This document shows, one piece after another, positions 1 through 64,000 of a stretch of 64,000 bases of DNA. A model generated the notes under the pieces. It had not been told where the DNA came from, did not search any database, and was given only the letters and a program-made list of their open reading frames with translations. Source of the DNA: an uncultured Candidatus Puniceispirillum sp. (GTDB lineage: Bacteria; Pseudomonadota; Alphaproteobacteria; Puniceispirillales; Puniceispirillaceae); contig CAJJBY010000006.1 of the NCBI GenBank assembly GCA_905182545.1, positions 62,001 through 126,000 of the forward strand, given 5' to 3'. Made by a program: the position numbers and the translations under genes. Positions within the stretch are counted from its first letter, which is position 1. Every line of letters begins with the position of its first letter.

Positions 1-1
1 C

Positions 2-1523
2 TGCATTGCATGGGCGGCGCGCCGCCTTGGGCAAATGGTGCGGTGGCAGCAGGAACGATCCGATGGATTCCTGTCGGATTTACATGGTCGTGATAACCGG
101 TCTCGTGCGCGTGCGGCGATTGATAAAACCGGGCGTATTCTGGCGCTTCAGGTTACCGCCCATGCCAATATGGGAGCATGGCTGTCGAATTTTTCGACCT
201 ATATTCCAACGCTTTCGGGAAGCCGCACCCTGACCACCAATTATGATATTCAGGCGGCAAGCCTGCGGGTGATCGGCGTGATGACCAATACACCAGCGGT
301 TGATGCCTATCGCGGCGCTGGGACGGCCTGAAGCCAATTATCTGATGGAACGGCTGATGGATCATATCGCCGCTGAAACCGGCCATAGCCGGATTGATGT
401 TCGCCGCGTCAATATGATCAAGCCAAGTCAAATTCCCTATGAGATGGTTTGTGGCGGCACAATTGATTCAGGCGAAATGACCGAACTATTCGATATGGCA
501 CTTGCCACGGCAGATGTTGCCGGATTTGCCAAACGCAAGGCGGAATCGGCTGAAAATGGCAAGCTTCGCGGTATCGGCTTTGGCATGTATCTCGAACAAT
601 GCGGCAATGGCGCTGATGATGGTGTTGATATTGAATTTCAGGACGATGGGCGGGTTATCCTTCATGGCTCGCAGCAATGTAACGGGCAGGGGCATCAAAC
701 CACGGTAACGCAAATCCTGTCCGACCGTCTTGGCTATGATGCTGATCTGATTACGGTCAAACAAGGCGATTCCAACCGCAGCCCGCGTGGCACAACCGGC
801 GGCGCGCGAATGACCGCGGTTCTGGGGTCGGCAACAGCAGTGGCAGCGGCAAAGATTATTGATCTTGCCAAACCCTTTGCTGCCGAAGCGTTGGAATGTG
901 GCGAAGATGATCTGAATTTTACCGATGGCCTGTTTTTGCGGCAGGACACCAACCGGTCAATCGCGATTGAAGATCTTGTCCGCCAGCTTGCCATCTCTGG
1001 CGAAAAGCACCGGCTGAATTGGGCGCAGCCCTATGAAACCGATGGCGCAACCTATCCTTATGGATGCCATATCATTGAGCTTGAAATTGACCGGCAGACC
1101 TGTGCTGTTGACATTGCCAGCTATCATGTTGTTGATGATTTTGGTATTGTTATCAACCCATTAACTCTTGAGGGGCAAATTCATGGCGGCATTGCCCAAG
1201 GTGTTGGTCAGGCGCTTTTGGAACATGTTGTTTATGATGATTCGGGTCAACTTTTGGCCGGATCATTGATGGATTACGCCTTGCCCCGCGCCGATCATTT
1301 TCCCGGGTTTCAGATCAGCACACGCAACACAGCTTGCGCCAACAATGCGCTTGGCATCAAAGGGTCGGGTGAAGCTGGTGCCATTGGCGCGCCGCAAGCG
1401 GTGATTTCGGCCATTTGTGATGCGCTGGACATTACCCATATCGATATGCCAGCAACGCCGCTGGCTATTTTTAATGCGATGAAGGCCAAAACTGCCAATT
1501 CGCCGATGCATGAAGGAGAATAG
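2..1523 (+). CDS. Xanthine dehydrogenase/aldehyde oxidase-family molybdopterin-binding subunit (CoxL-like), 5' partial, frameshifted near 320
   Basis: Frame 2 reads [32 protein letters not shown]...[12 protein letters not shown], then the other frame continues [20 protein letters not shown] to 1523. Family motifs AYRGAGRPEA and GTTGGARM. Confidence 0.88.
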
Positions 1524-1524
1524 G

Positions 1525-1923
1525 GTGAGCGATAAAATTAATAAATCTGATGAAGAATGGCGTGAACAACTGACCGAAGAACAATATCATGTAACACGCA
1601 AACATGGCACCGAGCGGGCTTTTTCAGGCCGTCTTGATAAACATTATGACGCTGGCACCTATCTTTGTATCTGCTGCGCAACGCCGTTATTTTCATCCGA
1701 GACAAAATTTGACTCGGGATCGGGCTGGCCAAGCTTTTTTGCCCCTGTTGATGAGGCAAATATCGGCAAAACTGTTGATGAAAGCTTTTTCATGCGCCGC
1801 ACCGAGGTTCATTGTGACCGTTGTGATGCGCATCTTGGCCATGTGTTTCCCGATGGGCCGCAACCGACCGGCCTTCGCTATTGCATCAATTCGGCGTCAC
1901 TGGATTTTGTGAGCGACGAATAG
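1525..1923 (+). CDS. msrB: Peptide-methionine (R)-S-oxide reductase MsrB
   Basis: CxxC pairs (CICC, CDRC), [22 protein letters not shown] start at 1525 likely; the ORF track starts at 1510. Confidence 0.93.
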
Positions 1924-1957
1924 GAGGAGGTGATGGGCAAAGGCCGGTGCAGGCGGG

Positions 1958-2313
1958 CTAATTGCTATATCCTCCTGTTTTGTTTTTCATCTTGCCGTAG
2001 TGATGACGCTTCATCTTGCTGATTTCTTTATCATCCAAGCTGCCATCACCATTGCTGTCCATCTTCTCGAACATCGCGACAATGCGCCCGTTAAACTCGG
2101 TTTTGTCGATCATGCCATCGCCGTTATAGGCTGGCTACGTGGAGTTCTTCAAGGCTGATCATGCCATCATTATTGATGTCGAGCTTTTTTGCAATGAACT
2201 TGCTGCGCTTATGTGACGCGTCGTCCATATCTGCATTGGCAAGTCCGGTGATGATGCTTCCCGATACCAGGAGACCGGCACCGATCCAGAACGGGGAAAT
2301 AACGCTGTTTCAT
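1958..2313 (-). CDS. EF-hand calcium-binding small exported protein, frameshifted, absent from ORF track
   Basis: Reverse strand reads hydrophobic N-term (FWIGAGLLVSGSIITGLANA), then EF loops DINNDGMISLEEL, NGDGMIDKTEF and DSNGDGSLDDKEI across two or three frames; AGGAA upstream of ATG. Confidence 0.7.
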
Positions 2314-2625
2314 AGGCTGTTCCTTTGGTTGCTTTTTTGGGCGCTTTTACAACGCATTGACGAAAAGTTGACACCGGCAGCCGTACAAACAGTGGCTGAT
2401 GAATTCCGGCATACCGGTGCCACATCGCTATAGTCCTGCTCAATAGGGGCGGGAAAAGGGGCGCGGCTGTGATCTTTTCGAGGTAATAAATTGGCAATAA
2501 TTTGCCATGATTTTGGCAGGCATGACTTGCTTTTACCCCATAGCGGGCATAGCTTGGCGACAACAAAAAGGCGCAGCAGGCTGGCAAGACCGGCCGTGCT
2601 GGCCATGATAAAGGAAAATGGGTAG

Positions 2626-3465
2626 ATGTCTTTGCCGCCTGAAACTGAATTATCAAACCAGATGCCATGGGTTGAAGGGACAACGCGCGTCTTTGGCGTG
2701 ATCGCCCATCCGGTTGATCATGTTCGGGCGCCAATGGTTTTTAACCCGCGTTTTGCGGCGGCGGGGTTGCCCCATATCATGGTGCCAATCAATGCGCCGC
2801 CCGAAAAGCTGGAACGCATCATTAACGCGCTTCGCGCCATACCAAATTTTGGCGGGCTTGCCGTGACGATCCCGCATAAAATGCCGCTTGCTGATCTTTG
2901 CGACAGCCTTGGCACCGCCGCCCAATTGACGGGGGCGGTCAATGCGGTGCGGTTTGATGATGACGGAACAATGCATGGCGATAATTTTGATGGTGCCGGT
3001 TTTGTCGCTGGGGCGATTGGCAATGGATATGATGTTGCCGATAAGGCGATTTTGCTGATTGGGGCAGGCGGTGCCGCCCGCGCCATTGCGGCGGCGCTGG
3101 TTGAGGCGAAAATTGGTAAATTGACCATCGCCAATCGCAGCCTTGGCAAGGCTGAAGATCTTGCCAGCCTGCTTGCCAGCAAAACCGGCTTTGCCAATGT
3201 TCACGCAGCCGCGCTTGCTGATTGTGATGGTGGTGACGCTGATATGATTATTAACAGCACCAGCCTTGGCTTGAAACCGGGCGATGCCTTGCCTTTGGCG
3301 CTGGATGCGGTGCGCCCTGATACGGTGATTGCCGATATCATTATGGTTCCTGCCGAGACCGAATGGCTTGTTGCGGCACAAAAAGCAGGGCTTCGGGTGC
3401 ATTATGGACGGCATATGCTGGATTACCAAATTGATCTAATCGGTAAATTTATTGGGGCGCTATAG
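2626..3465 (+). CDS. aroE: Shikimate dehydrogenase
   Basis: VTIPHK, GAVNAVRF, GAGGAARAI nucleotide-binding motif; 279 aa. Confidence 0.95.
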   Translation: MSLPPETELSNQMPWVEGTTRVFGVIAHPVDHVRAPMVFNPRFAAAGLPHIMVPINAPPEKLERIINALRAIPNFGGLAVTIPHKMPLADLCDSLGTAAQLTGAVNAVRFDDDGTMHGDNFDGAGFVAGAIGNGYDVADKAILLIGAGGAARAIAAALVEAKIGKLTIANRSLGKAEDLASLLASKTGFANVHAAALADCDGGDADMIINSTSLGLKPGDALPLALDAVRPDTVIADIIMVPAETEWLVAAQKAGLRVHYGRHMLDYQIDLIGKFIGAL

Positions 3466-3572
3466 CCAAATAGTCCATTCGGTCATTGAGTTCGCTTGGC
3501 CAGACAGCTATAACTGGGCGTTGCTGCACTGACTGCAATCGTTGGCGCAATTGTTGGAAAATGAGGAAGTGA

Positions 3573-3971
3573 ATGACCGATACAGCAAATGTTTGGACTG
3601 ATGAACGTCTTGAAAAGCTGAAAGAGCTGTGGACGCAAGGCTTGTCCATTTCGCAGATTGGCGAGGCACTTGGCGTATCGCGGAACGCGATTGCTGGCAA
3701 AGCCCACCGGATGGGCCTGCCAAAGCGTCCATCGCCAATAAGCCGGCCAAAGGTTGAAAAGCCAAAAGTTGTCATGCCTGAGGTTACTGAAAATTTGCCA
3801 TTGCGCCTTGAGTTGCGCCAATTGGAATGGTCCAGAAGCAAATGTTGCTGGCCAACCGGTGATCCTAAGAAAAATGGCTTTGTCTTTTGCGGTGATGCGA
3901 TTGTACCCGGCAAGCCCTATTGCCTGACACATTGCCAAGAAGCCTATACAACATCGCGCGACTCAAGCTAA
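3573..3971 (+). CDS. gcrA: GcrA-family cell cycle regulator
   Basis: N-term WTDERLEKLKELWTQGLSISQIGEALGVSRNAIAGKAHRMGLPKR and C-term CCWPTGDP...FCG...PYCLTHCQEAY are typical of GcrA. Confidence 0.93.
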   Translation: MTDTANVWTDERLEKLKELWTQGLSISQIGEALGVSRNAIAGKAHRMGLPKRPSPISRPKVEKPKVVMPEVTENLPLRLELRQLEWSRSKCCWPTGDPKKNGFVFCGDAIVPGKPYCLTHCQEAYTTSRDSS

Positions 3972-3976
3972 CGCCG

Positions 3977-6600
3977 ATGCTAAAACGTCGCGAGGACTAT
4001 ACGCCGCCCGCTTTTCTGGTAACGGCAGTCGATCTGAATATCGACATTCATGATCTTGGCAGCATTGTCACAACCAAATTGGCCGTCACGCCGAACCCTG
4101 CGGCTGGCGGGGCGGCGATGTTGCATCTGGATGGGCGCGGGCTTGAGCTTCAATCAATTTCGGTTGATGGCAAGCCCTTGGCCGATACTGACTATAGCCA
4201 TGATGAATCTGGATTGCAGATTACCGGCCTGACTGGCGCTTGTGTTGTTGAAACAATCGCCAAATGCCACCCTGAAACCAATACCGCCCTAGAAGGGCTG
4301 TATCTATCGGGTGGCATGTATTGCACGCAATGCGAGCCTGAAGGATTTCGCCGGATCGGGTTTTATCCTGATCGCCCTGATGTGATGAGCATTTTCACCG
4401 TTCGGTTAGAAGCCGCGCGTGCCTATCCGCAATTGCTGTCGAATGGAAATCTGATCGAGACGGGCCATTGCGGCACTGACCGGCATTTTGCCATCTGGCA
4501 TGACCCGCATCCAAAACCAAGCTATCTATTCGCGGCGGTCGTTGGTGATCTTGATTGCGCTGTTGATCGCTTTCAAACCATGTCCGGGCGCAAGGTTGAT
4601 CTTCATATCTATGTTGAAAAGGGCAATCTTGACTTGACCCATCATGCGATGGATTCGCTGAAACGGTCGATGCGCTGGGACGAAGAGGTTTATGGCCTTG
4701 AATATGACCTTGATCTGTTCCAGATCGTTGCGGTTAGCCATTTCAATATGGGCGCGATGGAAAATAAAGGCCTAAATATTTTCAACAGCAAATTTGTGCT
4801 GGCCGATACCGCAAAACCGCAACCGACACTGACCTACACCGTGTCGAGTCGATTATTGCCCATGAATATTTCCATAATTGGACCGGCAATCGTGTGACCT
4901 GCCGTGACTGGTTTCAATTAACCCTTAAAAGAGGGGCTGACGGTTTTTCGCGATCAGTGTTTTTCGGCAGATATGCATGATGCTGGCCTGCAACGCGCCG
5001 ATGATGTGTCGATGCTTCGCGCCGCACAATTTCCCGAAGACCGCAGCCCAACAGCGCACCCGATCCGGCCTGAAAGCTATCGTGAGATCAATAATTTTTA
5101 CACGGCGACGGTGTATGAAAAAGGCGCTGAGGTCATTCGCATGCTTGCCGGCTATCTTGGCAAGGATGGGTTTCGGCGCGGCGCAGATCTTTATTTTGAA
5201 CGCCATGATGGGGCGGCGGTAACTTGTGATGATTTTGTGGCGGCACTTGCCGATGCGAATGATGTGGATCTGTCAGATTTGCTGGCTGGTATTCGCAGGC
5301 CGGAACGCCTGAATTGACCGCCAGCCGCGTGATGACTGATGATGATCAGGCTTTTGCCATCGAATTTACCCAGAATATTCCTGAAACCATGGCAAAAACA
5401 CCTCGATTGCCGCTGCCGATACCGGTTCGCCTTGGGCTTGTTGGCGATGATGGGGCGATTGTGCCATTCCGGCTGTCTGCCGATGCGCCCTATCTTGATG
5501 AACAGGTCATTCTGGTCACTGGCAAAACGCATCTTCAACCAATTTTCCCCGCATCATCTGGAAAAATCGTGCCAAGTTTGCTTCGCAATTTTTCGGCGCC
5601 AGTTATTTTGAAAGATGATTTGTCGTCATCTGAACGGCTGCATTTAATGGCGCATGATGCCGATATGTTTAACCGCTGGGATGCGGCGCAAACGTTTCTT
5701 GCCGATCAAATTCTAGCAATTGCACATGATCCAAAATATGGCGTTGATGAAACGGCAGTTGCGGCACTTGCCAAGGCCTATGCCAACAGTCTCGCTGATC
5801 CAGATTTACTGGATATGTTCAAATCGGGTCTTTTGACGCTTCCCGCGATTTCGGTTCTGGAAAGCCGTATGACGCCAGCCGATCCAGTGGCGCTGTTTCA
5901 TGCGCGACGGGCGGTTGAGGCGGCTCTTGGGCGGATGCTGGCACCGCAAATCAAATCTGCGCTGACCGATGAAAATACGGTCATCATGGCCAAAACAGAT
6001 GGTGGGCGTGCCTTGTTAAACCGGCTGTTGGGCTTGGCCATTGCTGCCGGTGATAATGACGCCATTGAATGCGCTGCAAAACAGGTTCATGACCAGAATA
6101 TGACCCTGTCACAAGGCGCATTAATGGCCTTGAACCATTGTGATCATCCGGCGCGTGCCATTGCTTTGCAGGTGTTTCATGATCGTTGGCAGGACAGCCC
6201 GCTTGTCATGGAAAAATGGTTCATGATGGAATCGATGTCGCTTGTCTCTGCCACGGTTGCGCGGCTTGGTGAATTAATGGCGCATCCGGCATTTGATGCG
6301 AACAATCCAAATAAATTACGGTCGGTTCTTGGTGCCTTTATGACTGGCAATCCGGTGCATTTCTATGCTGATGATGGATCAGGATTTGATTTTATCGGTG
6401 ATTGCCTGATTGATATTGATGCGCGTAACCCGCAATTGGCGGCAAGGATGGCGTTGCCTTTGACCCGTATGGCGCAATATGCCCCCGAACGGCGTGCCAA
6501 AATGGGCGCGGTTTTGCAAAAGATACAAAAACAGGCGCAATCAAACGATCTTCGTGAGGTCATTGATAAGGCGCTGGCAGATAGCCCGTCACCCGCGTAA
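3977..6600 (+). CDS. pepN: Aminopeptidase N (M1 family), three apparent frameshifts
   Basis: [25 protein letters not shown], then [23 protein letters not shown] in another frame, then [18 protein letters not shown] and [16 protein letters not shown], joined across ORFs 3920-4897, 4973-5317 and 5314-6600. Confidence 0.93.
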
Positions 6601-6693
6601 AAGACGGTGATCGTGCCACATAGGCATAAATATGATTAGACAATGACCGGAAGCGATGATCAAGCGATGTTCATTTGCGGTTTTGCGGAAATG

Positions 6694-8319
6694 CTAGCGG
6701 CGCAAAAAGGCCGGAACATGCCCTGTTTCAGTCAAAGTATTTCCCGAACAATCTGGCGGTGATGGCAATTCATCATCGCGATTCCGGTTTTTGTTCTTCG
6801 CGGCTATTTTGGGTGCTGGTTTTGCCGCTTGAGCCGAAGAAGCAGCACCAGCTGCTTTGCCTTTTGCTGGTTTAGCGGGTTTTTCGGCAGCCCCATCATT
6901 TTTTGCGACGCGTCATTCTGTAGCTGCATCAGATTCGGCGGGCTTTTCCGCTGCTTTCTTGGCATTTCTGCCGCGACCACGACCCTTTGACGGTGATTTT
7001 TCACCAGCCTCTTGTGCCGGTGCGTTGGTCTCGCTTGATTGGCTGTCATCGGATTTGGCGACGTCTTGACCATCATTCATTGCTGGTTTTGACGCTGTTG
7101 ATTTTGCCCCTGATTCAACAACCTTGCCATCAACAACGGTGATTTGCGGAACAGGTTTGCCAATCAGCTTTTCAATAAAGCCAATATATTTGATGTCATC
7201 TTTGCTGGCAGCGATGGTAAAGGCACGTCCTGATTTGCCAGCCCGGCCAGTCCGGCCAATGCGATGAACATAATCTTCGGCATGGCTTGGCACATCAAAA
7301 TTGAAAACATGGCTAAGACCGACAATATCAAGCCCGCGTGCAGCCACATCCGAGGCAATCATAAGTGGAACTTCGCCATCTTTAAACCGCTGTAGGGCTT
7401 CAAGGCGCGCTGATTGGGTCATGTCACCGTGAAGGGCAACAGCCGAAAAGCCATGCCGCGTCAGTGATTTGATCAATTCGGCGATATCGCGTTTCCGATT
7501 ACAGAAAATAACGGCATTTTTGACTGCTTCATGGCGCAGAATATCGCGCAGAATCTGGCGCTTTTTCTTGACGTCAGTCCAAATCAAATGCTGGGCAACC
7601 GTATCGGCTGTTGCCGCTGGCGGGGCCACTTCAATGACCTTTGGATTCATCACAAATTTTGCGCCAAGCTTTTGAATATCATCAGAAAGTGTTGCCGAGA
7701 AAAACAGCGTTTGGCGCATCCGCGGTAACAGGCTAGCGATCCGCTCAACATCGGGGATAAAGCCCATATCAAGCATCCGGTCGGCTTCGTCAATCACCAG
7801 AATTTTCACATCATTTAACAGCACTTTGCCGCGTTCGAAATGATCTAGCAACCGACCCGGCGTGGCGATCAGAACATCAACACCCTTGCTGAGCGCTGCG
7901 TTCTGTTCGGTAAAGCTGACACCGCCAATCAATAATGCCATGCTTAATTTATGGTATGAACTGAATTTTTCGAAAGAATCGGCAACCTGTGCAGCCAATT
8001 CGCGCGTCGGCGCAAGAATAAGCGAGCGGGGCAGGCGTGCCTTGGCGCGGCCTGAGGCCAGAATATCAATCATCGGCAAGGTGAATGAGGCAGTTTTGCC
8101 AGTGCCGGTCTGCGCCGAGCCAAGAATATCGCGGCCCATCAAAACAATGGGGATGGATTTTTCTTGGATGGGTGTTGGGCTGGTATAACCTAGATCGGCT
8201 ACCGCCCGGCTTAGCTCGTCACTGAGGCCGAGATCTGAAAATTTCAAGGATAAGTTCCTTACTGATATTAACGAGAAACGTCTTAGCGCCACAAGCGGGC
8301 AATTTATCGTAAATTCCAT
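6694..8319 (-). CDS. rhlE: DEAD-box RNA helicase, RhlE-like; C-terminal tail frameshifted near 6910-6925
   Basis: AQTGTGKTASF, DEAD (VIDEADRML), SATL, HRIGRTGRAGK. The tail continues in another frame to ...RNRDDELPSPPD...GHVPAFLRR* at 6694. True start may be TTG near 8247. Confidence 0.9.
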
Positions 8320-8405
8320 AAGTTTTATGGGCTTTCAACGTTGCTCGTGATACAGAGTAAAGCTGCTCAGGTCAATCTTTCATTCTATCATCCCTTATTG
8401 AGCCC

Positions 8406-9108
8406 TTGATGCCGTCATTCACACCAATTTTTATTCCAGGCCTTCTTTGCACGGAATTGCTTTTTGCCAAACAGCGCGCCAGCCTGCCAAATCAGGGTTA
8501 TATCGCTGATACAACGCGCCATGATTCAATTCATGAAATGGCACTGGCGGCGCTTGATCTTTGTGATGGCCCATTGGTGCCAATTGGCCTGTCAATGGGT
8601 GGTTATGTGGCTTTGGAAATGGCACGGCTGGCACCGCAGCGGATGGCAGCTATGGCATTGCTTAGCACCAATTGCCGCGATGATAGCGCCGAAAGCCAAC
8701 GCAACGCAACAGGCAATCGCTCTTGCCAAACATAAAGGCTTTCAAGGCGTCACACGCCATTTGATGCCGCGCCTATTATCTGAGGCAGCATTGCAAGATG
8801 AGGCGATTATTGCCGATGTTCTGGCTATGGCAGCCGATATCGGGCGCATTGGCTTTGTCCAGCAGCAAACCGCGATTATGGGGCGGCGCGCCCAGCATGA
8901 CACTTTGGCCAGCTTTGCCGTGCCGGTTCTTGTTTTATGTGGTAATGTGGATGTTCTGACGCCGCCAAATCTGTCGGTTGAAATGGCGGGTCTTGCGCCG
9001 CAGGCCGAATTATGCCTGCTAAATGGCATTGGTCATCTGTCATCAATCGAAGCGCCCGAGGCCGTTACCAACGCGCTTGAGTCATTATTCGAGCGTGCTG
9101 CCGATTAG
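8406..9108 (+). CDS. Alpha/beta hydrolase, frameshifted near 8705
   Basis: IGLSMGGYVALEMARLAPQRM (nucleophile elbow) in ORF 8406-8735; VPVLVLCGNVDVLTPPNLS and GIGHLSSIEAPEAV in ORF 8464-9108. Confidence 0.85.
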
Positions 9109-9499
9109 CGGCCGGGCTGTTTTCTGCTTGCGAACCGAAATATACAGCGCATAGACCGCGACAAAGCCATAAAGCGCGATTGCGGGAAGCGGAATAACCG
9201 CAGCCTGTTCGGCAATGATCTTAATCAGATGACAAGGTAATGGCGGCAAATCCTATGCCACAGCCAAATAACACGCGTTTTGTTGTGCGATATCTATCAT
9301 CGCGAACCAGAAAAATCACCAGACCCGCCAGAAAAGACATTGCCGCAAGGCCGCGCCGCATGATCATACCAACATGAACGGCCTCATCGCTGGCGCCGGG
9401 GAAAATCTGGATCGTCAGCGGTGTTGCAAAGCCGTAAAATAGCAGCCCTTGCAAAACCAACCCGCCACCAATGAGTCGAAGTGCTAGTTGTGGGCGCAT
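9085..9499 (-). CDS. Small multi-pass membrane protein of unknown function, frameshifted near 9225
   Basis: MRPQLALRLIGGGLVLQGLLFYGF... with hydrophobic segments; continues in another frame as DLIKIIAEQAAVIPLPAIALYGFVAVYALYISVRKQKTARP. Confidence 0.6.
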
Positions 9500-9523
9500 G
9501 AAAACCTCAAAATTTGGGGAGTG

Positions 9524-11510
<1,987 letters not shown>

Positions 11511-11706
11511 TCACTCATCGGGTTTAAAAGCGGGTCGCCAGCGGAATGCGGCGTTGCGACACTATATCGGCCTTGGATAGCGTCTGTCTACCATATCTAG
11601 CAATGATCTGTTGTTCAAACGCCAATATATTGTGATTGATTGACAAAATACCCAAAAGCGCACCAGAAACAGCAGATGCCAGAAACAGGCGATTTGAGCC
11701 GGCAAA

Positions 11707-11735
11707 GAAAAAGGCGGGGACCAGCCCCACCTTTT
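11707..11735 (-). terminator. Rho-independent terminator downstream of glnA
   Basis: On the minus strand GGTGGGGCTGGTCCCCGCCTTTTTC: GC-rich hairpin followed by a T tract. Confidence 0.75.
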
Positions 11736-11756
11736 CAGATTGTCTTTTGCGATCGA

Positions 11757-13166
11757 TTAATATGAATAATACATATCAAATTCGACAGGTGCAGGTGTGT
11801 GCTCCAGACGGATCACATCTTGCATCTTCAGCTCGATAAAGGCGTCGATCTGATCGTCAGAGAACACATTGCCCTGTGTTAGATAGGCGCGGTCTTCGTT
11901 CAATGCCTCAAGTGCCTCGCGAAGTGATCCACAAACGGTTGGGATTTGTGACAATTCTTCAGGTGGCAGATCATAAAGATCCTTATCCATCGCATCACCA
12001 GGGTGAATCTTGTTGCGAATACCGTCAACACCGGCCATCAGCATTGCCGAGAATGACAAATATGGGTTTGCTGTTGCATCTGGGAAACGCACTTCAACAC
12101 GCTTGCCAGCAGGTGAATTCACATGCGGGATACGGCATGATGCTGACCGGTTGCGTGATGAGTAAGCCAACAGAACAGGGGCTTCATAACCTGGGATCAA
12201 CCGCTTGTAGCTGTTGGTCGATGGGTTGGTGAAAGCGTTCAGTGACTTGGCATGTTTGATGATGCCGCCAATGTAGTAAAGCGCAGTTTCAGACAGGTCA
12301 GCATATTGATTGCCAGCGAAAAGCGGCTTGCCATCTGACCAAAGCGACTGGTGAACATGCATGCCTGATCCGTTATCACCGGAAATTGGCTTTGGCATGA
12401 AAGTCGCGGTTACGCCATAAGCATGGGCAACCTGATGAACGCAATATTTATAAAGCTGCATGTTGTCAGCAGTTTCCAGCAATGTGCCGAATTTGATGCC
12501 AAGCTCATGCTGCGATGGGGCAACTTCGTGGTGATGCTTTTCAACAGCAACGCCCATATCGGCCATAACCGATACCATTTCAGACCGGATATCCTGACCT
12601 GAATCGACTGGTGGCACTGGGAAATAGCCACCTTTGATCCCCGGACGGTGGCCAAGGTTGCCTTCGCCATATTTGCGGGCGCTGTTGTAAGGGCCTTCAA
12701 CGCTATCGACCGAATATAGGCCGCGGTTCATTGATACGTCGATTTTGACATCTTCAAAAATGAAGAACTCAGCTTCAGGACCAAAAAAGGCAGTATCAGC
12801 AATGCCCAAAGTTTCGATATGAGCAAGAGCTGCCTTGGCGGTGCCGCGCGGATCGCGATCATAGGCTTCGCCGCTTGATGGCTCAAGAACGTCGCAGAAC
12901 AATGCCAATGTTGGCTGAGCAAAGAACGGGTCGATGTAGGCGCGATACAGATCAGGCATCAATGTCATGTCTGAATCATTGATGGCTTTCCAGCCAGCAA
13001 TTGACGAACCGTCAAACATAAAGCCTTCGTTCAGCGCATCTTCATCAATTGTGTCGATATGCTGGGTTACATGCTGCATTTTACCAAGCGTATCGGTGAA
13101 ACGCAGATCGACATAAGTGATGTCGTGTTCTTGAATCATTTCCATGATTTTTGTTGCGTCAGACAT
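11757..13166 (-). CDS. glnA: Glutamine synthetase type I
   Basis: [56 protein letters not shown]; 469 aa. Confidence 0.98.
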
Positions 13167-13252
13167 TTTAGGGATCCTTCCGTTGATCTGTCATTTGAAT
13201 CTTAATCGTTAAACTCTATTTAGACTGGGTTCGGCATGGTCGAGACCAGTGC

Positions 13253-13597
<345 letters not shown>

Positions 13598-13971
13598 TCA
13601 CTTTTCTGTTAGGGCCTGGGTCTGTTTTTCAAAAAAAGTATGCACTTTTAATGAGCAACGCGCGTTCAGCCGCCGATTGCTGCACAAACTACCCTTTTGG
13701 CCAATCGTGTAGTGAAGGCAAGACCGGCCGGTATGGGTGGCGGGCTTCGATGCCTATTTTGGCGAATCTGCACTTACGATAAGCATATTGCCTAAAATTT
13801 AGGCATAGTTGCGATCGGGAAAAGACAAAGATAAGGTAATTTGGCGAAACGCAGGAAACGAAACTTCAAGGGCGATATTCTAACGGGCGATATTTTACCA
13901 AGTAAGCCTTGTCTGATTTACCGCGTTTCATCGCTGATCATCTGCCGTTTATTCTTTAATATGAGGACAAA

Positions 13972-14562
13972 ATGACAACACACGCCATCAGCCGGTTTCC
14001 GGTTCCGGATCTTGCGGCTTTGCCAGCCGATCTGCAAAAGCTATTTCATGATGTTTCGGAAAAGGCTGGCTTCGTACCAAATGTGTTTTGGGTGTTGGCG
14101 CATCGACCTGATGAATTGCGCGCGTTTTGGGCCTATCACGAGGCATTGATGCGGCGTGATTCCGGCCTCAGCAATGGCGAGCGCGAAATGATTGTTGTTG
14201 CCACCTCGGCAGAAAATAACTGTCTTTACTGTGTTGTGGCGCATGGTGCCATTCTGCGGATCTATGAAAAATCGGCAACCATTGCCGATGCCGTCGCGAC
14301 TAATTATAAAAAAGCCGATATTACCGACCGACAAAAGGCGATGCTGGATTTTGCCATCAAAACCTGCAACCGGTCACAGGATATAGGTGACGATGATTTC
14401 GCCATTCTTCACAAGCATGGCTTTAACGATGATGATATCTGGGATATTGGCGCCATTACCGGCCTATTTGCGCTGTCGAACCGGATGGCAAGCCTGACCT
14501 CGATGCGTCCAAATGCCGAATTTTACGCTCTTGGCCGCGATTTTCCGATTGCCGGATCATGA
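13972..14562 (+). CDS. Peroxidase-related / carboxymuconolactone decarboxylase (AhpD-like) family protein
   Basis: LSNGEREMIVVATSAENNCLYCVVAHGA matches the CMD/AhpD CxxxH-type active site. Confidence 0.88.
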   Translation: MTTHAISRFPVPDLAALPADLQKLFHDVSEKAGFVPNVFWVLAHRPDELRAFWAYHEALMRRDSGLSNGEREMIVVATSAENNCLYCVVAHGAILRIYEKSATIADAVATNYKKADITDRQKAMLDFAIKTCNRSQDIGDDDFAILHKHGFNDDDIWDIGAITGLFALSNRMASLTSMRPNAEFYALGRDFPIAGS

Positions 14563-14993
14563 TCATGGTGCATGCAGATCAGCGTATCAACCAATTGAAC
14601 AAGGCAGGCGGGTTCAATCATTTTAATGGGATTATGATTCTTGACTGGCAGGATGGTCTGGCATCGCTACAGGTTGATTTGACGCATGATCATTTAAACC
14701 CGCTTGGGCTTGTTCATGGCGGGCTTTATGCCAGCATGCTTGATGTGGCACTGGCAATGTCAGGCAGCTACCGGCCTGCACCTGAGGGGCTGTATCCGGG
14801 GCTGACCTTGTCTTTGACAACGCAATATATCGCGCCACTGCAGTTAGAAGATGGTTTTGCCATTGCTAAGGCCCGGCGGACAGGCGGCGGCAAGTCAGTG
14901 TTTTTTGCCGAGGGCGAGGTTCTGTCTCCCGATGGCAGGGTGATCGCGTCGGCAAGCGGTGTGTTCAAGCCCGGACGGCCGCTAAAAGGCTAG
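14559..14993 (+). CDS. PaaI-family hotdog thioesterase
   Basis: NPLGLVHGGLYASMLDVALAMS and SLTTQYIAPLQ hotdog motifs; overlaps the preceding CDS by 4 nt. Confidence 0.88.
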   Translation: MIMVHADQRINQLNKAGGFNHFNGIMILDWQDGLASLQVDLTHDHLNPLGLVHGGLYASMLDVALAMSGSYRPAPEGLYPGLTLSLTTQYIAPLQLEDGFAIAKARRTGGGKSVFFAEGEVLSPDGRVIASASGVFKPGRPLKG

Positions 14994-15166
14994 GTTATCA
15001 GGGCGCGATTAAGCTGCATTCGCAAAAGCGGCACCGGCCTGTCATTTGCATGGGAAAAAGACCTGTAAAAGCCCCTTGCATGCTGGCAAGGCTTGGATTA
15101 TGTTCGCGTCCAGTTTCGGGCCGGGTGTTCTTTGAGTTTCGGGGAAAGCTCGGGCGCGTTGCTGAT

Positions 15167-15244
15167 GGCGGGTGTAGCTCAGTTGGTTAGAGCGCCAGTT
15201 TGTGGTACTGGAGGTCGCCGGTTCAAAACCGGTCACTCGCCCCA
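15167..15244 (+). tRNA. tRNA-His (GTG)
   Basis: Cloverleaf with anticodon loop TTGTGGT, GGTTCAAAACC T-arm, 3' CCA encoded and paired G-1/C73. Confidence 0.96.
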
Positions 15245-15336
15245 TTTCTCCTGACAATTGATGGAGAAAACCGGCGTCTTTGGCCGCGCTGTCAAAGCGG
15301 ATGAAAGACGTTGTTTAAAGAAGCAGATGACGACGT

Positions 15337-15421
15337 GCGGGCGTGGCGGAATTGGTAGACGCGCTGGTTTTAGGTACCAGTGGCGAAAGTCGTGGGGGTT
15401 CGAGTCCCTCCGCCCGCACCA
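15337..15421 (+). tRNA. tRNA-Leu (TAG)
   Basis: GCGGGCG...CGCCCGCACCA acceptor, anticodon loop TTTAGGT, long variable arm. Confidence 0.95.
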
Positions 15422-15655
15422 TCTGACTGCAAAGATTTTTGCCGCATCTGCGGCACAGGTTCAAGTTGGCAGGGTAAAAGCCCATCGGGTGATGCCGTCT
15501 GTCCCAGCGTTTAGGTGAGGCCGGTTCGGGCAACAAATAGTTTGGCTCAGATCATTACAGATCAAACCGGTCTGGAAAAACCCGATATGGCTGTGCCGCC
15601 ATATCACAAATCGGCCGGATGACCGGTCATGGCAAGATAAAGGATAAATGGTTCG

Positions 15656-17130
15656 ATGAATGTGTCTGAGACCAAATCAGAAGGCTTGTTGCGTGAATAT
15701 CAAATCGTAATCACCGCAGCCGAGATTGACGCCGAAGTTTCCAAAAAGCTCGAAGAAATCGCGACAACGGTAAAAATGCCCGGCTTTCGTCCGGGCAAAG
15801 TGCCGATGTCGGTTGTGAAATCACGCTTTACCGATCAGGTTCGCGGCGATGCCATCAAGGCGGCGCTTGATGAAGGCGCGCGTCAAGCAATCGAAGGTAA
15901 TGATCTTCGTCTTGCAAGTCAGCCACAGGTTGATATTAAATCTTTTGAAGAAGGCAAAGATCTCGAAGCATCGCTTGCTTGTGAAGTCATGCCAGCAATC
16001 ACGCTTCCTGATCTTGGCAAAGTTAGTGTTGATCGTCCAAAAATTAACAGCGATCCAAAAGAAGTTGAAGAAACTTTGGGGCGCATTGCCGATGAAAACC
16101 GGCCAACAGCCCCAATTGCCAAGGCGCGCGCTGCCAAATTAGGCGATGTTGCGATGATTGATTTCATTGGTCGCATCGACGGCGAGGCTTTTGAAGGCGG
16201 TACTGCCGAAGGCCATTCGCTTGAGCTTGGTTCAAACAGCTTTATCCCGGGTTTTGAAGAGGGTCTTGTTGGCGCAAAGCCGGGTACAACAATCGATGTG
16301 CCGGTAACCTTCCCTGAAGATTATCAAGCCGCCCATCTGGCTGGTAAATTGGCCGTTTTCGAAGTTAAAGTGAATGAACTTCATGAAAAAGCTGATGCCA
16401 GCATTGATGATGAATTGGCAACACGTCTTGGGTTTGAAAATCTTGACGGTCTGAAAGGCGCGATTGCCGAGCAGATCAATGGTCAGCATCAAACAGCCTT
16501 GCGTCAATTGACCAAGAAAAATGTCCTTGATGCCCTTGCTGAAGGCGATGCTTTTGACGTGCCGCCATCATTGTTCAAGCAGGAATATGAGTCAGTTGCC
16601 CGGGCGATGAATCCGAAAGCGGTTGAACAGGATCACGATCATGACCTCGACCACGACCATGATCACGACAATCCTGCTGCCGATGAAGGCATGGATGATG
16701 ATGCCAAAGCTGAAGCTGAGTCAGTTGCCACACGCCGCGTCCGGCTTGGCCTGCTGGTCACCGAGATTGGCCGTGAAAACAATATTGAAGTGACCGAAGA
16801 AGATACACGCCGTGCGGTATTTGAAGAAGCACGCCGTTATCCGGGTCAAGAACAGATGGTGCTGGAATATTTCCAGAAAAACCCGCAAGCGATGCAGCAG
16901 ATTGCTGGCCCGATCTTTGAAGATAAGGTCATTGATTTCATTCTTGAAATGGCCAAGGTAACTGATGTCACAATCGACACGGATACGCTGTATAATGCAC
17001 CAGAAGAGGCAGCGCCAGCCAAGAAAGCCGCGGCGAAAAAGCCCGCTGCAAAGAAGCCGGCAAAAAGCCTGCGGCGAAAAAGCCCGCTGCAAAGAAGGCT
17101 GCGGCGAAAAAGCCAGCTGCAAAGAAATAA
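15656..17130 (+). CDS. tig: Trigger factor with His/Asp-rich insert and Lys/Ala/Pro-rich C-terminal tail; frameshift near 17060
   Basis: MNVSETKSEGLLREYQIVITAAEID, MPGFRPGKVP, VAMIDFIGRIDGEAFEGG. The tail in the alternate frame reads KKPAAKKPAAKKAAAKKPAAKK* ending at 17130. Confidence 0.95.
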
Positions 17131-17162
17131 ACAGCCAAACTGGCTGATAAACAGGCGAAAGG

Positions 17163-17190
17163 GGCAGGCATTCATATCCAGCCTGCCTTT
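17163..17190 (+). terminator. Hairpin terminator downstream of tig
   Basis: GGCAGGC...GCCTGCC followed by TTT. Confidence 0.65.
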
Positions 17191-17204
17191 TACCGGAATA
17201 ATAA

Positions 17205-17231
17205 GGGCTGCCAGATTTGGCGGCCCTTTTT
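17205..17231 (+). terminator. Second hairpin terminator downstream of tig
   Basis: GGGCTGCCAGATTTGGCGGCCCTTTTTG hairpin plus T tract. Confidence 0.75.
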
Positions 17232-17417
17232 GTTAGCCGTGTTTTTTGGCCCGTGTCTTTTTCAGCCGCACCTTGTAGGCAAGGTTTTGGCCGAGGCGGC
17301 TTTGATAGGATGGGCGGTTCTATATGGCCTAGCCAGGCCCGATTCCTTGGATTGATTGGTGTTCTTGCCGGTTTTTTTGAAAATCGGGGAAAACCGGCAA
17401 GGTTTCTTGATCTTTTG

Positions 17418-17445
17418 CTTGAACCGTTTTTGCCGATGCCCATAT
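17418..17445 (+). promoter_or_regulatory. Putative heat-shock (RpoH/sigma-32-type) promoter upstream of clpP
   Basis: CTTGAA-N14-GCCCATAT resembles CTTGAAA-N(11-16)-CCCCATNT. Confidence 0.5.
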
Positions 17446-17577
17446 AGTAGTACGCGGATTGCCGATCATGGTATGGGTCTGATTGCAGGCTTAAAGCTGC
17501 TGTTTTTGGTAAATGCGTGGTTTAGAGTGAGATGGGCTGCGCATTGCGGTCTTGCGAGATGTCCTAGGAGACAGTGA

Positions 17578-18243
17578 ATGAGCCAAAATACCGGAAATTT
17601 TCCTTTTAGCGTGCAAGACCGGATTCATGATCCAATTCAGGCAAATCTGGTGCCGATGGTGGTCGAGCAAACTAACCGCGGCGAACGCGCCTATGATATT
17701 TTTTCGCGGCTGCTGAAAGAACGAATTATTTTCCTGAATGGGCCGATTGATGATGGTGTTGCGTCGCTTGTTTGTTCACAATTGCTGTTTCTGGAATCGG
17801 AAAACCCGACCAAAGATATTTCAATGTATATCAATTCACCCGGTGGCATTGTGACCTCTGGTTTAGCGATTTATGACACGATGGAATATATTCGACCCGA
17901 TGTATCGACCGTTTGCATGGGGCAAGCCGCCTCAATGGGATCGCTTTTGCTGACCGCAGGTGCCGCTGCCAAGCGTTTCAGCCTGCCAAATGCCCGCATC
18001 ATGACTCATCAGCCATCTGGCGGATTTCAAGGCCAAGCAACCGATATCGAAATACATGCCAAGGAAATTCTAGATTTACGCCAGCGTTTGAACGGCATTT
18101 ACGAGAAACATTCGGGCAAAACAATCAAACAAATTGAAAAAATCATGGATCGCGACACCTTTATGACAGCCGAAGATGCGAAAAATTTTGGCCTGATTGA
18201 TGAGGTGGTTGAAAAGCGCCCAGTCCCAAAGACCGAAAGCTAA
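17578..18243 (+). CDS. clpP: ATP-dependent Clp protease proteolytic subunit
   Basis: [14 protein letters not shown] and [20 protein letters not shown]. Confidence 0.97.
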
Positions 18244-18396
18244 AGCCAAGCTAGTGCCAGATGTTGGATCTCTCGATTTTGACTTTGGCACAGATTTTGT
18301 TTGTAAGTAACTATGGACGCGCTCTAGAATAGGGTTGCAATTTACCGACTGGTCGGCACCAAGGCCGCCCAAACGATCAAGCGCAGGAGCCGTAAA

Positions 18397-19659
18397 ATGG
18401 CAAAAAAAGATGATGCTGATAAGGGAACTTTGTTCTGCTCTTTTTGTGGAAAGAGTCAGCATGAAGTGCGCAAGCTCATTGCAGGCCCGACGGTCTTTAT
18501 CTGCGATGAATGTGTTGAACTATGCATGGATATTATCCGCGAAGAGCATAAAACGCAGCTATCAAAAAGCCATGATGGTGTGCCAACACCAGCCGATATC
18601 AAAAATGTTCTTGATGAATATGTGATCGGTCAGGCACGGGCAAAACGGGTTTTGTCGGTCGCTGTCCATAATCATTACAAGCGTCTGGCAAATGCTGGCC
18701 GTACGGGTGATGTGGAAATTTCAAAATCGAACATTCTTCTTGTTGGCCCTACCGGTTGTGGCAAAACGCTGCTGGCGCAAACGCTGGCGCGGATGCTTGA
18801 TGTGCCGTTCACCATGGCCGATGCCACCACTTTGACCGAGGCTGGTTATGTCGGCGAAGATGTTGAAAATATCATCCTGAAATTGTTGCAGGCCGCAGAT
18901 TATAATGTTGAGCGTGCGCAACGCGGCATTGTTTATATTGACGAGGTCGACAAGATTTCCCGCAAATCTGATAATCCGTCAATTACCCGCGATGTATCGG
19001 GCGAGGGCGTGCAGCAGGCTTTGTTGAAGATCATGGAAGGCACGGTTGCGTCAGTACCACCACAAGGCGGGCGCAAGCATCCCCAGCAGGAATTTTTACA
19101 GGTTGATACAACCAATATCCTGTTTATCTGTGGGGGAGCATTTGCCGGTCTCGACAAGCTGATCGCTGGGCGCCATACGGGTGCTGGCATTGGTTTTGGT
19201 GCTGATGTCCGCGATCCAGATGACCGCAAAATTGGTGAACTTCTTGCCGAACTTGAGCCGGAAGATTTGATCAAATTTGGTTTGATCCCTGAATTTGTTG
19301 GCCGTCTGCCAGTTGTGGCGACGCTTGAAGACCTTGACGAAGAGGCGTTGATCCGGATTTTGACCGAGCCAAAAAATGCGCTCTTGAAACAATATCAAAA
19401 GCTGTTTGAAATGGATGACGTCAATCTTGAATTCCGTGATGACGCCCTCAGAGCCGTTGCCAAAAAGGCGATTGAGCGCAAAACAGGCGCGCGTGGTCTG
19501 CGGTCAATCATGGAAAATATCCTGATGGAGCCAATGTTTGATATTCCAACGACTGGTGATATCGAAGAGGTGGTGATCAATGGTGACGTGGTCGATAATG
19601 GCGCCGCACCGCTGGTTGTTCATGCCAAACGGACGCAAGGGGCAGAACAGGGCGCATAA
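18397..19659 (+). CDS. clpX: ATP-dependent Clp protease ATP-binding subunit ClpX
   Basis: N-term zinc finger ([11 protein letters not shown]...CDECVELC), [23 protein letters not shown]. Confidence 0.98.
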
Positions 19660-19688
19660 TTGCCTTGTTGGTTTGTGCGTTTGGGCAG

Positions 19689-19717
19689 TTGAAAGCTGAT
19701 CGTATAACCCCCATATC
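19689..19717 (+). promoter_or_regulatory. Putative heat-shock (RpoH/sigma-32-type) promoter upstream of lon
   Basis: TTGAAA (19689-19694)-N14-CCCCATAT (19709-). Confidence 0.6.
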
Positions 19718-19766
19718 ATGCATATGCGGCTGATCGCGCCGTAATTCCTATTTGTCTAGTTAAGGG

Positions 19767-22190
19767 TTGTTTCCAATGCCTGTTTCGTCTGTAACCGCGC
19801 TTCCTGTTCTTCCGCTTCGCGATATTGTGGTGTTTCCGCATATGATCGTGCCGCTTTTTGTCGGCCGCGAAAAATCGATCAAGGCGCTTGAGGCTGTTAT
19901 GGCTGAAGACAAGCAGATCATCCTTGCAACCCAAACCGAAGCTGGCATTGAAGATCCTGATGGTGATGGTCTTTATACTACCGGTACTGTTGGTTCGATT
20001 TTGCAGCTATTGAAACTGCCCGATGGTGCGGTAAAGGTGCTTGTTGAAGGCGGTGAGCGTTTGCGTTTGCGCCTTGATACATTGACAGATGACAATGGCT
20101 ATTTGTTTGTTGAGGCCGAGCCGGCTGAACAAACGGGTGATCGCGGCGCTGATACAGCCGCGCTGAGCCGCGGAACAGTTCAGCAGTTTGGGCAATATAT
20201 CAAGCTGAACAAAAAGATCGCGTCAGAGGTTTTGAGTGCGGTTGAGCAGGTCGATGAAGCTGATAAAATTGCCGATATGATTGCCTCGCATCTGGCTGTG
20301 AAGATCGCCGAAAAGCAGGATTTGCTTGAAACGCTTGATGTGCATGAGCGTCTTGAAAAGATTTTGGGCGTGATGGAAGGCGAAATTGGCGCGCTTCAGG
20401 TCGAAAAAAGAGTGCGCAACCGCGTCAAGCGGCAGATGGAAAAGACCCAGCGCGAATATTATTTGAATGAACAGATGAAGGCCATCCAGAAAGAGCTTGG
20501 TGAAGGCGAGGATGGCATGAATGAGCTTGATGAGATCGAAGCCCAGCTTAATGACATGAAACTGCCAAAGCTGGTTCGCGAAAAAGCCGCTGCCGAGTTG
20601 AAAAAACTGCGCAATATGGGGCCAATGAGCGCCGAAGCAACCGTTGTTCGGAACTATCTTGACTGGATTGTTGCGCTGCCGTGGAAAAAGGCCAGCCGCC
20701 TGAAAAAAGACATTGTTGCGGCACGTGCGGTCCTTGATGCCGACCACTATGGTCTTGATAAAGTGAAAGACCGCATCGTTGAGTTTCTGGCTGTTCAGCA
20801 GCGAACCAAAGCTATGCGCGGGCCTATTCTTTGTCTTGTTGGCCCGCCAGGTGTTGGTAAAACATCTCTTGGCAAGTCAATTGCCAAAGCAACCGGCCGT
20901 CAATATGTGCGTATGGCACTTGGCGGCGTTCGTGATGAAGCCGAAATTCGCGGCCATCGCCGTACCTATATCGGGTCAATGCCCGGCAAGGTGCTGCAAG
21001 GCATGAAAAAAGCTGGAATGAATAACCCGTTATTCCTTCTTGATGAGGTTGACAAGCTTGGCGCTGATTGGCGCGGTGATCCAACGTCGGCTCTTCTCGA
21101 AGTGCTTGATCCAGCGCAGAATAACGCGTTTCAGGATCATTATATGGAAGTCGATTTTGACCTATCGAATGTGATGTTTGTCACAACCGCCAATACATTG
21201 AATATGCCGCAGCCTTTGATGGACCGGATGGAAATTATCCGTCTGTCTGGCTACACGGAAGATGAAAAGCTGGAAATTGCCAAACGTCATCTGATGAAAA
21301 AGCAGCTTGATGATCATGGCTTGAAAGATGGCGAATTAACCATTACTGATGATGCGGTTCGTTCGATCATCCGGCTTTATACGCGTGAAGCTGGGGTTCG
21401 TAATCTTGAGCGCGAAATTGCAAAGATTGCCCGGAAAACCGTAACGGCGATCGTATCTGGCAAAGTGGCATCAGTTAAGGTCACACCCGATAATATTGAA
21501 GATTATCTTGGCGTTATCCGGTTCCGCTTTGGTGAAATGGAAGATCATGACCAGATTGGTGTTAGCACAGGGCTTGCATGGACCGAAGTTGGCGGTGAAT
21601 TGCTGAATATCGAAGCGGTGAAGGTGCCTGGCAAAGGCAAGGTCAGCGCGACTGGCAAGCTTGGCGATGTGATGAAAGAATCAATTCAAGCTGCTGAATT
21701 CTTTATCAAGTCGCGTGCACAAATCTATGGCATTGATCTGGCCGATCTTGCCAAACATGATGTTCATGTTCATGTCCCTGAGGGCGCAACGCCAAAAGAC
21801 GGCCCATCTGCGGGTGTGGCAATGGCAACATCAATCATTTCCGCCATTACTGGAATTGCCATTCGTCGTGATGTGGCAATGACTGGCGAGATCACGCTTC
21901 GTGGCCGTGTTTTGCCGATTGGCGGGTTAAAGGAAAAGCTGCTTGCGGCGCAACGCGGCGGGTTGAAAACCGTTCTGATTCCAAAGGAAAACGAAAAAGA
22001 TCTTGCTGATATCCCGGACAATGTAAAATGCGCGCTGGAAATCGTGCCTGTGGCCATGGTTGATGAGGCTTTGTCGGCGGCTTTGGTGCGTGAACCGGTT
22101 CCTGCCGCGCTTGAGCCAACAGGCGATGATGGTGCTGCGGTTTCAGTTGGTGAAAAAACCCAGAACAACAGTGATATTGTCGCGCATTAA
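19767..22190 (+). CDS. lon: Endopeptidase La (Lon protease)
   Basis: LPLRDIVVFPHMIVPLFVGR, GPPGVGKTSLGKSIA, HVHVPEGATPKDGPSAGVAM (catalytic Ser). Confidence 0.98.
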   Translation: MFPMPVSSVTALPVLPLRDIVVFPHMIVPLFVGREKSIKALEAVMAEDKQIILATQTEAGIEDPDGDGLYTTGTVGSILQLLKLPDGAVKVLVEGGERLRLRLDTLTDDNGYLFVEAEPAEQTGDRGADTAALSRGTVQQFGQYIKLNKKIASEVLSAVEQVDEADKIADMIASHLAVKIAEKQDLLETLDVHERLEKILGVMEGEIGALQVEKRVRNRVKRQMEKTQREYYLNEQMKAIQKELGEGEDGMNELDEIEAQLNDMKLPKLVREKAAAELKKLRNMGPMSAEATVVRNYLDWIVALPWKKASRLKKDIVAARAVLDADHYGLDKVKDRIVEFLAVQQRTKAMRGPILCLVGPPGVGKTSLGKSIAKATGRQYVRMALGGVRDEAEIRGHRRTYIGSMPGKVLQGMKKAGMNNPLFLLDEVDKLGADWRGDPTSALLEVLDPAQNNAFQDHYMEVDFDLSNVMFVTTANTLNMPQPLMDRMEIIRLSGYTEDEKLEIAKRHLMKKQLDDHGLKDGELTITDDAVRSIIRLYTREAGVRNLEREIAKIARKTVTAIVSGKVASVKVTPDNIEDYLGVIRFRFGEMEDHDQIGVSTGLAWTEVGGELLNIEAVKVPGKGKVSATGKLGDVMKESIQAAEFFIKSRAQIYGIDLADLAKHDVHVHVPEGATPKDGPSAGVAMATSIISAITGIAIRRDVAMTGEITLRGRVLPIGGLKEKLLAAQRGGLKTVLIPKENEKDLADIPDNVKCALEIVPVAMVDEALSAALVREPVPAALEPTGDDGAAVSVGEKTQNNSDIVAH

Positions 22191-22329
22191 CCCTTTCGTA
22201 GTATTTTGTGATTTAAACTGTTCTTTTTTGGCGGTTTTCTTCAGAAAATACTTTGCTAGTAATGGAAAAGGGGTGTAAATTCTTATTAATATTTATGTTT
22301 TAAACGAAACCTACAAACAGGGGGTTCCT

Positions 22330-22605
22330 ATGAATAAGAATGATCTCGTTTCTGCAGTTGCTGATGCTGCTGGTCTGACAAAGGCCGATGCTGGTCGTGC
22401 CGTTGATGGTGTTTTTGACAGCATTGCAGGTGCGTTGAAGTCAGGTGGCGATGTGCGTATTGTTGGGTTTGGTACATTTTCTGTTGCAAGCCGCGCAGCA
22501 ACAACTGGCCGCAATCCAAGAACCGGTGAAACGATCCAGATCAAGGCATCAAAGCAGCCTAAGTTTAAAGCTGGCGCTCCTTTGAAAGATGCAGTGAATA
22601 GCTAA
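22330..22605 (+). CDS. hup: HU family DNA-binding protein
   Basis: MNKNDLVSAVADAAGLTKADA... GFGTFSVASRAATTGRNPRTGETIQI. Confidence 0.95.
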   Translation: MNKNDLVSAVADAAGLTKADAGRAVDGVFDSIAGALKSGGDVRIVGFGTFSVASRAATTGRNPRTGETIQIKASKQPKFKAGAPLKDAVNS

Positions 22606-22693
22606 TTTTAGTCTATCTTTTTTAACGCCGGCTCGATATAAGGGTCGGCGTTATCTATTGTCACTTAGGTGAACAATATCGCTGGAATGAATG

Positions 22694-22769
22694 GGGTGGT
22701 TAGCTCAGCTGGGAGAGCAACTCGTTTACACCGAGTAGGTCGGGGGTTCGAACCCCTCACCACCCACCA
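22694..22769 (+). tRNA. tRNA-Val (TAC)
   Basis: GGGTGGT...ACCACCCACCA acceptor, anticodon loop TTTACAC, CCA encoded. Confidence 0.96.
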
Positions 22770-22978
22770 TTCCCGCATGTTTTCCCAAAATATATTTGAT
22801 GTGCAAAAGGCGATGCTTGTTGCTGGGCGCTGTTTATGCTGCTTTGGTGTTATGCTAGTTTGGCGCAATGGCGAGACAGGATCAATTTTTTTGAATTCTT
22901 GCCCGATTAAACGCATTTTTTGGGTTGTCCGATGGAAAAACCATGCTACAACCGCACATCAACAAGCCTTGGTTTTAA

Positions 22979-23055
<77 letters not shown>

Positions 23056-23382
23056 TTACTTTCCAAAACATCATATATCGCGGCGAACGGCAAAATCTGC
23101 CGTTCAGTTTAGGTTGTTTAAGGCGTCAACAAGATAGCCCCTAATGTTTGCGGCCGAATCATGGGCTTTGTCAGAAGAGCCGTTTGTGGCTTGTGATTAA
23201 CATCTGACGGTCAATCGAAAGCTTTGTTTCTGTTGCTGATCGAGTCAGCCTGTATCAATCCATTGGCAATTTGGTCGGTCTGATGCAAAACTGCCTATCG
23301 CTGGTTTGGTGCAGAACCGGTTATTGTAAAACTGGTCGCTGGGGAATAGGGACAAAGCAGGGTGCATGGCAAATCAGGAAAT

Positions 23383-24255
23383 ATGGCAAAGCTAGTTTTA
23401 CTTGGCACTAAAGGCGGCCCGTCACTTCGCGGCGAGGGTGCGTCTTTTTTGCCAACATCGTCGCATCTGGCAATCGCCGGACGGTCGATCATCATTGATT
23501 GCGGCCTTGGCGTTACCGCCAGCATGGTTAAAGCAGGCTATCCATTGACCGGCCTGACCGATATTTTCATCACCCATTGCCATTCGGATCATATTCTTGA
23601 ATTTGGCGCGTTGCTTCATACCGCATGGACTGCTGGTCTTGATCGGCCAGTTTCGGTGTTCGGCCCGCCTGAAATTGTCGCTATCTGGCGCCAATTTTGC
23701 AGAATGATGCGGTTTGACATCACCATCCGAATGGCGGATGAGGGGCGTGTGCCATTTGCCAAAATGGCGCAGATCAACATCATCGATGCGAAAACGCCCG
23801 ATCCAATTCGGCTTGTTGATGAAAATGACCTAACTGTATCGGCCATGCGTAATGATCATCCGCCAGTTGTTGATTCCTATGCTTTACGCTTTGATGAAGA
23901 TGGTAAATCAATCACATTTTCCGGCGATACCCGTTATTTGCCGTCTTTAGCCGGCTTTGCCAAGAATAGTGATGTTTTGGTTCATGAGGCGATGCTGGCA
24001 AAAGGGCTTGATCATGTGCTGGCGAATACCAAAACTGGCGATGACCGGCTTAAAAACCACCTTCTTGCGGCGCATAGCTTTGCTGAACAGGCAGGGCAAA
24101 TTGCTGCTGCTGCCAATGTTGGGCATCTGGTGTTAAATCACCTGATTCCACCTGAGCGCGATATTTGCAATGATGCCGATTGGCAGGCAGAAACCGGCCG
24201 CAGCTTTGACGGGCGCTGTTCAGTTGGGCATGACGGTATGGCGATCGAATTCTAA
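23383..24255 (+). CDS. MBL-fold metallohydrolase (RNase Z/arylsulfatase-like)
   Basis: FITHCHSDHILEFGALLHTAW, FSGDTRYLPSL, LVLNHLIPP. Confidence 0.85.
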   Translation: MAKLVLLGTKGGPSLRGEGASFLPTSSHLAIAGRSIIIDCGLGVTASMVKAGYPLTGLTDIFITHCHSDHILEFGALLHTAWTAGLDRPVSVFGPPEIVAIWRQFCRMMRFDITIRMADEGRVPFAKMAQINIIDAKTPDPIRLVDENDLTVSAMRNDHPPVVDSYALRFDEDGKSITFSGDTRYLPSLAGFAKNSDVLVHEAMLAKGLDHVLANTKTGDDRLKNHLLAAHSFAEQAGQIAAAANVGHLVLNHLIPPERDICNDADWQAETGRSFDGRCSVGHDGMAIEF

Positions 24256-24264
24256 CGGGCTAGA

Positions 24265-24924
24265 TCAGGTTTTTCGGGTAATCACAAAACTGACGTCACC
24301 CGAAACATATTTTGTTGATTGCGCGTGGGTTGGGCCAATCGCGGCTTCGGCGCGGCGGATAAAGGCTGCACGATCCGCATAAAATATCTGGCTTTCGATC
24401 TTGGCCTTTGGCGCACATAAAAGATTTAGCACCAGCCCATAACGCGCCCGTGCCATGCAGCAGTCAAGACAGGCAAAGATATAATCCATCCATAGGTCAG
24501 GATCATCACTATGGGTAAGGTTGAACGTGCCGGAAAACAAACAAAAATCAACCAGTTTTGGCGGTGCATTGCCGATTGTGAAAAGCGCATTTTCGGCAGG
24601 AAATGTTTGGTGGCAGGCGGCGATCATTGCCCGATTGATATCAACCCCGTGATAGATCGTTTGGGCATAGGCTGGCGTCTTGTTGATAAATGCTAGCATG
24701 GCACCATATCCGCAGCCAATATCGGCAATTGTGACTGGCTTTTGCGGTGCTAATTGATGCACAAGCGATAGCAAAGCGTCAAAACGCGCAATCTGGCTTG
24801 TTTGTGAACGCCAGAAAACGCCTTGGGCGGTTCTGCCCCGATTGGCAAGCCGGTTACGATAGGTTCGGTTGAGCTGGCGTTCATGGCTGGCATAGATGAA
24901 ACGGCGAAGCAAAGCTGTCTCCAA
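24265..24924 (-). CDS. Class I SAM-dependent methyltransferase
   Basis: ADIGCGYGAMLAFI SAM-binding motif I, GVDINRAMIAAC. Confidence 0.8.
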   Translation of the reverse strand: METALLRRFIYASHERQLNRTYRNRLANRGRTAQGVFWRSQTSQIARFDALLSLVHQLAPQKPVTIADIGCGYGAMLAFINKTPAYAQTIYHGVDINRAMIAACHQTFPAENALFTIGNAPPKLVDFCLFSGTFNLTHSDDPDLWMDYIFACLDCCMARARYGLVLNLLCAPKAKIESQIFYADRAAFIRRAEAAIGPTHAQSTKYVSGDVSFVITRKT

Positions 24925-25173
24925 AAAGCGGGGCGAGGATAGTAATGGCGCCCAAAATTACTTTATCTAGTCCTTTAATGATTTAGGTCATTTATTCACT
25001 TAGGTCATTTATGACTGAATCTGCGCGTTTCGATTGGGCGTGGCAAGCGCTGTTATGACTGGGGCTTTCCCGGGCTATTCTGGACCATTCCTTGTTTAGA
25101 CATCATAAAAACCTTGCTTGGCAGGGCTGTTGTGGGGCGGTAAGCTTGGCTTCGATCAAACAGGAGGCGGATT

Positions 25174-25509
25174 GTGAAACTTTATGGGCTGAAAAATTGT
25201 GATAGCTGTAAAAAGGCGCTAAAGGCGTTACAATCTGCTGGACAATCAGTTGAATTTATTGATCTTCGGGCAGTGCCAGTTGCGACTGAGCAATTGCAAA
25301 AATGGCTTGATGAACATGGCGATGCGGTTCTGGTAAACCGTAAATCAACAACATGGCGCAGGCTTGACGAACAGGCTCGCCAACAGCCAGCTCTGGGGTT
25401 GCTTAGGGCGAATCAAACCTTGATCAAACGGCCGGTTATTGAAAGCGGTGACAATAGTTTTGTTGGCTGGACAGCCGAAGTGCAAACAGCGCTTGGGCTT
25501 GCCCGATAG
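25174..25509 (+). CDS. ArsC/Spx-family reductase
   Basis: LYGLKNCDSCKKALKAL, RKSTTWRRLDE, LIKRPVIE. Confidence 0.88.
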   Translation: MKLYGLKNCDSCKKALKALQSAGQSVEFIDLRAVPVATEQLQKWLDEHGDAVLVNRKSTTWRRLDEQARQQPALGLLRANQTLIKRPVIESGDNSFVGWTAEVQTALGLAR

Positions 25510-25617
25510 GGACGCGCGTTTGTTTGGGTTGGTTTTGTCAAAACAAATGACTATAACTCTGCTTTTGAATAATGCGGTTAGCCGCATTTCCTTTGACTGC
25601 ATTAAGGTGTTTTGATC

Positions 25618-25971
25618 ATGGCAAAAAAACGGATGGTGATGGAGCTTGGCATGGGCAGCTCGCTTCGCCAGCAAGATTATACGCGGGCGGCATGCCGCGC
25701 GGTTGAAGACGCGCTTTGGCATAATTCTCTGTCAATTGCTGATGCCTTTGGCCTTGATCGTTCGGCAATGATCATCGAAGTGGAAATTGGCGTCCAGCAG
25801 CCGGAAAAGGTGGACACTGACAAGGTTGCTGTAATCTTGCCTTATGGGCAGGGGTCGGTTCGCGCTGTTCATGGCGGTCTTGACGTGCCAAAGCCTGATG
25901 GCGGCGTTACCGTTATCGCCAATGCGGCGGTGGTGGTTTATCTCGATCTTGAGCCTGCAGGAGCCGCATGA
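25618..25971 (+). CDS. Lin0512-family protein (copy 1)
   Basis: RMVMELGMGSSLRQQDYTRAACRAVEDALWHNSLS; paralogous to the next ORF. Confidence 0.75.
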   Translation: MAKKRMVMELGMGSSLRQQDYTRAACRAVEDALWHNSLSIADAFGLDRSAMIIEVEIGVQQPEKVDTDKVAVILPYGQGSVRAVHGGLDVPKPDGGVTVIANAAVVVYLDLEPAGAA

Positions 25972-26327
25972 TGAAACGTATCATTCTTGAAATGGGTACC
26001 GGTAATGATCTTTATGGTGAAGATTATACAAAGGCGGCTTGCCGGGCTGTCGATGACGCGCTTCATCATAGTTCTTTGATTCTGTTCCGGTCACTTGGGT
26101 TTGATCATGCCGATATGGATGTGCGTGTGACGATCGCCGTGCAGGATCCAGAAAAGGTTGACCAAGCCATTGTTGCCGCCAAGCTTCCGCGTGGAAATGC
26201 GGCAGTCCAAGTCGTTAAAGGCGGCTTGGATGTTGTTGATAATGTTCATAATACCAAATCTGTAATCGCCACCGCTGCGGTCGAGGCCTATCTTGATATT
26301 GATCCCAAGGACTGGGTGTCGGCCTAG
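25968..26327 (+). CDS. Lin0512-family protein (copy 2)
   Basis: RIILEMGTGNDLYGEDYTKAACRAVDDALHHSSL; 4-nt ATGA overlap with copy 1. Confidence 0.75.
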   Translation: MMKRIILEMGTGNDLYGEDYTKAACRAVDDALHHSSLILFRSLGFDHADMDVRVTIAVQDPEKVDQAIVAAKLPRGNAAVQVVKGGLDVVDNVHNTKSVIATAAVEAYLDIDPKDWVSA

Positions 26328-26356
26328 CGTTTAGAGCCTGCCAATAAGGAGGCGAT

Positions 26357-27223
26357 ATGGCGCCGTTTGACATGCTGCTTTATGCTGGCGTGGTGTTTGG
26401 CTGGTCAACAAGCTGGCTGCCGTTAAAATGGCAGCTTGGCGTTGTTGCGCCCGAAATCTCTTTGTTTTGGCGGTTTTTGATGGCAGCGCCGATGATGGCG
26501 CTTTTGGCGATTATGTTTGGCCAGTCATTGCGGTTTGATTGGCGGGTTCATTGGCGATTTGCCGCGCTTGGCCTGTTTATTTTCTCAGGTAATTTCACGC
26601 TATTTTATCACGCTGCCAACGGGGTGGCATCAGGGCTTTTGGCGGTGGTTTTTTCAACCGCTTCATTGGTCAATGTTCTTATGGGAGCAGCGCTAGGACG
26701 CCAGCGTCCGCCAATGCGGCATCTGCTTGCCGCCTTTGTCGGGATCAGCGGGGTTGCGCTGTTATATTGGCCTGAATTACAGCTATCCAAAACGGCATTG
26801 CCAAGCCTGATGCTTTGCCTTGTTGGCACATTGTTTTTTTGCAGTGGCAACATGGTTTCGGCCGCTAGCCAGCGTCGCGGTATTCCGGTTTTTGCGTCGA
26901 CGGCTTGGGGCATGGCCTATGGGGCTTGCTATCTTGGGCTGGTGTCATATGTCATGGGCTATGAATTTGTGATCGAGCGAACCCCACTTTATGTCGGTTC
27001 GCTGATGTGGTTGACGATTATTTCGTCAGTCATGACATTTAGCTGTTATTTGATGCTGATTGGCAAGATTGGCGCCAGCCGTGCAGGCTATGCAACCGTG
27101 ATGTTTCCGGTTTTTGCCCTGCTGATTTCAACTGGATTTGAAAATTACCATTGGACCTTGCTTGGTATTGCCGGATTAGGGCTGGTCGTCGTTGGCAATA
27201 TCATCATGATTCGTGCCCGCTAA
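26357..27223 (+). CDS. EamA/DMT-family transporter
   Basis: About 10 hydrophobic segments, two EamA-like halves, 288 aa. Confidence 0.85.
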   Translation: MAPFDMLLYAGVVFGWSTSWLPLKWQLGVVAPEISLFWRFLMAAPMMALLAIMFGQSLRFDWRVHWRFAALGLFIFSGNFTLFYHAANGVASGLLAVVFSTASLVNVLMGAALGRQRPPMRHLLAAFVGISGVALLYWPELQLSKTALPSLMLCLVGTLFFCSGNMVSAASQRRGIPVFASTAWGMAYGACYLGLVSYVMGYEFVIERTPLYVGSLMWLTIISSVMTFSCYLMLIGKIGASRAGYATVMFPVFALLISTGFENYHWTLLGIAGLGLVVVGNIIMIRAR

Positions 27224-27235
27224 ATAGATGATTAT

Positions 27236-27760
27236 CTAGGCAAGTAACATCGCCGCTAGGCTAGTCACTGCGCCGATGGTCAAAATGGTTCGAAGCCGCA
27301 TATACCAAGCGGGGATGAGCCCGCGACTGGCGGATTGGTGATCCACCGACCAAGTCAGGGCAAATAACGGCATCAAAGCAAGAAGTCGCAGATTAGCGTC
27401 AAAAATCAGCAGGGTGGCAAAACCCATAAGTGCCGGTGTGATTGACCAGACATACCAATAAGGGCTGCGATCGTCCTGCATGGCCAATCCCCAATGAACA
27501 GCGCCAAGAAAGCTGAGGATAATGGCACCATAGGTGGTGCCGCCGATGAATCCATAAAGCACCAGCGCGTCAACGCCGCTATGCGTGCCAACCGCGGCAA
27601 GCCCAAAGGGAATAAGACCTCCCCAGCCGAGCAGGGAAGGCATGTCCGGAATGGGGCTGTGCGGGGCTTGATTGTTCATCACTCGATCCTTGTTGGCGAT
27701 CAGATACAGATTAGGTCTTATGGTATGGCCTGCCAAGATGGTTAAAAGTAACTTAGGCAA
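27236..27760 (-). CDS. DUF3429-like membrane protein
   Basis: Pattern MPSLLGWGGLIPFGL...YGAIILSFLGAVHWGLAM...; true start probably near 27679 (MNNQAP). Confidence 0.65.
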   Translation of the reverse strand: MPKLLLTILAGHTIRPNLYLIANKDRVMNNQAPHSPIPDMPSLLGWGGLIPFGLAAVGTHSGVDALVLYGFIGGTTYGAIILSFLGAVHWGLAMQDDRSPYWYVWSITPALMGFATLLIFDANLRLLALMPLFALTWSVDHQSASRGLIPAWYMRLRTILTIGAVTSLAAMLLA

Positions 27761-27930
27761 TCTTCAATGTGAGATGCAACCATCCATCACAGGTCTGTAT
27801 CCAGCCAAGCTTTGCAATCCCCAGAATTTTGGCTTAAATCCGATATTTTTCCGCTTTGCAGCTTGCAATTAGGGCGTCGCTGACTTATCTAATTGAGGTA
27901 AGTTTCCGACCTGCTGTTCAGGAGCCCCCA

Positions 27931-28296
27931 TTGGATTTGTTTCTTGGTGAATATCTGCCAATTGCGGTCTTTTTCGCCATTGCACTTGGGCTGTCTCTTG
28001 CCTTTGTGCTGACCGCTTTTGTGTTTGGTAATCAGCGGCCTGACAGCGAAAAAATGACCGCCTATGAATGTGGCTTTGACGCGTTTGATGATTCGCGCCG
28101 TCAATTTGACGTTCGGTTTTATCTTGTCGCCATTCTGTTTATTATTTTTGATCTTGAGGTGGCGTTTCTGTTCCCTTGGGCGGTTTCGCTTGGTGGCATT
28201 GGGTTGTTTGGTTTCTGGTCAATGATGCTGTTTCTTGTCGTTTTGACCATCGGCTTTATTTATGAATGGAAAAAAGGAGCGCTGGAATGGGAGTGA
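27931..28296 (+). CDS. nuoA: NADH-quinone oxidoreductase subunit A
   Basis: [43 protein letters not shown] track begins at 27856, probable TTG start at 27931. Confidence 0.95.
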
Positions 28297-28836
28297 TGGA
28301 TCCATCATTGGCACCGCCAATACCACCGGGCGCCGATCAGGACGCTATTTTGCGCGCTGTTGGTGACGAAATCACCAATCGCGGTTTTGTCATCGCCAAG
28401 GCTGATAAATTGTTCAATTGGGCGCGATCAGGCTCGCTATGGCCAATGACCTTTGGTCTGGCTTGTTGCGCTGTTGAAATGATGCATTCAGCCGCCAGCC
28501 GGTATGATATGGACCGTTATGGTATGCTGTTCCGGCCGAGCCCACGCCAGTCAGATGTGATGATTGTTGCTGGTACTCTGACCAACAAGATGGCACCTGC
28601 TTTGCGCCGTGTTTATGACCAGATGCCAGAACCGCGTTGGGTTCTGTCGATGGGGTCATGCGCCAATGGTGGCGGCTATTATCATTATTCCTACGCTGTT
28701 GTTCGCGGGTGTGATCGCATTGTTCCTGGTTGATGTCTATGTGCCGGGTTGTCCGCCAACGGCCGAAGCGTTGATTTACGGTCTTTTGCAATTGCAAAAG
28801 AAAATCCGTCGCACCGCTACGATTGCCCGCAGCTAG
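28287..28836 (+). CDS. nuoB: NADH-quinone oxidoreductase subunit B, frameshift near 28728
   Basis: [43 protein letters not shown], then [26 protein letters not shown] in the next frame. Confidence 0.96.
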
Positions 28837-28888
28837 GCCAATAACCTCGCCGTTTCCTTATGTTAGCTAGCCTTGAGAGGGCGCTGCA

Positions 28889-29548
28889 ATGAATGAAAAT
28901 GACCTGATTGACGAAGCTGGCATTGCCAGCGAGTCGCCTTTGCAGATAATGGCCGATCATTTGCGCGAAATCGGGCAGGGGATTGTGCTGTCATCGGGCA
29001 TTATTCACGGTGAAATTGAATTGCAGGTGAATGCTGGTAATGTGGTGCAGCTATTGATGTTGGTGCGCGATGACCGGCAGGCCGCCTTTACCCAGCTTAT
29101 TGATCTGACAGCGGTTGACTATCCCGAACGCAAAAACCGGTTTGATGTTGTTTATCAAATGTTATCGATGAGCAACAACATGCGGCTTCGGATTGTTGCG
29201 ACGGTGAGTGAAGGCCAGACCGTTCCGTCAGTCACCGGCGTGTTCATGGCGGCAAATTGGGCTGAACGCGAAGTCTGGGACATGTTTGGAATTTTCTTTT
29301 CCGGCCATCCGGATTTGCGCCGCCTGCTGACCGATTATGGTTTTGAGGGGCATCCGCTTCGCAAGGATTTCCCGCTGACTGGTCATGTCGAGGTTCGTTA
29401 TGATGACACGCAGCGCCGCGTCATTAACGAGCCGGTGCATCTGGTTCAAGAATTCCGCGATTTTGATTTCCTTAGCCCGTGGGAAGGGATGCATAACGAG
29501 CTTGGCGGCAGTGCTGCCAAAGCTGATCCCGACAAAACGGCAAAATAG
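28889..29548 (+). CDS. nuoC: NADH-quinone oxidoreductase subunit C
   Basis: [39 protein letters not shown]. Confidence 0.97.
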
Positions 29549-29565
29549 GGCGTAAAGAGACAAAC

Positions 29566-30744
29566 ATGGCAGAGATGCAGATCAAACCGATTACGATGAA
29601 TTTTGGCCCGCAGCATCCGGCGGCGCATGGCGTTTTGCGGCTTGTGCTGGAAATGGATGGCGAGGTGATCGAACGCGCCGACCCCCATATTGGGCTTTTG
29701 CATCGTGGTACTGAAAAGCTGATCGAACATAAAACCTATCTTCAGGCTTTGCCTTATTTTGATCGCCTAGATTATGTATCGCCAATGAATCAGGAACATG
29801 CTTGGGCATTGTCGATTGAAAAGGCGCTTGGCATCAAGGTGCCACGGCGGGCGCAATATATCCGTGTTCTTTATTGCGAAATTGGCCGGATTTTGAACCA
29901 TCTTTTGAATCTGACCACCTTTGCCATTGATGTTGGGGCGATGACGCCGCTTTTGTGGGGCTTTGAAGAGCGCGAACATTTGATGGGGTTCTACGAGCGC
30001 GCATGTGGCGCGCGGCTTCACGCTGCCTATTTCCGCCCGGGTGGTGTGCATCAAGATTTGCCCGATGATTTGCTTCGCGACATCAATAACTGGACCAAAA
30101 CATTTCCGGCCTTCATTCAGGATATGGAAACCCTGCTTAGCGAAAACCGAATCTTTAAACAGCGTACGGTTGATATTGGCGTGATCAGTGAAGAAGACGC
30201 CTTGTCGCTTGGCATGACTGGCCCTTGTCTCCGCGGATCGGGTGTTGCGTGGGATTTGCGCAAAAATCAGCCGTATGATGTCTATGATGAAATGGATTTC
30301 GACATTCCCATCGGCAAAACCGGTGATTGCTATGCGCGGTATCTAATCCGTGTCGAGGAAATGCGCCAGTCACTGCGTATCATCGAGCAGGCCATTGCCA
30401 ATATGCCAAGCGGGCCGGTAATGGCGCCCGATCATAAGGTGACGCCGCCACAACGTGGTGAGATGAAACAATCGATGGAAGCCTTGATTCATCATTTCAA
30501 GCTTTACACCGAAGGGTTCCATGTTCCTGAGGGCGAAAGCTATACCGCTGTTGAAGCGCCAAAGGGCGAATTTGGCGTGTTTTTGGTGTCGGATGGCACA
30601 AATAAGCCCTATCGGTGCAAAATCCGCGCACCGGGGTTTTATTTCATGGCAGCGGTAGATCATTTGTCGCGCGGTCATATGCTGGCCGATTCAGTGGCGA
30701 TTATTGGATCGCTTGATATTGTTTTTGGTGAGATTGACCGATGA
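29566..30744 (+). CDS. nuoD: NADH-quinone oxidoreductase subunit D
   Basis: [22 protein letters not shown] and C-term [11 protein letters not shown]. Confidence 0.98.
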
Positions 30745-31398
30745 GTATTGAAGACCGCATTGCCAGTGATCAGCCTGACAGCTTTGCCTTTTCCAAGGCA
30801 GAATGAAGCTGAAATCAAGCGGATTGTTGCAAAATATCCAAAAGGTCGTCAGGCCAGCGCGGTGATGCCGCTTCTTGATCTGGCGCAACGCCAGCATGAA
30901 AACTGGATTCCGATGAAGGCGATTGAACTGATCGCAGCCAAGCTGGACATGGCAGAGATTCGCGTTCTTGAAGTGGCAACTTTTTACACCATGTTCAATC
31001 TAAAGCCGGTTGGAAAATATTTCCTACAGGCCTGCACAACAACACCTTGTTGGTTGCGCGGATCAGATGAAATGATGCGGGCCATCAAAGACCGTTACCA
31101 AATTTCATCAGGGCAAACCTCGGCTTGCGGGCGGTTCTCGCTTCTTGAGGTTGAATGTCTTGGGGCGTGCGTGAATGCGCCAATCCTGCAAGTGAATGAC
31201 GATTTCTACGAAGATCTTGATTATCAATCCACCGGTGCGCTTCTCTGCTCGCTTGAGACGGATGCGCCATTGGCGGTTGGATCGGTTCTTGGCCGGTCTG
31301 GATCCGAGCCGACAACCGGTGCAACAACGCTGGCAGCCGGAAAACCAGGCAAAGCGGCAACTGGCGCAACCAAAAAGCGGAGCCAAGCCAATGCTTAA
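30741..31398 (+). CDS. nuoE: NADH-quinone oxidoreductase subunit E, frameshift near 30800, with low-complexity C-terminal extension
   Basis: [21 protein letters not shown], then [31 protein letters not shown]; 2Fe-2S ligands CTTTPC and CLGAC. Confidence 0.95.
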
Positions 31399-32683
31399 TG
31401 ATGCAGACCGTATTTTTACCAATATCTATGGCTGGGGTGACGCTGGTTTAAAGGGCGCAAAGGCACGCGGCGACTGGGATAAAACCGCAAAGCTGTTGGC
31501 GCTTGGCCATGATGAAATTATCGAGCGAATGAAGGCATCGGGCCTTCGTGGGCGCGGCGGCGCTGGATTCCCGACAGGGTTGAAATGGTCATTCATGCCA
31601 AAAGAGGTCAAAGACCGTCCGCATTATCTGGTGGTGAATGCCGATGAGTCCGAGCCGGGCACATGTAAGGATCGTGATATCATCCGTCATGAGCCGCATA
31701 AATTGCTTGAAGGGTGTGTTATTGCCGGTTTTGCGATGCGGGCGCATGCGGCCTATATCTATATCCGCGGCGAATTTGTGAATGAGGCACGCCGCCTTCA
31801 AGCCGAGATTAACGAGGCTTATGATGCTGGCCTGCTTGGCAAAGATGCGGCAAAATCAGGTTGGGCATTTGATATTTATCTGCATCGCGGTGCAGGGGCT
31901 TATATCTGCGGCGAAGAAACCGCACTATTGGAATCATTGGAAGGCCGGAAAGGCCAGCCACGGCTAAAACCGCCATTCCCAGCCGGTGTTGGTCTTTATG
32001 GATGCCCGACAACGGTGAATAATGTTGAATCGATTGCTGTTGCCCCAACCATCTTGCGTCGTGGTGCCGATTGGTTTGCCGGTCTTGGCAAGGAAAATAA
32101 CACAGGCACAAAATTATTCTGCATTTCGGGTCATGTGAATAACCCATGTAATGTCGAAGAAGAAATGGGCATTCCGCTTCGTGAATTGCTGGAAAAGCAT
32201 GCAGGCGGGGTTCGCGGTGGCTGGGATAATCTGCTTGCGGTCATTCCGGGTGGATCATCAACACCATTGATGCCAAAAGACGTATGCGCCGATATCACCA
32301 TGGATTTTGACGCGCTTCGCAATGCCGGAACAGGGCTTGGCACTGCGGGCATCATCGTGATGGATAAAAGCACCGATGTGGTTAAGGCGATTTCGCGGCT
32401 ATCTTATTTCTACAAGCATGAATCTTGTGGCCAATGCACGCCATGCCGTGAAGGCACTGGTTGGATGTGGCGGATGATGGAACGGCTTGTTCGCGGTGAG
32501 GCGGAAAGCCATGAAATTGACACGCTTGAACAGGTAACACGCCAAATCGAAGGTCATACAATTTGTGCGCTTGGTGATGCTGCGGCATGGCCAATTCAGG
32601 GGCTTATCAAACATTTCCGGCCCGAAATCGAACGACGGATTGCAGCGCGCCATGCGGTTGATGCTGTGAATGCGGCAGAATAG
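31391..32683 (+). CDS. nuoF: NADH-quinone oxidoreductase subunit F
   Basis: [36 protein letters not shown]. True start MLNDADRIF at 31391; the ORF track start at 31196 is too early. Confidence 0.97.
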
Positions 32684-32698
32684 GAAGCGGACAGCACC

Positions 32699-34759
32699 AT
32701 GCCAAAGCTGACGGTAAATGATGTTGAAGTGGAAGTCGAAGACGGGTCAACCGTGCTTCATGCATGCGAGGCGGCCGGTGTTGAAATTCCGCGCTTTTGC
32801 TATCACGACCGCTTGTCGATTGCTGGCAATTGCCGGATGTGTCTTGTCGATATGGAACGCGCGCCAAAGCCGATTGCGTCCTGCGCCATGCCCGCCGGTG
32901 ACGGCATGGTTATCCGCACCGATACCGATCGGGTAAAAAAGGCGCGTGAAGGGGTGATGGAATTTCTTTTGATCAATCACCCGCTGGATTGCCCAATCTG
33001 CGATCAGGGTGGCGAATGTGATTTGCAGGATCAGGCAATGGGCTATGGACTTGATGGATCACGCTTTTCTGAGAATAAACGCGCTGTTGATAATAAACAT
33101 ATGGGGCCATTGATCAGCACAGTGATGACCCGCTGTATCCATTGCACGCGCTGTGTCCGCTTTGCGACCGAGGTTGCTGGTGTGCCTGAACTTGGCGCGA
33201 TTGGCCGTGGCGAGTCGATGGAAATCACCACCTATCTTGAAAAAACACTGGCATCTGAATTGTCGGCCAATGTTATTGATCTTTGTCCGGTTGGCGCTTT
33301 GACGTCGCGCCCTTATGCCTTTGCGGCTCGTCCGTGGGAATTAAACAAGGTTGAAACCATTGATGTGATGGATGCACTTGGCAGCAATATCCGGGTTGAT
33401 GCGCGCGGTGCGCAGGTCATGCGGGTGTTGCCGCGGCTTAACGAAGATATCAATGAAGAATGGATTTCTGACAAAACCCGCTATGCCATTGATGGTCTTC
33501 GTCGACAACGTCTCGACAAGCCCTATGCGCGTGGCCGTGATGGCAGATTGCATCCGGTAAGCTGGGATGAGGCATTGAAAAGCCTTGCAACCGCGCTTCG
33601 CAAGGCCAAACCCAATGCGATTGGTGCCATTGCCGGTAATCAGGCCGATGCCGAATCACTCTATGCGCTGAAAAGCCTGATGACACGCCTTGGCAGTCCA
33701 AATCTTGATTGCCGTCAAGACGGCGCCAAGATTGGCGGTAACCGTGCTGGCTATTTGTTCAATTCGACAATCGCTGGCATTGATGATGCTGATGCTGTGC
33801 TGATTATTGGCAGCAACCCCCGCATTGAAGCGGCCGTTCTGAATGCGCGTATCCGCCGCAACTGGCTGTCTAGCCGGATGCCAGTCGCGGTTGTTGGGCC
33901 AAAGGTAGATTTGACTTATGATGCTGATTTCCTTGGACAAGATCCGGCAATTCTGGATACGCTTGCCGATGGAACTCATAAATTTGCCGCTAAATTGAAA
34001 AAAGCCAAACGGCCAATGATCATTATTGGCATGGGGGCTTTGGCGCGGGCTGATGGTGCGGCAATGCTTGGCAAGGCACGTCAAATTGCCGAAAGCTATG
34101 GCGTTGTCACAAAAGAATGGAACGGCTTTAACGTTTTGCATAACGCAGCGGCGCGTGTTGGCGGTCTTGATCTTGGCTTTGTACCTTCGCGTGGCGGCAT
34201 GGATATTGCGGCGATGGGCAAAGCGGCCAAGGCTGGCAAGCTTGACCTTTTATGGTTGCTTGGCGCTGATGAAATTGATTTTGAGCCATTTGCATCTAGT
34301 TTTGTTGTGTATCAGGGGCATCATGGTGATTCTGGTGCCCATCATGCTGACCTGGTGCTTCCGGGGGCGGCCTATACCGAAAAAGACGGTATTTATGTCA
34401 ACACCGAAGGTCGTGTTCAATATGCAACCCGCGCCGCGTTCCCGCCAGGTGATGCGCGTGAAGATTGGACCATCATCCGCGCTGTTTCGGGTGCTGTTGG
34501 AAAATCAATCGGATTTGATACGCTTGCCGAATTGCGCGAAGCCTTGTGCGCAGATCATCCACATTTTGCCGATGCTGATGCGATTGCACCGGCGAAATGG
34601 GCCTCGTTTGGTGGGCGTGCAAAATTATCAGCCGAGCCGATTAGACAGGCATTTGATAATTTCTATATGACCTGCGCGATAAGCCGTGCGTCAGAAACAA
34701 TGGCGGAATGTGTCCGTGCCAGCAGCGCCGATCACGGCGCCGCGGTTGCAGCGGAGTGA
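32699..34759 (+). CDS. nuoG: NADH-quinone oxidoreductase subunit G
   Basis: [44 protein letters not shown] Fe-S motifs. Confidence 0.97.
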
Positions 34760-34764
34760 CGGCC

Positions 34765-35790
34765 ATGATTGAATTTTTGACACAGGACTGGATTCTGGAA
34801 CTTGGCTGGATTGTTGCCAAGATTATGGTTGTGATTGGGCCGCTATTGATTGCTGTTGCCTATCTTACGCTTGCCGAACGCCGCGTTATTGGCTTTATGC
34901 AGCTTCGCAAAGGGCCGAATGTGGTTGGCCCATTTGGTCTGTTCCAGCCTTTTGCCGATGCGCTAAAGCTGATGGCAAAAGAAACCATCATGCCTGCTGG
35001 TGCCAATAAGGTGGTCTTTATGATCGCGCCGATGTTGACCTTTATTCTGTCTTTGGTCGCATGGGCGGTGATTCCTTTTGGCGAAGATCTGGTGATTGCG
35101 GATATCAATGTTGGTATTTTATATCTGTTTGCCATTTCATCGCTTGGCGTTTACGGCGTGATCATGGCGGGATGGGCCAGTAATTCCAAATATGCGTTTT
35201 TGGGAGCGTTACGGTCGGCCGCACAGATGGTGTCTTATGAAGTCTCGATGGGTCTGGTCATCATCAATGTTCTTTTATGTGCCGGATCATTGAATTTGAG
35301 CGCTATTGTCGAGGCGCAGCGCGGAATGTGGTTTGCTTTGCCATTATTGCCGATGTTTGTTGTGTTCTTTATCTCGACACTTGCTGAAACCAATCGTGCG
35401 CCATTTGATTTGCCGGAAGGCGAATCTGAATTGGTTGCTGGTTATTTTGTCGAATATTCATCAATGTCATTTGCGCTGTTTTTCCTTGGTGAATATGCAA
35501 ATATGATCCTGATGAGCAGCATGACAGTTGTTTTGTTCCTTGGTGGATGGTTGCCGCCATTTGATATATGGCCGCTGAATATCATTCCGGGGCCGCTTTG
35601 GTTTATCATCAAGATCATGCTGGTATTGTTTGTGTTCTTGTGGGTGCGGGCAACAACGCCGCGTTACCGCTATGACCAGCTTATGCGTCTTGGATGGAAG
35701 ATCTTTTTACCATTCTCGCTGATCTATGTTGTGCTGACGGCCGGTTTCCTGCTGGTGACCGATCGTCTGCCAGCTGTGACTTTGGGTTAA
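34765..35790 (+). CDS. nuoH: NADH-quinone oxidoreductase subunit H
   Basis: [52 protein letters not shown]. Confidence 0.97.
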
Positions 35791-35802
35791 GGAGAAATAC
35801 GA

Positions 35803-36291
35803 ATGTCCGCTTTGGTAAATGCAGTTCGCTCGTTTTTGCTTCTTGAGCTTGGCAAGGGCATGTTCTTGACCTTGAAATATTTCTTCAAGCCAAAGGTCAC
35901 GATCAATTACCCTTATGAAAAGGGCAGCCTGTCACCGCGTTTCCGTGGTGAGCATGCGTTGCGCCGTTATCCGAATGGCGAGGAACGCTGTATCGCCTGC
36001 AAGCTATGCGAAGCTGTTTGTCCAGCGCAGGCCATTACCATCGAAGCCGAACCACGCGATGATGGCAGCCGCCGTACCACACGGTATGATATCGACATGA
36101 CCAAATGTATCTATTGCGGCTTTTGTCAGGAAGCCTGTCCGGTAGATGCGATTGTTGAAGGCCCAAATTTTGAATTTGCCACCGAAACCCGTGAAGAGCT
36201 GTATTACGATAAAGACAAGCTTTTGGCGAATGGCGACCGTTGGGAAACCGAAATTGCCCGTAACCTTGCTGCAGACGCGAAATGGCGTTAG
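35803..36291 (+). CDS. nuoI: NADH-quinone oxidoreductase subunit I
   Basis: Two 4Fe-4S motifs [13 protein letters not shown] and [12 protein letters not shown]. Confidence 0.97.
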
Positions 36292-36337
36292 GCGCAACGA
36301 TACGGCGCATCGATGACAAAAGAAAGACAGCCATACA

Positions 36338-36967
36338 ATGATTGAAGCTTTGTTCTTTTACCTGTTTGCCGGGGTGATGCTCGCTAGTGGCTTTATGGTG
36401 GTGGTGTCGCGCAACCCTGTCTATTCAGTGTTGTTTCTGATCCTTGCCTTTTTCAATGCGGCAGGTATGTTTGTGCTGATTGGTGCCGAATTTCTGGCGA
36501 TGCTGCTTGTTGTTGTCTATGTCGGTGCGGTGGCGGTTTTATTCCTGTTTGTCGTGATGATGCTGGATATCAACTTTGCTGAAATGCGTGCTGGCTTTCA
36601 AAAATATCTTCCCCTTGGGCTGATTGTTGGCGGTATTCTGGTTTTTGAATTGGTTGCGGCAATGTATGGCGATGCCTTTTCCAAGGCCAGCCTGCCAGTC
36701 GCCTCAGAAATTCCCAATACCACCCAGCTTGGCGGCGTGCTTTACACAAAATATGCCTTTTTGTTTCAGATTTCAGGCCTGATCCTGCTGGTAGCGATGA
36801 TTGGTGCAATTTCATTGACCATGCGCAAACGCGTTGGGGTTCGGCGGCAATCGATTGCCGCGCAGAATAGCCGTCGCCGCGAAGATGTGATGGAAATTGT
36901 CAAAATGCCATCGGATAAGACCAAAGCTAAAGACAATGCTGCCGCTGGCAGTGTTGATGATAAATAG
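36338..36967 (+). CDS. nuoJ: NADH-quinone oxidoreductase subunit J
   Basis: Position in operon; VVVYVGAVAVLFLFVVMMLDI. Confidence 0.95.
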   Translation: MIEALFFYLFAGVMLASGFMVVVSRNPVYSVLFLILAFFNAAGMFVLIGAEFLAMLLVVVYVGAVAVLFLFVVMMLDINFAEMRAGFQKYLPLGLIVGGILVFELVAAMYGDAFSKASLPVASEIPNTTQLGGVLYTKYAFLFQISGLILLVAMIGAISLTMRKRVGVRRQSIAAQNSRRREDVMEIVKMPSDKTKAKDNAAAGSVDDK

Positions 36968-36979
36968 AGGGTTGGCGCA

Positions 36980-37291
36980 ATGTTGGAATTAACGCTAAAT
37001 CATTATCTGGCTGTATCAGCCATGCTGTTTGCGCTTGGTATTTTCGGTATTTTTCTAAACCGGAAAAACGTGATCACCATTTTGATGTCAATCGAATTGA
37101 TGCTGTTGGCGGTAAATATCAATATGGTCGCTTTCTCGGCCTATAGTGGCAATCTTGAAGGCCAGATTTTCTCGTTGTTTATTTTGACTGTTGCCGCAGC
37201 CGAAGCGGCGATTGGCCTTGCTATTCTGGTTGTATTTTTCCGCAACCGTGGTTCCATCGCGGTTGAAGATGTGAATATTTTGAAGGGGTAG
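36980..37291 (+). CDS. nuoK: NADH-quinone oxidoreductase subunit K
   Basis: [44 protein letters not shown]. Confidence 0.97.
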
Positions 37292-37299
37292 AGCAGTTC

Positions 37300-39234
37300 A
37301 TGTATTCGCTCATCGTTTTTCTTCCCCTGTTAGGGGCCGTGATTGCGGGCTTGCTAAGTCTTAGCAATCGCGATCGTGCAGCTGAAATCATCACGGTTTC
37401 AGGCCTTTTGCTGTCTTTGCTATTTTCGATTATTGCTTTTGCCAATGTCGCGATTGGCGGGCAGCCGGAAACGGTCAATCTGGCGCGGTGGATTTCATCA
37501 GGTAGCTTTGTTGCCAATTGGAGCCTGCGGTTTGACACTCTGACCGCGGTCATGCTGATCGTTGTGACCGGCGTTTCCTCAATGGTTCATATTTATTCGA
37601 TTGGCTATATGTCGCATGACAATGCGCGGGCACGTTTTATGGCGTATCTAAGCCTATTTACCTTTGCCATGTTGATGCTGGTAACGGCTGACAATCTTGT
37701 ACAGATGTTCTTTGGCTGGGAAGGTGTGGGTGTTGCCTCTTATTTGCTGATTGGTTTTTGGTACAAAAAGGACTCTGCCCATAGCGCGGCAATGAAAGCC
37801 TTTGTTGTGAACCGTGTTGGTGACTTTGGGTTTGCGCTTGGTATTTTGGCGGTTTATGCGCTGTTTGGTTCGGTTCAGTTTGATGTGATTTTTGCGCAAT
37901 CCAGCGTGATTGCCTTAACCGACATCAATTTTCTTGGCTATCGCCTTCCAGCGCTTGAAGTTGCTGGTATTCTTTTATTCATTGGCGCGATGGGCAAATC
38001 AGCCCAGCTTGGCCTTCATACTTGGCTTCCCGATGCGATGGAGGGGCCAACACCTGTTTCTGCGCTGATTCATGCGGCGACAATGGTGACGGCTGGCGTC
38101 TTTATGATCTGCCGTTTGTCGCCAATGCTGGAATATGCGCCGTTTGCGCTGGATGTTATCACTGTGATCGGTGCTTTGACCGCTATTTTCGCGGCAACGG
38201 TTGGCATGACCCAATTCGATATCAAACGTGTTATTGCCTATTCAACCTGCTCGCAACTTGGCTATATGTTTTTTGCGGCTGGCGTTTCGGCCTATCCGGC
38301 AGCGATGTTCCATCTGACAACACACGCATTTTTCAAAGCATTGCTGTTTCTTGGTGCGGGTTCGGTTATTCATGCCATGTCAGATGAGCAGGATCTTCGC
38401 AATATGGGCGGGATTTGGAAAAAAGTGCCGGTTACCTATGCGATGATGTGGATTGGCTCATTGGCACTGGCTGGCTTTCCGTTCTTTGCCGGTTACTATT
38501 CAAAAGACATGATCCTCGAAGCCGCCTATGCCGCGCAGAGCGGGGTTGGCAGCATGGCTTTCTGGCTTGGTTGTCTTGCCGCCTTTTTGACGGCTTTCTA
38601 TAGCTGGCGTTTGCTGATTATGGCGTTTCATGGTGCGCCGCGTGCCAGTGCGCAAGTGATGTCACATGTTCATGAATCACCAAAAGTTATGACTCTGCCA
38701 TTGCTGGTTTTGGCGATTGGTGCGGTGTTTGCCGGTTGGCTTGGCTATGAATTATTTGTTGGCCATGACATGAAACAATTCTGGGGCGCGTCAATTTTCA
38801 TTCTGCCAACACATACGGCAATGGAAGATGCGCATCATGTGCCAACATGGGTCAGGCTTTTGCCAATTGTTCTAGCATCAAGCGGGGTCGCGCTGGCGGT
38901 TCTGTTTTATGCTTACTGGACTTCATTGCCAGCGCGCATTGCGGCGATCTTTTACCCGATCTACCTACTGTTTTACAATAAATGGTATTTTGACGAGCTG
39001 TATGACGCGATCTTTGTTCGCCCTGCGGTGCGGTTTGGTGCCTATTTATGGCAGCGCGGTGATCGCGACACGATTGACGGCTTTGGCCCTGACGGCATGT
39101 CGGCATTCATTTACCGCTTGTCGGGTATGTGTTCGCGGGTGCAAACCGGCTTTGTGTTCCATTACGCCTTTGCCATGCTGATTGGCGTTGTCGTTCTGGT
39201 TAGCTGGTATTATTTACGCTTTAATGGGGCTTAG
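37300..39234 (+). CDS. nuoL: NADH-quinone oxidoreductase subunit L
   Basis: FGWEGVGVASYLLIGFWYKK, HTWLPDAMEGPTPVSALIHAATMVTAGVFM. Confidence 0.98.
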   Translation: MYSLIVFLPLLGAVIAGLLSLSNRDRAAEIITVSGLLLSLLFSIIAFANVAIGGQPETVNLARWISSGSFVANWSLRFDTLTAVMLIVVTGVSSMVHIYSIGYMSHDNARARFMAYLSLFTFAMLMLVTADNLVQMFFGWEGVGVASYLLIGFWYKKDSAHSAAMKAFVVNRVGDFGFALGILAVYALFGSVQFDVIFAQSSVIALTDINFLGYRLPALEVAGILLFIGAMGKSAQLGLHTWLPDAMEGPTPVSALIHAATMVTAGVFMICRLSPMLEYAPFALDVITVIGALTAIFAATVGMTQFDIKRVIAYSTCSQLGYMFFAAGVSAYPAAMFHLTTHAFFKALLFLGAGSVIHAMSDEQDLRNMGGIWKKVPVTYAMMWIGSLALAGFPFFAGYYSKDMILEAAYAAQSGVGSMAFWLGCLAAFLTAFYSWRLLIMAFHGAPRASAQVMSHVHESPKVMTLPLLVLAIGAVFAGWLGYELFVGHDMKQFWGASIFILPTHTAMEDAHHVPTWVRLLPIVLASSGVALAVLFYAYWTSLPARIAAIFYPIYLLFYNKWYFDELYDAIFVRPAVRFGAYLWQRGDRDTIDGFGPDGMSAFIYRLSGMCSRVQTGFVFHYAFAMLIGVVVLVSWYYLRFNGA

Positions 39235-39237
39235 GCA

Positions 39238-40743
39238 ATGATTGATAACTGGCCTATCCTATCTATTGTCACCTTTCTGCCGCTGGCTGGTGTGTTGTTC
39301 TTGCTATTGATCAAGGGTGATGAAAAGGCTTTAGCGCAGAATTCACGCTTTGTTGCGATGTGGGTTTCGGGCTTTACCTTTTTGGTCTCATTGCCATTGC
39401 TGATCGGGTTTGATAGTAGCGTAACCGGCTATCAATTTGAAGAAAAAGCCGTTTGGCTTGCTGGTACTGGCATTGGCTATCATATGGGTGTTGACGGTAT
39501 TTCAATGCCGTTTGTTTTGCTAAGCACGCTTTTGACACCCCTGTCGATTTTGGCAAGCTGGCGCGCCATTACGCATCGTGTTCGTGAATATATGATCGCG
39601 TTCTTGGTGCTGGAAACCATGATGGTTGGCATGTTTGTCTCGCTCGACATGTTGATGTTCTATCTTTTTTTCGAGGCGGTTCTGATCCCGATGTTCCTGA
39701 TCATTGGTATTTGGGGTGGGCCGCGCCGCGTTTATGCCGCGTTTAAATTCTTTTTATATACGCTTCTTGGTTCGGTGCTGATGCTGGTTTGTATGCTAGC
39801 GATGTATATCGATGCTGGTACCACCGACATTCCGGCGCTGACCGCGCATCAATTTGCCGAATCAATGCAGACATGGCTGTTCCTTGGGTTCCTCGCGTCA
39901 TTCGCGGTAAAGGTGCCAATGTGGCCTGTGCATACATGGCTTCCCGATGCGCATGTCGAGGCACCAACCGCAGGATCGATGATTCTGGCAGGTGTTTTGT
40001 TGAAAATGGGCGGCTATGGATTTTTGCGCTTTTCATTGCCGATGTTTCCGCTGGCGTCTGAATTTTTCGCACCTTTGATCTTTACGCTATCAATCATTGC
40101 GGTGATTTACACATCGCTGGTGGCGTTGGCGCAATCAGATATGAAAAAGATGATTGCCTATTCATCGGTTGCGCATATGGGGTTTGTGACGATTGGCATT
40201 TTCACCATGACCGAACAGGGCATTGCTGGTGCGATGTTCCAGATGATCAGCCATGGTTTGGTTTCAGCCGCCTTGTTCTTTAGCGTTGGCGTTGTCTATG
40301 ACCGGCTTCATACGCGAGAAATCAACGCCTATGGCGGTGTGGCGGCCGTGATGCCGCGCTATGCCGTGTTTTTCATGTTTATGATGCTGGCATCGGTTGG
40401 CCTGCCCGGAACCAGTGGTTTTGTTGGTGAAATGCTGGTGCTGGTTGGCGCATGGCATGCCAGCAGTTGGGTTGCCTTCTTTACCGCAACCGGTCTTGTT
40501 CTTGGCGCAACCTATATGCTGTGGCTTTATCGGCGCGTGATGTTTGGTGCCATTGTCAATGATCAGGTCAAGGCGATGGAACCAATGCAGATGCGCGAAT
40601 TTTCGATTTTTCTGCCATTGACCTTTCTGGTGTTACTGTTCGGGGTTTATCCGATGGCGCTTTTGGATGTGATGGCCGTGTCGATCCAGTTTGTGCTGGA
40701 TGGTCTGTCGGCAAGTGGTTTGTCATTACTGGCAGAAAATTAA
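39238..40743 (+). CDS. nuoM: NADH-quinone oxidoreductase subunit M
   Basis: [50 protein letters not shown]. Confidence 0.98.
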
Positions 40744-40762
40744 GGTTTTCTGAGGACATAAA

Positions 40763-42217
40763 ATGATTTTTGATCTAGCTGATATCCTGCCTGCCTTGCC
40801 TGAAATGATTCTGGCGACCTTGGCGCTTGTTCTAGTTCTTGTCGCGGCGTATGGCGGCGAGGGAGCCCAAAATGCGAAGCGTGTAACGCGCATCGCCCTT
40901 GGCGGCATTGTGCTGGCACTGATGTTGATATGGTCGGGAACGGCGGCTGATGCAACCGCCTTTGGCGGCATGTTCAAGGCTGACAGCTTTGCCAGCTATA
41001 TGAAAATTCTGGTTCTTCTTGGCACTTTTGGCGCGCTGTATATGTCGATTACGCCGCTTGCCAAGGATGATATCAACAAGCCTGAATTTGCGCTTCTTGT
41101 TGTGCTGGCACTTGTTGGCATGATGCTGATGATTTCAGCCAATGATCTGATGTCGCTTTACATGGCGGTTGAACTACAGTCATTGCCACTTTATGTGGTG
41201 GCTGCGATGCGCACTAATTCATTGCGTTCATCCGAGGCTGGATTGAAATATTTTCTGCTTGGTGCCTTGTCATCAGGCATGCTTCTTTATGGCGCGTCGC
41301 TCGTCTATGGCTTTGCTGGCACCACCAGCTTTTCCGGCATTGCCGCGGCAGTATCCGTCGATCAATTGCCACTGGCCTTTATTGTTGGCATGGTCTTTAT
41401 GGTTTCGGGCATCGCGTTTAAGATTTCTGCCGCGCCGTTCCATATGTGGACACCTGATGTTTATGAAGGCTCGCCAAGTCCGGTAACAGCATTGTTTGCG
41501 ATTGCGCCAAAAGTGGCGGCAATGGCGCTGATGATGCGGCTGACCTATGGTGCCTTTGGCGCGATTGAGGTCGAATGGTCACAGGTTTTGATTGCATTAT
41601 CGATTGCATCAATGATTGTTGGTGCGCTTGGGGCGATTATGCAGCGCGATATCAAACGCATGATGGCCTATTCATCGATTGCCCATATGGGATATGCGCT
41701 TGCCGGATTGGCTGCTGGCAGCCATCAAGGTGCGCTAAGCGTGCTGATTTACATGACCGGTTACATCTTTATGGGCGCTGGCAGTTTTGCAATTATTCTG
41801 CTGATGCGGCGTGATGGGCAATCGGCAACACGGATTGCAGATTTACAGGGTTTGTCACGAACTCATCCGATGCTCGCGCTTGGCCTGATGATCATGATGT
41901 TTTCAATGGCCGGGATTCCGCCTTTGGCTGGTTTCTTTGGGAAATGGTATGTGTTTCTGGCGGCGGTCAATGCTGGGCTTGTTCCGCTTGCCGTTATTGG
42001 TGTTGTGATGAGCGTGGTTGGTGCCTTCTATTATTTGCGGATCATTAAGACCATGTATTTTGAAGAAACCGACGAGCCTCTTGATACCGATATGCCGACT
42101 GCCAATAAAACGGTTCTTGGTGTTTCCACTGCGGTGATTTTGCTGTTTTTCCTTGGGCTTAGCCCGTTGCTCGACGCGGCGAATGTGGCGGCAACAGCCC
42201 TGATGACCCAGTTTTAG
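40763..42217 (+). CDS. nuoN: NADH-quinone oxidoreductase subunit N
   Basis: LYMAVELQSLPLYVVAA, FHMWTPDVYEGSPSPVTALFAIAPK. Confidence 0.97.
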   Translation: MIFDLADILPALPEMILATLALVLVLVAAYGGEGAQNAKRVTRIALGGIVLALMLIWSGTAADATAFGGMFKADSFASYMKILVLLGTFGALYMSITPLAKDDINKPEFALLVVLALVGMMLMISANDLMSLYMAVELQSLPLYVVAAMRTNSLRSSEAGLKYFLLGALSSGMLLYGASLVYGFAGTTSFSGIAAAVSVDQLPLAFIVGMVFMVSGIAFKISAAPFHMWTPDVYEGSPSPVTALFAIAPKVAAMALMMRLTYGAFGAIEVEWSQVLIALSIASMIVGALGAIMQRDIKRMMAYSSIAHMGYALAGLAAGSHQGALSVLIYMTGYIFMGAGSFAIILLMRRDGQSATRIADLQGLSRTHPMLALGLMIMMFSMAGIPPLAGFFGKWYVFLAAVNAGLVPLAVIGVVMSVVGAFYYLRIIKTMYFEETDEPLDTDMPTANKTVLGVSTAVILLFFLGLSPLLDAANVAATALMTQF

Positions 42218-42223
42218 GTTCTT

Positions 42224-42991
42224 ATGACAGAACCGCTCAATTGGTCGATTGCAACTGAACAAAGCGCAACATCAACATCTGATCTTGCCAAACGAGCCGC
42301 GGCCAATGGGGTGGCGTCGGGACATGCGTTTCTGGCCATTGAACAGACCGCAGGGCGCGGCCGGCATGGCCGTCATTGGGACTCGCAAAAAGGCGGCATG
42401 TATCTATCGATTCTGCTTCGCCCCAGCGTGCCAGTTGATCAGTGGTTTGCTTTGTCATTTGCCGCGTCACTAGCTGTTTTAGAGTCGGTGCGTGGCCAGC
42501 TTGCCACGCATTTATCATCGGCTGAAATGCCGCAAACGGGTTTGAAATGGCCAAATGATGTGATTGTCGCGGGCGGCAAGATTTCGGGTATCCTGCTTGA
42601 GGTTGAAGGCGAGGCGCTGATTGTCGGAAGCGGGATTAACATCGCGCCAGTCGGGCAGATTGGGTCGCAGAATATTGCACCGATTGCGCTTGCTGATATC
42701 TGGCCTGATGGCGCTGGCGATTTGCCGCAACCTTATGATCTTGCCACCGCCTATCTTGATCGGCTGGAATTCTGGAATGATCGGTTCTGCCAATCGGGTT
42801 TTGGCCCAATTCGTGATGCATGGCTGGAAAACGCGCTGTTTTTGGGTCAGCGCGTTGCCGTTCAGTGCGCTACAAAGGCGCTTTCGGGGGTTTTTCACGA
42901 TCTTGGCATGGACGGCACGATGCTTTTGCTTGATGATTCAGGTCAGACGCGCCATATCACTACAGGTGACGTAAAACTTTTGGGCAGTTAA
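42224..42991 (+). CDS. birA: Biotin--[acetyl-CoA-carboxylase] ligase
   Basis: EQTAGRGRHGRHWDSQKGGMYLSILLRP, LKWPNDV, GKISGILLE. Confidence 0.94.
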   Translation: MTEPLNWSIATEQSATSTSDLAKRAAANGVASGHAFLAIEQTAGRGRHGRHWDSQKGGMYLSILLRPSVPVDQWFALSFAASLAVLESVRGQLATHLSSAEMPQTGLKWPNDVIVAGGKISGILLEVEGEALIVGSGINIAPVGQIGSQNIAPIALADIWPDGAGDLPQPYDLATAYLDRLEFWNDRFCQSGFGPIRDAWLENALFLGQRVAVQCATKALSGVFHDLGMDGTMLLLDDSGQTRHITTGDVKLLGS

Positions 42992-42994
42992 CCA

Positions 42995-43783
42995 ATGCTT
43001 TTGGCAGTAGATTGCGGCAATACCAATATTGTGTTTGCCCTTTATGATGGCGATATCCAGCGGGCAAATTGGCGGATCAGCACAGATCCCAAGCGCAGCG
43101 CGGATGAATATCTTGTCTGGTTAGCCCAGCTGATGACTCTCAAATCACTAGCGGTTGATGAAGTTACCGACATGATCATTGCCAGTGTTGTGCCTGAGGT
43201 GCAGCCAAAATTGATCAATCTGGCATCGCGCGGCTTTGGCATCGTGCCGCAGGTCGTTGGTGACAGCGACATTGATCTTGGCATTGATATTCATATTGAC
43301 CGGCCCGATCAGGCTGGTGCTGACCGTCTTGTCAATGCCGTGGCGGCGCGTGACTTTCATGATTTGCCAGCGATCATTCTTGATTTCGGCACAGCAACAA
43401 CATTTGACCTGATCGGCAAGGGCGGTGCCTATCAAGGCGGCATAATTGCGCCCGGGGTTAATTTGTCAGTTGAGGCGCTCTATATGGCGGCGGCGCGTTT
43501 GCCGCGCCTTGCGGTTGAACCTTGGGCGGATGATATGCCGGTTCTGGGAAAAGATACGGTTAGTGCCATGCATTCAGGCATTTTTTGGGGATATGTCAGC
43601 ATGGTCGAAGGATTAATCGAGCGGTTGCGCCGTGATCATGGTAAGGATCTACCTGCTATTGCCACTGGCGGTCTAGCGCCGTTATTCGCTGAACATGTCA
43701 AAGCGATATCAATCGTTGATCCCGATCTTACCCTTAAAGGGTTGGTTCGCATTCACGCCCAAAATAAAACTGAACCCAAATAA
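42995..43783 (+). CDS. coaX: Type III pantothenate kinase
   Basis: LLAVDCGNTNIVFALYDG, GADRLVNAVAA, DFGTATTFDLI. Confidence 0.95.
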   Translation: MLLAVDCGNTNIVFALYDGDIQRANWRISTDPKRSADEYLVWLAQLMTLKSLAVDEVTDMIIASVVPEVQPKLINLASRGFGIVPQVVGDSDIDLGIDIHIDRPDQAGADRLVNAVAARDFHDLPAIILDFGTATTFDLIGKGGAYQGGIIAPGVNLSVEALYMAAARLPRLAVEPWADDMPVLGKDTVSAMHSGIFWGYVSMVEGLIERLRRDHGKDLPAIATGGLAPLFAEHVKAISIVDPDLTLKGLVRIHAQNKTEPK

Positions 43784-43829
43784 GACTGAAGATAAACCAA
43801 ACTCGTAAAATAAAAGTAAGGCCCTGTTT

Positions 43830-45506
43830 ATGAATTATGCAAAAGATGATCTGCTGTTTGCGCCCTTAGGCGGATCTGGCGAGATTGGCATGAATGTCAA
43901 TCTTTACCATTATCAAGACAGCTGGATCATGGTTGATCTTGGCATTTCCTTTCCTGATGAAAGCACCCCTGGTGTTGATGTTATTCTTCCTGATTTGAAA
44001 TTCATTGCCGACCGGCGCGATAAATTGGCTGGTCTTGTGCTGACCCATGGCCATGAAGATCATATAGGCGCAATCCCCTATCTATGGAGCCAACTTGGTT
44101 GCCCAATCTATGGCAGCGCCTTTACCCTTGCGCTATTGCGGCGCAAGCTTGCCGAGTCACGCGGTGATTTTGACATAAAGCTTCATGAAATTGGCATGAA
44201 TGCGCCGTTTAAACTTGGCGCATTTGAGATTGAAATGGTGGCGTTAAACCATTCAATTCCAGATCCGGCAGCGCTTGCCATCCGCACCGACGCTGGCACA
44301 ATTTTTCATACAGGCGACTGGAAATTCGACAAAACGCCGGTTCTTGGTACCGATACTGACGCACCGCGTCTTGCCGCCATTGGTGATGAGGGGGTCTTGG
44401 CACTTGTTGGGGATTCGACCAATGCCATGGTTGACGGGCGCACCGGATCTGAAAGTGACGCCAAGGCGGGATTAACAGCGGCTATTGCCAAAGCAACCGG
44501 ACGGGTGGCCATCACCTGTTTTGCCAGTAATGTCGCCCGGATCGACTCGATCTGCAAGGCGGCCAAAGCCAATGGCCGATCAGTGGCAATTGTCGGGCGG
44601 GCGCTTAATCGGGCGATTTCGGCCGCGCGTGAGGTTGGTTATCTTGCCGATTTGCCAGACCTGGTACCCGAAGGGGATGTTGATTTATTGCCGCGCCATT
44701 CGATTGTGATTGTTTGTACCGGCACCCAAGGCGAGCCGCGTGCAGCCATGGCGCGTATTGCCGCGGCGGCGCATGAATCCATCAGCCTTGAGGCGGGTGA
44801 TACCGTTATCTATTCATCACGGCAAATTCCGGGGAATGAAAATGCCATTGCGCGGGTTCAAGATGTGCTAATCCGGCGCAAAATTCACCTTGTGACCGAT
44901 CAGGACGCGCTGGTTCATGTGTCGGGGCATCCTTCGCGCGATGAAATGATCGAAATGTATGGTCTGATCCGGCCGAAAATCGCCATTCCAGTTCACGGAA
45001 CCGCGCGGCATTTGCTGGCGCATGCGGCCTTGGCTGACTCCTGTCAGGTTTCGCAAACAATCCTTCCTGATAATGGTGTGGTGATCCGGTTGAATGGCGA
45101 TAGGGCTGGCATCATTGATCATGTTCATACCGGGGCTTTGACCGCCGAAAAGGGCAATATCATCGAATTGCAGGCTGATATGATGCGGGCAAGGCGGCGG
45201 ATGCTATGGAATGGTGTTGTTACCGCTTCGGTGATCTTGAACAAGGCAGGGGCGCTTTGCACCGTGCCAAGCATTGCGCAAAGCGGCCTTGGTGATGGTG
45301 ATGTCGCAGGCGACTATGTTGCGGCGGCGTCGATTGCGGTTGAAGATGCGATTGAAATTCTGGGCAAAACAGCACGGCGCAATGATGCATCGGTTGAAGA
45401 TGTTGTTTCGCAGGCCATGCGGCGGGTTGCGCGGTCAATGTTCGGCTTGCGGCCAATCGCGCAGGTTCATATCATGCGGGTAGGCGAAGAGGATTTACGA
45501 GCATGA
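43830..45506 (+). CDS. rnj: Ribonuclease J
   Basis: GGSGEIGMNVNLY, LVLTHGHEDHIGAIPYL, VSGHPSRDEMIEMYGLIRPKIAIPVHGT. Confidence 0.95.
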   Translation: MNYAKDDLLFAPLGGSGEIGMNVNLYHYQDSWIMVDLGISFPDESTPGVDVILPDLKFIADRRDKLAGLVLTHGHEDHIGAIPYLWSQLGCPIYGSAFTLALLRRKLAESRGDFDIKLHEIGMNAPFKLGAFEIEMVALNHSIPDPAALAIRTDAGTIFHTGDWKFDKTPVLGTDTDAPRLAAIGDEGVLALVGDSTNAMVDGRTGSESDAKAGLTAAIAKATGRVAITCFASNVARIDSICKAAKANGRSVAIVGRALNRAISAAREVGYLADLPDLVPEGDVDLLPRHSIVIVCTGTQGEPRAAMARIAAAAHESISLEAGDTVIYSSRQIPGNENAIARVQDVLIRRKIHLVTDQDALVHVSGHPSRDEMIEMYGLIRPKIAIPVHGTARHLLAHAALADSCQVSQTILPDNGVVIRLNGDRAGIIDHVHTGALTAEKGNIIELQADMMRARRRMLWNGVVTASVILNKAGALCTVPSIAQSGLGDGDVAGDYVAAASIAVEDAIEILGKTARRNDASVEDVVSQAMRRVARSMFGLRPIAQVHIMRVGEEDLRA

Positions 45507-45925
45507 TTGGAAATATAAATCATATTGCGATTGTCGTTCCCGATCTTGACGTGGCGGCCGCACATTGGCGCGATATGCTTGGCGCCGAGGTTAGCCAAGC
45601 GCAAACATTGCCTGAACATGGCGTGCGGATTGTATTTGTGCGCTCGGCCAATGGTCAGGTTGAATTGATGGAGCCTTTTGGCGAGGCCTCGCCAATTGCC
45701 GGATTCTTAAAGCGTAACCCTGATGGTGGCATGCATCATATCTGTTATGAGGTCGACGATATTGATCAAGCAAGCGCCAAGCTAGAGGCAAAGGGCGCGC
45801 GGGTGCTTGGTGACGGCAATGTGAAAACTGGTGCACATGGCAATCCAGTGTTGTTTTTGCACCCAAAGGATTTTAACGGCACGCTTATCGAATTAGAACA
45901 GGTTACCGAAAGTGGGGCGCATTAG
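45503..45925 (+). CDS. mce: Methylmalonyl-CoA epimerase (VOC family)
   Basis: INHIAIVVPDLDVAAAHWRDMLGAEVS, GGMHHICYEVDDI, GTLIELEQV. Confidence 0.93.
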   Translation: MIGNINHIAIVVPDLDVAAAHWRDMLGAEVSQAQTLPEHGVRIVFVRSANGQVELMEPFGEASPIAGFLKRNPDGGMHHICYEVDDIDQASAKLEAKGARVLGDGNVKTGAHGNPVLFLHPKDFNGTLIELEQVTESGAH

Positions 45926-46162
45926 ATGGATATTGTTTCAGGAATCGTGGTTTTTATTCTGCTATGGTGGTGGGTGTTCTTTATGACCTTGCCATTTGGC
46001 GTGAAGACGCCTGATTCGGTTGAGATTGGCCATGCCACATCAGCACCAGAAAAACCAATGCTTTGGCGCAAGGCGATGATTGCCACGATTATTGCGTCAA
46101 TCTTATTTGCCATCGTGTTTTGGGTGATTGATTCGGGCTTGCTGTCGCTTGATCAGCTATAA
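45926..46162 (+). CDS. DUF1467-family membrane protein
   Basis: WWWVFFMTLPFGVKTPDSVEIGHATSAPEKPMLWRKAMIATIIAS, adjacent to mce. Confidence 0.85.
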   Translation: MDIVSGIVVFILLWWWVFFMTLPFGVKTPDSVEIGHATSAPEKPMLWRKAMIATIIASILFAIVFWVIDSGLLSLDQL

Positions 46163-46253
46163 GCCTTGGCCGTTATAAAGGCGGCGGGCATGTTAAGGCG
46201 GCGGTATTTGCCAATTTACCTAGATAATGCCCCAGATTTTGGCCAAAAGAAAA

Positions 46254-46277
46254 GCAAGGCTTACGCCTTGCCTTTTT
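46254..46277 (+). terminator. Rho-independent terminator after nuo-mce-DUF1467 block
   Basis: GCAAGGC-TTAC-GCCTTGC followed by CTTTTT. Confidence 0.85.
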
Positions 46278-46584
46278 CAATCACTGATCTTGATGCCAGT
46301 GTTTGCTCTCCCTAAACCCGGTCTTGGCAACCTGTTATAAAAACGTTAGGAAACTTTCATCGGCTTGTCGACATAAAATTCACGAAAATCCTTTAAAACA
46401 GACAAAAATTCGCCTATTAGCCTTGCCGGAAATAAAATTGGTTTGTTCAGCGGCGCTAAGGGACGCAGTTTTTGCCAGAAGTTCGTTTATCTTTGTGTTT
46501 GGCCAAAAAACCATGTTATCAGACAATTATGGTATAAACGCTGACTTTGTCGGCTGGCCTGTTGGCAGAAGGGACAACAGAATA

Positions 46585-47049
46585 ATGCAAAAAGAAACAA
46601 TTTATCTGGCGTCAGACCATGCTGGATGTGAGCTGAAAGCCGCTGTTTGTTCGCATCTCGATGCTGCTCGATATCAAATTGTTGACCTTGGGCCAGATCA
46701 GGGTGAGTCGGTTGATTATCCTGATTATGGTGTCAAATTGGCGATGGCGTTAAAGGATGACACAGCCGCGCGTGGCATTGCCATTTGTGGAAGCGGTATC
46801 GGCATTTCGATTGGGGTAAACCGGTTTTCATGGGTGCGGGCGGCACTTGTCAGTACTGCCGAAGCGGCTAGCCTGTCACGCCAGCATAATGATGCGAATG
46901 TTTTAGCTTTGGGCGAACGGTTGATTGATCGGGCATTAGCACTTACATGTGTTGAAGCGTTTTTGGGCACTGCCTTTGAAGGTGGTCGTCATCAGCGGCG
47001 GGTAGATAAATTAACCGCGATTGGTAATGATCGTTTAGACTTGGAATAG
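46585..47049 (+). CDS. rpiB: Ribose-5-phosphate isomerase B
   Basis: IYLASDHAGCELKA, AICGSGIGISIGVNRF, NDANVLALGER. ATG at 46585; the ORF track extends the N-terminus to 46303 without homology support. Confidence 0.92.
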   Translation: MQKETIYLASDHAGCELKAAVCSHLDAARYQIVDLGPDQGESVDYPDYGVKLAMALKDDTAARGIAICGSGIGISIGVNRFSWVRAALVSTAEAASLSRQHNDANVLALGERLIDRALALTCVEAFLGTAFEGGRHQRRVDKLTAIGNDRLDLE

Positions 47050-47152
47050 GCTTGCAATAGTGATTGCCGGTTTTATGTGTTTATAAAGTAGACTGATGCC
47101 GCTTGGGTCATGGGTTTGACCGTGGTAAGGCATATTTTTGAGGAGACGAAAG

Positions 47153-48457
47153 ATGGACGAATTTGGTAATGCGCAAGCTGCGATGAAAATGGACGGTTTT
47201 TTCAGCAATACTTTGGCGCAAAGCGACCCTGAAGTGGCTGCTGCGATCAGTGATGAATTGGTACGCCAGCAAGATCAAATCGAAATGATTGCCTCGGAAA
47301 ACATTGTCAGCACCGCGGTCATGGAAGCCCAAGGGTCTGTCCTGACCAATAAATATGCCGAAGGCTATTCAGGCCGTCGCTATTACGGCGGTTGCGAGCA
47401 TGTTGATGTGATCGAAACATTGGCAATCGAGCGCGCCAAGAAATTGTTCAATTGTAATTTTGTCAATGTGCAGCCGCATTCGGGCGCGCAAGCGAATCAA
47501 GCTGTTTTCCTAAGCTTGCTTAAGCCGGGCGATACCATTCTTGGCATGTCATTGGCGGCGGGTGGTCATCTGACACATGGCGCCGCGCCAAATCTGTCTG
47601 GTAAATGGTTCAATGCAATCCAATATGGTGTGGATGAAGCCACGGCGCAGGTGGATTTTGATGAATTACAGCGGCTTGCCTTAGAGCATAAGCCCAAAAT
47701 GATTCTTGCTGGTGGATCGGCCTATCCGCGGACATTGGATTTTGCCGCATTCCGTAAGATTGCAGATTCGGTTGGTGCCTATTTCATGGTTGATATGGCG
47801 CATATCTCGGGTCTGGTTGCCGCTGGTGCGCATCCAAGCCCGATCGAGCATGCGCATGTAGTCACCTCGACCACGCACAAAACATTGCGGGCGTCACGCG
47901 GCGGCTTGATCCTGACCAATGATGAGGCACTTGCCAAAAAATTCAATTCAGCCGTTTTCCCTGGCTTGCAAGGCGGCCCATTGATGCATGCCATTGCTGG
48001 CAAGGCGGTTGCCTTTGGCGAGGCGCTTCGCCCTGAATTCAAGGCCTATACAAATATGGTTGTCAGCAATGCGCGTATCCTTGCCGAAACATTGATTTTG
48101 CGCGGTGTGTCCATCGTTTCAGGCGGTACTGATACCCATGTTGTTCTTGTCGATCTTCGGCCAAAGGGTTTGACCGGTAACGTGACCGAGCTATCGCTTG
48201 AGAATGCCGGTATCACCTGTAACAAAAACGGCATTCCGTTTGATCCGCAGCCACCGGCAGTGACATCGGGCGTTCGTCTAGGCGCGCCTGCTGGAACAAC
48301 ACGCGGCTTTGGCAATGACGAATTTGTGAAGATTGGTCATCTGATCGGTGATGTTCTTGATGGGCTGGCGCAAAATGCCGAGGATAACAAAGCGGTTGAG
48401 GCGCGTGTACGTGAAGAAGTGCGCACATTATGTCGGGCTTTCCCAATCTATCAATAG
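47153..48457 (+). CDS. glyA: Serine hydroxymethyltransferase
   Basis: [60 protein letters not shown]. Confidence 0.98.
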
Positions 48458-48521
48458 TGTGTACACTTATCGCATACACCAGATGTTGTTTGCTATTTCC
48501 GAATTAGGGTAGTGTGATACG

Positions 48522-48974
48522 ATGATTTGTCCGTTTTGCGGTAACGAAGATACACAGGTAAAGGATTCACGCCCTGCCGAAGATGGCGGGGCGATCCGAC
48601 GCCGGCGCTTGTGCGGGAAATGTGACGCCAGATTCACCACCTTTGAACGGGTGCAAATCCGCGAAATAACGTTGGTCAAACGTGATGGTCGTAAATCCAT
48701 TTTTGACCGTGAAAAGCTGGAACGGTCATTCGATATTGCCCTTCGCAAACGCGATGTTGATGCCGAAGCCGTCGCTATGGCGATCAATGATATCGTCCGT
48801 CAGCTAGAAAGCCATGCCGATGGCGACGTGCCAAGTTCGCGTGTTGGTGAATTGGTGATGGCAGCATTGTACAAGCTGGATCAGGTCGGCTATGTCCGCT
48901 ATGCGTCAGTATATCGTAACTTCCGAGAGGCCAAGGATTTTGAAGCCTTTGTCGAAAAAGAGCTTGGTGAGTAA
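48522..48974 (+). CDS. nrdR: Transcriptional repressor NrdR
   Basis: [42 protein letters not shown]. Confidence 0.97.
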
Positions 48975-50160
48975 GGCGGCTAAGACGCAGGATTTCCGGT
49001 CAAATCCAGTTTTCCCCGAAGATACAAGATGGATGCGCGCTGCCATCATGGCGGCAAAGCGCGGCATTGGCCGTAGCGGGGTCAATCCGCCGGTTGGCTG
49101 TGTTTTGATTGGGGCTGGTGGGCAATTGCTGGCATCGGGCTACACAGGGGCAGGCGGCGTTCCCCATGCCGAATCTGCAGCGCTGGCAAGTCTTGATGAT
49201 GCTGGTCGTATCGCCCTTCAAGGTGGCACCGCCTATGTCACGCTTGAACCTTGTGCCCATCATGGGAAAACCCCGCCATGCGCCGATGCGCTGATCGCCG
49301 CTGGCATTGCGCGTCTTGTTGTTGCGCTTCAAGATCCTGATCCGAGGGTGAATGGCAATGGTTTGGCGCAAATTGCCAAAAAAGGCATCATTGTTTGTCT
49401 TGGTGTTGAGGAGGCGCTGGCAATTGAATCATTAAAATATTTTATTTATAAAATTCATAATGATAAACCTTATTGTTCACTTAAAATTGCAACATCACTT
49501 GATGGCAAAATTGCGCTTTCTGACCGTAAAAAACGCTGGTTAACCGGCCCAAAAATGCGCCGCTATGTACATTTGGTGCGCAGTCAGGCCGATGCCATCA
49601 TCACCGGTATCGGCACTGTTCTTGCCGATGATCCGCAGTTAAATTGTCGTAATGAAGGGCTGGAAAATGACAGCCCACCCATTTTTATTTTTGACCGGCT
49701 TTTGCGTATTCCCACCACCGCAGCGGTTTTGCAAAGCCCCTATCCGGTGACGCTATTTTGTAGTGAAGCGGCACCTGAACAGCGCCGCCAACTGCTTGGC
49801 GATGCCGGATGTGTGATTGTGCCTTTGCCCGATGATGCTGATGGGCGGCCTGATATTGGCGCGGCATTGCACTATGTGGGCGCGAGGGGAATCAATCATG
49901 CGCTTGTCGAGGCTGGTACCGGTCTTGTCACCAGCTTTTTGGCCGCTGATGCCGCTGATTGCATTTACTGGACACAATCAGATCATATTTTGGGGGGTGA
50001 TGCCTTGCCAGCGGTTGGGCAATTCACATCTCAAACAATCAACGCAGTGGCAATCTTGGCAGAAAACAGATATATCCAGACGCATTATCAGGCAATTGGC
50101 CGTGACCGCCTGATCATCTTGCAAAAATCCAACGCCAACACTGGCAGAACAAAGGCATAA
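48967..50160 (+). CDS. ribD: Bifunctional riboflavin deaminase/reductase
   Basis: [36 protein letters not shown]. Probable GTG start at 48967 overlapping nrdR. Confidence 0.95.
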
Positions 50161-50163
50161 ACC

Positions 50164-50757
50164 ATGTTTACTGGTATTATTACAGCCATTGGTCGTGTCG
50201 AGGCGATCACCGATAAAGGCGATCGGCTATTGCGCATTTCCTGCGAGTGGGATTGCGCCGCGATTGATATTGGTGCCTCAATTGCCTGCTCGGGGATTTG
50301 CCTAACTGTGATTGACCGGCAGGATCATTGGTTTGAAGCGGCCGCTTCAGCTGAAACCATGGCCGTGACAACGCTTGGCAATTGGCAGCAGGGTGATCGG
50401 CTTAATCTTGAACGCGCGCTTTGCCTTGGCGACGAGCTTGGCGGGCATATTGTATCGGGTCATGTTGACGGTTTAGCGAAGATTACTTCAATCACACTTG
50501 CTGGCGACAGCCATGTTGTCTGGCTAGAGGCGCCGCAATCATTGGCCAAATTTGTTGCACCAAAAGGATCGGTTGCGCTTGACGGTGTGTCCTTGACGGT
50601 CAATGCGGTCAAGGGCAATGCGTTCAGCCTCAATATAATCCGGCATAGCTGGGATGTAACCAGTTGGGGACAGGCTGTGGTCGGGCAAAAGATGAATATG
50701 GAAATTGATATGCTGGCGCGCTATGTTGCCCGCCTTGCAGCGTTTGATAAGGATTAA
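50164..50757 (+). CDS. ribE: Riboflavin synthase alpha subunit
   Basis: MFTGIITAIGRVEAI, IACSGICLTVI, GHIVSGHVDG, SVALDGVSLTVN. Confidence 0.96.
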   Translation: MFTGIITAIGRVEAITDKGDRLLRISCEWDCAAIDIGASIACSGICLTVIDRQDHWFEAAASAETMAVTTLGNWQQGDRLNLERALCLGDELGGHIVSGHVDGLAKITSITLAGDSHVVWLEAPQSLAKFVAPKGSVALDGVSLTVNAVKGNAFSLNIIRHSWDVTSWGQAVVGQKMNMEIDMLARYVARLAAFDKD

Positions 50758-50761
50758 TGCA

Positions 50762-51898
50762 ATGACACTACCAAGCCGCAATGGTTTGTCGACAATTGAA
50801 GAGGTGATTGCCGATGCCAAGGCAGGCAAGCTATTCATCCTTGTTGATGACGAAGACCGCGAAAATGAAGGGGATCTATGTGTCATTGGTGAATATGCGA
50901 CGGCAGATGCAATCAATTTCATGGCCAAATATGGCCGTGGATTAATTTGTCTTGCTTTGACGCGTATCCGCACCGAACAGCTTGGCCTGACGATGATGGA
51001 ACGCCGCAATGAATCGCGGCATGAAACCGCCTTTACCATCTCAATCGAGGCGCGTGAGGGCGTAACAACCGGCATTTCGGCCGCAGATCGCGCCCTGACC
51101 ATCAAAACCGCAATTGATCCAAATCGTGGCGAACGCGATATCACCACCCCTGGTCATATCTTTCCATTGATTGCCCGCGATGGTGGAACTTTGGTTCGCG
51201 CTGGCCATACCGAAGCTGTTGTCGATATCGCGCGTGCCTGCGGGTCGGATATTCCGTCTGGAGTGATTTGTGAAATCATGAAAGATGATGGCGAAATGGC
51301 GCGTCTTACCGATTTGATTGGTTTTGCCAAAGAACATGATCTGAAAATTGCATCAATTGCCGATCTGATTGCATGGCGGCGGCGCAATGAATCACTTGTT
51401 CAACGCACCGTCGAAAGCGCAATCACAACACGCATTGGTGGTGACTGGCGTATGGTGATCTATGCCAATACGGTTTCGAATATCGAACATATTGCCTTGG
51501 TAAAAGGCGACATTAGCGCTGGTGATCCTGTTTTGGTTCGCATGCATGCGCTTGATCTGATGGCCGATCTTCTTGGCGCGGTGTCGGAAAAGCGGGCAGG
51601 TGACGAATTGGCAACAGCAATGGCGGCAATTGCCAAAGCCGGATGCGGCGTTATCGTTGTGTTGCGCGAATCCATCGCTTCCAGCCTTTCATCAATGGTT
51701 AGCCAGAAATTGAATATGACAAGTGATACAGGTGGCAACCGCGATTTGCGCGATTATGGTGTTGGCGCGCAAATTCTGACCGATCTTGGTATTCGCAAGA
51801 TGATCTTGTTATCCGACACACGTCCAAATGTGGTGAGCCTTGAAGGATATGACCTTGAAATCACCGATTGGCAGCGCATTCATCAGGAGCAGACATAA
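50762..51898 (+). CDS. ribBA: 3,4-dihydroxy-2-butanone-4-phosphate synthase with RibA-like C-terminal domain
   Basis: [36 protein letters not shown]; the C-terminal RibA-like domain lacks recognisable zinc-ligand cysteines. Confidence 0.93.
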
Positions 51899-52329
51899 TG
51901 GCTGGACATTTTTTGATTGTTGAGGCGCGTTTCTATGGCGAGATCGCCGACGCACAGGCCGCAGGCGCCGTTGCCGCGCTTGAGGCAGTATGGGCAAGCT
52001 ATGACCGTGTTTCGGTGCCTGGTGCGCTTGAAATACCGGCTGCGATCGCCATGGCGTCGATTGGTGACCGGCATTTTGATGGCTATGTTGCGCTTGGATG
52101 CGTTATTCGCGGCGAGACCAGCCATTATGATACGGTTTGCAATGAATCGGCGCGCGGATTGATGGATTTGTCGCTGGCTGATGGATTGGCGATTGGAAAT
52201 GGTATTTTGACCGTTGAAAATGAAGATCAGGCTTGGGCACGTGCCGATGCAGCGCGCAAGGATAAGGGCGGTGATGCCGCTCGTGCGGCGCTGGCGATGG
52301 CAGCGCTAAAACAGGAATTTTGTGGTTAA
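51898..52329 (+). CDS. ribH: 6,7-dimethyl-8-ribityllumazine synthase
   Basis: [46 protein letters not shown]. Confidence 0.96.
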
Positions 52330-52333
52330 TCTG

Positions 52334-52813
52334 ATGAGCGATGACAAACAAACATTAAAAGCGGTTCCGGTTCGTCGCCGGTCTGCGGCGCGTCTCGCAG
52401 CCGTTCAGATTATCTATCAAACATTGATCACCGGTCAGTCAGCAATCAATTTTGCACCGCAATTCTTGGCGCATTATGCTGGCGATGCGGCAAAATCATT
52501 CAAGGTCAAAGATCTGGATGAAGGGCATTTAAATGCGCTTTATGCCGGTGTTGAACATGATGTTGTCGATATTGATGCGGCAATTGCAGCCCAGCTTGCC
52601 GAGGGATGGTCGCTTGATCGTTTGGCGCGGATTGAATTATCGGTATTGCGATGTGGGGCTTATGAATTGCGATCAATGCCGCATATTCCCGCCCGTGCAG
52701 CGGTCAGTGAATATGCGGCTTTGAGCGACGCATGCGGATGTGATGTCGGGTTTGTGAATGCTGTTCTTGACCGCATGGCGCATAATGCCCGCATTGTTGA
52801 GATGGGGAAATAG
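52334..52813 (+). CDS. nusB: Transcription antitermination factor NusB
   Basis: RRSAARLAAVQIIYQ, WSLDRLARIELSVLRCGAYEL, GFVNAVLDRMA. Confidence 0.94.
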   Translation: MSDDKQTLKAVPVRRRSAARLAAVQIIYQTLITGQSAINFAPQFLAHYAGDAAKSFKVKDLDEGHLNALYAGVEHDVVDIDAAIAAQLAEGWSLDRLARIELSVLRCGAYELRSMPHIPARAAVSEYAALSDACGCDVGFVNAVLDRMAHNARIVEMGK

Positions 52814-52832
52814 GCTGTTTGGCTTGGCCGGT

Positions 52833-53363
52833 TTATTCGGTCGCTTGCCGGCGTTTCAAATTTGAGAAAATCTGTTCAACAACGCCGAATGTATCGCCTG
52901 GTGTTGGTGTTTTTGAATCGATATGCGCAACATTAAGACCGCTTTTTTCATCAATTAAATCAATTTCTTGCAGATTTTTGTTTGCGTCAAATGAAAAGGC
53001 GTAAATCACACGCGATTTGGTTTTGTTGATGCCGGCAACCGGCTGTTCCATAATTTGACTAGCATAATAGATTTTGCGGCTATCAAAAGCGCCTTCAAAG
53101 CTTGGTCGGCCAAGCATGCCGATGATATCGGCGCGGTTGGTTTGGCCAATTTTTATTGTGTCCATCTCGGCCTGATTGATGACATGGCCATGTTCGCTGA
53201 TCCGTTCGCCGCATCCGGCCAGAAAGCCAAGGTAGAAAATGCCGATGCCAAGCGCGCCAAAGCCTTGCTTGATTTGGCGTAGGATAGATAGTTGAGTCAA
53301 AGAGACACTGGTCATTACTGGGTTCCTGCGATATAGAAAGGGCAACGTGGCCATTTTGGTCAC
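52833..53363 (-). CDS. bamE: BamE/SmpA-like outer membrane assembly lipoprotein
   Basis: Lipobox-like FLAGCGERIS, IKIGQTNRADIIGMLGRPSFEGAFDSRKIYYAS. Start may be 53315. Confidence 0.85.
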   Translation of the reverse strand: MTKMATLPFLYRRNPVMTSVSLTQLSILRQIKQGFGALGIGIFYLGFLAGCGERISEHGHVINQAEMDTIKIGQTNRADIIGMLGRPSFEGAFDSRKIYYASQIMEQPVAGINKTKSRVIYAFSFDANKNLQEIDLIDEKSGLNVAHIDSKTPTPGDTFGVVEQIFSNLKRRQATE

Positions 53364-53401
53364 GCAAACAAATTAGGTCAATAGTGCGGAATGTTGCAAC
53401 A

Positions 53402-53954
53402 ATGAACGAAAAAGCACAAGCATGGCTCGGCAATTTACTTGGGTGGGGGCAACGCCGACAGGCTGGTGATGCGGAAAAACTGTATGCGGAGGCGGTTCGT
53501 TTAGCCCGAAACTCCGGCTTTTTTTGACACATATGGCGTTGCTGATGATGTTGATGGGCGTTTTGATGCGCTTAGCCTGATTGTGGCTTTAGTGATGCGC
53601 AAGCTGAAAACACTGGATGATGACGGCAAAGCATTGAGCCAGCAATTATTTGATTCGATGTTTGCTGACATGGATTTGTCGCTTCGGGAAATGGGCGCAG
53701 GGGATGTTGGCGTTTCAAAACGTGTTCGCGCTATGGCTGAAGCCTTTATGGGGCGTCTTGAATCATATGTTTATGCCATTGATAATAATGATAAAAAATC
53801 TTTTTCGGCAGCCTTGAATCGTAATTTATTTCGCGGCAATGAAACAATTGATCCTTTGGCAAATGGCCTTGTTGATTATCTGTTTGCGCTGGTCAAGGAA
53901 ATCGATAATCTTCCGGCTGAACAGGTTCTTGTGGGCAAGCTTGACATTAAATAG
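53402..53954 (+). CDS. Ubiquinol-cytochrome c chaperone (CBP3 family), frameshift in a T-run near 53520
   Basis: MNEKAQAWLGNLLGWGQRRQAGDAEKLYAEAVRLARNSGFF, then DTYGVADDVDGRFDALSLIVALVMRKLKTL...; C-term RNLFRG. Confidence 0.85.
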
Positions 53955-54089
53955 GCCGGCACCGTTGTACTTTGCGCTTATGTGGCGGGTGATGTTTGGC
54001 CAGTTATCTTAGGATCAATCAATTGGACCCAGTAAAGCTGGATGGAACAGTCACCTTTGGCCGCAATATAGCTTGGTAAAGATAAAAAT

Positions 54090-54639
54090 ATGCCTCTGAT
54101 AAATTTGGATTCCGAAATCAATGTTGAACGCGTCCGGCCGGATACGGGCAGTTTCTATAAATTTGTTGCCACTGGCCGAATGCCAGCTTTTGGCAGAGCG
54201 GTTTGATTTTATCGAGGTTGGGTCTTTATCAGCCGAGCTTCGTGTTCGCAAATCAGCGCGCGGTTGTTGGGATGTTTCGGGCCAGTTAAAGGGGGAGATT
54301 GTTCAAGCTTGTGGTGCAACTGGCGTCCCAGTCAGCGAGACTATAGATTTTCTGCTCGAAGAACGCTATGTTCGCACCGCCGGCGACCCTGACGAGGTTG
54401 AAGTCCATCTTGATGAGGCAGAACCTCTTGAAAATGGCACAATTAAGATTGGCGAAATGTTGGCACAATCGCTTGCGGTTGCAGGTACCCCGTGGCCGCG
54501 TGCGCCCGAAGCACCGGAAACATTCACAATTGGCGAGGAATCGTCGGATCATCCATTTGCCGGGCTTGCTGCGTTAAAACGCCAGCCCCCAAATAATGTT
54601 GAGCAGGTTGGGAGGATATACCCTGTCTGGAGTAATTAA
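54090..54639 (+). CDS. YceD/DUF177-family protein, probable N-terminal frameshift
   Basis: GCWDVSGQLKGEIVQACGATGVPVSETIDFLLEERY; MPLINLDSEINVERVRPDTGSFYKFVAT in the upstream frame; adjacent to plsX. Confidence 0.8.
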
Positions 54640-55666
54640 GATTGCGCTTGATGCCATGGGTGGCGATAACGCGCCAGCATCAGTTGTTGATGGCGCTGAT
54701 ATTGCCAAGGCCAAGTCGCCGCATATTAAGATCCTGTTCGTTGGTGACGAAACGGTGATCCGTCCGTTGCTGGCCAAATCAAAGCATGTCAAAGACGCCG
54801 AAGTGATTCACACCGAATTTGCGGTTTCGTCAAAGGAAACAGCCTCGCAAGCGGTGCGCCGTGGGCGTGAAAGCTCGATGTGGCTTGCCATTGCTGAAGT
54901 TGCGGCCAAGCGGGCTAATGCCATCGTGTCGGCTGGCAATACTGGCGCGTTGATGGCGATGGCTAAATTACAGCTTCGCACCATGCCCGGCATCACCCGC
55001 CCGGCCATTGCCGGCTTTTTCCCAACCGAACATGATCCTATGTGCATGCTTGACCTTGGTGCCAATCTTGAATGTGATGAGGAAAATCTGGTGCAATTTG
55101 CCCTGATGGGGCAGGCATTTTATCTGTCATTGATGGGAAAATATAATCCAACAGTCGGTTTGTTGAATGTTGGTGAAGAAGAGCAAAAGGGCCATGAATA
55201 TTTGCGGTTGGCAGCACAAGAATTGTCAAACCCCGATTTAGGGGTGAATTATCATGGCTTTGTTGAAGGGTCTGATCTGGTTAAGGGCAGCGTTGATATT
55301 GTCGTGACGGATGGATTTTCTGGCAATATTGCGCTGAAAACTGCCGAAGGCGTTGCCGGATTATTTGCGTTGATGCTGCGCCGCTCATTTCGGGCTTCGG
55401 TTTTTGCGCGTATCGGCTATTTATTTGCCCGCAAATCGCTAAAGAATTTCCGAACCAAGATGGACCCAAGACGTTATAATGGGGCGGTTTTTCTGGGGTT
55501 GAACGGCATTGCGGTAAAATCGCATGGCGGAACCGACTCACTTGGGTTTTCAAATGCTATTGATGTTGCGGCCAACCTTGTTGATCATGGATTTATTCCT
55601 GATGTCAGTGCTGCCATTGAAAAGGCGGGGTTGATCCGCGAACAAAGAAAGATTGCGAATGACTAA
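54635..55666 (+). CDS. plsX: Phosphate acyltransferase PlsX
   Basis: KIALDAMGGDNAP, NTGALMAMA, VTDGFSGNIALKTAEG, SLGFSNAIDVA. ORF track 54596-55666; the start position is uncertain. Confidence 0.95.
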   Translation: MKIALDAMGGDNAPASVVDGADIAKAKSPHIKILFVGDETVIRPLLAKSKHVKDAEVIHTEFAVSSKETASQAVRRGRESSMWLAIAEVAAKRANAIVSAGNTGALMAMAKLQLRTMPGITRPAIAGFFPTEHDPMCMLDLGANLECDEENLVQFALMGQAFYLSLMGKYNPTVGLLNVGEEEQKGHEYLRLAAQELSNPDLGVNYHGFVEGSDLVKGSVDIVVTDGFSGNIALKTAEGVAGLFALMLRRSFRASVFARIGYLFARKSLKNFRTKMDPRRYNGAVFLGLNGIAVKSHGGTDSLGFSNAIDVAANLVDHGFIPDVSAAIEKAGLIREQRKIAND

Positions 55667-56641
55667 TCAACGGGTTTTGATGACCGCTGTCGGGTCTTAC
55701 TTGCCAGCCAATGTCGTCACGAATGAGGCGCTTTCCAGCTTTGTTGATACGGATGATGCTTGGATCAGGCGGCGTACCGGCATTGCCCAACGCCATCTTG
55801 TTGCGGAGGGTGAAACCACCGCCGACCTGGCATGTCATGCCGCCAGCAAAGGCGCTTGCCAATGCAGGGCTAACCGGCGGCGATATTGACATTATCATCA
55901 TTGCCACAACAACCCCTGATAACACCTTTCCCTCAACCGCCACGAAATTACAGCATATGATCGAAGCCAAAGGCTGCGATTGCCTTTGATATTCAGGCGG
56001 TTTGCGCTGGATTCGTCTATGCTCTTGATATTGCTGATGCCATGTTGCAATCGGGGCGTGGGCGCCGCGCGCTTGTCGTTGGGGCGGAAAGCTTTTCAAA
56101 ATTGCTGGATTGGGAAGACCGGACAACCTGCGTTTTGTTTGGTGACGGTGCTGGCGCGGTGGTGCTCGAACTTGCTGATGATGCTGGTGATTGGGGCATT
56201 CGTTCGTCGGTACTTCATTCTGATGGTGCCTATCGTGATATTCTCTATGTCGATGGTGGGCCATCAAGCAATGCTTCGGTTGGTCATGTGCGCATGGAAG
56301 GCAAAGAAGTGTTTCGCCATGCCGTTGAAAAGCTTGCATCGGTTATGGATGAAGCTCTTAGCGCCGCCAATATGCAAGCACACGATATTGACTGGCTGGT
56401 TCCGCATCAGGCAAATGTGCGCATTATTGATGCCATGCAGAAAAAAATGGATTTGCCATCTGATCGGGTAGTGCGCACGGTCGAACAGCATGCCAATACA
56501 TCAGCAGCGTCAATTCCGCTGGCGCTTAGCGCCGCAGTTGATGATGGCCGAATCAAGAATGGTGATGTTTTGGCGATGGAAGCCATTGGCGGCGGGCTTG
56601 TTTGGGGCGCGGCATTGGTGAAATTCGGTCGCCCATCGTGA
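55659..56641 (+). CDS. fabH: 3-oxoacyl-[ACP] synthase III, two frameshifts (near 55845 and 55975)
   Basis: [88 protein letters not shown]. Confidence 0.95.
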
Positions 56642-56769
56642 CTTTCGCCCATTGATACTGGCTGGGTGACGCAAATATCAATTTTTTTTGGGCTTTTCGT
56701 CCTAATCCATCATTTGTACTAACTTTCTGAATTGACCACAGGTTCAAAAGTGGTTAGCGTTTTGAGGCT

Positions 56770-57060
56770 ATGGAAACACTTACACGCGCAGATTTAACCG
56801 AATCTGTTTACCGTAATATAGGGTTATCAAGAAATGAATCCTCCGATCTTGTCGAGGCGGTTCTTGAGGAAATTTGCGCCTGCCTTGAGGCTGGTGAAGA
56901 AGTAAAACTATCCTCTTTTGGCACTTTTTCAGTTCAGTCGAAAAGCGAGCGCGTTGGCCGCAACCCAAAAACAGGGATCGAAGCGGTCATTACATCACGC
57001 CGCGTTTTGTCGTTCCGTCCGTCGCATATCCTCAAGGATCGTGTAGACGGTTCAAAATGA
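56770..57060 (+). CDS. ihfA: Integration host factor subunit alpha
   Basis: [55 protein letters not shown]. Confidence 0.94.
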
Positions 57061-57428
57061 ACGATAAAGCTAACGACGCTTTCAAAACAATTTCTGAAGT
57101 CTCTGCATTGCTTGACGTGCCACAACATGTTTTGCGCTTTTGGGAAAGCAAATTTTTTAGCCTTCGCCCATTACAGCGAAGCGGTGGGCGGCGTTATTAC
57201 CGGCCTGACGACGTTGCCGTTTTGCGCCGAATCAGACAGCTTTTATATGTTGATGGCTTTACCATCAAGGGCGCGCAAAAGCTGGTAAGAAGCAAAGCAG
57301 CAGCCGCCAAACCAAATGCCCTAACCACAGCAAGCAGCGCATCAGGCAAGGATCTTGCCGCGGCAATGGCGATGCTTGATGATGTGAAAACCCGCCTTGC
57401 AGCGCTCAAACAGCAGCTTAACCACTAA
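57057..57428 (+). CDS. MerR-family transcriptional regulator
   Basis: [53 protein letters not shown], overlapping ihfA by 4 nt. Confidence 0.93.
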
Positions 57429-57493
57429 ACCTTATCATTTTTGCTGAAAAGCCGATTGCCTAGACATCTTGGCGCGGCTATAATAATATCTGC

Positions 57494-57570
57494 CGGAGCG
57501 TAGCGCAGCCTGGTAGCGCACTATACTGGGGGTGTAGGGGTCGTGGGTTCGAATCCCGCCGCTCCGACCA
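57494..57570 (+). tRNA. tRNA-Pro (GGG)
   Basis: CGGAGCG...CGCTCCGACCA acceptor, anticodon loop CTGGGGG, GGTTCGAATCC T-arm. Confidence 0.95.
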
Positions 57571-57718
57571 AAATTAATTAAATTAAGATCAACAGTTTAC
57601 TATCAGACTTCGGCCTTAACTGGCCGGGGGCTTTTTTTGTGTTTGGGGAGTGATTTGGGGAAGATTTTGTTGTAATGTTTGACATTTGGAGTTGTCAAAG
57701 TGGACCTTCAATTACAGA

Positions 57719-58842
57719 TCAATTGACAATCTCTGAGGCAACTCTTGTCAGAACTTCACTACTAAATAAGTTACCTGCTTGATACTTTTCATCGACGGAA
57801 AAAATTGAAATTACGGTGTTTTTCTCAACGCTGAGAACATTGAATAGACCACCGTGACCAGTCATGGTGATTGCGCTCTCACCATCAACATCATAAACCC
57901 AAAATTGAAAACCATATTTTACATTTTCACGAGTTGTGGATACAGAAGTGTTAATTCCTTCTTTAAAAAATTTGCCCATACAACTCTCGGCCCTAACCTC
58001 ATTTATTATAAACTGGCCAAATAAATTCCAGTCGGGAGCTGTCATTACCAATCTGGCTAGAGAAACCGTCCGTCCCTTTTTATCTGCTGCCCAATGTATT
58101 TCTCCATTAGGTCCAAATTGTTTTACGATGTTTTCGTAAAAAATTTGTGCAACTGATTTACCTGTAAGTTCAAAAATGAGCACTGAAAGTGCAAGAAGAG
58201 TCTGCGGCATGATAATTATGCTGTCGCTGCTTGCCGTCTTGTGACCCTTGAAATGGCGTGCAGCCTGCCAAAACATCTGCGCTCCAGCAAATCTCTTCAT
58301 TCCCATAGCCATTTGATTGGCGAGTTTTACGTCTTTTCGGTTTGGCTGGTAACACCACTGTTCATCTGCAAGACATTACGAATTGATATTTTACTGTACG
58401 GCGTGTCTCGTAATCCAATTGCATATAAACCAATCTCATCATCAAGCGATTTAATTGACCCGTCACATACAAGACTGCCAACCGCAGCACCCAGTGCTGT
58501 TTTTGACATAGACATACCGTGTAGAGGCGTTTGAGAAGTGATCTTCTTATTGTCGTCAAACCGTGCATAGACAATTTTGTTATTTTTCCGAACGATTGCG
58601 GCAAGGTTGTATTTATCGTCGAAGAATTTATCGAAATTCTGTTCTTTAATTTGTTTTACTTTACTCGGCAGTTCTTCACCAAAACTCTCGATATTGACCT
58701 CAAATGGGCCTATCGTCCCTGTTTTATGCGCTGTGAAATATGGCTTTATTTGTCGTTTCCACATCCTCTCGGGTCCATGGTCCGCATATGACTCGGTTGA
58801 AATAGAAATTCCTGAGAGGAATAAAGTGGCAGCCACCACCAA
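57719..58842 (-). CDS. Exported serine hydrolase (beta-lactamase/class C-like fold), frameshift near 58345
   Basis: HGMSMSKTALGAAVGSLVCDG (SxxK), YSKISIRNVLQMNSGV; second half in another frame with TMTGHGGLFNV. Confidence 0.8.
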
Positions 58843-58999
58843 TAAGTATTATTTGTAAAAATTTCATTTTTAGAGTTTTCCTTTGAAAAGCAGGTGGCAG
58901 TTTAACTACTACTCGATAGGGTCTTAGAGCAACTAGATGTTACATAAGAAAAGGACCGCGCAAACGTGGTCCGAGTTTTGGGCAGAAATGTTAAACAGG

Positions 59000-59197
59000 C
59001 TATTTGTCCGAACTCCGGCATTCTAGGATACGCCTTATACGCCTCAACTCAATAGAGTGTGTGTCTAAACCAAGATTGCGCCTGATGAAGCCCACTAGCC
59101 AAACAACGCAAATGCCCATTACCAAATAAACAGTAACTCTGAGCCAGAAGATTATCTGGTCTATTTGAGCAACGATGTCATTAATGATTTCAGTCAT
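59000..59197 (-). CDS. Small single-TM hypothetical protein (micro-ORF 3)
   Basis: MTEIINDIVAQIDQIIFWLRVTVYLVMGICVVWLVGFIRR...; start overlaps the stop of the upstream small ORF. Confidence 0.45.
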   Translation of the reverse strand: MTEIINDIVAQIDQIIFWLRVTVYLVMGICVVWLVGFIRRNLGLDTHSIELRRIRRILECRSSDK

Positions 59198-59267
59198 AGT
59201 TTTGAGTCACCCCAAGCTGTCTGCTGGACAGGGTCAGTAATATGGCTGTGAGTAGGGTGCGGGTCAT
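59190..59267 (-). CDS. 25-aa putative peptide (micro-ORF 2), below ORF-track cutoff
   Basis: MTRTLLTAILLTLSSRQLGVTQNYD*; ATG overlaps the TGA of micro-ORF 1. Confidence 0.3.
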   Translation of the reverse strand: MTRTLLTAILLTLSSRQLGVTQNYD

Positions 59268-59428
59268 TTTTCTAGCTCTTTTAGTTCCTGTCTCGCCTGC
59301 CACATCTCCACACAAGGGTCACAACGACCCGTAGCAGGTCGAATTGCCCGATAAGCTGGATGCTTTTTGCAGCCGTCCACCAAAATCTCCATCAACTGTA
59401 GTTGTTTTTTGAGGCTTTCAACGTCCAT
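59264..59428 (-). CDS. 54-aa Cys-containing small protein (micro-ORF 1), below ORF-track cutoff
   Basis: MDVESLKKQLQLMEILVDGCKKHPAYRAIRPATGRCDPCVEMWQARQELKELEK*; GGGAG 9 nt upstream of ATG. Confidence 0.55.
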   Translation of the reverse strand: MDVESLKKQLQLMEILVDGCKKHPAYRAIRPATGRCDPCVEMWQARQELKELEK

Positions 59429-59690
59429 GGATTGATACTCCCCAGAATTGAAGTCAAACGCAAGTTTTCATGATTTGCCCATAAGTTGAATAAGTCTCGC
59501 ACCCCTTCCAAGCGAAAAAGCAACGACCAGAAACCCCATCAATCGATTCAGAAGCCTCCCTGAAGAGCGAATGAGTCGGATTGTTGCTAGCCGTGTGACA
59601 AAGCAGCCTTGCTGAGCAAATTTTGTATCTTGAGAGGAAAGGGGGCTTAACATTGGCTGTGCGGTTAATATTAATACTAATACATTGCTA

Positions 59691-59786
59691 GGTTATGCAG
59701 TGTTATGCATTGCACAATGTTATGTTTATTTTTTACACATTTATCTCTCTACTTACCTTGCTATGCAATGTTACTAAGCAATGCAG
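59691..59786. repeat. AT-rich cluster of short direct/inverted repeats (TTATGCA/TGCATTGCA/CAATGTTA variants)
   Basis: GGTTATGCAGTGTTATGCATTGCACAATGTTATG ... CTATGCAATGTTACTAAGCAATGCAGG. Confidence 0.5.
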
Positions 59787-59837
59787 GGAAGTTAATTTAT
59801 TATTATATATAACGCTGATTTGGAACAGGGGTGAACA

Positions 59838-60101
59838 ATGGTGAGACTGATACTGATTGCCGCTGCAGTTTTTCTTGCTGTTTACCTTTTGTCTCGGCGG
59901 TTCAGTCTTGGTCAAAAAAACAATGACGGCGAGGGCGACGTTGTTGGCCCGCGTTCAGGTGGCTTTTTGATTGCGTTTATTGCAGCGATTGCAGTGTTGT
60001 CGTTGATATTCATCTTGCCACGTTTAGGCGTTAGTTTGGGTGGTTTGCTTCAAAAAGCTATGGCTTTCTTTCCCGTCATTCGTGCGCTTTTACCGTTCTA
60101 G
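59838..60101 (+). CDS. Small membrane protein, two hydrophobic segments
   Basis: MVRLILIAAAVFLAVYLLSRRFSLG...GGFLIAFIAAIAVLSLIFILPRLGVSLGGLL. Confidence 0.6.
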   Translation: MVRLILIAAAVFLAVYLLSRRFSLGQKNNDGEGDVVGPRSGGFLIAFIAAIAVLSLIFILPRLGVSLGGLLQKAMAFFPVIRALLPF

Positions 60102-60194
60102 GTTTGGCTCATTTCCAACTATAGCCGTCTGCTCGCCCAAATAATAAAGGGCGAGCAGAGTGGTTAAAAAGAAACGTAAGGAATGTTTTGATAA

Positions 60195-61115
60195 ATGAAA
60201 AACACAAAGCATCCGATTATTTACCACCCATCATACGATATACCGCTACCTGAAAGTCATCGCTTTCCTGGCACAAAGTATAGTGCGCTGATTGAAGAGC
60301 TTGAGACTACAGGGCTAATAGAAAATTATCTGAAATATATGCCCAAGCCAGCTACCGCAGAATATTTATCTATTGCACATGACCCAGTTTATATTCGTGC
60401 CATTGAAACAGGCAATCTCTCAAAACAGCAGCAAACAAAATTGGGTCTGCCCTGGAGCGAAATACTCCGAAAACGTTCGTTCTTAGCGCCAAACGGCACT
60501 TTACTCGCAGCACAACTCGCACTTCAAACCGGGATAGCCTGTCATGCTGCAGGTGGAACACACCATGCCCATTGGGATTTTGGCGCTGGCTTTTGCGTGT
60601 TTAATGACCTTGCTTATACAGCGCGTGCCTTGATTGAAATGAAACTGGCAAGAAGAATCTTAATTTTTGATTGTGATGTGCATCAGGGAGATGGGACTGC
60701 AAGTATACTCTCAAAGGACAAAAATATTTTCACATGTTCAATTCATTGCGCAGAAAACTACCCTGCAAAAAAGGCTAGAAGCGACCTTGATTTTTCAATT
60801 ATAAAAGGTAGTGGAGATGAGGATTACCTTGCTGCATTGAGGCAATGTCTCTCTGAGATAGACCGAACCAATTTTTCACCTGATTTGGTTATTTATGATG
60901 CGGCCGTTGACGTGCATGGCCATGACAAGCTCGGCCTTTTAGAAATGACATCAGAAGGCATTGAACAAAGAGACCGGGTTGTCTTGTCCCATTTCAAGGG
61001 GCGGCAGGTTCCAATTGCCACCACTATTGGTGGTGGTTATGGACAAACGCACGAAGAGGTGGCACAGCGTCATAGTATTATTTTTGCGGCTGTGCAGTCA
61101 GTTTTTCACAACTAA
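60195..61115 (+). CDS. Histone deacetylase-like (acetoin utilization/class IV HDAC-like) hydrolase
   Basis: GGTHHAHWDFGAGFCVFNDLAYTA, FDCDVHQGDGTASIL, YDAAVDVHGHDKLG. Confidence 0.92.
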   Translation: MKNTKHPIIYHPSYDIPLPESHRFPGTKYSALIEELETTGLIENYLKYMPKPATAEYLSIAHDPVYIRAIETGNLSKQQQTKLGLPWSEILRKRSFLAPNGTLLAAQLALQTGIACHAAGGTHHAHWDFGAGFCVFNDLAYTARALIEMKLARRILIFDCDVHQGDGTASILSKDKNIFTCSIHCAENYPAKKARSDLDFSIIKGSGDEDYLAALRQCLSEIDRTNFSPDLVIYDAAVDVHGHDKLGLLEMTSEGIEQRDRVVLSHFKGRQVPIATTIGGGYGQTHEEVAQRHSIIFAAVQSVFHN

Positions 61116-61198
61116 TCATCTGATATTAGCCTAGCGATTAAAGGCGCTACTTGCCGCCTGAGAGGTGATGATAACAAACCAATTAGTTAGGCCAAACA

Positions 61199-62200
61199 TT
61201 ACCCGTCATAATGTAGCCCACCACTCACTCGGTGCCAAAGCCTGAATAAATGACGCTTTTTAGATGGTTCGTCATGGTCAATAAAATCAGTGCGAAAATG
61301 CCCCAGCTCATGGTTATTGAGATATTGCACATCTCCTCGTGACAAGGGAGCTTCAATCCAGAGGTCACTTGAAGCTGTGACCTCGTCAATAGAATTGAGT
61401 GCATTTTTCAGTAGGGAATCCATTTCAAATCCGCCTACCTGGTAGCCTTTTCTCACTAGAGAACTGTTTGCACGGCAGCGCAATTTACTGTCCTGCCATG
61501 TAAACATTGGTGCAAAAGATGTTTTTTCAGCACCAGGTTTATGCTCCGCTTGACGGTCAAAGTGAACTGGCTCGTACAATCGTTTTAGTTCTTTTGGAAA
61601 TTTAATTTCCATCCGCTCGTGAACAGTGTACAGGCTACAAAAGCGGCTAAGGCCCCCTTCCTTTGCGGGGTATTTGCACAACAGGCCAACATAATCAGGA
61701 ACAGTAACGCCAAAGGCGTTGTCTGTATGAAAGACCAATTCAACGTTTGTTGCGGAGCCTCGCACGCCATAACCAAACTTTTTACCTGTATCGGTCACGT
61801 CATAAATCATGGTGCCGTCCCATTTCTGGGCAACGTTTTGTCCCATCAGCTGGCCAAGCGTCCAGTAAATGTCAATTATTTGCTCTATATCAAACTCGTC
61901 AAGGGGGAACTTGTCGATAACTGCAAACCCAAGGCCATTGTCACAGATATGTTTCGCTTTCCTATAGGCCGCACTCAATTCCGGTATTTCAAACTGCTGT
62001 GGGTTCCTGAGCAGTGTTGGCAATGGCTTTGAACGCATTTCATCTGCCATTGTTGTAATTTCTTGCAATGCGGCGTCTGACAGTTTTACCGTCCAGTCAT
62101 CTCTTTTCAAGTTTGACGCTAACCAGCCTCTGCCGGCAGCTGTAGGAATGTTTTCCAATTCGTTAAACGTTTCAGAGCTGAGGTCCATCACGCCATCCAT
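61199..62200 (-). CDS. TauD/TfdA-like Fe(II)/2-oxoglutarate-dependent dioxygenase
   Basis: VFHTDNAFG (HxD), SRGDVQYLNNHELGHFRTDF (distal His), RHLFRLWHR (Arg). Confidence 0.8.
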   Translation of the reverse strand: MDGVMDLSSETFNELENIPTAAGRGWLASNLKRDDWTVKLSDAALQEITTMADEMRSKPLPTLLRNPQQFEIPELSAAYRKAKHICDNGLGFAVIDKFPLDEFDIEQIIDIYWTLGQLMGQNVAQKWDGTMIYDVTDTGKKFGYGVRGSATNVELVFHTDNAFGVTVPDYVGLLCKYPAKEGGLSRFCSLYTVHERMEIKFPKELKRLYEPVHFDRQAEHKPGAEKTSFAPMFTWQDSKLRCRANSSLVRKGYQVGGFEMDSLLKNALNSIDEVTASSDLWIEAPLSRGDVQYLNNHELGHFRTDFIDHDEPSKKRHLFRLWHRVSGGLHYDG

Positions 62201-62540
62201 TTCTTCCTCCCAACATATTTTTTGTTATTTAATTTTCAACCAACGACACCAAAAACATTGCCACAAAACAAGGCCAGCGCAAAGGCCGGCCAAGTTTAGG
62301 AAGAAATTGCGCTAGGTTCAGCTGGTCAACAATCTTGAACTAGGGTAAACTTAGGATGAAAGATTGGCTTGCTTTGTTTCCACATCTTGCAAGAGTAATG
62401 GCAGCCGTTTCTCAGATTTGAAAACGTTTATCTGACCGAATTCAAGGGTCATAGATAAAAGAAAATCATGCGAAGCTCGAAGAGAATTGGACTGTTTTTT
62501 GCAGAAAGTTCAAGCTTAGCTGTGATTTTATTAAAAATTT

Positions 62541-63650
62541 ATGGAAAAAACACTCATGACAGTAATTAACAAGCGCTACCTAACGATATTGTTGTCTTTG
62601 ATTATGATGGCCCTGACACACAATGCAAAAGCATTGATTGTGCCTGAAGACTGCAAGACGTCTGAAGAGACTGCTTTCTTTGCTCTGACTGCATTTGAAG
62701 TGGAGTCATATATTCCGAGTGTGGATGAAGATGGCGTCCCTTATTTGAAGGGCGCTGCACTAGCAAACGCTGAAGTTAATCATTACCGCAACCAATACAA
62801 GGATGCACCCCTGGTAAGGATGCCGATCGATCGCTACGCCTCACTGACGAGCAAAAGTCCAAACGCACTCAAAAATTTTGAGAGTCGGCTATTAATTGTT
62901 GACCCAGAGTGCAACGAATTAAAACTCTTTTTTGGCAACTTAATTGGCACAAGCGAACTTAGCCTTAAAAACTATCTTCAAATGTTTGACGCAGCCGAAA
63001 GGTTAAATCACGTGCCACTTAGTGAATTTACTCAACAACGCGTGAGGTTGCGCCCGAAGTTGGTTGGACAAGTGATTGAAATTCTCAAGTCAGATCTTGC
63101 TTTTGACATTGCTCTTACAAAGCAAACTCTTGGTAGTGATTTTCTCAAAAATATGGGGGTTGAAAACCAAAACGACTTCTCGAAAGGAGGAGAGCTCGCT
63201 CTTTTATCATATGTGAAGAAAGGCGGTCGCATCAAAAACACTGAGAGCAATATAACGGCCTTCATTATTTTGCCAGCATCAAAAAAAGGCTTAGATGACA
63301 CGGATAAAACTGTGATGCTGCTATCTAGTGGTGTGGTGCATATTGTTTCCTCTTTGAACACGCCCCTAGCAAAATACGCATTAGGACAACTTGGAGTTCC
63401 AACTACCATTCTCAGAGTAGGTCGCCTTTTTGATGACAGCGGTCCTGTATGTTTATTGGACGAGGTTGGAAACTGGTACCGGATAATCAACGGGGGACGC
63501 ACCCGAAGCTGCAACTTTAATCAAGTTCTGATGCAAAGCCTCAAAAGTGACGGTTGGCGGAGTACCTTTGATAAACAATTGACACCAGTTTCATACCAAC
63601 AAATAAGTGACATAATGAAACAAAACGATATGCTAAAATTCATTTATTAA
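62541..63650 (+). CDS. Exported protein of unknown function
   Basis: MEKTLMTVINKRYLTILLSLIMMALTHNAKA signal-peptide-like N-terminus; no family recognised in the remaining roughly 340 aa. Confidence 0.7.
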   Translation: MEKTLMTVINKRYLTILLSLIMMALTHNAKALIVPEDCKTSEETAFFALTAFEVESYIPSVDEDGVPYLKGAALANAEVNHYRNQYKDAPLVRMPIDRYASLTSKSPNALKNFESRLLIVDPECNELKLFFGNLIGTSELSLKNYLQMFDAAERLNHVPLSEFTQQRVRLRPKLVGQVIEILKSDLAFDIALTKQTLGSDFLKNMGVENQNDFSKGGELALLSYVKKGGRIKNTESNITAFIILPASKKGLDDTDKTVMLLSSGVVHIVSSLNTPLAKYALGQLGVPTTILRVGRLFDDSGPVCLLDEVGNWYRIINGGRTRSCNFNQVLMQSLKSDGWRSTFDKQLTPVSYQQISDIMKQNDMLKFIY

Positions 63651-64000
63651 AGCTGTTAAATATTTTAGTCATCTATACAGAGTTGCTGAGCGGCAAGTCG
63701 AATGTACGACTATTTGTACAAACGCAGCGCCTGATCAGCTGATACCCCCCCCCATCGAAATCACGGACGGGCGCGGTTTGTGTGATGCGTAATTGCTTCA
63801 GGGCAGCCAAGCGACGCAATATAATAGGGCCGTCCATATACTGTTATATAAAAGATATAATAATTGTTATGAGAGTGGACGGCCTAGAATAGCTCGGTGT
63901 TGGTTGATGTTTGGTTAGGTTCGTCTTTAAACTATATTGATCAAGTTTGACGCGGGGTAACACTATGCTTGAAGATAGCTACGGAAACAAGATCTCGACG

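Follow-up and report, generated by a model that had tools for sequence, protein, structure and literature searches.

The window, by which we mean the whole 64,000-nucleotide stretch that was analysed (G000:C6:62001-126000, from a SAR116-type alphaproteobacterium), carries three minus-strand open reading frames (ORFs) between positions 59000 and 59428, and these lie in an insertion that reaches back to a tRNA-Pro gene. The features of the locus are the following:

57494-57570, plus strand: tRNA-Pro(GGG), an integration site in sister genomes.
57593-59593, no strand: 2.0-kb insertion relative to genome G089, from tRNA-Pro to the region upstream of a divergent 87-aa gene.
57719-58312, minus strand: 3' part of a broken serine hydrolase (PF00144, E=0.038, profile positions 154-308).
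58327-58842, minus strand: 5' part of the same broken hydrolase (Pfam Beta-lactamase family, PF00144, E=7.5e-8).
58946-58972, minus strand: terminator-like hairpin and U-run, 28 nt past the stop codon of the 65-aa ORF.
59000-59197, minus strand: 65-aa single-transmembrane (TM) protein, a conserved SAR116 family.
59190-59267, minus strand: 25-aa ORF, a damaged copy of a repeat that we call SP1, with a 1-nt deletion that shifts the frame of its last third.
59211-59267, minus strand: the SP1 repeat unit proper (58 nt, from ATG to the signal-peptide cleavage site; nhmmer E=1e-15).
59264-59428, minus strand: 54-aa ORF ("Z54"), a CxxH-x12-CxxC small protein, predicted helix-loop-helix, probable zinc knuckle.
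59438-59443, minus strand: RBS-like GGGGAG, 9 nt 5' of the Z54 ATG, read from the sequence.

The three ORFs are joined by start-on-stop overlaps as the first-pass annotation had described, and the ribosome-binding site that it placed ahead of the first one corresponds to the GGGGAG element. Its term "nested" was loose, in that the overlaps are short and join the ORFs into a chain, with none lying inside another. The 25-aa ORF runs from an ATG at 59267-59265, which overlaps the Z54 stop codon as ATGA, to a stop at 59192-59190, which is overlapped in turn by the ATG of the 65-aa ORF as ATGACTGA. This arrangement is more than a chance string of codons, because the two outer ORFs have many homologues and are under purifying selection, and the middle one is a copy of a dispersed repeat. 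As for conservation of the overlaps in relatives, the exact triad of Z54, 25-aa ORF and TM gene was found in this genome only, whereas the overlap joint recurs elsewhere. The hairpin at 58972-58946 is seen in both the minimum-energy and the centroid structures; it was not flagged by a consensus scan, and the whole stretch folds no better than its shuffles. A sub-threshold Rfam match to suhB at 58938-59007 (22.2 bits, with a cut-off of 41) was attributed to the terminator-like hairpin there.

The insertion contains the three ORFs and the broken serine hydrolase, apparently a pseudogene (57719-58842). In G089 the site is nearly empty: the G089 sequence matches window positions 57493-57592 and, after 87 nt, resumes at 59594-59810. 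The tRNA-Pro locus is an integration hotspot. Integrase-like genes, judged from sequence, stand beside tRNA-Pro(GGG) in G083 (intact) and G090 (broken) (L334, 2995-3996, reverse complement; L333, 1989-2882), and in G080 the 3' end of tRNA-Pro is repeated exactly over 50 nt (L336, G080:C12, reverse-complement 2546-2622 and 4384-4433). The repeat bounds an insert of 1.8 kb, and the TM gene lies immediately beyond it. This G080 insert encodes a 478-aa protein with repeated Cys-rich, zinc-ribbon-like segments. A second copy of the tRNA end is absent from the window, and the stretch from tRNA-Pro to the 87-aa gene has no phage genes.

When 136 genomes of the order were searched in six frames, Z54 homologues came up across many genera. 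A genome may have as many as four copies, and stop codons interrupt many of them; all ligands and the conserved Trp are kept in 26 copies, and about 20 are decayed. Homologues of the 54-aa protein had been anticipated, and they are indeed spread over the SAR116 order, with further ones beyond it in G237 and in a contig labelled Rhodobacteraceae (L071). The median dN/dS among intact copies is ~0.10, and Z54 is therefore a real protein. In alignments the invariant residues are G-C-x2-H-P-A-Y-R-A-x-R-x-A, followed by C-x2-C and W-x-A, and an AlphaFold2 model (pLDDT 87) places helices at residues 3-18 and 37-53, flanking the Cys/His loop. The CxxH-CxxC layout suggests that the protein binds zinc. 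Sequence searches of Pfam, NCBIfam and the PDB returned nothing for Z54, and Foldseek gave no match in the PDB and weak matches only among viral structures. Selenocysteine was considered for the copies of G012 and G015 (L030, L034), in which TGA replaces Cys20; a conserved H or W is lost in them as well, so decay rather than recoding accounts for the codon. Several copies (L042, L043, L047, L060, L063) have a terminator-like hairpin (GGCCAGC-loop-GCTGGCC, then T-rich DNA) within ~40 nt before them, which may be a read-through control or the relic of a junction.

The neighbours of Z54 vary from copy to copy, with flavin-reductase-like, RraA-like, alpha/beta hydrolase and GYD genes, identified by family matches, just upstream, and redoxin-like, oxidoreductase, hydrolase and acyl-CoA dehydrogenase-like genes, judged from sequence, downstream. 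Kin of Z54 do occur in viral contigs; the SAR116 copies adjoin unrelated genes outside recognisable prophages.

Two spaced DNA patterns were run against viral contigs: C-x2-HP-x-Y-x-A-x-R-x5-C-x2-C matched 42 contigs and its R-x-P variant 87, while the R-x-P pattern shortened by one base, an off-by-one control, matched 0. Nearly all of the matched contigs encode small proteins with CxxHPxYxxxRxPxxxCxxC(W). The closest case is a 50-aa protein of contig L155, which is 48% identical to Z54 over 42 aa, flanking helices included (BLASTP), shows the same helix-loop-helix layout in the alignment, and is encoded together with a DUF2460 protein and a deoxynucleotide monophosphate kinase, as in a phage. 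An hhalign profile comparison of Z54 with the viral set gave 98.1%, a value inflated because the motif had been used to choose that set. In a fairer test, in which the motif residues were kept and the rest was shuffled, the L155 protein scored 49 bits against Z54, compared with a null of 13 ± 4 (z=8.5), and 87% of 63 viral proteins scored above their own null mean. The resemblance of the Cys/His pattern to small phage proteins, as stated in the first-pass annotation, therefore holds.

Z54 has in common with the small phage C-x2-HP-x-Y-x3-R-x-P-x3-C-x2-C proteins (in PHROGs, e.g. phrog_26717) the motif, its spacing (C-x2-H-P-x-Y and C-x2-C, 12 residues from H to the next C) and flanking residues. 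It has no proline at the RxP position, where SAR116 members read R-[PK]-A-T, and is therefore a homologous branch rather than an RxP-type member. Unlike the phage proteins, Z54 has a conserved W-x-A-R tail and sits as dispersed chromosomal copies outside recognisable prophages. phrog_26717 is matched by 11 of 24 Z54 members, weakly (best E 0.0064), and neither single-sequence nor alignment scans returned a close relative of Z54 from the viral contigs. Z54 is a bacterial branch of a phage-type small-protein family, and it is most likely a small zinc-knuckle protein, of a kind carried by phages, that would bind nucleic acid or a protein partner. The phage-type variant CKKHPRYRAIRKPAVDCxxCWAAYRAR is encoded by alphaproteobacterial chromosomal genes in G160 and G291 (L094, L095).

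The phage type of Z54, the integrase-like genes at tRNA-Pro in G083 and G090, the tRNA-end duplicate in G080 and the absence of the insert from G089 could all be accommodated by a one-prophage remnant, in which the three ORFs and the broken hydrolase arrived together with a phage that used tRNA-Pro. We consider this unlikely, as the insert has no structural or replication phage gene, the window has no tRNA-end duplicate, and neither the TM protein nor SP1 is a phage family in PHROGs. Moreover, the TM gene of G080 is not enclosed by the tRNA-end repeat and may therefore be part of the host locus. What remains of the phage remnant suggested by the first-pass annotation is the position of the cluster in an insertion at a tRNA integrase site, which makes an origin in an integrated element plausible; phage genes and a tRNA-end duplicate are missing from it.

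The TM product is a predicted small membrane protein with homologues in ~30 genomes, at 82-89% identity in the nearest and 30-43% in genus g15, and the family has a dN/dS of ~0.11. In g15 the gene always stands between a TRAP-transporter-like gene and a small ORF, and no Z54 accompanies it. Behind it, G083, G090 and G088 have a bPH_2 gene that the window locus lacks, and the bPH_2 protein is the likely partner of the TM protein, missing here. Z54 and TM genes are direct neighbours in this genome (G000) only, and lie ~1 kb apart in G090.

These distributions bear on the proposal that the outer ORFs form a coherent pair, a cytosolic metal-binding protein with a membrane micro-protein (toxin-antitoxin, holin-like or regulatory) and the 25-aa peptide as linker. 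Tight start-stop coupling, selection on both outer ORFs and the phage kinship of the 54-aa protein speak for such a pair. It is nonetheless improbable, more so than a prophage remnant: many relatives have one of the two genes alone or both at a distance, and the constant g15 place of the TM gene has no adjoining Z54. Z54 and TM are two separate conserved families, each widespread and elsewhere found beside unrelated genes, and the notion of one coupled module is not borne out. Nor did any family match to a toxin, antitoxin or holin emerge, which leaves the toxin/holin-like or regulatory role of the earlier reading without support.

The most unusual part of the finding is the 25-aa ORF, which is a broken SP1 copy that had been overlooked in the earlier reading. 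The DNA just 5' of the TM gene is common to the window, two loci of G083 and one of G090. In G083 and G090 it codes for a 24-aa peptide, MTRTLLTAIFLILFSHTASGESNL or a close variant of it, which ends at the TM start codon; in the window copy one base is missing and the tail is shifted, although this 1-nt deletion could be a sequencing error in a draft genome. Similarity searches with a 60-nt stretch as query, and then with a consensus, revealed a dispersed 58-nt repeat that is a signal-peptide coding sequence, MTRTLLTAIFLTLFSQTAW(A). Its basic start, hydrophobic core and AWA end suggest the layout of a Sec signal peptide. With the consensus as query, 7 genomes of the genus yielded 19 strong copies between them, and G083, a one-contig genome, accounts for 4. 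Most copies are in frame with unrelated, longer cargo that is predicted to be secreted, such as a 175-aa protein with a ricin-type lectin domain, a 223-aa protein with a weak TonB_2 match and an 88-aa coiled-coil-like protein; the remaining cargos have no family match, and the names given to cargos rest on weak or no family matches, with the exception of the lectin.

The limits of the repeat were determined from 118 pairs of SP1 copies in which both the upstream and the downstream DNA are unrelated. The per-position identity is 0.2-0.3 up to -2, rises to ~0.9-1.0 at the ATG, averages 0.6-0.9 up to +57, and is back to background soon after +58. With boundaries this sharp, the repeat hardly extends beyond the stretch that codes for the signal peptide. 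At 14 of 18 sites the SP1 start is no more than 23 nt away from an upstream stop codon, and often overlaps it (ATGA, GTGA, TAATG).

In the sister genomes, upstream genes and cargos can be seen to reassort at the SP1 joint. A DUF1330 upstream arm, 91-96% identical as far as the ATG, is joined to different cargo in G083b, G085c and G088a, and so is a polysaccharide-deacetylase-like arm (95%) in G083c and G090c. Conversely, a 95% identical lectin cargo lies behind different arms in G084 and G090c, as does the 88-aa cargo in G083c, G085d and G090f. The arm and cargo combinations link into a chain, A4-C2-A2-C3-A3.

A query with another leader seen beside SP1 uncovered a second repeat, SP2 (MTRKLTLFLVCAFEIVLILFVAAW...), which occurs ~20 times in the genus, once in G078, and once in this genome outside the window (G000:C6:217368-217431; L321). 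SP2 also sits on stop codons, after Z54 and after a DUF1330 gene in G089, and after bPH_2 in G083, G090 and G088. The order SP1-cargo-SP2 is found at several loci (G085:C61, G090:C8, G084, G088:C17), and in G083 and G090 the cargo between SP1 and SP2 is TM plus bPH_2; for the exchanged unit, a right-hand end could be fixed in some cases only. Z54 is followed by SP1 here, by a decayed SP1 in G093 and by SP2 in G089; thus, one upstream gene carries SP1 in one genome and SP2 in another.

The same observations could be taken to mean that SP1 is not exchanged at all, and that one ancestral secreted gene was duplicated, with divergence of the mature parts and conservation of the signal peptide. Signal peptides are under functional constraint, SP1 has a dN/dS of ~0.39, and selection on the signal peptide could account for part of the similarity among SP copies. 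Against this, the mature parts are unrelated, from 10 to ~200 aa long and with different folds or family matches; the conservation is at the nucleotide level, silent sites included (median dS 0.36); and SP1 also precedes the TM protein, which has no use for a signal peptide. The same arm with different cargo, and the same cargo behind different arms, rule out duplication and divergence unless the assemblies are wrong, and it is in our view the least probable of the alternatives, with very little chance of being correct.

We regard the cluster as probably the mosaic tail of an operon, composed of three independently moving small pieces within the small tRNA-Pro insertion. A mechanism by which such tails are built can be proposed. 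Near-identical SP1 or SP2 copies would provide short stretches of homology for ordinary recombination, within a genome or with incoming DNA, and an exchange at these copies would replace the cargo behind an upstream gene. With its start codon on or near the upstream stop, the captured cargo would inherit both the transcript and the translation of its new neighbour, and would gain the export signal as well. In the window, SP1 most likely joined Z54 to the TM gene, whose product needs no signal peptide, and the SP1 copy then lost one base, so that it is now probably a translational link only. We infer recombination at the SP copies as the cause, and likewise the translational coupling and all functions assigned here. 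The wider form of this proposal, in which signal-peptide sequences are standing recombination joints in this SAR116 genus, cassettes flanked by SP1 at their left end and SP2 at their right are exchanged behind unrelated upstream genes, and operon tails with new exported proteins are built by docking starts on stops, is tentative, and we give it somewhat less than an even chance. The SP1 joints suggest that small-gene cassettes are swapped in SAR116 bacteria.

Families with a constant 5' leader and variable 3' parts are known from Mycoplasma vsp/vsa switching and from the prochlorosins, which involve dedicated inversions or modified peptides at one locus or in one family, whereas SP1 precedes unrelated proteins at scattered loci. 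Integron gene cassettes are alike in that promoterless small genes are captured behind an existing promoter and swapped; here, however, the joint lies inside a coding sequence, and no attC-like site or integron integrase was noticed, short of a systematic attC search. A closer parallel is offered by the SVM proteins of phytoplasmas (PF12113, SVM_signal), which are described, in the part of PMC8026896 that cites Jomantiene et al. 2007, as having a conserved signal peptide before different mature proteins in recurrently rearranged genomes. Compared by description, SP1 resembles SVM in placing one signal-peptide sequence before unrelated mature proteins. It differs in that the bacterium is a free-living marine alphaproteobacterium, with neither transposon nor plant host, that the repeat is bounded by start codon and cleavage site and the units are operon tails on stop codons, and that there are two distinct repeats. 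PF12113 was not among the Pfam matches (E<=0.1) of four SP1-cargo proteins and one SP2 protein, so the system is better described as SVM-like in its working than as a member of that family. A search for natural signal-peptide shuffling returned engineering papers only, which is weak evidence in view of its partial coverage of the literature.

SAR116 is an abundant clade of the surface ocean. If export signals do serve as exchange joints in these bacteria, an incoming reading frame could become a new secreted protein by acquiring a ready signal and its neighbour's transcript, a birth that would need no promoter, transposon or integron. How small genes and start-stop overlaps are born is a long-standing question, to which this would be a simple and testable answer. 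The cluster also illustrates how a row of overlapping micro-ORFs can mimic a functional operon and yet be of recent mosaic origin, and it connects a small protein of phage type with recurrent gain and loss in bacterial chromosomes.
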